Made by a program: the position numbers and the translations under genes
Notes under the pieces: model-generated
What the model was told of the DNA's origin: nothing
The model's database searches: none
Seen by the model: the letters and a program-made list of their open reading frames with translations, nothing else
Assembly: GCA_017471765.1 (NCBI GenBank)
Contig: JAFURT010000035.1
Coordinates: 1-46,548 of the forward strand
Length of the DNA: 46,548 nucleotides
Direction of reading: 5' to 3'
From: Clostridia bacterium
GTDB lineage: Bacteria; Bacillota; Clostridia; Oscillospirales; Acutalibacteraceae
In this document: positions 1 to 46,548 of the stretch, in pieces
Position numbering within the stretch: position 1 is the first letter of the stretch
Layout: each line of letters opens with the position of its first letter

Positions 1-136
1 ATCACCAACACGAAGTGTTGTATATCATCAAGCCGCAGATAGATGCACGCTAAAGCGTGATGAGATACAGCCCCAAAGGGGCTGATGATATGCACCACGC
101 TTCGCGCGGTGATGATATGCCAAGCCTGCGGCTTGG
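1..136. repeat. Array of five short hairpins with TGATGATATG-like spacers
   Basis: Five consecutive perfect or near-perfect small palindromes lie at 6-20, 46-59, 68-84, 93-111 and 120-136. The last three are separated by nearly identical ATGATATG-type spacers, and ATGAGATA precedes the third. The arm sequences differ between hairpins, so only the spacer and the architecture are repeated. No reading frame is evident. The array lies just beyond the orphan gene pair at 253-977 and resembles a REP-like element. The array may continue off the left edge. The rest of 137-252 shows nothing I recognise. Confidence 0.7.
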
Positions 137-252
137 ATAAACAAAAACAGTCCGTGATTTTTGCCGTGAGGGTAGACTTATCCCTTGGTGATGATGGGAG
201 CAAAAAGTTGTCCGAGGTCTGTCGGGCTTTCACACCATGCTTGTAACGAATC

Positions 253-633
253 TTATGTATCAATAACACCGACTTGATAATCATCTTCATAAATAATTTT
301 ACCAACATAATTCGTGTAAACGATATCGTAAGGGATATCATATTTTTCAAGTAAATCTATCAAGGGTTGTATTTTTTCCAACATCACATCTGAATTTTCG
401 GTTTTGAAATATGTAATAGCTCCTTGTGGATTATCATTGTTGTCACCATAAAATGGTGGTTGCGGTAAATTATCAAGAAACCATTGATGTGTTTTATCAT
501 AAAGCTTAACATCTTCAGGACTATAAATATTGTCACGTATTCTACGCCAATTCAAAATAAATATTCCCACGGGCTTTTTTGTTTTCCACGCAATTTCGCG
601 CCCTTGTATTCTTACATATTTGGGAAGTTTCAT
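253..633 (-). CDS. Hypothetical protein, partner of four-helix-bundle gene
   Basis: This 126-residue protein is not one I recognise. It is rich in Tyr, Asp, Asn and Trp, with no signal peptide or membrane segment, and is probably a soluble alpha/beta protein. The N-terminal part is basic (KLPKYVRIQGREIAWKTKK) and the C-terminal half is acidic. The ATG at 633 overlaps the stop of the upstream four-helix-bundle gene as ATGA, and a strong AAAGGAG site seven bases upstream lies inside that gene, so the two are translationally coupled. Base composition is AT-rich compared with the aromatic operon next door. A different small gene occupies the same position behind the paralogous four-helix-bundle gene near 45.4 kb, suggesting interchangeable cargo. 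The function is unknown. Confidence 0.7.
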   Translation of the reverse strand: MKLPKYVRIQGREIAWKTKKPVGIFILNWRRIRDNIYSPEDVKLYDKTHQWFLDNLPQPPFYGDNNDNPQGAITYFKTENSDVMLEKIQPLIDLLEKYDIPYDIVYTNYVGKIIYEDDYQVGVIDT

Positions 634-977
634 TGCTTATCTCCTTTCGCCGTATTGATCGAGGCAATCAACATTCTGCGGATCGTTCCGCATTGATTAT
701 ACAAATCTTTTGCAAGCTCGCGGTCGAGCAATTCGGATTTGACAAACAATTCAAGCCAATATTCAGTCTCATAGCATTCTTTTAATGCAATTTGAAACTT
801 GGCAACAAAGTCAGCTTTACTGTGAGCATAATTCGCTTCGTGGATATTTGCACCTATCGAAGTAGAGGAACGTTCCAACTGATTGACAAGAGAATAGTGA
901 CCTTTTATTTTGTCACACATTTTAATGACTTTAACCGCAAGGTCTATGGATAGGTCACGAAGTTTCGAATCTGCCAT
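630..977 (-). CDS. Four-helix-bundle protein (23S rRNA IVS / bAvd-like family)
   Basis: This 115-residue all-helical protein has the hallmark TSIGANIHEA followed by KADFVAKFQIALKEC and ETEYWLEL, typical of the four-helix-bundle family (TIGR02436/PF05635). That family is named after proteins encoded in 23S rRNA intervening sequences and includes relatives of the retroelement accessory protein Avd. Such proteins form small oligomers with a basic surface thought to bind nucleic acid. That function is known from relatives and has not been shown here. The ATG at 977 has an AAAGGCGG site seven bases upstream. A TTGAAT/TATAAT promoter lies at 1002-1030. The stop overlaps the next gene (ATGA). A close paralogue sits at 45091-45438. 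No reverse transcriptase or rRNA gene is nearby, so this is a stand-alone copy. Confidence 0.88.
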   Translation of the reverse strand: MADSKLRDLSIDLAVKVIKMCDKIKGHYSLVNQLERSSTSIGANIHEANYAHSKADFVAKFQIALKECYETEYWLELFVKSELLDRELAKDLYNQCGTIRRMLIASINTAKGDKQ

Positions 978-1001
978 AGCAACCCCGCCTTTCTTTGCTC
1001 C

Positions 1002-1030
1002 ATTATATCACAAATTCTTTGTTTATTCAA
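1002..1030 (-). promoter_or_regulatory. Promoter of the four-helix-bundle gene pair
   Basis: On the minus strand, TTGAAT (1025-1030) and TATAAT (1002-1007) are separated by 17 bases. The -35 box abuts the first GTGAAAT repeat at 1031, so the repeat array ends exactly where the promoter begins. Confidence 0.65.
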
Positions 1031-1211
1031 GTGAAATATTCGCCTTGTGGCGAATGTGAAATAATTCCTTTGCGGAAATTGTGAAATATTGCTCCTTCGT
1101 CGCAATGTGAAATGAAATTCGTTCCTTCACACGCCGCAGGCGTATTTCACTGCCGCAGGTAATTTCACACGCGCCAGCGTATTTCACTCGTTCCGCAGGA
1201 ACGAATTTCAC
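1031..1211. repeat. GTGAAAT/ATTTCAC palindromic repeat array
   Basis: Four direct copies of GTGAAAT occur at 1031, 1056, 1081 and 1107 (spacing 25, 25 and 26). Four inverted copies, ATTTCAC, occur at 1144, 1162, 1181 and 1205. Most of the intervals are themselves short hairpins, for example ATTCGCC/GGCGAAT between the first two copies. The two halves also form a larger inverted repeat, with GAAATTCGTTCC near 1114 matching GGAACGAATTTC near 1198. The array lies between the tRNA-Gln terminator and the promoter of the four-helix-bundle gene. An open frame runs through it, but its protein is only translated repeat. Confidence 0.85.
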
Positions 1212-1212
1212 T

Positions 1213-1248
1213 GAAAAAAGCCATTCGCGAAAGCGAATGGCTTTTTTC
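1213..1248 (-). terminator. Terminator of tRNA-Gln
   Basis: The stem CCATTCGC/GCGAATGG is flanked by A and T runs, giving an intrinsic terminator immediately 3' of the tRNA on the minus strand. The symmetric A and T tracts would let it work in both directions. Confidence 0.75.
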
Positions 1249-1249
1249 T

Positions 1250-1323
1250 TGGCTGGGCTGGGTGGAGTTGAACCACCACGGCGTGAGTCAAAGTCACGTG
1301 TCCTACCGCTAGACTACAGCCCA
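1250..1323 (-). tRNA. tRNA-Gln (anticodon TTG)
   Basis: The cloverleaf is visible on the minus strand. The acceptor TGGGCTG (1323-1317) pairs with CAGCCCA (1260-1254). The anticodon stem CGTGA/TCACG encloses loop CTTTGAC with anticodon TTG. The T-arm GGTGG-TTCAACT-CCACC is perfect. The discriminator is G and the CCA end is encoded at 1252-1250. A consensus promoter lies at 1344-1372 and a terminator follows. Confidence 0.95.
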
Positions 1324-1343
1324 ATATTTACTTTACTTGCGGT

Positions 1344-1372
1344 ATTCTACCCTATTTTTCCCGAATTGTCAA
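1344..1372 (-). promoter_or_regulatory. Promoter of tRNA-Gln
   Basis: TTGACA (1367-1372) and TAGAAT (1344-1349) on the minus strand have a 17-base spacer, about 20 bases upstream of the mature tRNA. Confidence 0.8.
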
Positions 1373-1380
1373 TAGGAAAA

Positions 1381-1418
1381 CAAAAAACCGAGGGATGCTT
1401 TTTTTGCCCCCTCGGTTT
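1381..1418 (-). terminator. Terminator of the aromatic amino acid operon
   Basis: On the minus strand AACCGAGGG pairs with CCCTCGGTT and is followed by TTTTTTG, directly after the DAHP synthase stop codon and before the tRNA-Gln promoter. Confidence 0.85.
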
Positions 1419-1426
1419 CCTTGTCT

Positions 1427-2455
1427 TTACAATCTGTCGGCTAAGTCCAAAATCAGACGCTCGGTCTTTTCCCAACCCAGACAGGGATCGGTGATAGACT
1501 TACCGTAAATATGCTCGTCCATCTTCTGGGCGCCATCCTCAATGTAGCTCTCGATCATCAGGCCTTTGACTAGCTTCTTGATGTCACTGTTCTGATTGCG
1601 GCTGGTGACGATCTCTTGGGCGATACGGATCTGCTCCAGGTATTTCTTGCCGGAGTTGGCGTGGTTGGTATCCACAACAGCCGAAGGATTGGCCAGACCG
1701 GATTTTTCATACATCTCGTGCAGTTTAAGCAAATCCTCATAGTGGTAATTGGATACGCTCTTGCCGGCGAAATCGGTATATCCGCGCAGGATAGCATGGG
1801 TCAGTGGATTGCCTTTGCTCTCCACCTCCCAGCCACGGTACAGGAAAGTATGGGGATGTTGACCGGCAGTCACCGAGTTCATCATCACCGTCAGGTCACC
1901 GCTGGTAGGGTTCTTCATGCCCACCGGCTCATCCAGGCCGCTGGCCACCAGGCGGTGCTGTTGGTTTTCCGCCGACCGGGCTCCCACAGCCACGTACGCC
2001 AGCAGGTCAGACAGATAGCGGTGATTTTCGGGGTACAGCATCTCATCTGCACAGGAGAAGCCATAATCTCGCAGCGCTTCCATGTGCAGGTCACGGATGG
2101 CAATGATGCCCTCCAGCATATCCGGCTTCTTATTCGGGTCAGGCTGGTGGAGCATACCCTTGTATCCATCGCCGGTAGTGCGGGGCTTGTTGGTGTAGAT
2201 GCGGGGAATGATGATGATCTTATCTGCCACCTTATCCTGCACCGTGCGCAGACGGCCGATATAATCCAGCACCGGCTCCCGGTGATCGGCAGAGCAAGGC
2301 CCGATAATCAGCAGGAACTTGTCCGACTCACCGGTGAACACCGCCTTGATGGCCTCGTCACGCTGAGCTTTGACCTGTGCCATCTGCTCGGATACGGGAA
2401 ACTGCTCCTTAATCTCCTTCGGGATGGGCAGTTTACGATTGTATTGCATATTCAT
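1427..2455 (-). CDS. aroF: 3-deoxy-7-phosphoheptulonate (DAHP) synthase, type I
   Basis: This enzyme condenses phosphoenolpyruvate and erythrose 4-phosphate to DAHP, the first committed step of the shikimate pathway. It is 342 residues and of the E. coli AroG/AroF/AroH (type I-alpha) kind, with the metal/PEP motif IIGPCSADH, then PRIYTNKPRTTGDGYKG, VGARSAENQQHR, GMKNPTSGD and DTNHANSGKK, and full length for the family. An open frame extends to a TTG at 2464, but the ATG at 2455 sits nine bases from GAAAGG and aligns better with relatives. It is the last gene of the aromatic operon, eight bases after tyrA, and is followed by a strong terminator. Its distal position in an operon with a Phe/Tyr leader peptide implies that carbon entry is controlled by Phe/Tyr-tRNA charging. 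Which of aroF, aroG or aroH it corresponds to cannot be decided from sequence. Confidence 0.95.
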   Translation of the reverse strand: MNMQYNRKLPIPKEIKEQFPVSEQMAQVKAQRDEAIKAVFTGESDKFLLIIGPCSADHREPVLDYIGRLRTVQDKVADKIIIIPRIYTNKPRTTGDGYKGMLHQPDPNKKPDMLEGIIAIRDLHMEALRDYGFSCADEMLYPENHRYLSDLLAYVAVGARSAENQQHRLVASGLDEPVGMKNPTSGDLTVMMNSVTAGQHPHTFLYRGWEVESKGNPLTHAILRGYTDFAGKSVSNYHYEDLLKLHEMYEKSGLANPSAVVDTNHANSGKKYLEQIRIAQEIVTSRNQNSDIKKLVKGLMIESYIEDGAQKMDEHIYGKSITDPCLGWEKTERLILDLADRL

Positions 2456-2460
2456 TGATA

Positions 2461-3321
2461 TCAACCTTTCTTAGCAAATTTCTTGCGACGGGCGGTGGAG
2501 AGACGCATCATACTGCGCATCTCTTCACGGTCACCGGTTTTTACACAGGTATACAAACGGTCAAAAGCCGTCCGGTACAGATCCATCTGCTCCAGCAGAG
2601 CTTTTTGATTGGACAGGAATAGCTCACTCCACATATCGTCGTTGATGTTGGCGATACGAGTCAGATCCCGAAAAGAATCGCCGGTATAGCGCTCAATAGC
2701 CGGGTCATCACAGGCACACATCAGGGAAACGGCGATGCAGTGGGTCAACTGGGACAGGAAGGCGATCATCTCATCGTGTCGCTCGGGGGAAAGTCTGGAC
2801 ACATCGGCAAAGCCAAGCTCCTCCCCCAGGCTTTCGCACAGCTCGATTGCGCCAAAGGTGTTCTTTTCCGTTGGCACCACCAGATAGTTGGCCCCCCGGA
2901 AGATACTGTCATCGCTGTTCTCTACCCCATATACCTCACGGCCAGCCATGGGGTGTGCGGCGATAAACTCTACGCCAGTCGGCAGAAGAGACTGAATTTC
3001 GTATACTATACAGCCCTTAACGCCCGTAACATCAGTGATGATTGTCCCGGCACGGATAAGGTGACCGTATTCCTTTATCCAGTCGACAAAAACATGGGGA
3101 TACAGGGCAAAGATGATCAGGTCAGCCTCTGCAATCAGTGCCGGCTCTACCTCGGTGGTTCCCTTATCAATCAGGCTGTGTTCCTTGGCGTAGGCAACAG
3201 AGGATTCCTCCTTCGTGATGGCGTTGATGGTGTAGCCTTTTTTCTTGAGCGCCATGGCATAGCTACCGCCCAGCAAGCCAAGGCCAATAATCAAAATATT
3301 CTTTGAAGGATCAAGCTTCAT
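2461..3321 (-). CDS. tyrA: Prephenate dehydrogenase
   Basis: This enzyme oxidatively decarboxylates prephenate to 4-hydroxyphenylpyruvate with NAD(P)+, the Tyr-specific branch. It is 286 residues. The N-terminal Rossmann fold begins ILIIGLGLLGGSYA (GxGxxG) at about residues 9-22. The catalytic region AAHPMAGREVYG is near residue 120, and the helical C-terminal domain carries SQLTHCIAVSL and DSFRDLTRIA. There is no C-terminal ACT domain and no fused chorismate mutase, so no obvious internal Tyr-sensing module. The ATG at 3321 lies inside the 3' end of aroA (11-base overlap), indicating coupled translation. Confidence 0.93.
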   Translation of the reverse strand: MKLDPSKNILIIGLGLLGGSYAMALKKKGYTINAITKEESSVAYAKEHSLIDKGTTEVEPALIAEADLIIFALYPHVFVDWIKEYGHLIRAGTIITDVTGVKGCIVYEIQSLLPTGVEFIAAHPMAGREVYGVENSDDSIFRGANYLVVPTEKNTFGAIELCESLGEELGFADVSRLSPERHDEMIAFLSQLTHCIAVSLMCACDDPAIERYTGDSFRDLTRIANINDDMWSELFLSNQKALLEQMDLYRTAFDRLYTCVKTGDREEMRSMMRLSTARRKKFAKKG

Positions 3322-4519
3322 GGTATTTCAGTCCAATCTGTAAAGTTTCAATAACATCAAAAAAGTCCGGGTAACTTTTTGCCACCGCTTCGGCACCGTC
3401 AATCGTACCACCGGTAACCGAGCAAAGCAGTGAAAGCGCCATTACAATGCGGTGGTCGTTATGACCGCACAACACCTGCGACGGTGGCTGTAAGCGCCCC
3501 GGATGTACCGTAACTGTATTTTCCGCTACGGTGACCGCTATGCCGAATTTCGCCATCTCCTCGGCCATAGCGGTAGCCCGGTCGCTCTCTTTGATGCGAA
3601 GGCGGGCGGTGCCGGTAAAAGAGGCCCCTCCATGGGCCGCAGACAAAGCAAACAACACCGGAGCCAGGTCCGGGCAATCGGACAGGTCAAACTGCTTCTC
3701 ACCGGCAGCCATTTGCCGGTAAAAATCCCGATAGACCCGGTCGCCCTGCAAAGTTTCAGGTGTAAGGCCAAACACCTTTACATCTCCGTTTAAGAGATTA
3801 AACCCGTCCAGAAAAGCGGCGTTGGAGTAATCCCCCTCCACAGTGTAGTCGAAATCGCCATAGGTCTGGTTGCCCGGGATAAAAAACACATCTGCCTCAC
3901 GGGTAATGGAGATACCAAAAGTCCGCAGTGCCGACAAGGTCAAATCAATGTAAGAGGCGCTCTCGAAGCCCCCGGTGACAGTCAGGCGACTATCCCCTTG
4001 TAATAACGGCAAAGCAAACAACAGGCCGGTAATAAACTGGCTGGACACATCACCACGAACAGTATAGTCACCCGGCTTCAGCACACCGCACACAGTGACA
4101 GATGTGGCCGATTTTTTCAGAACAATTCCCTGCTGACGACAAATCTCTTCATAAACACCGAGAGGGCGTTCCAGCAAGCGCTGACTACCGGTCAGCGTGA
4201 CCGGCTGGCCACACAGCATACATAAGGGGAGTAAGAAGCGCAGGGTGCTGCCACTCTCGTTACAAGGAAGTACGGCATCCGACGGTAGGTGCAAGGGGTC
4301 AATGCCGCCGATTTTCACCGTATCGCCATCCGGTACGATCTGGGCCCCCATTGCCTGGAGACAGTGAAGCGTTGCCTCAATATCCTTTGACCAGGCCAAG
4401 CCACGGATGGTGCTCCCTCCGGACAAGGCACCGCAAATCAGCGCCCGGTGCGCCATACTTTTTGATGGCGGCGCTGTCACCGTTCCCACAGCACGGGACG
4501 GTGTGATGGTCACTTGCAT
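3311..4519 (-). CDS. aroA: 3-phosphoshikimate 1-carboxyvinyltransferase (EPSP synthase)
   Basis: This enzyme transfers the enolpyruvyl group from PEP to shikimate 3-phosphate, the sixth pathway step. It is 402 residues from the ATG at 4519 (MQVTITPSRAVGTV). GGAGG lies seven bases upstream, and the longer open frame to 4594 is only overlap with aroQ. Motifs seen are APPSKSMAHRALI (shikimate-phosphate and PEP contacts), NESGSTLRFLLPL, DVSSQFITGLL, and near the C-terminus LRIKESDRATAMAEEM and GHNDHRIVMALSL. Residue 97 and its surroundings match the ordinary NxGTxxR-type site, here NESGSTLR. The gene overlaps aroQ upstream and tyrA downstream. Confidence 0.95.
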   Translation of the reverse strand: MQVTITPSRAVGTVTAPPSKSMAHRALICGALSGGSTIRGLAWSKDIEATLHCLQAMGAQIVPDGDTVKIGGIDPLHLPSDAVLPCNESGSTLRFLLPLCMLCGQPVTLTGSQRLLERPLGVYEEICRQQGIVLKKSATSVTVCGVLKPGDYTVRGDVSSQFITGLLFALPLLQGDSRLTVTGGFESASYIDLTLSALRTFGISITREADVFFIPGNQTYGDFDYTVEGDYSNAAFLDGFNLLNGDVKVFGLTPETLQGDRVYRDFYRQMAAGEKQFDLSDCPDLAPVLFALSAAHGGASFTGTARLRIKESDRATAMAEEMAKFGIAVTVAENTVTVHPGRLQPPSQVLCGHNDHRIVMALSLLCSVTGGTIDGAEAVAKSYPDFFDVIETLQIGLKYHEA

Positions 4520-4947
4520 GTCGTCGCCTCCAGTAAGGCATCCATTGCCATCAGATACCCGGCAAAGCCGTACCCCATAACCGTTTTCAGGCAATAGGGA
4601 CGAATATAGCTCACCTGACGGAAATCCTCCCGCAGAGAAACATCGGAGATGTGCACCTCCACTGTAGGAATACCCACGGCCTTAAGGGCGTCCAACAAAG
4701 CTACGCTGGTATGGGTATAGGCGGCAGGATTGATGACGATGCCGTCTACGTTTCCATAGGCCGCCTGGATCTTATCCACCAGATCTCCCTCGTGGTTGGA
4801 CTGGTAGATTTCCACCTCAACGTCAATGCGGGCGGCGTGTGCCTGGATATCCCGGCACAGGTCCGCATAGGTAGCGTACCCATACACATCCGGCTCACGG
4901 ATACCCAGCATATTCAAATTCGGGCCATTAAGCACTAAAATTTTCAT
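4510..4947 (-). CDS. aroQ: 3-dehydroquinate dehydratase, type II
   Basis: This enzyme dehydrates 3-dehydroquinate to 3-dehydroshikimate. At 145 residues it has the size of the small dodecameric type II enzymes and is unrelated to the AroD aldolase-type enzyme. It shows the family pattern LVLNGPNLNMLGIREPDVYG (the lid, with a catalytic Tyr and Arg), QSNHEGDLVDKI, NPAAYTHTSVAL, and VEVHISDV near residue 100. The ATG at 4947 has GAGG upstream and overlaps the end of the aroE-aroK gene by 20 bases. The stop overlaps the aroA start region. Confidence 0.95.
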   Translation of the reverse strand: MKILVLNGPNLNMLGIREPDVYGYATYADLCRDIQAHAARIDVEVEIYQSNHEGDLVDKIQAAYGNVDGIVINPAAYTHTSVALLDALKAVGIPTVEVHISDVSLREDFRQVSYIRPYCLKTVMGYGFAGYLMAMDALLEATTCK

Positions 4948-6178
4948 GGTTAAAATCCTCTTTTATGGTTTGTACAGTCTCCGCAATCGCATTGGCCGAG
5001 CGGATATGCGCATCACACACACGGCAATAGATGGGGTAGCGTTCAGCATACCGATGCTCCAAATCAGCACGATTGGAGGACAAAGGCCGGTCGGAAGTTG
5101 CAACTAGTTGCTCGAGCGGGCGGTCGATAAAATACAAGATGCCATTCTCACGAAGGATACGCACATTTTCTTCTCGCAGAATTGCCCCACCACCGGTAGC
5201 AATAACCGTGTGTTGCCGTGCTGCGACTTGGTGAATGATTCGCTGTTCTATATCCCGGAATCCAGCCTCCCCCACCGCTTCAAAAATAGCCGGGATAGGG
5301 CGACCATCCTGCCGCACGATTTCCTCATCCGTATCAATGAATTCCATACCAAGGGCAGAAGCTAAAGCCTTGCCTACGGTGGATTTACCACACCCCGGCA
5401 TCCCCACCAGCACGACATTCTGCTTGGAGGCCAGCAACTCCCGATAGATAGCCTCCACCTTTTCCGGCGGTGCTGTGTGCCCGATGAATTTCTCTGCTGC
5501 AAAGGCCGCCTGAGCCACCAGCATATACAGCCCACCAACCGCCGGAATACCGGCCGCCTTGGCGTCACATACCAGACGGGAGCGCAGGGGATTATACACC
5601 GCATCCACTACCCCCTCCAGCCGGGGATAGGCCGCCACATCCACAGCGGCTGTACCGATCTTAGGGAACATACCGCAGGGGGTGGTGTTTATGATAATTT
5701 GTGTATCCATATGTCGGGTAGCTTCCTCGTAGGTAATGCAGTCCTCCTGGCCGGTACGGGAAACCCGTAGTGCCTCAGCACAACCTAAACTTTTTGCCAC
5801 CGCCAGCGCCGTCTTAGAGGTGCCGCCACTGCCTAAAATGAGCACTTTCTTCCCTTGTAGAGAAATACAACTGCGCTCAATCAGTGCCGTCATACCGGAA
5901 AAGTCTGTGTTATACCCAATCAGCCGTCCACCGTCATTGACGACTGTATTTACTGCGCCGATGGCTTTGGCGGTATTGCTGATCTCGTCCAAATACGGCA
6001 GTACGGCTTCCTTATACGGAATAGTCACATTGACAGCCCGAAACTCCCGTGCCATCATAAAGGACGCCAGTTCCTCAGGTGCCAGCTCTTTCAGTTCGTA
6101 CTCATATCCAAACAACTTCCGGTGAATTTCCGGCGAAAAACTATGACCGAGATGCTCGGCAATCAATCCGTACGTCAT
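4928..6178 (-). CDS. Bifunctional shikimate dehydrogenase-shikimate kinase fusion
   Basis: One 416-residue frame carries two consecutive pathway steps. Residues 1 to about 250 are shikimate dehydrogenase (AroE), with the substrate site SFSPEIH near 13, NVTIPYK with catalytic Lys56, GAVNTVV, GYNTDFSGM with Asp92, the NADP Rossmann loop LILGSGGTSKTA at 113-124, and VGGLYMLVAQA near 214. Residues 253-416 are shikimate kinase (AroK), with P-loop GMPGCGKST at 259-267, the DTD metal site near 282, ATGGGA near 327-332 and a RPLSS lid near 364. A short linker joins the domains with no stop or frameshift. The fusion would convert dehydroshikimate to shikimate 3-phosphate on a single chain. Its start overlaps aroC's stop (ATGA). 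In most bacteria these are separate genes. Confidence 0.95.
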   Translation of the reverse strand: MTYGLIAEHLGHSFSPEIHRKLFGYEYELKELAPEELASFMMAREFRAVNVTIPYKEAVLPYLDEISNTAKAIGAVNTVVNDGGRLIGYNTDFSGMTALIERSCISLQGKKVLILGSGGTSKTALAVAKSLGCAEALRVSRTGQEDCITYEEATRHMDTQIIINTTPCGMFPKIGTAAVDVAAYPRLEGVVDAVYNPLRSRLVCDAKAAGIPAVGGLYMLVAQAAFAAEKFIGHTAPPEKVEAIYRELLASKQNVVLVGMPGCGKSTVGKALASALGMEFIDTDEEIVRQDGRPIPAIFEAVGEAGFRDIEQRIIHQVAARQHTVIATGGGAILREENVRILRENGILYFIDRPLEQLVATSDRPLSSNRADLEHRYAERYPIYCRVCDAHIRSANAIAETVQTIKEDFNHENFSA

Positions 6179-7269
6179 GCTTCACCCAACCAATCTGTCC
6201 CATGCCGCCACGCCAGCATATCGCACAGCGTCAAGGCAGTCACGCTGTCCACCACCACTGCGGCTCGGTGAACGATGCAGGGATCGTGCCGCCCGGTAGA
6301 CTGCAGGGTGGCATCCGTCCCGGTCTGCATATTGATTGACTCTTGTTCCCGGGCAATCGTGGGTGTAGGTCGGACAGCGCAGCGGAACAATAGGGGCATA
6401 CCGTTAGTGATACCGCCGTTGATACCGCCACTGTTATTGGTAACAGTGGTTACACCGTTATCTGCCATACGGAAGGGGTCGTTGGCTACAGAGCCATACA
6501 TATCCGCCAGGCGGAATCCGGCCCCAAACTCCACGCCCTTGATAGCCGGAATGGAGAAAAGCGCGTGGGACAACAGTCCCTCCACCGTATCAAACCACGG
6601 CTCACCAAGCCCTGCCTCCAAACCGGTCACTGCCGTTTCCAGCACACCACCGACGCTGTCGCCGTTCTGCTTCGCCGCCAGGATGCACGCTGTCATCTTC
6701 TCGGCGGCAGTAGAATCCAGCACCGGGAAAGAGCTATCTGCTAAAGCAGCAAAATCCGCTTCCAGCCGGTCAAAGGGGCGATCATCAACACCGCCAAGGC
6801 GAGAAATATGGGTGGCAAGGTGAACACCTTTACGCTTTAGTGCCGGCAACACCAAGCCGCCAGCCGCCACCAGCGCCGCCGTAATACGGCCGCTAAAGTG
6901 CCCACCACCCCGGTAATCCTCATAGCCACGGTATTTGCAATTCGCTGTATAATCCGCATGAGAGGGACGGGCGAGCCACCGGGTAGCCGCATAATCCTTC
7001 GAGCGTGTGTCGCTGTTGGGGATGCGGATGCACACCGGTGTACCTGTAGTGTAGCCATTAAACACACCGCTTTCGATCACAAAGGGATCCGGCTCCTGCC
7101 TGGAGGTGGAAATCTGCCCACCGGGACGGCGACGAGCCAGCATAGCGGAAATAAACACCTCATCCACCGGTAAACCCGGTGCAAGCCCATCGATTACCAC
7201 ACCGATAGACGGGCCATGACTCTCCCCAAACAGGGTGACAGAAACATGACTCCCAAAGGTATTTTTCAC
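6175..7269 (-). CDS. aroC: Chorismate synthase
   Basis: This enzyme removes phosphate from EPSP to form chorismate, using reduced FMN. It is 364 residues. Signatures seen are GESHGPSIGVVIDG with the catalytic His near the N-terminus, ARRRPGGQISTSRQEPD, the DYRGGGHFSGRITA region, and GGINGGITNGMPL near 285. The start is GTG at 7269, ten bases from a strong AAAGGAGG, and overlaps the aroB stop as GTGA. The stop overlaps the next start as ATGA. No NADPH-flavin reductase domain is fused, so flavin reduction must come from elsewhere. Confidence 0.95.
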   Translation of the reverse strand: MKNTFGSHVSVTLFGESHGPSIGVVIDGLAPGLPVDEVFISAMLARRRPGGQISTSRQEPDPFVIESGVFNGYTTGTPVCIRIPNSDTRSKDYAATRWLARPSHADYTANCKYRGYEDYRGGGHFSGRITAALVAAGGLVLPALKRKGVHLATHISRLGGVDDRPFDRLEADFAALADSSFPVLDSTAAEKMTACILAAKQNGDSVGGVLETAVTGLEAGLGEPWFDTVEGLLSHALFSIPAIKGVEFGAGFRLADMYGSVANDPFRMADNGVTTVTNNSGGINGGITNGMPLLFRCAVRPTPTIAREQESINMQTGTDATLQSTGRHDPCIVHRAAVVVDSVTALTLCDMLAWRHGTDWLGEA

Positions 7270-8285
7270 GGCGCCAGCACCTCCTTTATCAGCGTTTCAA
7301 GTTCGCCAAACGTTATCTGTTTAAAGTTAAACTTCCCTATCTCGTGGACATAAACCACCGTGATGGTCTCCCCTGTCGCTTTTTTGTCGTGGCGGCAGGC
7401 TTCCAGCAGCGCATCGGCACCGCCGATCAGCTCCGTGGGCAAGCCCAGCCTCTTCAGCACCGGAAGCAGCCGCCGCCGCACATCCGGGGCGCACATCGAC
7501 ACCATCCCGATGGCTACACACTCACCATGGTAATAAGTGTCCATGTTGTACACGCTCTCCACGGCGTGGGCCAGCGTGTGACCAAAGTTCAGCACCTTCC
7601 GCAGACCGCTCTCACGCTCGTCCTCCTCCACTACCTGCTTCTTAATCAGCAAAGCACGACGGAGGATATCCTCCATGACAGTGGGATCGGACAGATCGGC
7701 CGTTTCGAACAGAGAAAACAACGCACTGTCACCGGTCAGCGCCATCTTCACAGCTTCTGCCAGGCCGTTTGCCACCTGCCGGGCAGGCAATGTAGACAGC
7801 GTATCCGGGTCAATCAGCACCGCTTTCGGCGGATAAAACGCTCCGACGATATTCTTAATCCCCTTAAAATCAATGGCTGTTTTGCCACCGATGGAGGAAT
7901 CTACCTGGGAAAGGACGGTGGTGGGGATGTTGTAAAAATCGATTCCACGCATAAAAACAGAGGCCACAAAACCGGCTAAATCGCCCACGACACCGCCGCC
8001 AACCGCCACCACACAGTCAGTGCGGGTAAAGCCTTCCTCGACCAGCCTTTCCAACAAATAGGTAAAGGTGGTCATCTGCTTGGAATGCTCCCCTTGGGGG
8101 ATGGTCACTACCACCGGCTGACGGCAACGGGCCGCTACCGTCTCGGCATAGGCCGCCGGAACACCGCTATCCGTGACAACAAGCACTTTGCGGTGGAGAT
8201 TTAGCAGCTCCGCTACTCTCTGTAAACAACCTCGTTCCAGGTAGATCGGGTAAGATCCTGCGGAGGTTTTCACTTGAATGGTCAT
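7266..8285 (-). CDS. aroB: 3-dehydroquinate synthase
   Basis: This enzyme cyclises DAHP to 3-dehydroquinate using NAD+ and a divalent metal. It is 339 residues. Visible motifs are PQGEHSKQMTT, the NAD-binding VAVGGGVVGDLAGFVASVFMRG, PTTVLSQVDSSIGGKTAIDF, a metal-ligand Glu in NGLAEAVKMAL, and the two His ligands in LNFGHTLAHAVE and YHGECVAIGM. The ATG at 8285 is preceded by GAAGG. It sits 12 bases after pheA and overlaps aroC. Confidence 0.95.
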   Translation of the reverse strand: MTIQVKTSAGSYPIYLERGCLQRVAELLNLHRKVLVVTDSGVPAAYAETVAARCRQPVVVTIPQGEHSKQMTTFTYLLERLVEEGFTRTDCVVAVGGGVVGDLAGFVASVFMRGIDFYNIPTTVLSQVDSSIGGKTAIDFKGIKNIVGAFYPPKAVLIDPDTLSTLPARQVANGLAEAVKMALTGDSALFSLFETADLSDPTVMEDILRRALLIKKQVVEEDERESGLRKVLNFGHTLAHAVESVYNMDTYYHGECVAIGMVSMCAPDVRRRLLPVLKRLGLPTELIGGADALLEACRHDKKATGETITVVYVHEIGKFNFKQITFGELETLIKEVLAP

Positions 8286-8297
8286 ACTGACACCTTC

Positions 8298-9386
8298 TTA
8301 TACACGCATTTCCTTTTCATAGGTGCCCAGCACCTTCACATGGCTACAGCACTCCTTAAGGCTACGGAGCATGGCCTTGCCTTCTTCGCCGGACAGGTCA
8401 CCCTCGCCCTCAGCATAGAAGTAATAGTCCCAAATCAGCTCCTTTGTAGGACGGCTTTTTAGAGCGCGGAGGTTAAACCCATGCTCCCCGATAACAGAAA
8501 TTGCCCGGCCCAGCGAGCCGGCGGTGTTATTCACCGTGAACAGCATAACGAAGTGGTTGTCACGCTTGCTTGGCGTACGCTGGGCACGGGAAAACACCGC
8601 AAACCGAGTGGTGTTTTGGCTACTTTCATTGATGTGCCCTTCCAGCTTCTTCAGACCGAATTTTTCAGCAGCCTCTGTACTGCCGATAGCGGCAATATCG
8701 TGCCGCCCCATTTCCGCCACCTGCCGGGCGGCTACAGCGGTATTCACCGCCTCAACAGTTTCAAAGCCGTGGCGCTCAATATATGCCGCACACTGTCCCA
8801 GTGCTTGGGGATGGCTGATGACGGTCTTAATTTCATCCATGGTGGTACCCTTTACCGCCAGCAGATTCTGCACGATCTCTGCCTCATACACGCCAGTGAT
8901 AAACAGTGAGCCGAAAAAGGCTAAGTCCATCACCTTGCCTACATCGCCGTTAAAGCTGTTTTCCACCGGAAGCAGAGCACAGTCACAGGTGCCGTCTTCC
9001 ACCGCCTTATAGGCGGCGGCAAAATCAGCACAAGGCACGGCTGTGGCATCCGGGAAAATGCGCTCTGCCACAATATTGGCAAAGGCGCCCTCTACCCCAC
9101 TGTACGCTACACGCATCCCATCCAGCAGACGGCGTTGCATGCTCTTGGACAGTTCGATGGTGTTCCGCAGAAAACGGACGTAATAGGAACGGTATTCCTC
9201 ATTTTCGATCAAACCGGTGTTCTTTTTGATAATCTGCTCTTCCCGGCCACCATCTTCCACGGGCAAACCGTGTTGCTTCTTATATTCGGCCACCAGTCTG
9301 ACTGCATCCATACGCTTTTCAAACAGCCTGGCCATGTCCCGGTCAGTTTCATTAATAAGCTGTCGGGCTTTTTCTAAATCCGTCAT
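8298..9386 (-). CDS. pheA: Bifunctional chorismate mutase-prephenate dehydratase
   Basis: This enzyme converts chorismate to prephenate and then to phenylpyruvate. It is 362 residues. Residues 1 to about 85 form an AroQ-type chorismate mutase helix bundle (DRDMARLFEKRMDAVRLVAE). Residues about 90-270 are prephenate dehydratase, with VAYSGVEGAFANIVAE, LPVENSFNGDVGKVMD, a TTRFAV-type motif near 260 and SHPQALGQC. The C-terminal ACT domain has GSLGRAISVIGEHGFNLRALKSRP, corresponding to the Phe-binding GALV and ESRP motifs, with Lys replacing Glu in ESRP. Feedback inhibition by Phe is therefore likely but not proven. AAGGGG lies eight bases before the ATG. It is the second gene of the operon. Confidence 0.95.
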   Translation of the reverse strand: MTDLEKARQLINETDRDMARLFEKRMDAVRLVAEYKKQHGLPVEDGGREEQIIKKNTGLIENEEYRSYYVRFLRNTIELSKSMQRRLLDGMRVAYSGVEGAFANIVAERIFPDATAVPCADFAAAYKAVEDGTCDCALLPVENSFNGDVGKVMDLAFFGSLFITGVYEAEIVQNLLAVKGTTMDEIKTVISHPQALGQCAAYIERHGFETVEAVNTAVAARQVAEMGRHDIAAIGSTEAAEKFGLKKLEGHINESSQNTTRFAVFSRAQRTPSKRDNHFVMLFTVNNTAGSLGRAISVIGEHGFNLRALKSRPTKELIWDYYFYAEGEGDLSGEEGKAMLRSLKECCSHVKVLGTYEKEMRV

Positions 9387-9391
9387 AACGA

Positions 9392-10582
9392 TTACCCCTT
9401 ATTGTACTCCTCATACAAGGCCCTGAAAGCAGGCAAAGAGCGCTCGATCTGCTCGTAGCTGACACAATAGGCAATACGCACATAGCCGGTTACACCAAAA
9501 CTGTCACTGGGCACCAGTAACAGCTCATGCTTTTTCGCTCGTTCGCAAAAAGCACTTGCATCCGGCTCCAGAGCCTTCATAAACAGGTAGAAAGCGCCCT
9601 GCGGCTCTACCGCCTCATAGCCCATCTCTGTGAGGGAGCCATAAAGCAGCTTCCGGTTGCGGTCATAGGCGGTCAAATCCGGCGGTGTTCCGTCACAGGC
9701 GGCCACTGTCTGCTGAAGCAGGTTGGGGGCACACACATAGCCGAGACTGCGTCCGGCACCGCACACAGCGGCAAACACATCCCCAGCCTGAGCCATCTTC
9801 GGAGATACAAAGATATAGCCGATACGCTCACCGGGGATAGACAGAGACTTACTATAAGAATAGCAGACAACCGTATTGTCGTAATAGGCAGGGATATACG
9901 GCACCTTTACATCACCGTATACCAACTCACGATAAGGCTCGTCGGCAATTATGACGATGGGCTCACCGTACTCGGCAGATTTCGCCGTCAGCAGGTCAGC
10001 CAAGCCGCGAATCGTCTCCTCGCTGAACACCGCACCGGAGGGATTGTTGGGGGAATTTACAATAACCGCCCTGGTCTTGGAAGTAATAGCCGCAGACAGG
10101 GCGGCAAAGTCAACATCCAGCGTATCCGGGTCACAGGGTACCACCACCGGCGTCGCCCCGGAATTAGCGGTAAACACCCGGTATTCCGGGAAGAAGGGCG
10201 CCAGTAGCAGCACCTCATCACCGGGGCCGGTGAGAGCACGCAGGGTGATGGTCAGCGAAGCAGCGGCGCCGCAGGTCATGTAAATGAGGTTAGGATACGC
10301 CTCCACGCCGAAACGGGCGACGATGTTCTCTGCCAGCTTCTGCCGCACCCCCTGGTCACCGGGAGCGGAAGTGTAGCCATGGAGCGACACCGGGTCACAC
10401 TCGGCAATCAGTTTTTGCATTGTCTCCCCCACAACGGCCGGGGCAGGGATACTGGGATTGCCCAGACTAAAATCAAACACGTTCTCTTCCCCAATTTCCC
10501 CACGGCGCACACGGGCATACTCAAAAATCTCCCGGATTACCGAGCTTTTCTTACCAAGGGCTAACATATCTTTTGCTATCAT
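9392..10582 (-). CDS. Class I PLP-dependent aminotransferase (probable aromatic/aspartate type)
   Basis: This 396-residue fold-type I aminotransferase is the first structural gene of the aromatic operon. The PLP lysine lies in SYSKSLSIPGERIGY, with upstream NSPNNPSGAVF (the PLP-ring Asn), the DEPYRELVYGD Asp, and a C-terminal carboxylate-binding Arg in GYVRIAYC. Its place directly before pheA and in an operon with tyrA argues that it transaminates phenylpyruvate and 4-hydroxyphenylpyruvate. Sequence alone cannot exclude an aspartate aminotransferase. GGAGG lies nine bases before the ATG, between the attenuator terminator and the gene. Confidence 0.9.
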   Translation of the reverse strand: MIAKDMLALGKKSSVIREIFEYARVRRGEIGEENVFDFSLGNPSIPAPAVVGETMQKLIAECDPVSLHGYTSAPGDQGVRQKLAENIVARFGVEAYPNLIYMTCGAAASLTITLRALTGPGDEVLLLAPFFPEYRVFTANSGATPVVVPCDPDTLDVDFAALSAAITSKTRAVIVNSPNNPSGAVFSEETIRGLADLLTAKSAEYGEPIVIIADEPYRELVYGDVKVPYIPAYYDNTVVCYSYSKSLSIPGERIGYIFVSPKMAQAGDVFAAVCGAGRSLGYVCAPNLLQQTVAACDGTPPDLTAYDRNRKLLYGSLTEMGYEAVEPQGAFYLFMKALEPDASAFCERAKKHELLLVPSDSFGVTGYVRIAYCVSYEQIERSLPAFRALYEEYNKG

Positions 10583-10600
10583 TTTTCTCTACCTCCAAAT

Positions 10601-10647
10601 AAAAAATCCGCACCCTCACTATGCCCTGCGGCACATGCGGTTGCGGA
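10601..10647 (-). terminator. Attenuator terminator in the aromatic operon leader
   Basis: On the minus strand TCCGCA (10647-10642) pairs with TGCGGA (10612-10607). An inner GTGCC/GGCAT stem closes on GCAG, and TTTTTT follows at 10606-10601. It lies between the leader peptide and the aminotransferase ribosome site. A terminator inside the transcription unit, upstream of the first gene, only makes sense as a regulated one. Confidence 0.88.
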
Positions 10648-10702
10648 CTGTCCGTAAACTCTACACTCGCATCAGCGAGCAAAAGCAGAGCACGGGCAGT
10701 CC
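10645..10702 (-). promoter_or_regulatory. Competing stem in the leader RNA (candidate anti-terminator or protector)
   Basis: RNA segment GGACUGCCCG (10702-10693), within the last third of the leader peptide, can pair with CGGACAGUCC (10654-10645) with one mismatch. Inside it nest CTCTGC/GTAGAG and the perfect hairpin CTCGC-TGAT-GCGAG (10679-10666). The 3' arm shares UCC with the terminator's 5' arm, so the two structures exclude each other at their junction. Depending on where the ribosome stalls, this stem acts either as the anti-terminator or as a protector. The switching logic is inferred. Confidence 0.6.
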
Positions 10703-10737
10703 ATCATAAAAAAGTAATAATACGCAGTAAAGAACAT
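10672..10737 (-). CDS. Leader peptide with clustered Phe and Tyr codons
   Basis: This 21-codon open frame starts at ATG 10737 and stops at TGA 10674-10672. AAAGGAG lies ten bases upstream and the promoter start about 27 bases upstream. It reads MFFTAYYYFF and then MMDCPCSAFAR, so seven of the first ten residues are Phe or Tyr (codons TTC TTT, TAT TAT TAC, TTT TTT). It is followed by mutually exclusive stems and a U-tract terminator ahead of an operon that makes exactly Phe and Tyr. This is the classic form of a ribosome-mediated attenuation peptide such as PheL. It contains no Trp codon, matching an operon without Trp-branch genes. The peptide itself is expected to have no function beyond sensing tRNA-Phe and tRNA-Tyr charging. 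Confidence 0.9.
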   Translation of the reverse strand: MFFTAYYYFFMMDCPCSAFAR

Positions 10738-10770
10738 ATCCGTGGCTCTCCTTTCAAACTTGATGCCTAT

Positions 10771-10799
10771 ATTTTACTCCCATATTGTGGGCTTGTCAA
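10771..10799 (-). promoter_or_regulatory. Promoter of the aromatic operon
   Basis: A perfect TTGACA (10794-10799) and TAAAAT (10771-10776) on the minus strand have a 17-base spacer. A strong constitutive-looking promoter fits control by attenuation rather than by initiation. I see no operator-like palindrome over it. Confidence 0.85.
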
Positions 10800-10841
10800 G
10801 AAAAAATCAAGGATTTTGCAAGATTTTTTTGCACTTCTTGC

Positions 10842-10881
10842 AAAAAAACAACCTTCGGATGGGTATTTGCTCATCCGAAGG
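10842..10881 (-). terminator. Terminator of the 127-residue orphan gene
   Basis: On the minus strand CCTTCGGATG pairs with CATCCGAAGG and is followed by TTGTTTTTTT. An overlapping second hairpin, TTTTTTTGCA/TGCAAAAAAA (10824-10848), follows directly. Together they insulate the aromatic operon promoter from upstream transcription. Confidence 0.85.
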
Positions 10882-10932
10882 CAATTATTAAGATATTCGA
10901 CCGCCTTTTTCTTATTGGACCAATCTTGTCTA

Positions 10933-11316
10933 TTACAGTTTCTTAAATCTACTGTAAACCATAACATTTGTGTTATTCTCTTCAATTTTGTCAGCACTGC
11001 CGAAAACTCCATCGTCAAGTCCGGTAATCTCATTGGGATTACCTTTCACAACAAAAAGAGTAATGTATTTTCTCTCTTGAGTGTGTTTATAAATAACATC
11101 CCGTGTGCCAACCATTTTTCCGCCCCAGTTGAGTCTTGGCGCTTGCTGCCACACAATGTGCCCATCCTTGCAATGAACGAACGTGTGATCGTTAGCGAAT
11201 CTGTTTGTCAGTACAATTTTGTACTCTTTGCCGTCAAAGCTGCAAGAAAAAACTTTTACATATTTCGTTTTTTCAATTAGTTGCTTTGAGGCTTTATACT
11301 GCTCAAATAGTTTCAT
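10933..11316 (-). CDS. Hypothetical protein downstream of tRNA-Leu(UAA)
   Basis: This 127-residue protein is not assigned to a family. It begins MKLFEQYKASKQLIEK and has alternating hydrophobic strands (YKIVLTNRFAND, KYITLFVVKG, TNVMVYSRF) that suggest a small beta-rich domain. No signal peptide, membrane helix or obvious catalytic motif is present. The ATG at 11316 has GAGG 11 bases upstream. The open frame continues to 11637 only because it runs through the tRNA, so I reject that longer form. The gene is AT-rich, has its own promoter and terminator, and lies immediately downstream of tRNA-Leu and its hairpins, all co-directional. That is an insertion-like setting similar to the orphan genes at both ends of the window. 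Confidence 0.7.
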   Translation of the reverse strand: MKLFEQYKASKQLIEKTKYVKVFSCSFDGKEYKIVLTNRFANDHTFVHCKDGHIVWQQAPRLNWGGKMVGTRDVIYKHTQERKYITLFVVKGNPNEITGLDDGVFGSADKIEENNTNVMVYSRFKKL

Positions 11317-11337
11317 ATCATCACCATCCTCAAGTAC

Positions 11338-11366
11338 AGTGTAACATAAAGTAGGCAAAATAGCAA
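11338..11366 (-). promoter_or_regulatory. Possible promoter of the 127-residue orphan gene
   Basis: TTGCTA (11361-11366) and TACACT (11338-11343) on the minus strand have a 17-base spacer, placed just upstream of the gene. Confidence 0.5.
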
Positions 11367-11404
11367 TAGTTTCTTTACCGACTGGTAACCGGAATCTGAA
11401 CCAC

Positions 11405-11455
11405 TTTTCCCTTGGCGGCTTGGACAGCCGCCATTTGCTCCGCAAACCGGGAAAA
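11405..11455. repeat. Nested palindrome between tRNA-Leu and orphan gene
   Basis: The outer arms TTTTCCC (11405-11411) and GGGAAAA (11449-11455) enclose a perfect GGCGGCT/AGCCGCC hairpin (11414-11432). No coding frame is evident here. Together with the hairpin at 11487-11524 it fills the stretch between the tRNA and the orphan gene. Confidence 0.5.
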
Positions 11456-11486
11456 TCAAACCGGCTCTCTACAGACCAACGGCAAT

Positions 11487-11524
11487 AATTACACCCGGCA
11501 CGCAAAAGCGTGCCGGGTGTAATT
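11487..11524. repeat. Perfect 17-bp hairpin abutting the tRNA-Leu 3' end
   Basis: AATTACACCCGGCACGC and its exact complement are separated by a four-base A loop. The stem begins at the last base of the tRNA's CCA end. On the minus strand it could terminate tRNA transcription, but no U-run follows (the next bases are ATTGCCG), so it may instead be a processing or stabilising hairpin, or an inserted palindrome. Confidence 0.7.
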
Positions 11525-11610
11525 GGTGCCGCTGACCGGAATCGAACCGGTACGATGTTTCCACCGAGGGATTTTAAGTCCCTTGTGTCTGCCAGTTCCA
11601 CCACAGCGGC
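11524..11610 (-). tRNA. tRNA-Leu (anticodon TAA)
   Basis: This 87-base class II tRNA has acceptor GCCGCTG/CAGCGGC, anticodon loop CTTAAAA in stem AGGGA/TCCCT (anticodon TAA), a long variable arm, T-loop GGTTCGATTCC, discriminator A and encoded CCA. A TTGACA/TATGAT promoter lies upstream at 11638-11666. Confidence 0.95.
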
Positions 11611-11637
11611 GTATGAATGGAGCCATTTCTGCCCCAT

Positions 11638-11666
11638 ATCATAGCGTTTTTATTGCGATTTGTCAA
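11638..11666 (-). promoter_or_regulatory. Promoter of tRNA-Leu(UAA)
   Basis: TTGACA (11661-11666) and TATGAT (11638-11643) on the minus strand have a 17-base spacer, about 28 bases upstream of the tRNA. Confidence 0.8.
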
Positions 11667-11791
11667 GGGAAATTCAAGAATTCCCCTTTTTCCTTTTGGA
11701 CTGATTTGGGATATAAAGAACTGTCCTCCGTCAAAGTAACGGTAAGAGGCATGTTCATAAACCATAACTGCTCAATAAATTTTTAATTTCC

Positions 11792-12022
11792 TTAACCGAG
11801 ACTATTTTCATAATCGGATATATCAATAATCAATCTCTTGCACTTTGGACAGCAATCACTCTCAATTTGATGCGGAGAGATCATAGGAACTCCCAAACGT
11901 AATGCAAATTTCTCTTTGCTGTCAGGGTTTGTACTTATTTTGTGTTTTCTCTCGCTCCAAATTGTGTTGCCACAATTTAAGTATCCGTGAAGCATTTCTG
12001 TATCGCAAAAAGGACATTTCAT
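11792..12022 (-). CDS. Small zinc-ribbon protein (PF20097/DUF6487-like)
   Basis: This 76-residue protein starts MKCPFCDTEMLHGYLNCG with a W shortly after, and ends with DCCPKCKRLIID. Two CxxC knuckles bracket the protein, which matches the small PF20097-type family of unknown function, recognised by CPxCxxEMxxGYL and a C-terminal CxKCxxxIID. It is presumably a single zinc-binding domain. AAAGGAG lies nine bases before the ATG, and a promoter is present at 12066-12094. The gene is AT-rich relative to tex. Upstream of tRNA-Leu it is transcribed in the same direction, but the tRNA has its own promoter. Confidence 0.8.
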   Translation of the reverse strand: MKCPFCDTEMLHGYLNCGNTIWSERKHKISTNPDSKEKFALRLGVPMISPHQIESDCCPKCKRLIIDISDYENSLG

Positions 12023-12065
12023 GCAATCATACTCCTTTGTCAGATTCTAATTTATTACTCAATTT

Positions 12066-12094
12066 ACTCTATCATATTTTTTCGCCGCTTTCAA
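12066..12094 (-). promoter_or_regulatory. Promoter of the small zinc-ribbon gene
   Basis: TTGAAA (12089-12094) and TAGAGT (12066-12071) on the minus strand have a 17-base spacer. Confidence 0.55.
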
Positions 12095-12148
12095 CGCATA
12101 GTGAAACTGACGAAGATAACGCCTGTCAGGCCAAAAGTAAAAAGGGAG

Positions 12149-12628
12149 TCAAGAATTTGCTTTCTTTCCGAACAGTCCAGACCGCTTTTTCCCCTCTTTT
12201 ACCCAACGGCTAAGCTCTCTTTTGACGTTCGGGTCATCTGTAGGATTCACCGAAACAGAATAGGCGGCTCCGCAGTGGGCGCAGCGCGAAATGTCAGCCT
12301 TGTTCACCGTGCCGCACTTTACGCAAACCCAGGTGTTTTGCGCAACCTGAGCAGGCGCATCAACCGGAACTTGTACCGGACTCTCCGGCGCCTCCTGCTC
12401 AGCGACCTTCTGCAATTCACGCACCGCTCCACGCAGGCGCTCCAGTTCATACCGCAGGTCATCCAGGTCTTCACAATGCCGAATAACAGCCACCGTCAGC
12501 GTCACCTGTAAAACCGTGAGGAACAAAAACAGAAGCGCCAGCAAGAAGGATTGTGCCAGTAACGTGATAAACGAAATTCCCCCGGCCAGGATCTGAAGCA
12601 CCAGTAAAATAATCAGCAGAATTTTCAT
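12149..12628 (-). CDS. Membrane protein with C-terminal zinc ribbon
   Basis: This 159-residue protein has two hydrophobic segments at about residues 2-22 and 24-52 (IILLVLQILAGGISFITLL; LLALLFLFLTVLQVTLTVAV). A charged helical stretch that could be a coiled coil (about 55-80) and a Pro/Ala/Val linker follow. A zinc ribbon WVCVKCGTVNKADISRCAHCG at about 100-120 has two CxxC pairs, and the tail is basic (KEGKKRSGLFGKKANS). The ribbon most likely faces the cytosol. It starts 20 bases after tex and probably shares its promoter. The function is unknown; zinc-ribbon membrane proteins of this shape are common in Clostridia. Confidence 0.75.
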   Translation of the reverse strand: MKILLIILLVLQILAGGISFITLLAQSFLLALLFLFLTVLQVTLTVAVIRHCEDLDDLRYELERLRGAVRELQKVAEQEAPESPVQVPVDAPAQVAQNTWVCVKCGTVNKADISRCAHCGAAYSVSVNPTDDPNVKRELSRWVKEGKKRSGLFGKKANS

Positions 12629-12648
12629 CCGTCGTCATCCTTTCGACG

Positions 12649-14784
12649 TTATTCGTTAGGCTTCCGCATAGTCAAACCAATGCGCTTTTTCGGCACATCC
12701 ACCGACAGCACCCATACCTTGACGATATCCCCCACCTTCAGCACCTCGGAGGGGTGCTTGATGAAGCGGTTGGTAACCTGAGAAATATGCACCAGACCGT
12801 CCTGGTGAACACCGATATCCACAAATGCACCGAAATCCACCACATTCCGCACCGTACCAGTCAGCTCCATGCCAGGCTTCAACGACTCGATGCCCAGAAT
12901 ATCCGTCCGCAACAGCGGGGGCGGCAGTTCGTCACGAGGGTCACGGCCGGGATGCTGTAACTCAGCCACGATATCCGCCAGCGTAGGCTCACCAACGCCC
13001 AGCTTTTCCGCCAACGTGGCAATGCCAAAAGCATCCACCTTCTCCTGTAGGGGGGTCACATCCTTCACCGTCAGCCCACACATCTCCAGCAGGCCTTTGG
13101 CGGCGGCATAGCTTTCCGGATGGACAGCGGTGTGGTCCAGCGGATTTTTGCTCTCCGGCACCCGGAGGAAGCCGGCGCACTGCTCAAAGGCCTTCGGCCC
13201 CAGCTTCGGCACTTTTTTCAGTTCCGCACGGGAGGTAAACATGCCGTTATCCTCCCGATAGGCCACGATATTCTTCGCCACCGTGGCGTTAATGCCGGCT
13301 ACCTGCTCCAGCAAGGGGGCAGAGGCGGTGTTCAGGTCCACACCCACAGCGTTCACACAGCTTTCCACCACGCCGCCCAGCGCCGCAGAGAGCTGATTTT
13401 GAGGCAGATCGTGCTGATACTGCCCCACGCCAATGGCCTTCGGGTCGATCTTGACCAGCTCCGCCAGCGGATCCTGCATCCGGCGGGCGATGGACACCGC
13501 CGAACGGAGGTTGACGTCATAATCCGGGAACTCCTGCGCCGCCAGCTTGGAAGCGGAATACACAGAAGCACCAGCCTCACTGACCACCATATAGGAAACC
13601 CCTTGCAGGTTATTATCCCGAATGAGGTCGGCGGTGAACACTTCCGTTTCGTGGGAGGCGGTGCCGTTACCGATGGCGATGACCTCCACCTTATGCTTTT
13701 TGATGAAATTCAGCGCCGTCTTCTGTGCCTGTTCCATGCGCTTGAACTGGGGCACCGGATAGATGATGCCGGTGTCCAGCACCTTGCCGGTGGGGTCAAT
13801 TACAGCGCACTTACAGCCGTGCTGATAGCCGGGATCCAGGCCCAGCGTGACCTTACCCTTGACGGGGGGTTGCATTAGGAGCTGGCGCAGGTTGACAGAA
13901 AACACCTTGATGGCGGCCTCACTGGCCGCATCCGACAAGGCGTTCCGCATCTCTCGCTCCAGCGAGGGGAAAATCAGTCGGTCGTAAGAATCCTCGGCCG
14001 CCGCCTGCACCTGAGTCGCATAGGGGCTGTCTCCTTTCAGATGCTCGGAGTAGATGATCCGCATCGCCCGGTCCGGCTCAAACTCCACATGCACCTTGAG
14101 GAATTCCTCGCGCTCACCCCGATTGATAGCCAGCACACGGTGACCGGGTACTTTGGACAGGGGTTCACGGAACTCGTAATAGTTGGCGTAGACACTGTCC
14201 TCCTCCTTGGCCGCCTTGGAGGTGAGAAAGCCGTTAGCCATGCACACCACACGCAGACGTTTACGCACGTTGGCATCGTCCGCAATCAGCTCAGCAATGA
14301 TGTCCCTGGCTCCGGCCAGCGCATCCTCCACGGTGGGGACGTCCTCAGTGATATAGGCCTCCGCCAGCGTGTAGGGGTCTTCCCCACCCGGCTCCTGGGC
14401 ATATAGCACATCCGCCAGCGGCTGGAGACCACGCTCCTTGGCCACGGTAGCACGAGTACGCCGCTTAGGACGGTAGGGGCGATACAGGTCATCCAGTTCG
14501 GTCATGGTCACCGCCGCATCCAGTGCCGCCGCCAGTTCCTCGGTCAGAGCCCCTTGCTCCTCGATGGTGGCCCGGTATTTCTCCCGGGTCTCGTTCAGGT
14601 TTCGCAGGTAGGTCAGCCGGTCGGCCAGTTCACGTAGCACCTGGTCATCCAACGAACCGGTCTGCTCCTTGCGGTAACGGGCTATAAAAGGGATGGTGTT
14701 GCCGTCGTCCAGCAGTTTGACGGTGTTTTCCACCTGCGCCGGGCGAAGGTGAAATTCCTGTGTCAGTGTCTGTAAAATATCCAT
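12649..14784 (-). CDS. tex: Tex family S1 RNA-binding protein
   Basis: This 711-residue protein has the full Tex architecture. An N-terminal helical region (FHLRPAQVENTVKLLDDGNTIPFIARYRKE in the reading frame) is followed by a YqgF/RuvC-like domain (LGLDPGYQHGCKCAVID near 330), a helix-hairpin-helix part (LLEQVAGINATVAKNIVAYRE and KVPKLGPKAFEQCAGFLR), and a C-terminal S1 domain (LTGTVRNVVDFGAFVDIG). Tex acts in transcription or RNA turnover and binds nucleic acid; its precise role is family knowledge. The start is set at the ATG at 14784, eight bases from AAAGGAG. The frame extends to 14847 but would include the promoter. TTGACA/TATAAT at 14818-14847 drives it. Confidence 0.93.
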   Translation of the reverse strand: MDILQTLTQEFHLRPAQVENTVKLLDDGNTIPFIARYRKEQTGSLDDQVLRELADRLTYLRNLNETREKYRATIEEQGALTEELAAALDAAVTMTELDDLYRPYRPKRRTRATVAKERGLQPLADVLYAQEPGGEDPYTLAEAYITEDVPTVEDALAGARDIIAELIADDANVRKRLRVVCMANGFLTSKAAKEEDSVYANYYEFREPLSKVPGHRVLAINRGEREEFLKVHVEFEPDRAMRIIYSEHLKGDSPYATQVQAAAEDSYDRLIFPSLEREMRNALSDAASEAAIKVFSVNLRQLLMQPPVKGKVTLGLDPGYQHGCKCAVIDPTGKVLDTGIIYPVPQFKRMEQAQKTALNFIKKHKVEVIAIGNGTASHETEVFTADLIRDNNLQGVSYMVVSEAGASVYSASKLAAQEFPDYDVNLRSAVSIARRMQDPLAELVKIDPKAIGVGQYQHDLPQNQLSAALGGVVESCVNAVGVDLNTASAPLLEQVAGINATVAKNIVAYREDNGMFTSRAELKKVPKLGPKAFEQCAGFLRVPESKNPLDHTAVHPESYAAAKGLLEMCGLTVKDVTPLQEKVDAFGIATLAEKLGVGEPTLADIVAELQHPGRDPRDELPPPLLRTDILGIESLKPGMELTGTVRNVVDFGAFVDIGVHQDGLVHISQVTNRFIKHPSEVLKVGDIVKVWVLSVDVPKKRIGLTMRKPNE

Positions 14785-14817
14785 GGGGGGAACTCCTTTA
14801 TGTAAATTTACCTTCGT

Positions 14818-14847
14818 ATTATACCGCAAAAACCAGCTGGCTGTCAA
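14818..14847 (-). promoter_or_regulatory. Promoter of tex
   Basis: TTGACA (14842-14847) and TATAAT (14818-14823) on the minus strand have an 18-base spacer. Its -35 box lies only ten bases from the -35 box of the divergent phosphopantetheinyl transferase promoter. Confidence 0.8.
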
Positions 14848-14857
14848 CGGGTTTTCA

Positions 14858-14887
14858 TTGACATACAGCTAAGAACTATGCTATGAT
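14858..14887 (+). promoter_or_regulatory. Promoter of the phosphopantetheinyl transferase gene
   Basis: TTGACA (14858-14863) and TATGAT (14882-14887) have an 18-base spacer, back to back with the tex promoter. Confidence 0.8.
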
Positions 14888-14910
14888 ACAAGCGCAAAGG
14901 AGGGATGAAT

Positions 14911-15564
14911 ATGGTGACGCTATACGGCGTGGATGCTTCACCGCTGATGACTCCCGAAGCGCTGGCCGACATCGAATGGTGGCTGGATGACAGCCGTAGA
15001 CGGCGAGTGCAACGGCTACAGGTACCGGAAAAACAGGCACAATGTGCCGCCGCCGGGCTGTTGCTCACCTATCTGTGCGGCAAAAACGGCACGCCCCCTA
15101 CCCTATTCCACGGCAGCCGTGGCAAGCCCTATCTCTACGGCCGGGAAGACCTGTTTTTCAGCCTCTCCCACACCGGGCAATGGGTATTCTGCGCCTTGTC
15201 AGACAAGGAAATCGGCCTGGATGCCCAGGCGCTCTCCCCCCACAACCCAGCCATAGTGGCCCGGCATTTTTCATCTTCGGAGCAAGCATGGTTGGAAGAA
15301 CAAGGTGACAAGGACATTACCTTTACATGTCTTTGGTGCATGAAAGAAGCCTATCTCAAGCTAACCGGCTTCGGGATGGTGCTGCCCATGAGCAGTTTTA
15401 CGGTACCAATCCCGCCGGCAGATGGCTGGGACGAGCAAAACCGCTGTGGTTGGGGATTGACGACCTACGAGGACGTACAAATCGCCCTGTGCGGAGAGAC
15501 AGTGGACACCGCCCCTGCGATAAAAATACTCTCTATCGAAGAACTGAAAAGCCTGCCGGACTGA
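14911..15564 (+). CDS. 4'-phosphopantetheinyl transferase superfamily protein (Sfp type)
   Basis: This 217-residue protein would transfer phosphopantetheine from CoA to a carrier-protein serine. It shows the Sfp-type landmarks RGKPYL, FFSLSHTGQWVFCALS, GLDAQ (the usual GIDIE, with the metal Asp kept but the second acid replaced by Gln) and the signature WCMKEAYLKLTGFG. Length matches the Sfp group rather than the 120-residue AcpS. No PKS, NRPS or carrier-protein gene lies in the window, so the substrate is unknown and could be the fatty acid ACP. The ATG at 14911 is seven bases from GGAGG and is preferred to the ATG at 14905, which lies one base from it. Confidence 0.85.
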   Translation: MVTLYGVDASPLMTPEALADIEWWLDDSRRRRVQRLQVPEKQAQCAAAGLLLTYLCGKNGTPPTLFHGSRGKPYLYGREDLFFSLSHTGQWVFCALSDKEIGLDAQALSPHNPAIVARHFSSSEQAWLEEQGDKDITFTCLWCMKEAYLKLTGFGMVLPMSSFTVPIPPADGWDEQNRCGWGLTTYEDVQIALCGETVDTAPAIKILSIEELKSLPD

Positions 15565-15582
15565 CCGGCAGGCTTTTCAGTG
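15544..15582. terminator. Bidirectional terminator between convergent genes
   Basis: A perfect 16-bp stem CTGAAAAGCCTGCCGG/CCGGCAGGCTTTTCAG is centred on ACTGA. It ends the phosphopantetheinyl transferase gene on the plus strand and the metalloprotease gene on the minus strand. Confidence 0.85.
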
Positions 15583-16707
15583 TCAATTACCTTTTCCCAG
15601 GGCTTCGGAAATCTTCCCTTTCAGTTTCTTATCGGGTTGGTAGAGTTGCATCCGATTGCGGCAGAAGGCCAGCACAACCATCTCAATGTCGTTGTTGCTG
15701 ATGGGGCCGTGGTGGTCGCACATCACCAGATTGTACAGACTATCATCAATGTAATAGCTGTCCGTCTCCCGGAAACTGCCCTTATCCACCCCGGGCAGGC
15801 CGTCAGAGGCGCTTCGGTACAGGTCACCCAGCCCCAGTGCGTGTCCAAATTCATGCTTGGCCACGTGCATAATCTCGTCATAATCATCAAAGCGGCCGTT
15901 GTCGCTCTGCAGGACAATAACCTTGCGGGAATTAACCGACCACTTTTTCACCCCAATGCCGGCAAAGGAGCGCTTGCTCTCCACGATGCCGTGGACACGG
16001 TCCTTGACCGTGTCAGTGCCGATCTTATCCCACACGTTGGTAATCCGCTGTCCCAAGTCATGACCGATAGGGATAACAAACACGGTATCAAACAGGCGAT
16101 AATCCGTCGTCACCTCCACACGCACCGTCAGCTTCTGCCCGCCGAACACCTCATACTCCCCCTGCCAGGCCAGTATTCCCTGCAGGACAGCCCGGTAGAA
16201 AGCTTGTTTATCTGTCACTCCGGCATCCTCAGCCATAAAGGTGATGTTCGTGTTCAAGGTAAGAATATTCTGCCCATCCGCATAGGTCAGTTGGGCGTCC
16301 ACCGGGGTCAGCAGGCCGGTACGGCGAATTTTGATACGTCGCCCGGAAAAATCCGTCAACGGGCCGCCTTTTGATGTGGGCAGTTTGGCTTTTACCATAC
16401 CGCTGTACCGCGTGGCGCAAAATCGATCCAAATACGCCCTGGCCGGGGCATATCCGCCGTTTGCCGCCTGACAAAGACGAGCCATACCGGCGTCGAAAGC
16501 ATCACCGGCCGTCACCTGCAGACGGCCTTCCATAAGAAACCGACCAATCAGGTAGATGGCTTCGCCATCCCCCAGGCTGGCCGCCCTGTCGATAAGCCGG
16601 AAACCATCACGCCGCTTATCCGCTGTCTGATCGCCGGAAAAGAAAAGCAGTTTCCCCTCCTCACGGCAGGCCGCCGGATTGTTCCATATCTCCACATATT
16701 GTTCCAT
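15583..16707 (-). CDS. Sel1-like plus metzincin-like zinc metalloprotease, apparently cytosolic
   Basis: This 374-residue protein has an N-terminal Sel1-like helical repeat region at about residues 25-100 (FRLIDRAASLGDGEAIYLIGR, then MARLCQAANGGYAPARAYL). A C-terminal protease domain carries HEFGHALGLGD at about 285-295, fitting the HExxHxxGxxD zinc pattern of snapalysin-like metzincins, and a Met-turn-like NLVMCDHHG lies about 40 residues later. No signal peptide or membrane segment is seen, which is unusual for this protease type. The ATG at 16707 is chosen because GAGG sits eight bases upstream; the frame extends to 16746. It follows the 108-residue gene by ten bases. The substrate is unknown. 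Confidence 0.8.
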   Translation of the reverse strand: MEQYVEIWNNPAACREEGKLLFFSGDQTADKRRDGFRLIDRAASLGDGEAIYLIGRFLMEGRLQVTAGDAFDAGMARLCQAANGGYAPARAYLDRFCATRYSGMVKAKLPTSKGGPLTDFSGRRIKIRRTGLLTPVDAQLTYADGQNILTLNTNITFMAEDAGVTDKQAFYRAVLQGILAWQGEYEVFGGQKLTVRVEVTTDYRLFDTVFVIPIGHDLGQRITNVWDKIGTDTVKDRVHGIVESKRSFAGIGVKKWSVNSRKVIVLQSDNGRFDDYDEIMHVAKHEFGHALGLGDLYRSASDGLPGVDKGSFRETDSYYIDDSLYNLVMCDHHGPISNNDIEMVVLAFCRNRMQLYQPDKKLKGKISEALGKGN

Positions 16708-16717
16708 GCTGTATTCC

Positions 16718-17044
16718 TCACTGCCGCCACTTGCTGTAATAGGCAACGATGGTGTCCTCCTGCCCGGTCAGCTCGTTAAATCCGGTAAAAATCGCTCCGT
16801 TTTTTGACATCAGCTCCGCACACTCGACGGTGGAAATATCGCCGTTGACGAACACCTCACGTTCCCCATTCGACAGGATAACATGGCCATTGGCCGTGTC
16901 GATGCGCCCACCACGGCCCAAGCCCTCCTCCTGGGGGTTACCGTTTTCATCCATATACCGGCGAGCGATCAGCGTCAGCTCCTTACCGTCCACACGTAAG
17001 GCGGTTTCATTCACCTTTTTCGGTTTATTTCTTCTCCAAAACAT
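16718..17044 (-). CDS. Hypothetical protein, operon partner of the metalloprotease
   Basis: This 108-residue protein is not one I recognise. It has a basic N-terminus (FWRRNKPKK) and then a strand-rich body with VNETALRVDGKELTLIARRY, GHVILSNGEREVFVNGD and EDTIVAYYSKW, and no signal peptide. The ATG at 17044 lies eight bases from GGAGG. A strong promoter sits directly upstream, and the metalloprotease begins ten bases after its stop, so the two are co-expressed and may act together, for example as regulator, substrate or inhibitor. That link is inference from position only. Confidence 0.7.
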   Translation of the reverse strand: MFWRRNKPKKVNETALRVDGKELTLIARRYMDENGNPQEEGLGRGGRIDTANGHVILSNGEREVFVNGDISTVECAELMSKNGAIFTGFNELTGQEDTIVAYYSKWRQ

Positions 17045-17069
17045 GAAAAGCACCTCCAGTTACTCTATT

Positions 17070-17098
17070 ATTGTAGAGAAAATAGAGAGTTTTGTCAA
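17070..17098 (-). promoter_or_regulatory. Promoter of the 108-residue protein and metalloprotease
   Basis: TTGACA (17093-17098) and TACAAT (17070-17075) on the minus strand have a 17-base spacer. Confidence 0.8.
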
Positions 17099-17105
17099 GG
17101 CGGAC

Positions 17106-17134
17106 TTGTATTCTCGGGGGAATTGTGATAGAAT
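17106..17134 (+). promoter_or_regulatory. Promoter of the flippase-ttcA pair
   Basis: TTGTAT (17106-17111) and TAGAAT (17129-17134) have a 17-base spacer, divergent from the neighbouring minus-strand promoter. Confidence 0.6.
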
Positions 17135-17173
17135 AACGTTTTGTAAACAATCTCTACCGAAAGGACAGGAACC

Positions 17174-18583
17174 ATGGCCAGAGTGGATCGCTACAAAAAG
17201 CTGTTTTCCAACACGCTCATACTGGGGCTGGGTACCCTGGTCTCCAAGGTGCTCACCGTCCTGCTGATGCCGCTGTACACCAGCTACCTGACCGAGGGGC
17301 AGTACGGAATCGTTGACCTGGTGGTGCAGGCGGCCAATCTGCTTATCCCCCTGGTTTCCCTGGGTATCAACACCGCTGTGTTGCGGTTCAACATGGATGG
17401 CGAAACCGACCGCAAATCGGTGCTTACCACCGGCCTGTCGGTAAATATCCTCAGCTTTGCAGTTTTTCTATTGTTCTATCCCCTGGTGAAACAGATCCCC
17501 ATTTTTGGTGAGTATGCACTGCTGGTATATGTTTTTGTGCTGTCCTCTATCCTGCACTATCTGTTCGCTTATTTTGTCAAGAGCCTGCAGAGGGTCAAGC
17601 TATTCACCCTGGTCAGCATCTGCGGCACCGCTATTACACTGGTGCTGGACGTGCTGTTTTTGGCTGTTTGGAATCTAGGTGTGGTGGGATACATCCTTGC
17701 CATGCTGTTCAGCGACCTGACCTGCACCATCATCCTGATTTTAGCCGCCAAGCTGTATAAGTATATCGATTTCCGCAGGCTAAACAAGCCGGTGGTTTCT
17801 GCTATGTTGCGGTATTCCATCCCCCTTATCCCCAACTCAGCCCTGTGGTGGGTTACGGATATGTCCGACCGCTATATGGTGACCTGGATTGTGGGCGAAG
17901 AAGCCAACGGTCTGTATGCCATCGCCTACAAAATCCCCAACCTGCTCATTCTGGTATGCGGTATTTTTATGGACGCTTGGCAAATGTCTATTCTAACGGA
18001 AAAAAGCAAGCTGGAACAGCAAAAATTCTTCAGCCATGTCTTTTCCATGTACCAGTCGGTCATCTTTGTAGGGGCTTCCCTACTTATTCTTTGTGCCAAA
18101 CTGGTAACAAGGATCCTGGTGGCTGACAATTTCTATCCCTCCTGGGAGTATATGCCCACGCTGATTATCGCTACGGCACTCTCCTGCTTTGTTACGTTCC
18201 TCGGCACTATCTATATTGTGGAGAAGAAAAGTAAAAGTTCTCTGTTCACCACCGTTATCGGCACGGTATTCAACCTTATATGCAACTTTATCCTCATCCC
18301 GCGGATGGGGGCACACGGTGCGGCTTTGGCCACCGCACTTAGCTACGGGCTGGTGTTCGTCCTGCGCTCTATCCATACCCGACGGTTTATTCCCATCAGT
18401 TGGAATATAGGGCGGTTTACCATCAATTCCATCGTCCTCATCGCCCAGGCCATTATTCTGGTGCAGGAACTGAAAGGATGGGTATTGATCGAGAGCGGGC
18501 TATTCCTTGTCCTGCTGGTGCTGAATTTCAAACCTCTCCTGGGGAGCATCCGGCAGGTCATCAGCCGCCGTACGGGAGGCTGA
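17174..18583 (+). CDS. Polysaccharide/lipid-linked oligosaccharide flippase (Wzx/MATE-like)
   Basis: This 469-residue integral membrane protein has about 12-14 hydrophobic segments along its length. The opening is typical of the polysaccharide biosynthesis/MVF superfamily: LFSNTLILGLGTLVSKVLTV and then LMPLYTSYLTEGQYGIVDLV. It also has a conserved mid-protein YSIPLIPNSALWWVTDMSDRY. Such proteins flip lipid-linked saccharides across the cytoplasmic membrane. The substrate cannot be told, and no glycosyltransferases are adjacent. AAAGGA lies eight bases before the ATG. The next gene starts three bases after the stop. Confidence 0.88.
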   Translation: MARVDRYKKLFSNTLILGLGTLVSKVLTVLLMPLYTSYLTEGQYGIVDLVVQAANLLIPLVSLGINTAVLRFNMDGETDRKSVLTTGLSVNILSFAVFLLFYPLVKQIPIFGEYALLVYVFVLSSILHYLFAYFVKSLQRVKLFTLVSICGTAITLVLDVLFLAVWNLGVVGYILAMLFSDLTCTIILILAAKLYKYIDFRRLNKPVVSAMLRYSIPLIPNSALWWVTDMSDRYMVTWIVGEEANGLYAIAYKIPNLLILVCGIFMDAWQMSILTEKSKLEQQKFFSHVFSMYQSVIFVGASLLILCAKLVTRILVADNFYPSWEYMPTLIIATALSCFVTFLGTIYIVEKKSKSSLFTTVIGTVFNLICNFILIPRMGAHGAALATALSYGLVFVLRSIHTRRFIPISWNIGRFTINSIVLIAQAIILVQELKGWVLIESGLFLVLLVLNFKPLLGSIRQVISRRTGG

Positions 18584-18586
18584 TGT

Positions 18587-19402
18587 ATGAATACCTGTCA
18601 GCAGATTGAGCGTAGCCTCATCAAAACCTACCGCAAGACCATCTGGAACCCCTTTATCGGCGCACTAAAAGAATATAAGATGATTGCTCCCGGCGACCGC
18701 ATCGCCGTATGCCTGTCCGGTGGAAAAGATTCCTTTGTGTTGGCCAAATGTCTGCAGGAACTGCAACGACACGGCAGCGAGGTGCCTTTTGAGCTGGAAT
18801 TTATCGCCATGGATCCCGGCTATCGCCCGGAAAACCGGCAAAAGATCCAGCAACTGATGACTCAACTGGACTTGCCGGGACACATCTTCGACAGCCCTAT
18901 CTTTTCTGTGGTGGAAAAGCAAGCCGGCTCCCCCTGTTATCTGTGCGCCCGGATGCGGCGTGGATACCTGTACAAATATGCGCAGGAACTAGGCTGCAAC
19001 AAAATTGCTCTGGGCCATCACTTCGACGATGTGATTGAAACCACCTTGATGAGCATGCTGTATGCCGCAGAAATGCGCACCATGATGCCCAAGCTACACA
19101 GCACAAACTTCCCCGGTATGGAGCTCATCCGTCCTCTGTACATGGTACGAGAAAAGGATATTACCAACTGGAGCCGGTATAATGGTCTGGAGTTTCTCCG
19201 CTGTGCCTGTTCCGTCACCGACAGCAGCCGGGAGGACAGCGGTTCTAAACGAGCCGAAGTGAAAGCACTACTGACCGAGTTGCGGAAAACCAACAAACAG
19301 ATCGATATCAACATCTTCCGCAGTGCTCAAAATGTGAATTTGGAGACTATCCTCAGCTACCATAAAGGCGAAGATTATCACACATTCTTAGATGAGTATT
19401 AA
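18587..19402 (+). CDS. TtcA-like tRNA 2-thiolation family protein
   Basis: This 271-residue PP-loop ATPase has CLSGGKDSFVLAK near residue 42, a CYLCARMRRG CxxC pair near 115, GHHFDDVIETTLM near 145, and a further Cys pair in LRCACSV near 205. This is the arrangement of TtcA, which thiolates C32 of some tRNAs using an iron-sulfur cluster held by such Cys residues. Clostridia often carry several TtcA paralogues with uncertain targets, so the specific reaction is not assigned. Translation probably couples to the flippase, since GGAGG lies at that gene's 3' end. A strong terminator follows. Confidence 0.85.
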   Translation: MNTCQQIERSLIKTYRKTIWNPFIGALKEYKMIAPGDRIAVCLSGGKDSFVLAKCLQELQRHGSEVPFELEFIAMDPGYRPENRQKIQQLMTQLDLPGHIFDSPIFSVVEKQAGSPCYLCARMRRGYLYKYAQELGCNKIALGHHFDDVIETTLMSMLYAAEMRTMMPKLHSTNFPGMELIRPLYMVREKDITNWSRYNGLEFLRCACSVTDSSREDSGSKRAEVKALLTELRKTNKQIDINIFRSAQNVNLETILSYHKGEDYHTFLDEY

Positions 19403-19440
19403 AAAACGCAGACCGTCTGCTAGTGACGGTCTGCGTTTTT
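19402..19440. terminator. Bidirectional terminator
   Basis: A 16-bp perfect stem AAAAACGCAGACCGTC/GACGGTCTGCGTTTTT with a seven-base loop lies between the convergent TtcA-like and zinc-ribbon genes. Confidence 0.85.
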
Positions 19441-19458
19441 CATTCTGGTTGTTCTTGT

Positions 19459-19824
19459 TTAGTCCAGTTTTTTTCCGCAGTTGTTGCAATAGGCCGCATC
19501 AGAGGGATTGACATTCCCGCACGCCGGGCAGGTCTTTTTCCCGCAACTGTTGTCGATATTGGCCTGCAGTTCCTCGTTGGCGGCCAGCAGATCATCCACC
19601 TGCTTGACCAACTCACCCACAATGGACTCATCCAGCTCGGTAGCCGCATGACGGCTGTCATACAACAGACGCCCCAGCGCCTCCATCGTGGCGGTAATGG
19701 CTTTCTCGTTCTCGGCCATCTTCAGTTTCTGCTTGGCCAGGTCGGCTACATCCGCCACCTTACGGCTGGCTGCTCCGTAAAGCTCCTTAGCTTTACAGGC
19801 GACATCTTCCCATGTTTTCATCAT
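19459..19824 (-). CDS. Helical protein with C-terminal zinc ribbon
   Basis: In this 121-residue protein residues 1 to about 95 are predicted helical and charged, including a likely coiled coil around LVKQVDDLLAANEELQANID. A double-CxxC zinc ribbon follows (KTCPACGNVNPSDAAYCNNCGKKLD). No signal or membrane segment is seen. The AAAGGAG site lies six bases before the first ATG, and a consensus promoter stands at 19857-19885. The function is unknown; it resembles the common Clostridial zinc-ribbon-domain-containing small proteins. Confidence 0.8.
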   Translation of the reverse strand: MMKTWEDVACKAKELYGAASRKVADVADLAKQKLKMAENEKAITATMEALGRLLYDSRHAATELDESIVGELVKQVDDLLAANEELQANIDNSCGKKTCPACGNVNPSDAAYCNNCGKKLD

Positions 19825-19856
19825 TACACGCTCCTTTTCGATGTATCTACTGGTCT

Positions 19857-19885
19857 ATTATATGCGATTTTGCGGCATTTTGCAA
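19857..19885 (-). promoter_or_regulatory. Promoter of the helical zinc-ribbon gene
   Basis: TTGCAA (19880-19885) and TATAAT (19857-19862) on the minus strand have a 17-base spacer, just after the hemZ-like stop codon. Confidence 0.65.
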
Positions 19886-19892
19886 TCAATAA

Positions 19893-21374
19893 TTACAAAG
19901 TGCCGTATTTCTCATAAAACGTCACAACACTCTCTTTTCGGGACAGCATCTCCTCCAGGCCACTGTTGTACTCATAAGGAAATTTATAGTTGAATATGCG
20001 CTCCAGATAATCCGTGCCCGGTTGCTTAAGCTTACTCACCGCACCGGCGCCGCATCCGAGGATGGTATGGGTCTCATCCATGATATAGACATTATACAGG
20101 CCCTCACAGCCCGGCTTGGCCCACCCAACATTCTCCTGATTGCCCACGGTACGGCTCTGCCGGTAAAGGTAATAGGGGGCATAACCAGCCCGTGGCAGTG
20201 CATCAGCCGATAACTGCACCATCCGCACCGCATCGTCCTGCACCCGGTAATCTGCCCGGTGCTGTAACATAATGTTAGAGGCACGCTTCATAGACAGGGT
20301 GTGCACGGTAACGCTCTCCGGGTCAAGGGCCAAAATGCGCTCCAGTGTATCCGCAAAGCCAGCGTAATCATCCCCCGGCAGCCCGGCGATCAGGTCGGTG
20401 TTAATATTTGTAAAGCCGGCCTTTCTGGCCAGGTCAAAGGCTTCATAAAACTGGTCAACAGTATGTTTGCGGCCGATACCGGCCAAAACTGCCGGCTGTA
20501 GTGTCTGGGGATTGATACTCACACGACCAACGCCGGCGGACCGGATAGCGGCCAGCTTTTCCGCCGTAACCGTGTCGGGTCGTCCTGCCTCTACAGTGTA
20601 TTCCCGCAGACAGGATAAGTCAAAGGAACTTTCTACCGCACGGAACAGAGCCGTTAACTGCTCTGCTGACAGGGTCGTCGGCGTGCCGCCGCCGAAATAC
20701 ACGGTTTCCAGCCGCAGGCCCAGGCGACGAGCCAACTCGCCGGTGTAGGCAATCTCTTTGCACAGTTGTTCCACATAGACAGGAATCAGCTTTTTCGCCT
20801 GCACCACTGTCTGCGACACAAAAGAGCAGTAGTCGCACCGTGTGGGGCAAAACGGAATAGAAATATACAAACTGAAGGAATCCGGACGAGATAGAGCCAA
20901 CAGTTTGTCCTCTGCCTGCAAGGTGGTGTGACACAAGGTGCGTTTTTCCTCGCTGACTAACAGTTTATCCGTGAAATACTGAAGGGCGGCCGCCTCTCCC
21001 GACTCTCGCACCAGGCGACGAAGTAGCTTCACCGGCCGCACGCCGGTAATCAAGCCCCACCCTTGTGTAAAGCCGAGTAACTTTACAAGTAAGCGGTACA
21101 ACAACGTACACAGAGAAAGCTCGCAGAGATCAGAAAAGTCGTCCCCGGTCTGCTGAACCATGGTCTCGATGGTCTCATCGAAGCTTTCCAGCCACACCCG
21201 GCAAGAAAGCCGAGCACCGATGTCCGTTGGCTCCATCGTGCAACACACCACCAGCCCCTCCGGCTGTGTGGGCTGCTCCTCGTGGTGGGTAATAATCTTT
21301 TCTAAAGGCAAGAACAGACGGCACACATTTTCACATTCAAAGTGGTAGTCATGTCCAATCAAATACAGGTGCAT
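19893..21374 (-). CDS. hemZ: Coproporphyrinogen dehydrogenase HemZ-like radical SAM protein
   Basis: This 493-residue protein begins with about 165 residues of HemZ-type N-terminal extension (GFTQGWGLITGVRPVKLL). A radical SAM core follows, with YISIPFCPTRCDYCSF carrying the CxxxCxxC iron-sulfur motif, YFGGGTPTTLS, and the HemN-type C-terminal part. The family is annotated as oxygen-independent coproporphyrinogen III dehydrogenase, but related proteins may serve as heme chaperones. No other heme genes are in the window, so the exact role is uncertain. It is the last gene of the recJ-rel-dtd-MBL operon. GAGGAG precedes the ATG. No clear terminator follows. Confidence 0.88.
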   Translation of the reverse strand: MHLYLIGHDYHFECENVCRLFLPLEKIITHHEEQPTQPEGLVVCCTMEPTDIGARLSCRVWLESFDETIETMVQQTGDDFSDLCELSLCTLLYRLLVKLLGFTQGWGLITGVRPVKLLRRLVRESGEAAALQYFTDKLLVSEEKRTLCHTTLQAEDKLLALSRPDSFSLYISIPFCPTRCDYCSFVSQTVVQAKKLIPVYVEQLCKEIAYTGELARRLGLRLETVYFGGGTPTTLSAEQLTALFRAVESSFDLSCLREYTVEAGRPDTVTAEKLAAIRSAGVGRVSINPQTLQPAVLAGIGRKHTVDQFYEAFDLARKAGFTNINTDLIAGLPGDDYAGFADTLERILALDPESVTVHTLSMKRASNIMLQHRADYRVQDDAVRMVQLSADALPRAGYAPYYLYRQSRTVGNQENVGWAKPGCEGLYNVYIMDETHTILGCGAGAVSKLKQPGTDYLERIFNYKFPYEYNSGLEEMLSRKESVVTFYEKYGTL

Positions 21375-21386
21375 AGAACGCTCCTC

Positions 21387-22004
21387 TTAACGTAAGTATG
21401 GGTTAGACATTTTTTCACGGCCAATGGTGGTCGCCGGGCCGTGACCGGAATATACAGCGGTCTCATCCGGCAATGCACACAGGCGAGACAAAGATGCCCT
21501 CATCGCCGTTACATCACCACCGGGGAAATCGATCCGGCCAATACTGCCGCAGAACAGCGTATCACCGGAAAACAGCACCCCATCCCCTACCAGGCAGATA
21601 CAACCGGGCGTATGACCGGGAGTTTCCCACACAGTCAGGGTCTGTCCTCCCATAGACAGCCTATCACCCTCACGAAGCAACCGGTCGGCCGTCAGCGTGA
21701 CCGCCTGCCCGCCCGGAAGCCAAGTAGACAGGTTGCGTCCCGGGTCGCCAAGGGCAGGCTCATCCCCTGCCCCGGCCCAAAGCGGGGCACCGGTAGCCTG
21801 GCAAACAGCCTCTGCCGCCAACATATGGTCAAAGTGGACATGGGTGAGCAAAACAGCCTGCACGGTCAATCCTTTGCTACGAATAACCGTCAGTATGCTG
21901 TCCGGGTCATCTGCCGGGTCAATAACCAGTGCCCGGTCAGGGTCATCCCACACCACATAACAGTTGGTTTCCAAATCACCCAAACTCAGTACCACAATCG
22001 TCAT
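21387..22004 (-). CDS. MBL-fold metallo-hydrolase (glyoxalase II-like)
   Basis: This 205-residue metallo-beta-lactamase fold protein has the metal motif THVHFDHMLAA near residue 55, ETPGHTPGCICL near 130, SGDTLFCGSIGR near 150 and a final YSGHGPAT near 187. These give the full set of His and Asp ligands of the glyoxalase II-like branch. The substrate is unknown. The gene family occupies this place between dtd and hemZ in many Clostridia. It starts two bases after the dtd stop. Confidence 0.9.
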   Translation of the reverse strand: MTIVVLSLGDLETNCYVVWDDPDRALVIDPADDPDSILTVIRSKGLTVQAVLLTHVHFDHMLAAEAVCQATGAPLWAGAGDEPALGDPGRNLSTWLPGGQAVTLTADRLLREGDRLSMGGQTLTVWETPGHTPGCICLVGDGVLFSGDTLFCGSIGRIDFPGGDVTAMRASLSRLCALPDETAVYSGHGPATTIGREKMSNPYLR

Positions 22005-22006
22005 AG

Positions 22007-22468
22007 TTATACCCCTTTTTTCCAGGTATCCGTATCCAGCAAGATCGTCACTGGGCCGTCATTCAGCAAACGCACCTGCATATCCGCACCGAAGCACCCG
22101 GTTTCTACCCGGGAAACGCCCTCCTGCCGCAGACAGGTGACAAAATACGCGAACAAAGGCTCTGCTGTTTCCGGACGTGCTGCCTCAAAAAAGTCAGGCC
22201 GGCGGCCTCGGGATGTATTGGCGCACAGGGTGAACTGGGACACGGCCAGCACACTACCGCCCACGTCCAATACGGATAAATTCATCTTGTCCTGCTCATC
22301 GCAAAACACCCGTAGCCCGGCCACCTTTTTGGCCAGCAGAGCCGCCTCAGCCTGGGTATCTCCCTGGCAGACGCCTACCAACAACAGCGCACCATCGCCT
22401 ATCGTGGCGATACACTCCCCATCGACGGTGACAGAGGCTTCGGTAACACGCTGAAAAACAGCCTTCAT
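22007..22468 (-). CDS. dtd: D-aminoacyl-tRNA deacylase
   Basis: This 153-residue enzyme hydrolyses D-amino acids, such as D-Tyr, from mischarged tRNA. Motifs are [17 protein letters not shown] at the start, [17 protein letters not shown] around 78-95 (with the catalytic Thr in SQFT) and the C-terminal [11 protein letters not shown]. Length is normal. It is 11 bases after rel in the same operon. Confidence 0.95.
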
Positions 22469-22479
22469 ACTCTCTCTCC

Positions 22480-24690
22480 TTATCCCAGTCCTGTGCGTTG
22501 CACCTCATCAACACCATCGATGGCACGCAGTTTCTGCATCACAAACTGCAGATGCTCCACGCTGTTTACCGATACGGTTATATTCACCACAGCGCCATCA
22601 TGGACATCTCGTGCATTAATAGAATGTACCGGAATATGCAGACCGGCAAGCAGGGTGGTCAGCTTCAACAGCAAATTCACGCCGTCATGAGCCACAATAT
22701 ACAAATTGGCGTGGAATGCCGTATCCACATCCTGTTCCCAGTGCACTGTGACCCAACGCTCTCGGTTAGGAGCCTCAGCCATATTCTTCGGTACATTGGT
22801 ACAATCCCGACGATGGACGGAAACACCGTAGCCGCGGGTAATAAAGCCGATAATCGGATCGCCCGGAACCGGGTTACAGCACTGGGCAAACTTCACCAGG
22901 CAATCCTCTACATCGTCAATAATGACCCCTTTGTTGTGGTGCTGACGACGCACAGGCGGTGTGGACGGCACGATAGGCGCGGTTGCCAACTGCTCATCCC
23001 GGAGCATACGGCTGTATTCCTCTTTCAGACGAGGAATCAACCTGGACAGAAGAACGCCACCGTAGCCAATGGCCGCATAGAAGTCCTCCAGCGTGGCGCA
23101 GTGCTGTTTTTTGGCCTGCGCCAACAAAAACTGCTCCATCCGGTCCGGCGACAAGCGAATCAGGTTACGAGACAGCTCTCGTTCCAGTTCTTCCCGGCCT
23201 CGCTGGATATTTTCTTCCCGGCGCTCCTTCTTAAACCAACTACGGATCTTGTTCCGCGCCTCGCCGGTGTGTACGATGGTCAGCCAGTCACGGCTGGGAC
23301 CGTGGTTAGCGGCAGAGGTGGTCAGCACCTCCACAATCTCACCGGTCTTCACCTTATAGTCCAGCGGCACGATACGGCCATTCACCTTAGCACCAATCAT
23401 CCGGTTGCCTACCGCCGTATGAATGGCATAGGCAAAGTCAATGACAGTACTCCCCTCCGGCAGCGTGATCACATCGCCCTTGGGGGTGAAGACAAACACA
23501 TCGTCAATATCCAGGTCGGTCTTGATGCTTCGGACAATATCCTCTGCATCGTCTACGTCCTGCTGGCTCTCGATAAACTGCCGCACCCAGGCCAGGCGCT
23601 CCTCCAGCTTATCCTTTTTCTGAATACCGGCCTTGTACTTCCAGTGGGCGGCGATACCGTATTCTGCCGTGTAGTGCATCTCCCAGGTGCGAATCTGCAC
23701 CTCAAAGGGAATCTTCTCCTTACTCACCACCGTGGTGTGCAGAGACTGATACATATTCGGCTTGGGGGTGGAGATGTAATCCTTAAACCGGTTGGGAAGC
23801 GGACGGAACATCTCGTGGACAATACCCAGCACATTGTAGCAATCGTTAACATTGTCCACAATGATGCGGATAGCGTAAATATCAAAAATCTCGTCAAAGG
23901 CCTTGCCACGCATATACATCTTACGGTAAATGCCGGCAAAGCTCTTAATGCGCCCGGAAATGTGGGCGGTCAAGCCGTAATCGGCCAAATGCTCCAACAG
24001 ACGCTGTTGGATATTCGCTAAGAACGCCGCGCGCTCGTCGGCATGAAGGGCCAGGTTTTCCTCAATTTCTTTATAGGCCACCGGGTCCAACACGCGCAGA
24101 GACAGGTCTTCCAGTTCCTCTTTGATAGCACGGATACCAAGGCGGTGGGCCAACGGCGCATAAATATCCAAGGTCTCACGAGCCTTGTCCCGCTGTTTCT
24201 GCGGGTCCCAGCCCTCGCTGGTACGCATATTATGCAGACGGTCAGCCAGCTTGATGATCATCACCCGGACATCCTTGGACATCGCCAACAGCATTTTACG
24301 CACATTTTCTGCGTGCTGTTCCTCCCGGGTGGAGAAGGTCATCTTGGTAATTTTGGTCACGCCATCCACCAGGTCGGCAACATCCTGGCCAAACTGCTGC
24401 GCAATTTCTGCCAACTCCACGTCGGTGTCCTCCACCACATCGTGAAGCAGTGCCGCCGCTACTGCATCGCTATCCATCCCAATCTCCACCAGGATGCACG
24501 CCACGTGCAGGGGGTGACAGATATATTCCTCGCCGGACCGACGGCACTGCCCATTGTGGGCCGCCGTGGCCATATCTGCCGCCGCACGGATGCGGACAAT
24601 GTCATAGGCCTTATCGCTCTCTGCCATCAGCCGTTCCAACTGCTGTCGGACATCTTCTTTTTTCTCCGGTACACAGATATTCTCAGACAT
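22480..24690 (-). CDS. rel: Bifunctional (p)ppGpp synthetase/hydrolase (RelA/SpoT, Rel)
   Basis: This 736-residue protein has the long RSH architecture. The HD hydrolase domain shows [22 protein letters not shown] and [12 protein letters not shown], intact for hydrolysis. The synthetase domain shows [23 protein letters not shown] and [11 protein letters not shown] then [13 protein letters not shown] domain ([27 protein letters not shown]) and a C-terminal zinc-finger/ACT region follow. The start is set at the ATG at 24690, nine bases from AAAGGGG. It overlaps the recJ end by eight bases. It controls the stringent response. Confidence 0.95.
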
Positions 24691-26725
24691 TCTCCTCATC
24701 CCCTTTCAAGTAGCGCCATAACGGTGTAGCGGCCAAATCGGCCTTTCCCTCAACAGGCAAGACCTTGATTTGTAACCGTTCTCCCCAATCGCGCCATTGG
24801 ATAAGCCCAGCCTGTTGCCACAGTTCCAATGCCACCAGCATCTGCAAAACCGTGGGAGCCTGTTCACCCAAAGCATGCTGTAACTGTTCCGGTGTCCCAT
24901 TCCATTCACGGCAGGCACGCAGAAGGTTATAGAAATGCCCCAGCCTGTCCCGGGCGGGCAATGGCCATTCCGCAGGGCAGTACTCGCCCCGCAGTATGTT
25001 CTCAAAGGTTTGTATATCACTAAGCAGGGCATCCCGGTCGGTATCCGCAAAGGAAATATCCCGTACACGGACAGAAACGGTGGTGTTGCCCCGATACTCA
25101 TTCTTTTCCAGGCTGACCACGCAGTTGACCACAGCGCCACAGGGAATCGGGAATCCCTCCGGCGCCGTCTGGAACTTGACAGCGCTGATTCGCACCCCAT
25201 CACGGCTAAGGGATAACCGCAGATGTTTGCCATTACCAATGGCGGTGATGTTATCCAGCCGCATCCGGAAAAGCCCAAACAGCGGTGCCGGGTTCCCGGC
25301 CCCATACGGCTCCAGAACCTGCAACAAATCCAGTTTTTCCACGTTAATCTGGTCCGGGCGCAGGCGAACTGCGATGTCCCAGCTGGGCACCGGCATACAG
25401 GGGCATACACGAGCAGCATAGGCGTTGATCGTCTGCCGGAAGGCATCCACCGAAGCGGCAGGTAGCGTCAGGCCGGCAGCCAGCTCGTGTCCGCCGAAGG
25501 TAGTCAGCCCCTCAGCGCAGGCGGCCAGTGCGTCGTACAGAGAGAAGCCCGGCAGACTACGTCCGGAGCCATGTGCTATTTTGCCGGAATAGCTGAGCAC
25601 AATGGCCGGCTTGCCATACCGTTCCATCAGTTTAGCGGCGACAAGGCCCAGTAGTCCACCAAGCCATCCTTCGCCGCCCAGCACCAATACCCGATCACGC
25701 AACCACTCCGGGTGCTGCGCCAGCAGTTCCTCCGCCAAAGCCGTCAGCTCACTGCCGGCCGTCTGCCGGGAGGCATTAAGTTGCTGTATCTCCCGGGCAA
25801 GCTGTATAGCCTGTTCCGGCTCTGTGCTAAGCAGAAGCTCCAACGCCAAAGCAGGGTCAGCCATGCGGCCGGCGGCGTTCAGACGAGGTACCAACCCAAA
25901 GGAAACCGTCGACGCTGTCAGCGTTTTTTCTTCCAGGCCGGCCACCTCACGCAAAGCAACCAATCCTGGACGGGCGCCCTCTTCCAGTAGCAACAAACCA
26001 CGGCGCATAAAATCCCGATTAATTCCCTGCAACGGCATGACATCCGCCAGTGTCCCTAAGGTGAGCAGATCACCGTACTGGGTGAAGATCCGTTCTCCGT
26101 CCCCTTCCAGGGCACAAGCCAGCATAAACGCCACGCCCACACCGGCAAAGTCCAGACAACCGCTTTGACAATCTGAGCGATGGGGGTCAACAACAGCCAC
26201 CGCTGAAGGCAGAGTTGCCGCCGGGTGATGGTGGTCGGTCACCACTACATCAATGTGTAATTCATTGGCGAGGGCTACCTCCTCTATGGCGGTAACGCCG
26301 GTATCCACCGTCACCAGCAGGGATACTCCCTGCTCTGCCGCCCAACATATCGTCTCCTGATGAAGCCCGTAGCCCTCCTCACGGGTAGGTATGCGGTACA
26401 ACACATCCCCGCCTTGCTGGCGCAGGTAGGTTACCAGCAAAGCCGTGGCCGTAATGCCATCCACGTCATAGTCACCGTACACCAAGATGCGCTCTTTCTG
26501 CTCCAAGGCCTGCCGAATACGATCTACAGCAAGCTCCATATCAGCAAACGAGAAGGGGTCTACCTCTTCCTCCTGCCCTACCAAAAAGGAAAACACCTGT
26601 TCAGGGGTATCCATCCCCCGGGAGGTAAGTAACAAGGACAAAAACGGATGAATCTCACAGGCCTCGGCCAGTTCAGCCGCCAAATCCGTATCCAGCGGTG
26701 ACACATTCCACCGTTTGATTAACAT
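24683..26725 (-). CDS. recJ: Single-stranded-DNA-specific exonuclease
   Basis: This 680-residue 5'-3' exonuclease has the DHH phosphoesterase motifs GDYDVDGITATALL near residue 83, DTGVT near 140, VTDHHHPAATLPSAVAVVDP near 160 and the DHHA1 region GSGRSLPGFSLYDAL with GGHELAAGLTL near 400. It acts in recombination and mismatch or base-excision repair. GGAGG lies seven bases before the ATG. It heads the recJ-rel-dtd-MBL-hemZ operon. The apt gene often found between recJ and rel in Firmicutes is absent here. Confidence 0.93.
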   Translation of the reverse strand: MLIKRWNVSPLDTDLAAELAEACEIHPFLSLLLTSRGMDTPEQVFSFLVGQEEEVDPFSFADMELAVDRIRQALEQKERILVYGDYDVDGITATALLVTYLRQQGGDVLYRIPTREEGYGLHQETICWAAEQGVSLLVTVDTGVTAIEEVALANELHIDVVVTDHHHPAATLPSAVAVVDPHRSDCQSGCLDFAGVGVAFMLACALEGDGERIFTQYGDLLTLGTLADVMPLQGINRDFMRRGLLLLEEGARPGLVALREVAGLEEKTLTASTVSFGLVPRLNAAGRMADPALALELLLSTEPEQAIQLAREIQQLNASRQTAGSELTALAEELLAQHPEWLRDRVLVLGGEGWLGGLLGLVAAKLMERYGKPAIVLSYSGKIAHGSGRSLPGFSLYDALAACAEGLTTFGGHELAAGLTLPAASVDAFRQTINAYAARVCPCMPVPSWDIAVRLRPDQINVEKLDLLQVLEPYGAGNPAPLFGLFRMRLDNITAIGNGKHLRLSLSRDGVRISAVKFQTAPEGFPIPCGAVVNCVVSLEKNEYRGNTTVSVRVRDISFADTDRDALLSDIQTFENILRGEYCPAEWPLPARDRLGHFYNLLRACREWNGTPEQLQHALGEQAPTVLQMLVALELWQQAGLIQWRDWGERLQIKVLPVEGKADLAATPLWRYLKGDEENV

Positions 26726-26760
26726 GCTACTCCCTCCTTTATAATATGTCAGTATTTGAT

Positions 26761-26789
26761 TATTGTACCATTAATTTTTATATTATTCA
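26761..26789 (-). promoter_or_regulatory. Promoter of the recJ-rel operon
   Basis: TTGAAT (26784-26789) and TACAAT (26761-26766) on the minus strand have a 17-base spacer in an AT-rich stretch. Confidence 0.65.
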
Positions 26790-26821
26790 ACACCGTTTTG
26801 CATAATTCCCCCCGGTTTTCG

Positions 26822-26863
26822 ACAAAAAATTCCGCCACGATACACCGTAGCGGAATTTTTTGT
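26822..26863 (-). terminator. Terminator of the hisS-aspS genes
   Basis: On the minus strand ACAAAAAATTCCGC pairs with GCGGAATTTTTTGT around a short loop, directly downstream of the aspS stop and upstream of the recJ promoter. Confidence 0.8.
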
Positions 26864-26868
26864 GTATT

Positions 26869-28647
26869 TTATTCTCCGGTAACAGCAATTCCCAGGTCGG
26901 TGAGCTGTTGAGCGTCCACCACAGAGGGACAATCCGTCATCGGCTCGGTCATATTCTGCACCTTGGGATAGGCAATCACATCGCGCAGAGTGGCGGCACC
27001 CACCATCTGCATCACCAGACGGTCAAGGCCGATGCCCATGCCACCGTGGGGCGGTGCGCCGTAGCGGAAGGCATCCAACAAGAAGCCAAACTTCTGCTGA
27101 GCCTCCTCCTGAGACAGACCCAAAGCGCTGAACATATGATTCTGCAGAGCCGGGTCGGTAATACGGATAGAGCCGGAGGCCAACTCGATGCCATTGAGCA
27201 CCAAGTCATAGGCCTTGGCGTATACCTTTTCGGGCGCAGTATCCAGATACTGTACACACTCATCCAGCGGCGAGGTGAAGGGATGGTGCATCGCCACCCA
27301 CGTCTGAGACTCCTCATCCCACTCAAAGAAGGGGAACTCAGTAATCCACAGCAGATTGAAGCCCTCACGAGGGATATTCAGCTTATTGGCCAACTCCAAA
27401 CGCAGAGCACCCAAGGTGGTGAGCACATGCTTCTTAGCAGTATCCGCTACAATCAGCACCACGTCACCCTGCTCTGCACCGGCAGCGGTCAGCAGGGCCG
27501 TCATCTCCTCCTCGGCCAGGAACTTGCCAAAGGAAGAGGCCGGTGCTTCCTCAACCCAACGTACCCAAGCCAGGCCCTTGGCACCAATGCCCTTGACCAT
27601 CTCGGTCAGCTTATCGATCTCCTTACGAGACAGGGTGCCAGCGGCGCCCTTGGCATTCAGGCAACGAACGGTACCACCACCTTCGATGGCGGAGGTAAAC
27701 ACCCCAAAACCACAGCCCTTAACAGCCTCGGTCAGGTCGATAATCTCCATCCCGAACCGGGTGTCCGGCTTATCCGAGCCGTAACGCTCCATGGCATCGG
27801 TATAGGTCAGACGAGGCAACGGCGTGGGAATCTCCACATCCAGCACCGTCTTGAACAGGGTGGACATAAAGTCCTCACCCAGTGCCAGCACGTCCTCCAC
27901 ATCAACAAAAGACATCTCAAGGTCAATCTGGGTGAACTCCGGCTGACGGTCAGCACGCAGGTCCTCATCACGGAAGCAACGAGCGAGCTGAACATACCGG
28001 TCAAAGCCAGCCACCATGCTCAACTGCTTATACAGCTGGGGCGACTGGGGCAAGGCATAGAAAGTACCGGGATGCAACCGGCTGGGCACCAGGAAGTCAC
28101 GGGCGCCTTCCGGTGTCGACTTGATGAGCATGGGCGTCTCCAGCTCGATGAAACCGTTTTTATCGAAGAAGTCACGGATAACCTTGGTGATACGGTGACG
28201 GAGCAGAATGTTCTGCTGCAGGTCAGGACGCCGCAGATCAAGATACCGGTACTTCAGGCGGGTTGCCTCTGCCGTGGAGCAATTCTCCACGATCTCAAAG
28301 GGCGGGGTCTCCGCCTTGTTGAGAATACGCAACTCCTCCACAGCGATCTCCACATCACCGGTGGGAATATCCTTGTTCCGGGCAGACCGGACACGGACCG
28401 TGCCACGAGCCGCCACCACAAACTCACTACGCAGAGTAAAGGCTTTCTCGAACACATCCTTCGCCGTATCCTGATCGAAGGCCAGCTGGATAATACCGGT
28501 GCGGTCACGCAGGTCAACAAAGATCAGCTGTCCCAGGTCACGCTGGCGCTGTACCCAGCCGAACACAGTCGCCTCCGTACCGGCATGCTCTTCACGAAAT
28601 TCGCCGCAATAGGCGGTACGCTTTAGTCCCTTAATCGATTCAGACAT
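26869..28647 (-). CDS. aspS: Aspartyl-tRNA synthetase
   Basis: This 592-residue class II enzyme has the bacterial length including the GAD insertion. An N-terminal OB anticodon domain (TVFGWVQRQRDLGQLIFVDLRDR) is followed by catalytic motif 2 FRDEDLRADRQPEFTQIDLEM and motif 3 GIGLDRLVM. The insertion domain lies at about residues 290-410. No gatCAB genes are seen, so whether it is discriminating or also charges tRNA-Asn cannot be told. It starts 32 bases after hisS and ends at a terminator. Confidence 0.95.
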   Translation of the reverse strand: MSESIKGLKRTAYCGEFREEHAGTEATVFGWVQRQRDLGQLIFVDLRDRTGIIQLAFDQDTAKDVFEKAFTLRSEFVVAARGTVRVRSARNKDIPTGDVEIAVEELRILNKAETPPFEIVENCSTAEATRLKYRYLDLRRPDLQQNILLRHRITKVIRDFFDKNGFIELETPMLIKSTPEGARDFLVPSRLHPGTFYALPQSPQLYKQLSMVAGFDRYVQLARCFRDEDLRADRQPEFTQIDLEMSFVDVEDVLALGEDFMSTLFKTVLDVEIPTPLPRLTYTDAMERYGSDKPDTRFGMEIIDLTEAVKGCGFGVFTSAIEGGGTVRCLNAKGAAGTLSRKEIDKLTEMVKGIGAKGLAWVRWVEEAPASSFGKFLAEEEMTALLTAAGAEQGDVVLIVADTAKKHVLTTLGALRLELANKLNIPREGFNLLWITEFPFFEWDEESQTWVAMHHPFTSPLDECVQYLDTAPEKVYAKAYDLVLNGIELASGSIRITDPALQNHMFSALGLSQEEAQQKFGFLLDAFRYGAPPHGGMGIGLDRLVMQMVGAATLRDVIAYPKVQNMTEPMTDCPSVVDAQQLTDLGIAVTGE

Positions 28648-28679
28648 CGCTCTCTATCCCCTTTTCATCATATACGGCA

Positions 28680-29996
28680 TCAACCGATTTCCGCTACTTC
28701 AGCGAACAAATCGGTCACGCCGGCCAGTTCTCTGTCCAGCAATTTCTGCCGCAGAACAGTATACAGTCCATCATCCAAGGATACCTCCTGGGATTCACCG
28801 GTGGCCATGTCTTTCATCATCGCCACGCCGTTCTCCAGCTCGTTGTCTCCTACTACAATAGTGAATTTAGCACCCAGCTTATCAGCATATTTCATCTGCG
28901 CTTTCAGAGAACGGCCAACAATGTCACACTCCACCGCCGCACCGCCGTCACGCAGGGCCGTCGCCAATGCAAAACATTTCTGTGCCGCCGCCTGCCCCAT
29001 AGAAACCAAGTACAAATCGCAGGTGGGCGCTTCCGGGAAGGGGGCGTTCTGCGCCTCCATCACCATCAGCAGACGCTCAATACCCATACCGAAGCCCAAT
29101 CCGGGTTGCGGTGCACCGCCCAGTTCTTCCACCAGGCCGTCATACCGACCACCGCCGCACACCACCAGGCCGTCCTCTGCCACCAGTTCGAACACAGTGC
29201 GGGTATAGTAGTCCAGTCCACGGACAATGTGGGGATCAAGGGTAAAGGCAATATCCGCCGCAGACAGGCACCCCTGCACCGCCACAAAGTGGGCGGCACA
29301 ATCTTCACACAGGTAATCGGTCACCACAGGTGCTTCGGCGGCAATGCCGTGGCACACCGGAGATTTACAGTCAAGAATACGCATGGGATTGCGCTCCAAA
29401 CGGCTCAGGCAGGTGCCGCACAGCTCGCTCTGCCGTCCGGTGAAATACGCCTGCAGTGCCTCGTAGTACCGAGCACGGCAGGTAGGACAGCCAATCGAAT
29501 TGAGCCGCAGAGCAACCCCCTTCAGCCCCATCTCCTTGAGCACCTGAATAGCCAGGGAGATGACCTCGGCATCCGCCTGCGGAGCCGAGGCACCAAAGCA
29601 TTCCACACCAAACTGGTGGAACTCCCGGTAGCGGCCCTTTTGGCTCTTTTCGTAGCGGTAGCAGGAAGTCACATACGATACCTTTACCGGCAGGGCGCCG
29701 CTGAGCAGGCCGTGCTCCAGCACAGACCGGGCGGCACCGGCTGTCCCCTCCGGGCGCAGGGTGATGGAACGGCCACCCTTGTCCTCAAAGGTATACATCT
29801 CCTTCTGCACCACATCGGTGGTCTCGCCAACCGAGCGCTGAAACAGATTGGTATGCTCAAATACCGGGGTGCGAATCTCATGGAAACCGAAATCCCGGGC
29901 GATAGAAAGCGCCGTCTGCTCCACATACTGCCATTTGTAACTGGTCTCCGGTAACACATCCTGTGTACCACGGGGTGCTTGTGTAATCAAAGCCAT
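28680..29996 (-). CDS. hisS: Histidyl-tRNA synthetase
   Basis: This 438-residue class II enzyme has APRGTQDVLPETSYKWQYVE at the start, motif 2 SYVTSCYRYEKSQKGRYREF, the HisRS signature FQ-GVECFG near 125-135, a CxxC-type zinc-like pair in the middle (CPTCRA near 170; CGTCLSRLE), GGRYDGLVEELGG and the C-terminal anticodon domain. An intrinsic-terminator-like hairpin (30021-30051) lies in the 60-base gap to mgsA, so upstream transcription may be partly attenuated. Confidence 0.94.
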   Translation of the reverse strand: MALITQAPRGTQDVLPETSYKWQYVEQTALSIARDFGFHEIRTPVFEHTNLFQRSVGETTDVVQKEMYTFEDKGGRSITLRPEGTAGAARSVLEHGLLSGALPVKVSYVTSCYRYEKSQKGRYREFHQFGVECFGASAPQADAEVISLAIQVLKEMGLKGVALRLNSIGCPTCRARYYEALQAYFTGRQSELCGTCLSRLERNPMRILDCKSPVCHGIAAEAPVVTDYLCEDCAAHFVAVQGCLSAADIAFTLDPHIVRGLDYYTRTVFELVAEDGLVVCGGGRYDGLVEELGGAPQPGLGFGMGIERLLMVMEAQNAPFPEAPTCDLYLVSMGQAAAQKCFALATALRDGGAAVECDIVGRSLKAQMKYADKLGAKFTIVVGDNELENGVAMMKDMATGESQEVSLDDGLYTVLRQKLLDRELAGVTDLFAEVAEIG

Positions 29997-30020
29997 TGTT
30001 TATCTCTCCTATACTGCAAG

Positions 30021-30051
30021 GCAAAAGGGCACACCGGAGTGTACCCTTTGC
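30021..30051 (-). terminator. Terminator-like hairpin between mgsA and hisS
   Basis: On the minus strand GCAAAGGGTACAC pairs with GTGTGCCCTTTTGC around TCCG. The U-run is short and lies partly in the stem. No promoter is visible between it and hisS, so it probably gives partial read-through. Confidence 0.55.
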
Positions 30052-30056
30052 TCTGA

Positions 30057-30464
30057 TTAAGCGTTGCGGGGGTTAATAATATTCCGCCAATCCAGGTCGC
30101 CACGCTCCAGGCCGTGAATCAGCACCTCGGCAGTGGCAATGTTGGTGGCTACAGGGATACCTCGAATGTCACACAGACGCAACATATCATGGTCATTGGG
30201 CTCAGATGCCTTAACAGACATGGGATCACGGAAAAAAAGGAGCAGGTCGATCTCATCGCAGGCAACGCGAGCGGCAATCTGCTGGTCACCGCCCTGAGCG
30301 CCGCTCATATAACGGGTGATCTCAAGACCGGTGGCCTCCCCCACCAGCTTGCCGGTGGTGCCGGTGGCACACAAATTATGACGGCTTAAAATGCCGCAAT
30401 AGGCGATACAGAACTGCACCATCAGTTCCTTTTTCGCATCGTGTGCAATCAACGCAATGTTCAT
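30057..30464 (-). CDS. mgsA: Methylglyoxal synthase
   Basis: This 135-residue enzyme converts dihydroxyacetone phosphate to methylglyoxal and phosphate. Signatures are LIAHDAKKELM, GTTGKLVGEATGLE, SGAQGGDQQIAARV, FFRDPMSV, and the conserved ATNIATAEVLI region. The ATG at 30464 is chosen over the in-frame TTG at 30476. It follows minD by 35 bases and probably shares its promoter. Confidence 0.94.
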   Translation of the reverse strand: MNIALIAHDAKKELMVQFCIAYCGILSRHNLCATGTTGKLVGEATGLEITRYMSGAQGGDQQIAARVACDEIDLLLFFRDPMSVKASEPNDHDMLRLCDIRGIPVATNIATAEVLIHGLERGDLDWRNIINPRNA

Positions 30465-30499
30465 AATCGTCCACAACCTCTCTGTAAAGTCACATTAGT

Positions 30500-31240
30500 T
30501 TACATCTTTTCCAACCGGGCGAGAGGGACGGAATCCCCCAAAAAGCGCCGGGCAATATTTCCAAAGCAAACCGCCGCATTGCAGGCGGACGGCAGAGGAC
30601 GGCCGTTGGCGTTGGCCACAGCTACCTCCTCATCCTCTGGGATGATGCCTAAAAGCTGAATACCGGCTGTATCAATAATTTCATCCACATCCGGCATAGA
30701 GCCATCCATTACCTTGGCCGGGCGCAGACGGTTAATAATCAGGTGGGTACGCAGGTGCTTCTCTTCCAAAAGGTGCCCCAGTATCTGGGCATCACGAGCG
30801 CAGACCATGTCGGGTGTAGACACCACCAGTGCCCGGTCAGCTGCTGCCACCGCCGTATCAAAGCCATGGCCGAGACCGGCCGGACAATCGATAATCACCT
30901 GATCATAATATGCCGCCAAGCCGCGGCAAAGGCTACGCATCTCCTGTGGGGTACACATATCCTCCAAACGAATTGGCGCAGGTAACACAAACACATTCTG
31001 AAAGACCGGTGAGGGATAAATCGCCCGTACCGGCTCACAATTACCGGCAAACACATCAGCCAGGTCATACATGGTCGTGCCGCCTACACCCAGCATCAGG
31101 TCCAGACTACGCAATCCGGCATCAGCATCGATCAGCAACACACGGCCGGAATGCTGGGACAGAGCATAGCCCAGTCCGGCAGTAACAGTTGACTTACCGG
31201 CTCCACCCTTGCCGGAGGTTATAACGGTTATTTCGCTCAT
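30500..31240 (-). CDS. minD: MinD-like septum-site-determining ATPase
   Basis: This 246-residue ParA/MinD-type ATPase has a deviant Walker A, ITSGKGGAGKSTVTAGLG, at residues 6-23, the Walker B/switch DCPAGLG near 118, and VNRLRP-like INRLRP. The C-terminus (ARRFLGDSVPLARLEKM) could form the amphipathic membrane-targeting helix expected of MinD but is shorter than usual. No minC or minE is adjacent, although they normally flank minD. It lies between PBP2 and mgsA with its own promoter at 31296-31324. Confidence 0.88.
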   Translation of the reverse strand: MSEITVITSGKGGAGKSTVTAGLGYALSQHSGRVLLIDADAGLRSLDLMLGVGGTTMYDLADVFAGNCEPVRAIYPSPVFQNVFVLPAPIRLEDMCTPQEMRSLCRGLAAYYDQVIIDCPAGLGHGFDTAVAAADRALVVSTPDMVCARDAQILGHLLEEKHLRTHLIINRLRPAKVMDGSMPDVDEIIDTAGIQLLGIIPEDEEVAVANANGRPLPSACNAAVCFGNIARRFLGDSVPLARLEKM

Positions 31241-31295
31241 GCTTTACACACTCCCGGCAAGCCGCATTTTTTGATAAAAACCAACAATTTTGTAT

Positions 31296-31324
31296 AGTAT
31301 ATCACATTTTGAGCTGATTGTAAA
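31296..31324 (-). promoter_or_regulatory. Promoter of minD-mgsA
   Basis: TTTACA (31319-31324) and TATACT (31296-31301) on the minus strand have a 17-base spacer, in the gap after PBP2. Confidence 0.7.
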
Positions 31325-31353
31325 CCCCCGAAACCAAACGGAATGCCATAAAT

Positions 31354-33402
31354 TTACGGAAGCAGTTCTCCCTCCGGCGTGGGAGCTTCACCGGTTACTT
31401 TCCCCTGGAAATAGGCATCCAGCACCTCCCGGGCAACCGTCGAAGCGGCGGCGGAGGTTCCTCGCTCTATGACCACCGCAATAGCCACCTGCGGATTTTC
31501 CACCGGGGCATAGGCAATAAAAGTACCGTGATCGGAGGTTCCGGCGATACCGGTCTGGGCAGTACCTGTCTTACAGGCGATGGTATACGGTGCATTAGCA
31601 AAAGAACCACGGGCAGTACCGGTCTTACCTACGGCAATCATACCCGCACGCACGGCATCAATCGCCTCCTGGCTCCACTCTGCCCGAGCGGCAACCTCCG
31701 CAGGAATAACCGTATCAGCAGCACTATCATAGCTACGCACAGACTTGATGAAGTGGGTCTTATACCGCACACCGTTGTTAGCAATCATCATGGTGTAAGC
31801 CGCCAATTGGATGGGCGTATAGGAGCCGCGCTGACCGATAGCCAGCTGCAGATAGTCACCGCCCACCCAGGTGCCGCCAATAGAACGCATATACTCCGGC
31901 GTCTGTTGCAGGCCGGAGGATTCCCCAATCTCAACACCTGTCTTTTGGCCAAACCCATACAGCGATAAATAGCTGAACAGGTTGCTCCCCATCAAACGGC
32001 CAACCTCATAGTAGTAGTAGTTGCAGGACTTTTCCAGCGCCCGCACTACACTTAAGCCACCATGGGTGCCCATACACTTCGGCATATAGCTAGGAGCATA
32101 ATACATATACGTGTGGGTACAGGTGATAGTAGTGGATGGACTTATATATCCCTCTGTAATTGCCGCTAAGGAAACCCCTGGTTTAAAGGTTGAACCACAG
32201 GGAAAAGAGCCGAACAAGGCCCGGTTAAACAGGGGGTTATCCGGATTGGAAATCAATTCATTGTACTGTTGAGAATAACTGGCAAGGTCATAGTCCGGCC
32301 AGGAGGCACAGACCATCACGCCGCCGGTATTCACATCCAGCATCACCACCGAGCCACTTTTTACATCCTTGCCCTTTTCTTCTTTTCCGTTTTCACGCAG
32401 ATCAGTCACCGTCTTATCGAGGGCCGCCTGCGCCGCCTGCTGGACACGGGAATCCAGACATAAAATCACAGTCTGTCCGGGCGTAGGGGCCTTTTCCTCC
32501 ACTTCCGAAACAACTACACCCTGAGAATTCTTTGACAATACACGCTTGCCGTCGGTGCCACGAAGATAGCTCTCAGCGGCGGCTTCAATACCACTCTTGC
32601 CCAAGATATCGTTGTAGGAGTACCCTTGCTCTTTCAGTTCAGCATACTCTTCAGCATAAATAGGACCCACCGTCCCGATGATATGGCAGGCGGTCGTTCC
32701 ACTTACATATTCACGCACCGGAACCGTTATCACATCCACACCGGGGAACCGGTTGCTGAATTCCACAATCCGGTACATGGTCGTACTGGATACATCACTA
32801 GCCAGCGTGTAGGGCACCTTAGCAGAAAAGCCAGCCGTTTCCATCTCATAATGGATACCGGCCAAAATACGCTTCTGCTCCTCGGTGTACGCTGACAGGC
32901 CGAAATTTTCTGCCAACTGTTCCAGGCATTGCTCCGCTGTGGCATAACTGGCCATGCGTAGCATACTTTTCAGCTTCTCTACACCGCTCTTACGCTCCTC
33001 ATCAAAGGTATACGGTATGGTGCGGCTGATAGGTAACGTGTCGTTCCAGGTCTCCCCCTCTGCCTGTAGCAAATCGACCAGTTCAAGAAGGCAGTCGTTC
33101 TGTTCCTGCAGTTTTTCCTCACTGTTGCCATGAGGAAAATAATTATAATCCAGCGTCACAGCATAACTGGTTCGGTTTGACACCAACGGAATCTGGTTAC
33201 AATCCAGAATTTCTCCACGAGAGGCAGAAATGGATATTGCGGTCTTATAACTCTCGTCAGCCAACTTTTCATACTCGTCGCCCTGGACGATCTGTACCTG
33301 AAACAGCCGAACACTGTAAATGCCCAAAATCAACAGCAATATCAGCAATAAAGCGGTTATACGGCGCAAATTCAGGCCGCTTTTATTTGGCTCACTCAGC
33401 AT
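31354..33402 (-). CDS. mrdA: Penicillin-binding protein 2 (elongasome transpeptidase)
   Basis: This 682-residue class B PBP has one N-terminal membrane anchor (ITALLLILLLILGIYSVRLF at about 15-34) and then a dimerisation domain. The transpeptidase has catalytic Ser404 in STFK, the SCN motif at about 459 and KTGT at about 611. A further KTGT at about 593 is likely coincidental. It crosslinks peptidoglycan during side-wall growth with MreC/MreD. The ATG at 33402 lies seven bases from GGAGG, so the first six residues of the open frame are discarded. It is the last gene of the mreBCD operon. Confidence 0.92.
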   Translation of the reverse strand: MLSEPNKSGLNLRRITALLLILLLILGIYSVRLFQVQIVQGDEYEKLADESYKTAISISASRGEILDCNQIPLVSNRTSYAVTLDYNYFPHGNSEEKLQEQNDCLLELVDLLQAEGETWNDTLPISRTIPYTFDEERKSGVEKLKSMLRMASYATAEQCLEQLAENFGLSAYTEEQKRILAGIHYEMETAGFSAKVPYTLASDVSSTTMYRIVEFSNRFPGVDVITVPVREYVSGTTACHIIGTVGPIYAEEYAELKEQGYSYNDILGKSGIEAAAESYLRGTDGKRVLSKNSQGVVVSEVEEKAPTPGQTVILCLDSRVQQAAQAALDKTVTDLRENGKEEKGKDVKSGSVVMLDVNTGGVMVCASWPDYDLASYSQQYNELISNPDNPLFNRALFGSFPCGSTFKPGVSLAAITEGYISPSTTITCTHTYMYYAPSYMPKCMGTHGGLSVVRALEKSCNYYYYEVGRLMGSNLFSYLSLYGFGQKTGVEIGESSGLQQTPEYMRSIGGTWVGGDYLQLAIGQRGSYTPIQLAAYTMMIANNGVRYKTHFIKSVRSYDSAADTVIPAEVAARAEWSQEAIDAVRAGMIAVGKTGTARGSFANAPYTIACKTGTAQTGIAGTSDHGTFIAYAPVENPQVAIAVVIERGTSAAASTVAREVLDAYFQGKVTGEAPTPEGELLP

Positions 33403-33438
33403 ATCTGCCCCTCCCTTCACAAAAAATTATCAAAGAAA

Positions 33439-33981
33439 TCAGCCGTTAGCCCGGCGTCGCAGGAAACGGGCCGTAGCCAAAGCCAACCAGTAAATCAGCG
33501 GTGCCAGCACAAGGGTATACACTGCATTGGGGAGATACACCTTAGCCAACACCGTCCACAATTCTTCCCCTTGAAACAGAACATAACAAAACAGCCATTC
33601 CAGCAGAGAATGGAGCAAAACCGCCCCACTGCACAAAAGCATTGCAGACAGAAAGTTAGCCCGCAAAAGCCACTGCACCAGCAACCCTACTGTGAGGCCA
33701 ATTGCCAACAGCAGTAAAGCATCCAACCCAAACAGCCGGAACGCATACACATCCCATAGCAGGCCGGCAATCACGCCCACGCCGGCCCCGATGCGGGCCC
33801 CCTCAAACAGGGCTACGCACACCACGAAGGGAACCAGGGGCACCGGACGAGCAAAGGCAACATCCGGGAACAGCCGGGGGGCCATCTGCAGGATTACCAC
33901 CAACAGAGCCAACAGGCCGTACACCAGCCAGGAAACATATGTCTTAGACCAAAAGGAGCCTGGGCTTCGCTTGGTTTTCAT
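33439..33981 (-). CDS. mreD: Rod shape-determining protein MreD
   Basis: This 180-residue protein has five hydrophobic segments starting near residue 14 (WLVYGLLALLVVILQMAPRLF), typical of MreD, an elongasome membrane component that binds MreC and PBP2. Sequence similarity in this family is always low, so the call rests on size, topology and position between mreC and the PBP2 gene. Confidence 0.85.
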   Translation of the reverse strand: MKTKRSPGSFWSKTYVSWLVYGLLALLVVILQMAPRLFPDVAFARPVPLVPFVVCVALFEGARIGAGVGVIAGLLWDVYAFRLFGLDALLLLAIGLTVGLLVQWLLRANFLSAMLLCSGAVLLHSLLEWLFCYVLFQGEELWTVLAKVYLPNAVYTLVLAPLIYWLALATARFLRRRANG

Positions 33982-34004
33982 TATTCCGATTCCTTTCCTA
34001 CCGA

Positions 34005-34856
34005 TTATTGGCCAGCCTGACCATCGAAGGAGGTGATGACCATCACCTGCTTCAAATCGTAAATGTCAGCGAACAGCGATACATCACCATTGAGAGTCAT
34101 GCCGTCCGAAGCGTTGGAGATGCTTTGCACACTGCCAATGAGCAGGCCGCTGGGGTACACACCACCGATGCCGGAGGTGACCACATAGTCGCCCACCGAC
34201 ACGCCGGAGGAACGTTCCAGGGTGGTCATACGCAAGTTATTCTGCCGGGCCATCTCCACCGTACCACCGGCAGTGTATGCCGTGTCACCGGTACGGCTGA
34301 TCTGACAAGCGACCTTGGTACCAGGGTCAAGCACCGTGCGTACCTTAGCGTAGGTCAGCCCAACCTCCTCCACAACGCCCACCAGTGAGCCATCAGTAGC
34401 CACCACCGGGTCATTGACGGCAATTTGGGCGTTTGTACCGGCATTAATGGTGAAGTTACCGTATACATCCGACGGGTCACGGCCAATCACACGACCTGAG
34501 GCGAAGGTATAATCCGAATGCGCCTCGTGCAGACCGAGAATATCACTGTACCAGGCGTTTTTCTGCTTGAGCTCATCATACTCCACCAGCTTGTTCCGCA
34601 GTTCCGTATTCTCTTTTTCCAATTCGTCCAGCCGTTGCTGCAACTCATCCGTGCCGGTCAGTTGACCGAAAAAACCGGAAATACCATCTGCCGCACCGCT
34701 GAACAAGGTCTGCACCGGTGTGATGAAGATGCCGGCAAACTTCGCCGGAAGCGTGGCGATACCGCCGGTAGTCGCACTGTATATCATCACACCTACCAGC
34801 GCCAAAGCAACAACGCCTAATACCCGGGCGAATACACTTTTTAAAAACTCTTTCAC
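34005..34856 (-). CDS. mreC: Cell shape-determining protein MreC
   Basis: This 283-residue protein has an N-terminal membrane helix (VFARVLGVVALALVGVMIYS), then a coiled coil at about 70-100 (LQQRLDELEKENTELRNKLVEY) and an extracytoplasmic beta domain with FTINAGTNAQIAVNDPVV and SGIGGVYPSGLLIGSV. It scaffolds PBP2 in the elongasome. The start is GTG at 34856, preceded by GAAGGAG. It lies 73 bases after mreB. Confidence 0.93.
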   Translation of the reverse strand: MKEFLKSVFARVLGVVALALVGVMIYSATTGGIATLPAKFAGIFITPVQTLFSGAADGISGFFGQLTGTDELQQRLDELEKENTELRNKLVEYDELKQKNAWYSDILGLHEAHSDYTFASGRVIGRDPSDVYGNFTINAGTNAQIAVNDPVVATDGSLVGVVEEVGLTYAKVRTVLDPGTKVACQISRTGDTAYTAGGTVEMARQNNLRMTTLERSSGVSVGDYVVTSGIGGVYPSGLLIGSVQSISNASDGMTLNGDVSLFADIYDLKQVMVITSFDGQAGQ

Positions 34857-34929
34857 AGCTTTTCTCCTTCAGAAAGAGGATGTACATACAGGAAAGCGGA
34901 AGACGCATCCGTCCTCCGCTTACTCCCTA

Positions 34930-35976
<1,047 letters not shown>

Positions 35977-36005
35977 CTATGCATATTTTTCCCATATTCT
36001 TAGTT

Positions 36006-36034
36006 ATTATATACCTAATACACAAAAACCGCAA
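36006..36034 (-). promoter_or_regulatory. Promoter of the mreBCD-PBP2 operon
   Basis: TTGCGG (36029-36034) and TATAAT (36006-36011) on the minus strand have a 17-base spacer. The leader also holds a small AGCCGC-TTTT-GTGGCT hairpin near 35965-35980. Confidence 0.65.
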
Positions 36035-36066
36035 TAACAAAATGCAAAAAAATCCAGAAAATCCCA

Positions 36067-36660
36067 TTATTTCTGTATATCAGAGGTGAAATCCGTCAAA
36101 AAACGCAACAATCGACCGCCGGGAAGCCCCATAACAGTATAAAAATCCCCCTGGATGCCGGAAACAAATCGCATTCCTTTCCCTTGGATGCCGTATGCAC
36201 CAGCTTTATCCATCGGCTCACCGGTGGCCACGTATGCGGTAGCCTCCTCCGGCGTAATGGGATAAAAAGATACCTCGGTTATATCTGTAAAGCCATCCTC
36301 CTTTACAGCGTTTCCATCCGCATCCGTGGCAATAAGCCACACTCCGGTCATCACCCGGTGGGTGCGTCCACTCATAGATAGCAACATGTCCACCGCTTCA
36401 TCGGGGGTTTTCGGCTTTCCTAAAGCCCGGTCATCCAGCACCACCATGGTGTCGGAGCCTAAGATTACGCTGTCCGGATATTGTGTGGCAACCTGTCTGG
36501 CTTTACTGCAAGCCAGCGCCCGGACACGCTCTTCCGGCGGCAATCCATCCGGCGCCCACTCCGTGTCTGCCGGACAGACAGTAAAAGAGAGGCCCGCCAA
36601 CTGCAAAATTTCCTGCCGCCGAGGGGAGGCAGAGGCCAATACGAGAGACTTTGCTTTCAT
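36067..36660 (-). CDS. maf: Maf-like nucleotide pyrophosphatase
   Basis: This 197-residue Maf/YhdE-family protein has LVLASASPRRQEILQ at the start, ILGSDTMVVLDDRALGKPKTPDEA in the middle and the MDKAGAYGIQGKG loop. The family hydrolyses dTTP/UTP or modified NTPs and is linked to septum inhibition. The ATG at 36660 overlaps the dusB stop (ATGA), and the frame extending to 36702 lies inside dusB. Confidence 0.93.
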   Translation of the reverse strand: MKAKSLVLASASPRRQEILQLAGLSFTVCPADTEWAPDGLPPEERVRALACSKARQVATQYPDSVILGSDTMVVLDDRALGKPKTPDEAVDMLLSMSGRTHRVMTGVWLIATDADGNAVKEDGFTDITEVSFYPITPEEATAYVATGEPMDKAGAYGIQGKGMRFVSGIQGDFYTVMGLPGGRLLRFLTDFTSDIQK

Positions 36661-37637
36661 CACAGTTCTCCCCTTTCCTCTGCCAGTACCAGCTGGGCGC
36701 ACAGTCCAGCCAACTCCTCCATAGAAGACAAAGTACCGGCTTCACGGCGGAACGCCGCCGCCCCTCGCAAGCCGTTCATATACCAGGCAGCGTGCTTGCG
36801 TGCCTCCAACATGGCCACACGCTCCCCCTTATATGCAATCATCAGCTCCACTTGCCGCAACAAGACAGTCATCCGCTGGGCCATTGTTGGTGTGGGTAAA
36901 AGGCGGCCGTGAACAAGGTAAGCTTCGATCTGGGAAAATACCCAAGGCGCTCCCAAGGCACCTCGTCCTACCATTACCAGGTCACAACCGGTCTGCTCAT
37001 ACATTGCCGCCGCCGACAGCGCATCCACTACATCGCCGTTGCCGATGACCGGCACTTTGACCGCTTCCTTGACCTGCCGGATAATATCCCAGTCCACCGG
37101 CGGTGCATACATTTGGTCACGGGTACGTCCATGGACAGTGATGGCATCCGCCCCACCAGCTTCGCACGCCAAAGCCACTTCTACGGCGTTGACCTCGTTT
37201 TTGGAATAGCCTTTGCGAATCTTGGCCGTAACAGGCACAGCCACCGCCTCCTTGACCGCCTGCACAATTTGGCGACACAGCTCCGGCTCACGCATCAGCG
37301 CACTGCCGCAGTGGTTACCGGCGATCTTCGGTGCCGGGCATCCCATGTTGATATCAATCCAGTCCGGCTTATAATCCATCGCCTGCACAGCCGCCCTGGC
37401 CATGGTGGCCGGGTCATCGCCAAACAGCTGAATGGCCGCCGGCCGTATATCCGCATCCAATTCCAGTAATTCCGCACTTTTCCGATCTCCATAGGTCAGC
37501 CCTTTACTGCTCACCATCTCCCCCACCACGCAGGCGGCACCGTGGTCGGCACAGATACGACGAAAGGCACGGTCCGCCACTCCAGCCATAGGAGCCAGCG
37601 CCGCCTTCCCGGTTATTTCCACATGTCCAATAAACAA
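36660..37637 (-). CDS. dusB: tRNA-dihydrouridine synthase
   Basis: This 325-residue FMN-dependent TIM barrel reduces uridines in the tRNA D-loop. Signatures are APMAGVADRAFRRI at the start, INMGCPAPKIAGNHCGSALM with the catalytic Cys, ITVHGRTRDQMY, and GNGDVVDALSA. The open frame begins at GTG 37646, but AAGGCGG is placed eight bases before the TTG at 37637, so I choose TTG. The assignment to DusB rather than DusA or DusC is by overall resemblance. Confidence 0.9.
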   Translation of the reverse strand: MFIGHVEITGKAALAPMAGVADRAFRRICADHGAACVVGEMVSSKGLTYGDRKSAELLELDADIRPAAIQLFGDDPATMARAAVQAMDYKPDWIDINMGCPAPKIAGNHCGSALMREPELCRQIVQAVKEAVAVPVTAKIRKGYSKNEVNAVEVALACEAGGADAITVHGRTRDQMYAPPVDWDIIRQVKEAVKVPVIGNGDVVDALSAAAMYEQTGCDLVMVGRGALGAPWVFSQIEAYLVHGRLLPTPTMAQRMTVLLRQVELMIAYKGERVAMLEARKHAAWYMNGLRGAAAFRREAGTLSSMEELAGLCAQLVLAEERGEL

Positions 37638-37669
37638 GTCACACACCGCCTTAATGCATATCAGCTATT

Positions 37670-37698
37670 AGTATACAGGATTTTTTACCGTTTGACTA
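37670..37698 (-). promoter_or_regulatory. Possible promoter of dusB-maf
   Basis: TATACT (37670-37675) is clear on the minus strand. The -35 region TAGTCA (37693-37698) is weak at 17-base spacing. Confidence 0.4.
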
Positions 37699-37726
37699 GT
37701 CTTTTTCGCAGAAAATTTATAAACAG

Positions 37727-37757
37727 AAAAGCCCTCCTGCCGAATTGGCAGGAGGGC
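37727..37757 (-). terminator. Terminator of the PFOR gene
   Basis: On the minus strand GCCCTCCTGCC-AATTC-GGCAGGAGGGC is followed by TTTTCTGTTT, 22 bases after the stop. Confidence 0.88.
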
Positions 37758-37778
37758 CACGCAATACCTATTCAGGAA

Positions 37779-40700
37779 TTACACATTCTGAGCGTACAGC
37801 TCGCCCAGGCGAACCAGGTGCTCATAACGAGCCATAGCGGTCTCCTCAGCATGAGCAAACAGCTCGTCGGCACGCTCCGGGAAGGAACGGGTCAGAGAAG
37901 AGTAACGAGCCTCGTTCATGATGAAGTCACGGTAGCTGGCGGTGGGAGCCTTGCTATCCATGGTGAAGGGATTCTTACCCTCCGCCTTGGCAGCGGGGTT
38001 GAAGCGGAACATATTCCAGTAGCCGCAATCCACAGCCTTCTTCATCTCGGCCTGGCAGTTGACCATGCCGCCCTTGATGGCGTGCATCTCACAGGGAGAG
38101 TAGCCGATGATCAGGGACGGACCCGGATAAGCCTCAGCCTCGGCGATAGCCTTGATAGTCTGGTTCTGGTCAGCGCCCATAGCGATCTGAGCCACATAGA
38201 TGTAGCCATAGCTCATAGCGATCTCAGCCAGGCTCTTCTTGGCAATAGCCTTACCGGCGGCGGCAAACTGAGCCACCTGACCGATGTTGGAAGCCTTGGA
38301 AGCCTGACCACCGGTGTTGGAGTACACCTCGGTATCGAAGACCATCACATTGACATCCTCGCCGGAAGCCAGCACATGATCCAGACCGCCGAAGCCGATA
38401 TCATAGGCCCAGCCGTCACCACCGAAGATCCAGACGGACTTCTTGGACAAGTATTCCTTGTTAGCCAAAACATTCTTGCGCGCCTCGCAACCGCAATCCA
38501 AAGCTTCCAGCTCAGCGATCAGAGCAGCGGTAGCAGGAGCGTTGGCCTCACCGTCGTTGACGGTATCCAGATAAGCCTGGCAAGCAGCCTTGACAGACTC
38601 AGTAGCACAATCGGAAGCAGCGATCTCCTTAACCTGCTCGATCAGGCTCTCACGGACAGCCTTCTGACCCAGATACATACCGAAGCCGTGCTCAGCGTTG
38701 TCCTCGAACAGGGAGTTAGCCCAAGCAGGACCGTGGCCGTTGGCATCGGTGGTGTAGGGAGAGGTAGCGGCGGGGCCACCCCAGATGGAAGAACAACCGG
38801 TGGCATTGGAGATATACATACGGTCGCCGAACAGCTGAGTGATCAGACGAGCATAAGCGGTCTCAGCACAACCAGCGCAGGAGCCGGAGAACTCAAGCAG
38901 AGGCTTCTTGAACTGGCTGGAAATCACGGTCTTGCCGCAGGTCTCGGGCTTCTCGGTGACGTTGGCCACGCAGTAGTTGAACACATCCTGCTCGGCAGCC
39001 TGGCTCTCCTGAGAAACCATCTTCAGGGAGTTGGTGGGGCAAACGCCGACACAGACGCCACAACCCATACAATCCAGCGGAGAAACAGCCAGGGTGTAGG
39101 TGTAGTTGGTCTTGATAACCGGCTTGGGAGCCTTCTTCATGTTGGCCGGAGCAGCCGCAACCTCCTCCTCGCTCAGAGCGAAGGGACGGATGGTGGCGTG
39201 GGGACACACGAAGGAGCACTTGTTACACTTGGCACAGGTGGTGGGATCCCACTCGGGAACCATCACGGCCACGCCACGCTTCTCGTAGGCGGAAGCGCCC
39301 TGCTCGAAGGTACCGTCGGCGTGATCAACGAAAGCGGAAACAGGCAGGCTGTCGCCGTCCATCTTGCCCACGGGCTTCATGATGTTGTCCACCATCTTGA
39401 CCAGCTTGGCAGGACCCTGCTCAGCCACAGCAACGGCATCGTCAGCGACATCAGCCCAAGCGGCAGGCACATCGATCTTCACGAACGCAGTAGCGCCGGC
39501 GTCGATTGCCTTGTGGTTCATATCCACGATATCCTGGCCCTTCTTCAGGTAGGACTTGGTGGCGGCATCCTTCATGTACTGGATAGCCTCAGCCTGGGGC
39601 ATGACGTTAGCCAGCGTGAAGAACGCAGACTGCAGGATGGTGTTGGTACGCTTGCCCATACCGATCTCGATAGCCAGATCGATCGCGTTGATGGTGTACA
39701 GCTGGATGTTGTTCTTGGCGATGTAACGCTTCGCCTCAGCAGGCATATGCTTATCCAACTCTTCAGCAGACCACTGGCAGTTGATCATGAAGATACCGCC
39801 GGGCTTCACATCGTTGACCATCTTGTAGCCCTTCAGCACATAGGAGGGGTTGTGGCAAGCCACGAAGTCTGCCTTGTTGATGTAGTAGGGGCTCTTGATG
39901 GGCTGATCGCCAAAGCGCAGGTGGCTGATGGTGATACCGCCGGTCTTCTTGGAGTCGTACTGGAAGTACGCCTGCACATACTTGTCGGTGTGGTCACCGA
40001 TGATCTTGATGGAGTTCTTGTTAGCGCCAACGGTACCGTCGCCGCCCAGACCCCAGAACTTGCACTCGATGGTACCCTCAGCGGCGGTGTTGGGGGCCTC
40101 CTTCTCTTCCAGAGACAGGCCGGTCACGTCGTCCACGATACCGATGGTGAACTGCGCCTTGGGAGCATCCTTAGCCAGCTCGTCGTATACAGCGAACACG
40201 CTGGAGGGAGGAGTATCCTTGGAACCCAGACCATAACGGCCGCCGATGACGCGGATGTCGCCACGGCCCTGGGTAGCCAGAGCAGTCACAACGTCCAGAT
40301 ACATGGGCTCGCCCAGAGCACCGGGCTCCTTGGTACGGTCCAGAACAGCAATCTTCTTAACCGTGGCAGGGATAGCGGCAGACAGCTTGTCCGCGCAGAA
40401 GGGACGGTACAGACGGCACTTCACCAGACCGACCTTCTCGCCCTTGGCGGTCAGGTAGTCGATAACCTCCTCGATCACATCGCAGATGGAGCCCATCGCA
40501 ACGATAACCTTCTCGGCATCGGGAGCGCCGTAGTAGTTGAACAGCTGATAGTCGGTGCCCAGCTTCTCATTCACCTTGCCCATGTACTCCTCAACAATGC
40601 CGGGGATGGCATCGTAGTACTTGTTGCAGGCCTCACGGTGCTGGAAGAAGATATCACCGTTCTCGTGAGAACCACGCATCACGGGATGCTCGGGATTCAG

Positions 40701-41321
40701 CGCACGCTTACGGAATGCGGCAACCGCATCCATGTCGCACATCTCTTTCAGATCCTCGTAGTCCCAAATCTGGATCTTCTGAATCTCGTGGGAGGTGCGG
40801 AAACCGTCAAAGAAGTTCAGGAAGGGCACACGTCCCTTGATGGAGGCCAGGTGGGCAACGGCGCCCAGGTCCATAACCTCCTGGGTGTTGGTCTCAGCCA
40901 GCATGGCGAAACCGGTCTGACGGCAAGCATACACGTCAGAGTGATCACCAAAAATATTCAGCGCATGAGAAGCTACGGTACGAGCCGAAACGTGGAACAC
41001 GCAAGGCAGCAGCTCACCGGCGATCTTGTACATGTTGGGGATCATCAGCAACAGACCCTGAGAAGCGGTGTAGGTGGTGGTCAGCGCACCAGCGTTCAGA
41101 GAGCCGTGCACCGTACCGGCCGCACCGGCCTCGGATTCCATCTCGGATACCTTAACGGTGGTTCCGAAGATGTTTTTCAGACCGGCGGCTGCCCACTGGT
41201 CCACGTAGTCTGCCATGGGGCTGGAAGGGGTAATCGGATAGATACCCGCCACCTCAGTAAACGCATAGGATACGTGAGCCGCAGCGTTGTTACCGTCCAT
41301 GGTCTTAAACTTTCTTGCCAT
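37779..41321 (-). CDS. nifJ: Pyruvate:ferredoxin (flavodoxin) oxidoreductase
   Basis: This 1180-residue single-chain PFOR oxidises pyruvate to acetyl-CoA and CO2 and reduces ferredoxin. Domain I begins MARKFKTMDGNNAAAHVSYA with YPITPSSPMADYVD. A 4Fe-4S ferredoxin insert near 690-760 has CAKCNKCSFVCPH and CMGCGVCVGVCPT. The C-terminal TPP-binding domain shows GCSSIWGG, GDGWAYDIG and NTGGQASK. AAAGGAGG lies eight bases before the ATG at 41321. Codon choice is strongly biased, consistent with high expression, and leaves a very long spurious antisense frame. It marks an anaerobic fermentative metabolism. It has its own promoter and terminator. Confidence 0.97.
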   Translation of the reverse strand: MARKFKTMDGNNAAAHVSYAFTEVAGIYPITPSSPMADYVDQWAAAGLKNIFGTTVKVSEMESEAGAAGTVHGSLNAGALTTTYTASQGLLLMIPNMYKIAGELLPCVFHVSARTVASHALNIFGDHSDVYACRQTGFAMLAETNTQEVMDLGAVAHLASIKGRVPFLNFFDGFRTSHEIQKIQIWDYEDLKEMCDMDAVAAFRKRALNPEHPVMRGSHENGDIFFQHREACNKYYDAIPGIVEEYMGKVNEKLGTDYQLFNYYGAPDAEKVIVAMGSICDVIEEVIDYLTAKGEKVGLVKCRLYRPFCADKLSAAIPATVKKIAVLDRTKEPGALGEPMYLDVVTALATQGRGDIRVIGGRYGLGSKDTPPSSVFAVYDELAKDAPKAQFTIGIVDDVTGLSLEEKEAPNTAAEGTIECKFWGLGGDGTVGANKNSIKIIGDHTDKYVQAYFQYDSKKTGGITISHLRFGDQPIKSPYYINKADFVACHNPSYVLKGYKMVNDVKPGGIFMINCQWSAEELDKHMPAEAKRYIAKNNIQLYTINAIDLAIEIGMGKRTNTILQSAFFTLANVMPQAEAIQYMKDAATKSYLKKGQDIVDMNHKAIDAGATAFVKIDVPAAWADVADDAVAVAEQGPAKLVKMVDNIMKPVGKMDGDSLPVSAFVDHADGTFEQGASAYEKRGVAVMVPEWDPTTCAKCNKCSFVCPHATIRPFALSEEEVAAAPANMKKAPKPVIKTNYTYTLAVSPLDCMGCGVCVGVCPTNSLKMVSQESQAAEQDVFNYCVANVTEKPETCGKTVISSQFKKPLLEFSGSCAGCAETAYARLITQLFGDRMYISNATGCSSIWGGPAATSPYTTDANGHGPAWANSLFEDNAEHGFGMYLGQKAVRESLIEQVKEIAASDCATESVKAACQAYLDTVNDGEANAPATAALIAELEALDCGCEARKNVLANKEYLSKKSVWIFGGDGWAYDIGFGGLDHVLASGEDVNVMVFDTEVYSNTGGQASKASNIGQVAQFAAAGKAIAKKSLAEIAMSYGYIYVAQIAMGADQNQTIKAIAEAEAYPGPSLIIGYSPCEMHAIKGGMVNCQAEMKKAVDCGYWNMFRFNPAAKAEGKNPFTMDSKAPTASYRDFIMNEARYSSLTRSFPERADELFAHAEETAMARYEHLVRLGELYAQNV

Positions 41322-41400
41322 AGATATGTCCTCCTTTATAGGATAAAATAGATTGGGTTTATGTGGGTAGTATACTTCCCTACCCAACGTACCACCGTAT

Positions 41401-41429
41401 ATAATAGCACATTATTTCATGCTTGTAAA
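41401..41429 (-). promoter_or_regulatory. Promoter of the PFOR gene
   Basis: TTTACA (41424-41429) and TATTAT (41401-41406) on the minus strand have a 17-base spacer. The leader of about 75 bases can form GGGTAG/CTACCC (41365-41385) or TTGGGT/ACCCAA (41353-41387), which share bases. Confidence 0.7.
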
Positions 41430-41443
41430 GAGTAAAAATAAAG

Positions 41444-41482
41444 AAAAACAGGAAAGTTGTTAAAATTTCAACAATCTTCCTG
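41444..41482 (-). terminator. Terminator of the HAD phosphatase gene
   Basis: On the minus strand CAGGAA and TTCCTG, with an inner TTGTTG/CAACAA-like stem, are followed by TTTTTC, just after the stop codon. Confidence 0.75.
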
Positions 41483-41490
41483 TTTAACAT

Positions 41491-42138
41491 TCATTTTAGA
41501 AGATATTCTGCCAATTGTCCAACCGTTTCCAGGATAATATCAGCACCGGCCGTCTCCAGTTCCTCACGGTCGCCATATCCGTACAGCACGCCGACAGCAG
41601 GTAAACCGCACACATGCGCCCCCACCGCATCGTACTTCCTATCCCCCACCATCACCGTGTTTTCCGCCGATATATCCGGGTACTCCTGCATGATGTAGGC
41701 GATAACAGCCTCTTTGGTGGGGCGGCTTTCATCCAGCGTATTGCCGCCCACGAAAGCAAAATACTTATCCAGCTCAAAATGCGCCAAAATCCGATTGGCG
41801 AACTCTTCCGGCTTGGAGGTGGCAACAATCAGCGTACATCCCCGCTCCTGTAGCCGGGACAGCATAGCCGGAATGCCGTCATACACCTCATTTTCAAACA
41901 AACCCTTAACAGAAAAGCGTTCCCGATAATACACCAGCGCCTGCTCCGCCTGTGAAGCGGTCAATCCGTGAAACGCCTGAAAAGAGGGCACAAGCGGTGG
42001 CCCGATATAGGGGTACAGCTCCTCACGGCATGCCGGATGAACGTCGAATTTTTCCAATGCATACGCTACACAGTTGGTGATGCCCGGGCCGGGGTCTGTC
42101 AATGTTCCGTCTAAGTCAAACAGGATATACTGTAACAT
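41491..42138 (-). CDS. HAD-superfamily hydrolase, phosphoglycolate phosphatase-like
   Basis: This 215-residue protein has all HAD motifs: I FDLDGTLTDPGPG at residues 6-18, II LIVATSKPEEFA near 101, III a Lys in RPTKEAV near 141 and IV MVGDRKYDAVGA near 163. A helical cap lies between motifs I and II, the class seen in Gph and PpaX. The substrate cannot be decided; phosphoglycolate or pyrophosphate are options. The ATG at 42138 is used; the frame to 42180 overlaps the promoter. Confidence 0.88.
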   Translation of the reverse strand: MLQYILFDLDGTLTDPGPGITNCVAYALEKFDVHPACREELYPYIGPPLVPSFQAFHGLTASQAEQALVYYRERFSVKGLFENEVYDGIPAMLSRLQERGCTLIVATSKPEEFANRILAHFELDKYFAFVGGNTLDESRPTKEAVIAYIMQEYPDISAENTVMVGDRKYDAVGAHVCGLPAVGVLYGYGDREELETAGADIILETVGQLAEYLLK

Positions 42139-42162
42139 AGGTTTCACTTCCCTTTCTCGGTT

Positions 42163-42191
42163 ATCATACCAGATTTGCACCCATATTGCAA
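42163..42191 (-). promoter_or_regulatory. Promoter of the HAD phosphatase gene
   Basis: TTGCAA (42186-42191) and TATGAT (42163-42168) on the minus strand have a 17-base spacer, divergent from the MFS promoter. Confidence 0.65.
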
Positions 42192-42216
42192 GGTTTGCCG
42201 GAAAGAAAAGGATTTC

Positions 42217-42245
42217 TTGCTATTTTTAACCGTTCGTGTTATACT
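42217..42245 (+). promoter_or_regulatory. Promoter of the MFS-GDPD pair
   Basis: TTGCTA (42217-42222) and TATACT (42240-42245) have a 17-base spacer. Confidence 0.65.
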
Positions 42246-42284
42246 AACATTTAGTTATATTTCTACCGGAAACGAGGAATGAAT

Positions 42285-43874
42285 ATGAAACTGAATTATC
42301 GCCGCACCATCTTCGTTGGTTTTGCTTTTTTTCTGATTTGCGCCTTCTGGCAAGCTTACGACAACATCATTGCTCTCACCCTGACCAATAAGTTTGGCAT
42401 GCCCCAAACCTATTCCGGCATCATCATGGCCTTTGATAATATCCTGGCCTTATTTATGCTCCCATTGTTCGGCGCACTTTCCGATAAATGCCACACTAAA
42501 ATCGGAAAACGAACCCCCTTCATCGTGATTGGCACCATTTTGGCCGCCGTCGCCTTTGTCGCCCTGTCCTTTGTGGACACGATGCAGTTGACCAACATCC
42601 GCAATGTGAAGGATATCGACAGTGAGTCCTCTCTGGCGGTTTTGTATGACTACGATTATGGCAACACAGTGCTGAGGGATACCAATGGCAATGCGTTTGT
42701 CATTCAGGAAAAATTTGACCGTGACACCTTCCTTTCCATCCGTACCGACACGGTGTGGGACAAGGACGGCAACGACGTTACCGGCGATACCACCTACACC
42801 GGACAGCGTATCAGCCCCTACTCCGAATATGTAGCTCCTGCCCGCCAGGCCTATGCATGGAAAGCCACCCTAGCCAACCCCTCTACGGTCATTTTCTTTG
42901 TGGGACTGCTGTTGATTGTGCTGGTGGCTATGTCCATCTTCCGCTCCCCTGCCGTAGCCTTGATGCCCGACGTAACCCCTAAGCCGCTCCGTAGCAAGGG
43001 CAACGCCGTCATCAATTTGATGGGCTCTGCCGGAGGTGTCTTCGTGCTGGTGCTGGGCATGGTCATGGGCACCGGCAACGCGAAGAACGGCCTGATGAAC
43101 TACACCGTCTTTTTCAGCATCGTAGCCGCATTGATGCTGATTTCGCTGGTCATCTTCCTGCTGACTGTCAAGGAAAACCGCTTTGTCCAGGAGATGGAGG
43201 AGCAATCCAGGCGCTTCGGTATTGACGAGTCCACCGGGAACGATACTGTCGGCGACCGCAAGCTGACTCGCAGTGAAATTTTCTCTCTGCTACTCATCCT
43301 CGCCTCTGTGGCCCTGTGGTATATGGGCTATAACGCCGTCACCTCTAAGTACTCTGTCTATGCCTCCAACATCCTGCAAAAGGATTACAACATGACGCTT
43401 ATCATCGCGCAGGCGGCAGCTATCATCGCCTACCTGCCGGTGGGTATGCTCTCCTCTAAACTTGGGCGCAAAAAGTGCATCCTGGCCGGTGTGTTGATTT
43501 TGGGTGTTGCCTTCGGGGCCGCCTACTTTGTCGGTCCCACCACGCCGGTGCTCCTGATGAACGTCCTCTTCGCCCTGGCCGGTATCGGCTGGGCCACCAT
43601 TAATGTCAACTCCTTCCCCATGGTGGTTGAGCTGGCTAAAGGTGGCAACGTGGGTAAATACACCGGTTACTACTACACGGCTTCGATGGCGGCACAAGTG
43701 CTCACCCCCTTCCTAAGCGGTATCTTGATGGACAATATCGGCATGACCTCTCTGTTCCTCTACGCCACCGTTTTCGTAGCAGGCTCCTTCGTGACGATGC
43801 TGTTTGTAAAGCACGGCGATTCTATTGCCGCCCCCAAGACTTCTGTACTGGAAAATTTTGATGTTGAGGATTAA
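42285..43874 (+). CDS. MFS transporter (SLC45/GPH-like sugar family)
   Basis: This 529-residue transporter has about 12 hydrophobic segments. The first half shows FAFFLICAFWQAYDNIIAL and then LFGALSDKCHTKIGKRTPFI, the cytoplasmic loop motif of sugar-type MFS proteins. RSPAVALMPDVTPKPLRSKG, with NAVINLMGS, is typical of the SLC45-like group. A soluble, Asp-rich insertion of about 90 residues lies between the third and fourth segments (about 105-195), predicted outside the cell. The substrate is unknown. The ATG at 42285 is preferred (GAGGA six bases upstream) to the ATG at 42279, which abuts it. The downstream phosphodiesterase is coupled. Confidence 0.87.
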   Translation: MKLNYRRTIFVGFAFFLICAFWQAYDNIIALTLTNKFGMPQTYSGIIMAFDNILALFMLPLFGALSDKCHTKIGKRTPFIVIGTILAAVAFVALSFVDTMQLTNIRNVKDIDSESSLAVLYDYDYGNTVLRDTNGNAFVIQEKFDRDTFLSIRTDTVWDKDGNDVTGDTTYTGQRISPYSEYVAPARQAYAWKATLANPSTVIFFVGLLLIVLVAMSIFRSPAVALMPDVTPKPLRSKGNAVINLMGSAGGVFVLVLGMVMGTGNAKNGLMNYTVFFSIVAALMLISLVIFLLTVKENRFVQEMEEQSRRFGIDESTGNDTVGDRKLTRSEIFSLLLILASVALWYMGYNAVTSKYSVYASNILQKDYNMTLIIAQAAAIIAYLPVGMLSSKLGRKKCILAGVLILGVAFGAAYFVGPTTPVLLMNVLFALAGIGWATINVNSFPMVVELAKGGNVGKYTGYYYTASMAAQVLTPFLSGILMDNIGMTSLFLYATVFVAGSFVTMLFVKHGDSIAAPKTSVLENFDVED

Positions 43875-43875
43875 T

Positions 43876-44721
43876 ATGTGGATTGTATATGTGTTACCGG
43901 GCATTGCCGTTTTGGCTGTATTAATGACCCTCTTGCTCCTGAAGCCGGGAAAGCGCCGTCCCACCACGCCAGCTTCCCCGGTGCCCTTTGCTCACCGGGG
44001 CTTACATAGTGGAGACAGCCGTATACCGGAAAATTCCCTGGCGGCTTTCCGACAGGCCGCACAGAAGGGGTTTGCGGTAGAGCTGGATATTCAGCTCACC
44101 GCCGATGGGCAGGTAGTGGTGTTCCACGATGCTACCCTGATGAGACTGTGCCAGATAGACAGCCGGGTGGACGCACTCACCTACGAAGAACTGAAGCAGT
44201 ATCCTCTGCTGGGTAGCGACCAGCACATCCCCTTGCTCAGCCAGGTGCTGGAGGTGCTGGACGGCGTACCGCTGTTGTGTGAATTCAAGTCCATGCGCTC
44301 CTTTACGGACACCCGCATCTGTTCGGCGGCCTGGCCCCTGCTGGCCAGTTACAAGGGGCCGGTGTGGATCGAGTCCTTCAACCCCCTTCTGGTGCGTTGG
44401 TTCAAGCGCAACCACCCCCAGGTGATGCGAGGCATCCTGTCTATGCGTTTTAAAAAGGACAATAAAGAAGTCACCCCCCTGCAAGGAAAACTGCTCACCG
44501 CCCTGTTAACCAACGCTCTGACTAAGCCGGACTTTATCGCCTATCAGTTATCTGACCACCGGGAACACGCTTTCCGTCTGTGTCGGTGGCTGTACCGACC
44601 ACTGACACTTGCCTGGACCGTCCGTAGCCCCGAAGAAGAACAGGAAGCCAAAAATGCAGGCTTCGATGGGGTGATTTTCGAGGGATTTCTGCCGGAAGAA
44701 AAAAAGTTTGAAAATTTCTGA
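43876..44721 (+). CDS. Membrane-anchored glycerophosphodiester phosphodiesterase family protein
   Basis: In this 281-residue protein a single N-terminal membrane helix (IVYVLPGIAVLAVLMTLLLL) leads to a GDPD TIM-barrel domain. The domain has AHRGLHSGDSRIPENSLAAF with catalytic His-Arg and Glu, VELDIQLTADGQVVVFHDATL with the metal Glu/Asp and second His, and LLCEFKSM. These are the residues needed for cleavage of glycerophosphodiesters. The anchor orientation would put the domain outside the cytosol. The ATG lies six bases after GAGG at the MFS stop, so both are in one operon. Confidence 0.88.
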   Translation: MWIVYVLPGIAVLAVLMTLLLLKPGKRRPTTPASPVPFAHRGLHSGDSRIPENSLAAFRQAAQKGFAVELDIQLTADGQVVVFHDATLMRLCQIDSRVDALTYEELKQYPLLGSDQHIPLLSQVLEVLDGVPLLCEFKSMRSFTDTRICSAAWPLLASYKGPVWIESFNPLLVRWFKRNHPQVMRGILSMRFKKDNKEVTPLQGKLLTALLTNALTKPDFIAYQLSDHREHAFRLCRWLYRPLTLAWTVRSPEEEQEAKNAGFDGVIFEGFLPEEKKFENF

Positions 44722-44740
44722 AAAAAGTTTGAAAAACCTA

Positions 44741-44769
44741 TTGACAAACCGATTTGCCTGCTGTATAAT
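44741..44769 (+). promoter_or_regulatory. Promoter of tRNA-Leu(CAG)
   Basis: A fully consensus TTGACA (44741-44746) and TATAAT (44764-44769) have a 17-base spacer, about 43 bases before the tRNA. Confidence 0.9.
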
Positions 44770-44812
44770 ACAACACGTTCCGAGGGAACACCCGGGAACG
44801 AAAACAGAATAT

Positions 44813-44899
44813 GCGGGCATGGCGGAACTGGCAGACGCGTATGATTCAGGTTCATATCGGAGCAATTCGGTGGAGGTTCAAGTCCTCTTGCCCGCACCA
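44813..44899 (+). tRNA. tRNA-Leu (anticodon CAG)
   Basis: This 87-base class II tRNA has acceptor GCGGGCA paired near TGCCCGC, anticodon stem TATGA/TCATA with loop TTCAGGT (anticodon CAG), a long variable arm, T-arm with GGTTCAAGTCC, and encoded CCA at 44897-44899. Confidence 0.95.
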
Positions 44900-44937
44900 A
44901 AAATCGACATTCTTCGACAGAAGGATGTCGATTTTTA
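44900..44937 (+). terminator. Terminator of tRNA-Leu(CAG)
   Basis: AAAATCGACAT pairs with ATGTCGATTTT, extended by CTTC-GACA-GAAG, and is followed by more T residues. Confidence 0.85.
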
Positions 44938-44944
44938 CTTTTTA

Positions 44945-45022
44945 CCTCTTCACTCTTCACTTTTCACTTTTCGCCGCGGTCGATTTTTGGCAAGTAATAA
45001 GTAATAGTGAATAGTGAAGAGG
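44945..45022. repeat. TTCACT/AGTGAA inverted repeat
   Basis: CCTCTTCACTCTTCACTTTT (44945-44964) and, about 35 bases on, GTAATAGTGAATAGTGAAGAGG-type sequence at 45001-45022 are imperfect inverted repeats. Each arm contains shorter direct TTCACT or AGTGAA units. It occupies the same position, between a tRNA terminator and the promoter of a four-helix-bundle gene, as the GTGAAAT array at 1031-1211. Confidence 0.65.
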
Positions 45023-45039
45023 TTTTATTTGGCTTCGCC

Positions 45040-45068
45040 TTGCTTTTTTAATTTATACAAAGTATAAT
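45040..45068 (+). promoter_or_regulatory. Promoter of the second four-helix-bundle gene pair
   Basis: TTGCTT (45040-45045) and TATAAT (45063-45068) have a 17-base spacer. Confidence 0.6.
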
Positions 45069-45090
45069 AAAAATGTGAGGTGGTTTTGAT

Positions 45091-45438
45091 ATGACCGAAA
45101 GTCCTTTGATAATAAAATCGAAAGCCTTTGCGCTTGATGTGATTAAAGTTTGTAAGGAATTAAGAATGGCGAAATGTGAAAGTGCACTTATAAATCAATT
45201 TTTGCGTTCAGGAACAAGTATTGGTGCAAATATCCGAGAGGCTTTTTACGCACACGGCAAGGCTGATTTTATTGCAAAGTTACAGATTGCTTTAAAAGAA
45301 TGTTCTGAAACAGAATACTGGCTTGAATTACTTTTAGAAAGTGGCTATTACACTAATAAAAATACGCTTGAGAGTTGTATAGAAATTAAACGCATTTTAA
45401 TTGCATCTATTAACACCGCGAAGGAGAAAAACAAATGA
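45091..45438 (+). CDS. Four-helix-bundle protein (23S rRNA IVS / bAvd-like), second copy
   Basis: This 115-residue protein has the same length and core as the product of 630-977. It shares TSIGANI-EA, KADF-AK-QIALKEC and ETEYWLEL, and the same C-terminal IASINTAK tail. Differences concentrate at the N-terminus and in the loop before the last helix. GAGGTGG lies seven bases before the ATG. The stop overlaps the next start (ATGA), and the 3' end encodes an AAGGAG site for it, so coupling to a small partner is retained although the partner is unrelated to that of the first copy. The gene is AT-rich. No reverse transcriptase is nearby. Confidence 0.88.
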   Translation: MTESPLIIKSKAFALDVIKVCKELRMAKCESALINQFLRSGTSIGANIREAFYAHGKADFIAKLQIALKECSETEYWLELLLESGYYTNKNTLESCIEIKRILIASINTAKEKNK

Positions 45439-45764
45439 ACAAATGGCTTGTTGAAGATTGGGCTTTCGATGTAGAAGTAATTGACGGCGAAGCAAGGAAT
45501 TGCAGACTTGGATTAGAAAAGGGAGATATTTTTCACTTTGAATACGAAACTCCTCAAAATTTTTGCCCTCGTGCTTTAGCAGAAATTTTTACTTGGTGTG
45601 AAGTTATTCGTTGTGGCGGCGATTTTACATACAGAGGTAAAGAAAAATATAAAATGGAAATTCCTTGCCCGTGCCATTGTTTACAATTTTGCCTTACCGC
45701 AGTTCCTATAAATAGGGATGAAAACGGAAACTATATTAATAATAGTATGAAAACTAAAAAATGA
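45435..45764 (+). CDS. TIGR04076-type small protein, partner of four-helix-bundle gene
   Basis: This 109-residue protein matches the pattern of the TIGR04076 family of small uncharacterised proteins. It has a short strand-rich start (FDVEVIDGEARNCRLGLEKGD), then FEYETPQNFCPRALAEIF, a Gly-rich RCGGDFTYRGKE, and a C-terminal CPC-HCLQFCL Cys cluster. The Cys pattern could bind a metal but this is not shown. AAGGAG lies eight bases before the ATG. A terminator (45833-45870) follows. The corresponding position behind the other four-helix-bundle gene holds an unrelated protein. Confidence 0.78.
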   Translation: MNKWLVEDWAFDVEVIDGEARNCRLGLEKGDIFHFEYETPQNFCPRALAEIFTWCEVIRCGGDFTYRGKEKYKMEIPCPCHCLQFCLTAVPINRDENGNYINNSMKTKK

Positions 45765-45832
45765 ATTACGAGAGTTCAAATCTATACTACAATCCGCCGT
45801 AAATATCTTTTTTGTAGCCCATACACAAAATC

Positions 45833-45870
45833 CTGTCGACTTAAGGGGCGTGTTCTTAAGGACAGTTTTT
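45833..45870 (+). terminator. Terminator of the second four-helix-bundle gene pair
   Basis: CTGTC and CTTAAG pair with CTTAAG and GACAG, with a GA bulge, and TTTTT follows. The inner arms are the same palindromic hexamer. Confidence 0.75.
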
Positions 45871-45903
45871 GAAATTTAATAAAATACGTTACCTACTGAC
45901 AGG

Positions 45904-45946
45904 AAAAAGGATAGAGAAAGCAAAGTGCAATCTCTATCCTTTTTTC
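45904..45946. terminator. Bidirectional terminator before the TPR gene
   Basis: AAAAAGGATAGAG pairs with CTCTATCCTTTTT around a 16-base loop, between the plus-strand four-helix-bundle pair and the convergent TPR gene. Serving the TPR gene is the likelier role, since the pair has its own terminator. Confidence 0.75.
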
Positions 45947-45957
45947 TTGACAAGTAC

Positions 45958-45979
45958 TGCATTTGTAGACACAAATGCA
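45958..45979. repeat. Short perfect hairpin
   Basis: TGCATTTGT-AGAC-ACAAATGCA is a nine-bp perfect stem just downstream of the TPR gene's stop. It lacks a U-tract of its own. Confidence 0.5.
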
Positions 45980-45996
45980 AAAACAAGGTTATTGTT

Positions 45997-46548
45997 TTAT
46001 TTTATCTTATCTTCAATCTCTTTCGCATATCCTAAAGCTTGCTCCGCTTCAACATCATATCCGTTTTTGCGATGAATATCTGCAATCTCTAAATATACCT
46101 GATATGCTTCTTTGAATTTTTCGAGTTTTCGATAGCACAGCGCGATATCATATTTTTCGTCGCAGAAATATGTTCCGATTTCTCCTGCCTTTTCGAACCA
46201 TACGATTGCCTCATTGTAATTTCCCATGCGGTAGTAGATATCACCCATGCTGATACACAGTTCCCAATTATCCGGGAATTTCCGTAGAGCCTCCGCACAA
46301 ACGGTAAGCGCTTTTTCGTATTGATGCGCGTTCTCGTATGCTTCAATCAATAAGAACCATTCACGCTCGTCAAGATTGCCGCCCGCTTCATCCATTGCGA
46401 GTTGCAACTCTGACAAAATTTCTTCGCCCTTACCCATGGAAAAGAGCATATTCATTTTCATAGATGCCGCTCTTCTGTAAGGCAAACAATTTTTGTCCGA
46501 TTTATCGGCTAAGACTTCGTCAAAGTATTTGAGTGCTTCATCTCTGCA
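45997..46548 (-). CDS. Tetratricopeptide-repeat protein, truncated by the window edge
   Basis: The frame is open from the right edge to a stop at 45997, giving at least 183 residues with no start in the window. An in-frame TTG at 46485 is not a real start because coding continues upstream (EALKYFDEVLADKSDK). TPR-like helix pairs are visible, such as EWFLLIEAYENAHQYEKAL, ELCISMGDIYYRMGNYNEA, and YDIALCYRKLEKFKEAYQ. No transmembrane segment is seen in this part. Such proteins mediate protein contacts. The partners are unknown. It is AT-rich like its neighbours. Confidence 0.8.
   Translation of the reverse strand, partial: CRDEALKYFDEVLADKSDKNCLPYRRAASMKMNMLFSMGKGEEILSELQLAMDEAGGNLDEREWFLLIEAYENAHQYEKALTVCAEALRKFPDNWELCISMGDIYYRMGNYNEAIVWFEKAGEIGTYFCDEKYDIALCYRKLEKFKEAYQVYLEIADIHRKNGYDVEAEQALGYAKEIEDKIK

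Follow-up and report, generated by a model that had tools for sequence, protein, structure and literature searches.

In Escherichia coli, pheL and trpL act by a three-state attenuation mechanism, in which a short leader peptide rich in the regulated amino acid is encoded ahead of the structural genes (pheA in the case of pheL) and an antiterminator competes with a terminator. Leader-peptide attenuators have also been described for hisS*/hisZ in bacilli (PMC2965389), and his operon leader peptides have been reported in six, five and six species of the B. cereus group, the Eubacteriales and the Erysipelotrichales, respectively (PMC9413887). In the ilv-leu operon of S. aureus, attenuation by a leader peptide is supported by mutants (PMC5794164), and the uORFC-13-1 motif of the Acholeplasma aroF gene is a computationally predicted candidate uORF with Phe codons, a promoter and a terminator, represented by 24 sequences from Acholeplasma and unassigned environmental sources with at least one Phe codon (PMC8632094). 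For Actinobacteria, one study reports that Phe or Tyr operons are not preceded by a conserved RNA structure (PMC1262725). An open literature search for Phe leader attenuation in Clostridia returned no paper, which does not in itself show absence from print, and no closer precedent than the his, ilv-leu and Acholeplasma aroF leaders appeared among the papers listed by searches of the open literature.

The locus described here lies in a window of 46,548 nucleotides (the whole stretch of DNA that was analysed) and very probably encodes a ribosome-mediated transcription attenuator that senses both charged tRNA-Phe and charged tRNA-Tyr. It resembles pheL and trpL in its peptide rich in the regulated amino acids before pheA, in the competition between antiterminator and terminator and in the three-state logic that is proposed for it. 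Unlike pheL, it encodes two regulated amino acids, F and Y, and its strand 1 corresponds to the Shine-Dalgarno and spacer before the start codon. Moreover, the Phe codons pair into a hairpin in the computed fold of pheL, whereas the codon block of the window-type leaders showed no preference for pairing with the arm. The original prediction had placed the leader with the PheL kind, which suits its logic but not the position of strand 1, nor was any Rfam family matched. The Shine-Dalgarno of pheL also pairs downstream in computed folds (0.42–0.83 at 80–100 nt, at most 0.2 at 110–130 nt and 0.98 in the complete RNA), which means that pairing of this kind is not by itself a distinguishing feature. 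In trpL, the computed fold joins the Shine-Dalgarno GGGUAUC to a GAUACCC stretch immediately upstream of the terminator.

The Firmicutes his attenuators share with this leader the runs of regulated codons before the regulated genes, with a terminator and an antiterminator, but they concern another amino acid and other genes (PMC2965389, PMC9413887). The S. aureus ilv-leu operon is likewise a biosynthetic operon attenuated by a leader peptide in a Firmicute, but it responds to Leu/Ile, and the antiterminator predicted for it pairs with the U-tail of the terminator, whose stem stays intact (PMC5794164). The uORFC-13-1 motif, compared by its description only, also lies upstream of a DAHP synthase gene, and that description includes no Tyr block and no Shine-Dalgarno protector (PMC8632094). 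Since leader peptides were already known in Firmicutes (his, ilv and Acholeplasma aroF), the present leader is a variant and not the first of its type. In the original prediction, aromatic genes of Firmicutes were said to be normally controlled by T-box or TRAP, a protein that binds repeated GAG/UAG triplets. Leader peptides do have precedents in Firmicutes (PMC2965389, PMC9413887, PMC5794164, PMC8632094), and the same genome carries T-boxes before pheS and tyrS.

Leader elements and downstream operon

All of the elements, from the promoter to the operon, were located on the minus strand (Table 1). The consensus promoter, the well-placed ribosome site, the 21-codon frame with FF, YYY and FF inside its first ten codons and the U-tract terminator before the first structural gene were present as originally described. 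The T-tract was followed by GGAGG and then by the ATG of the aminotransferase gene at 10582. When the leader RNA (10765-10583) was folded, as had been proposed, a z-score of -3.37 was obtained and 0 of 200 shuffles were as stable.

Table 1. Positions of the leader elements and operon genes in the window.
Feature	Position	Strand	Basis
Promoter TTGACA (10799-10794), 17 nt, TAAAAT (10776-10771)	10771..10799	-	11/12 matches
Ribosome site of the leader ORF, AGGAG	10752-10748	-	sequence
Strand 1 (probable protector), AGAG-C-CACGG, within Shine-Dalgarno and spacer	10740..10749	-	own-versus-permuted duplex energies
Leader peptide ORF (predicted to be translated), MFFTAYYYFFMMDCPCSAFAR, 21 codons, stop TGA 10674-10672	10672..10737	-	ORF translation; frame-specific aromatic codons (67 leaders)
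Regulatory codon block FFTAYYYFF, codons 2-10, 7 Phe/Tyr codons	10708..10734	-	sequence
Strand 2, antiterminator 5' arm, GGACTGCCCGTGCTCT, within leader ORF	10687..10702	-	covarying pairs
Strand 3, antiterminator 3' arm, end CAGTCC 10650-10645	10645..10662	-	covarying pairs
Intrinsic terminator, TCCGCA 10647-10642 with TGCGGA 10612-10607, T-tract TTTTTT 10606-10601	10601..10647	-	sequence
Aminotransferase (PRK06836 family), first structural gene	9392..10582	-	NCBIfam NF005305, 537.6 bits, cut-off 376
pheA, chorismate mutase-prephenate dehydratase (CM-PDT)	8298..9386	-	mutase domain above cut-off; best dehydratase match below cut-off
aroB	7266..8285	-	NCBIfam, above cut-off
aroC	6175..7269	-	NCBIfam, above cut-off
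aroE-aroK fusion	4928..6178	-	two separate domains, best matches below curated cut-offs
aroQ	4510..4947	-	NCBIfam, above cut-off
aroA, start not fixed (ORF list: upstream start 4594)	3311..4525	-	274.7 bits, just below aroA cut-off 287.25
tyrA, prephenate dehydrogenase	2461..3321	-	best matches below curated cut-offs
aroF-type (type I) DAHP synthase	1427..2464	-	TIGR00034, above cut-off

The terminator and strand 3 had three bases in common (10647-10645). Across 16 leaders, the six terminator base pairs were conserved in 11 to 16 cases each. The RNAalifold consensus of 47 sequences corresponded to the terminator stem. A simple terminator scan found none, which is probably explained by the loop limit of 8 in the scan and the bulge in this stem. 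The two stems had been regarded as mutually exclusive, and in this genome that holds only in part: their overlap is limited to the three shared bases, and most of both stems persisted when the free RNA of the window leader (L099) was folded statically, with 0.80 for the antiterminator and 0.82 for the terminator.

Among the 67 aligned leaders described below, 64 carried a promoter with at least 10 of 12 matches, against 9 of 67 after one simple shuffle each, and in 62 of these 64 the -10 box ended 27–43 nt before the leader start codon. Owing to this short distance, the untranslated leader would itself be short and consist mostly of Shine-Dalgarno and spacer (strand 1), given the transcription start site that we infer.

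The leader preceded a nine-gene operon for the common shikimate pathway and the synthesis of Phe and Tyr, complete as had been proposed, in the order aminotransferase, pheA, aroB, aroC, aroE-aroK, aroQ, aroA, tyrA and aroF-type DAHP synthase. One ORF (4928-6178) corresponded to a shikimate dehydrogenase fused to a shikimate kinase, and several adjacent genes overlapped by a few bases. Just beyond the operon end, two Gut-1 RNA matches were located on opposite strands, at 1029-1118 (plus) and 1139-1213 (minus), adjoining a tRNA gene (1253-1323).

Recurrence of the leader in related genomes

The best 80 of 313 loci with relatives of the aminotransferase gene were fetched, and an F/Y-rich frame before that gene was accepted in 19 of these 80, of which 15 had the layout of the window and 4 (L006, L009, L010 and L016) had other stems. 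The other 61 of the best 80 were counted as leaderless in the sense that no leader was accepted, and several A/T-rich frames among them scored as aromatic (e.g., L037, L048 and L063). Alignment A1 (MAFFT) combined the window leader with 15 others that were chosen by eye among the 80 loci, and a covariance model, R1, was built from these 16 leaders with the F/Y codons included. This model gave no match at E up to 1 in the 61 leaderless loci, and matched L006 at E 0.82.

In genome searches, R1 matched 29 of 398 genomes of the family, 29 of 394 of the order, 7 of 391 of the class and 2 of 398 of the phylum. Since these lists overlap, the total was 58 distinct genomes, with one match each, distributed over 30 genus labels and 10 family labels (f1, f15, f16, f17, f19, f20, f23, f34, f40 and f99); six of the 58 contained copies of training leaders (L092, L097, L099, L100, L102 and L124). 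Alignment A2 had 67 rows, the 58 genome leaders found by R1 and 9 leaders from the aminotransferase search; the copy of the window leader, L004, L008, L012, L014 and L015 were left out as copies of genome hits, and L007 as a near copy of L094. Two further leaders found with a second model (R2, below) raised the set to 69, and all 69 preceded an aminotransferase (37), pheA (17) or aroF (15) gene, the 9 leaders from the aminotransferase search having been chosen by their downstream gene. The match of the downstream gene began 301 and 175 nt on in L098 and L105, respectively. Because R1 is blind to the downstream gene, the agreement counts as independent evidence wherever a genome hit lay outside the training set, while the F/Y content of R1 matches is partly circular, as the model holds the F/Y codons.

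The second model, R2, ran from the arm to the terminator without the aromatic codons, yet it was trained on R1 hits. Its alignment (A3) comprised the window leader and 46 of 54 listed sequences, L097, L118, L135, L136, L140, L141, L142 and L144 having been dropped by hand, several of them with deviant arms. When the order was searched, R2 matched 31 of 394 genomes, and 30 of these had an F/Y leader before an aromatic operon. The 31 consisted of 28 of the 29 genomes matched by R1, the two new cases and one false match (L176), a two-way terminator without an aromatic operon; G713, matched by R1, was missed. The new leaders were MTIPFAYFYYYLSRAARIL before aroF (L168) and MLRYFLNGNGRFYGFDAADPLYSDSRKK before an aminotransferase gene (L175). 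Fully new cases were few, because most of the 30 had leaders in the training set, and most of the 28 common genomes had contributed leaders or near copies to the R2 alignment. G419, G494, G531, G543 and G606 were nonetheless recovered although their leaders had been dropped from it. A weak second match was obtained on the opposite strand at the same place in G455, G530 and G696. Relatives with the terminator but lacking the small frame or its aromatic codons had been named originally as a finding that would speak against an attenuator, and no relative with the stems but no aromatic frame was found with R2 in the 394 genomes of the order.

The comparison of relatives also confirmed that the aromatic codons are bound to the reading frame. 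Read in the ORF frame from the start codon to the arm, the 67 leaders contained 447 Phe/Tyr codons among 789, and the other two frames gave 127 of 789 and 149 of 788; for Tyr alone the numbers were 231, 6 and 56. The codon blocks held 216 F and 231 Y in total and Trp in 0 of 67 leaders, which fits an operon without trp genes. Both amino acids were present in 66 of the 67 leaders, with at least two codons of each in 58. L149 had no Tyr codon, which, like the 61 leaderless loci, speaks against the attenuator reading. The distance from the start of the last aromatic codon to the arm was 8 nt in 46 leaders and 11 nt in 15; the remaining six had 5, 7 or 14 nt. The stop codon was located between the antiterminator arms in all 67, at 16–49 nt after the start of the 5' arm and 14–47 nt before the end of the 3' arm, L146 being the closest case. 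An Arg codon directly preceding an aromatic codon was CGA in 26 of 27 cases in the 67 leaders (e.g., L011 and L092); this uniformity might be explained by slow decoding of the codon, a constraint on the RNA or common ancestry.

The antiterminator stem and its probable protector

Whether the stem 10702-10645 is the antiterminator or the protector had been left undecided in the original prediction; it is the antiterminator, and its pairs covary. The unaided RNAalifold consensus of A1 was this stem, with no further conserved domain. For its 13 named pairs, 87.9% of the cells of A1 held standard pairs, in comparison with 20–39% for slid partners. None of 500 shuffles reached the percentage paired, the pair types or the covariation score, 5 reached the number of pairs and 1 the count of cells changed on both sides. 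The values rose in A2, where 90.5% of 654 cells were paired (21–35% for slid partners), compensatory changes on both sides were present in 38 cells and in 8 of 10 pairs, and 0 of 500 shuffles reached any of the five measures; this alignment was fitted to the model, so that its counts lean towards it, and related sequences inflate them. The sequences also argue that the conserved arm is kept as RNA rather than as peptide: it is usually read as DCL, DCP, DCS or GCP, but the frames of L118, L126 and L168 run through it in a different register, giving AARLL, AARLM and AARIL, with the RNA arm retained.

The protector is probably the Shine-Dalgarno and spacer before the leader start, paired with the 5' arm of the antiterminator. 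In folds of the free leader, the stretch just before the start codon usually held strand 2, and in the window 10749-10740 had its partner at 10695-10687. Duplexes of positions -20 to -1 with their own arm had a mean of -12.78 kcal/mol in the 67 leaders, in comparison with -9.85 kcal/mol (sd 0.29) for permuted partners, and 0 of 2000 permutations reached the own value (z -10.2); with 51 dissimilar leaders z was -9.4. No excess was obtained in control pairings, with z 0.2 for codons 2–7 against the arm, z -0.4 for a far-upstream stretch and z 0.4 for the spacer against the stretch after the arm; the reversed spacer had a weak excess (z -3.4). Within sets of equal arm prefix, z was -5.4, -2.5, -1.9 and -1.7. 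The 67 leaders that suggested strand 1 also served to test it, L168 and L175 being the only held-out cases, and in these two, respectively, 16 and 20 of 67 foreign arms outscored the own arm and 8 and 9 of 67 foreign spacers outscored the own spacer.

The complete free RNA was also folded. At values of at least 0.5, pairing of strands 1 and 2 was obtained in 56 of the 67 leaders; the corresponding counts were 9 for the antiterminator and 63 for the terminator. Strands 1 and 2 remained below 0.5 in 11 leaders, and the window leader was an exception, with 0.21 for this pairing. As its antiterminator value was higher, the OFF state without a ribosome is not cleanly given by the static fold in this leader. 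The same level of pairing was reached with 207 of 536 foreign spacers and with 21 of 67 own spacers when reversed. In the nascent RNA, before strand 3, strands 1 and 2 paired at 0.5 or more in 67 of 67 leaders (1.0 in the window, and 0.997 and 1.000 in the held-out L168 and L175). Foreign (398 of 536) and reversed spacers (53 of 67) also paired at this stage, so that the nascent test alone says little.

These data have to be weighed between two accounts of the same stems. We lean towards a self-gating leader, in which the protector strand is the ribosome-binding region itself and not the regulatory codons, and the first ribosome opens the switch; in this reading the architecture would have been conserved in 10 or more family-level groups within a single class, its strands drifting with compensation. 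If so, an unloaded leader would close twice over, terminating transcription and hiding its own Shine-Dalgarno, and the element would sense translation initiation as well as elongation on the Phe/Tyr codons. It is improbable, but worth setting out, that the ribosome only masks or frees strand 2, the complementarity of Shine-Dalgarno and spacer having no protector role; it may then only tune leader translation, and an untranslated leader would read through. The free RNA of the window, which favours the antiterminator (0.80) over the 1:2 pairing (0.21), is what this simpler account would expect, and a purine-rich Shine-Dalgarno and a pyrimidine-rich arm give -9.85 kcal/mol even when swapped between species; in addition, 398 of 536 foreign spacers paired in the nascent RNA. 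Nevertheless, own partners were 2.9 kcal/mol better, which 0 of 2000 permutations equalled, the neighbouring codon block had no such excess, and in the complete RNA the own spacers paired in 56 of 67 cases against 207 of 536 for foreign ones.

The accounts that dispense with attenuation by a leader peptide fared worse. A chance U-rich stretch was rejected by the frame test. A T-box, a riboswitch or a leader bound by a protein, with an F/Y frame incidental to a U/A-rich stretch, is very unlikely, even though protein and tRNA regulators of aromatic genes are known in Firmicutes and this genome itself uses T-boxes, including those before pheS and tyrS. Searches with Rfam release 15 gave no match of the leader at the gathering score in the window and none in 10560-10830 at E up to 5, so that a T-box or known riboswitch was rejected and the original statement that there is no T-box at this locus was borne out; the strong frame specificity of the F/Y codons and the single domain in the consensus fold speak against the wider class. 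Least credible of all is a functional, membrane-like peptide encoded by an independent short gene, the stems being its plain terminator. The peptide is hydrophobic and its pattern is conserved across 30 genus labels, but what is conserved is the F/Y content and the RNA arm, with F and Y interchanging between leaders, and 69 of 69 leaders precede a Phe/Tyr/shikimate or aminotransferase gene. A functional microprotein was rejected by the frame changes in L118, L126 and L168, where AARL or AARI replaces GCP or DCL and the RNA arm is kept. The reading as a Phe/Tyr leader-peptide attenuator passed the originally proposed checks on sequences.

Proposed switch and other leaders

In the proposed attenuator, four strands would compete: strand 1, the Shine-Dalgarno and spacer; strand 2, the GGACTG... 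arm in the last part of the leader ORF; strand 3, the ...CAGTCC arm after the stop codon; and strand 4, the 3' half of the terminator. With ample Phe and Tyr, the ribosome would reach the stop codon between strands 2 and 3, thereby blocking 2:3, so that 3:4 would form and transcription would end. If Phe or Tyr were scarce, it would stall in the F/Y block, which separates strand 1 from strand 2; the stall would split 1:2 and free strand 2, the antiterminator 2:3 would form and the operon would be transcribed. In the absence of a ribosome, 1:2 would form ahead of the synthesis of strand 3 and lock strand 2, and 3:4 would then lead to termination with the ribosome site of the leader occupied. This last state is the least certain, above all for the window leader. 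The scheme builds on the parts, their order, the frame, the covariation and the excess complementarity of strands 1 and 2 observed in the leaders; what it proposes beyond these is that ribosomes stall, that the events are timed as described, that transcription does terminate and that both amino acids elicit a response.

The states were modelled as equilibrium folds with a simple mask, in which ribosome footprints and timing are assumptions. In the stalled state, with everything before the arm removed, the antiterminator reached at least 0.5 in 56 of 67 leaders; this number rose to 66 (the exception being L118) when the 3' half of the terminator was also omitted. The terminator still reached at least 0.5 in 61 of 67 leaders in the complete stalled state, so that exclusion would have to be kinetic and not strict. 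In the state with the ribosome at the stop codon (removal to about 13 nt past it), the terminator was formed in 67 of 67 leaders.

The switch would add a well-conserved Phe/Tyr leader-peptide attenuator to Clostridia-type bacteria, and the 69 leaders constitute a natural alignment of attenuator strands, which suggests a protector built on the Shine-Dalgarno region. Together with the T-boxes before pheS and tyrS, the attenuator would provide two sensors of one signal in one cell, which could be compared directly.

The source genome contained 12 T-box matches, 7 of them over the cut-off, and none of the 12 was at the window leader or elsewhere on the contig of the window. Eight T-boxes were fetched. 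One preceded pheS (L084) and one tyrS (L087), where the specifier amino acids are presumably those of these genes; others were located before a PaaK-like (phenylacetate-CoA-ligase-like) gene (L086) and a 2-isopropylmalate synthase-like gene (L085), and those of L089–L091 before ileS, thrS and asnS, by the look of the sequence only.

Rfam searches of 14 loci, 13 leaderless ones and L006, found no known RNA leader at the aminotransferase gene, and the only T-box in them (L006, 1413-1660) was more than 3 kb upstream. L006, L009, L010 and L016 had F/Y-rich leader frames (e.g., MKKMYYSYFRFYYYAASL) followed by different stems after the stop codon, which perhaps represent a second attenuator architecture at the same operon; these four were folded and were not counted among the 69. 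Additionally, a TTAAC-GTTAA palindrome was observed before the aminotransferase gene in 6 of the 61 leaderless relatives (of the best 80 loci of 313), namely L020, L021, L025, L033, L037 and, in a shorter form, L073, and we take it to resemble the operators of TrpR-type repressors.
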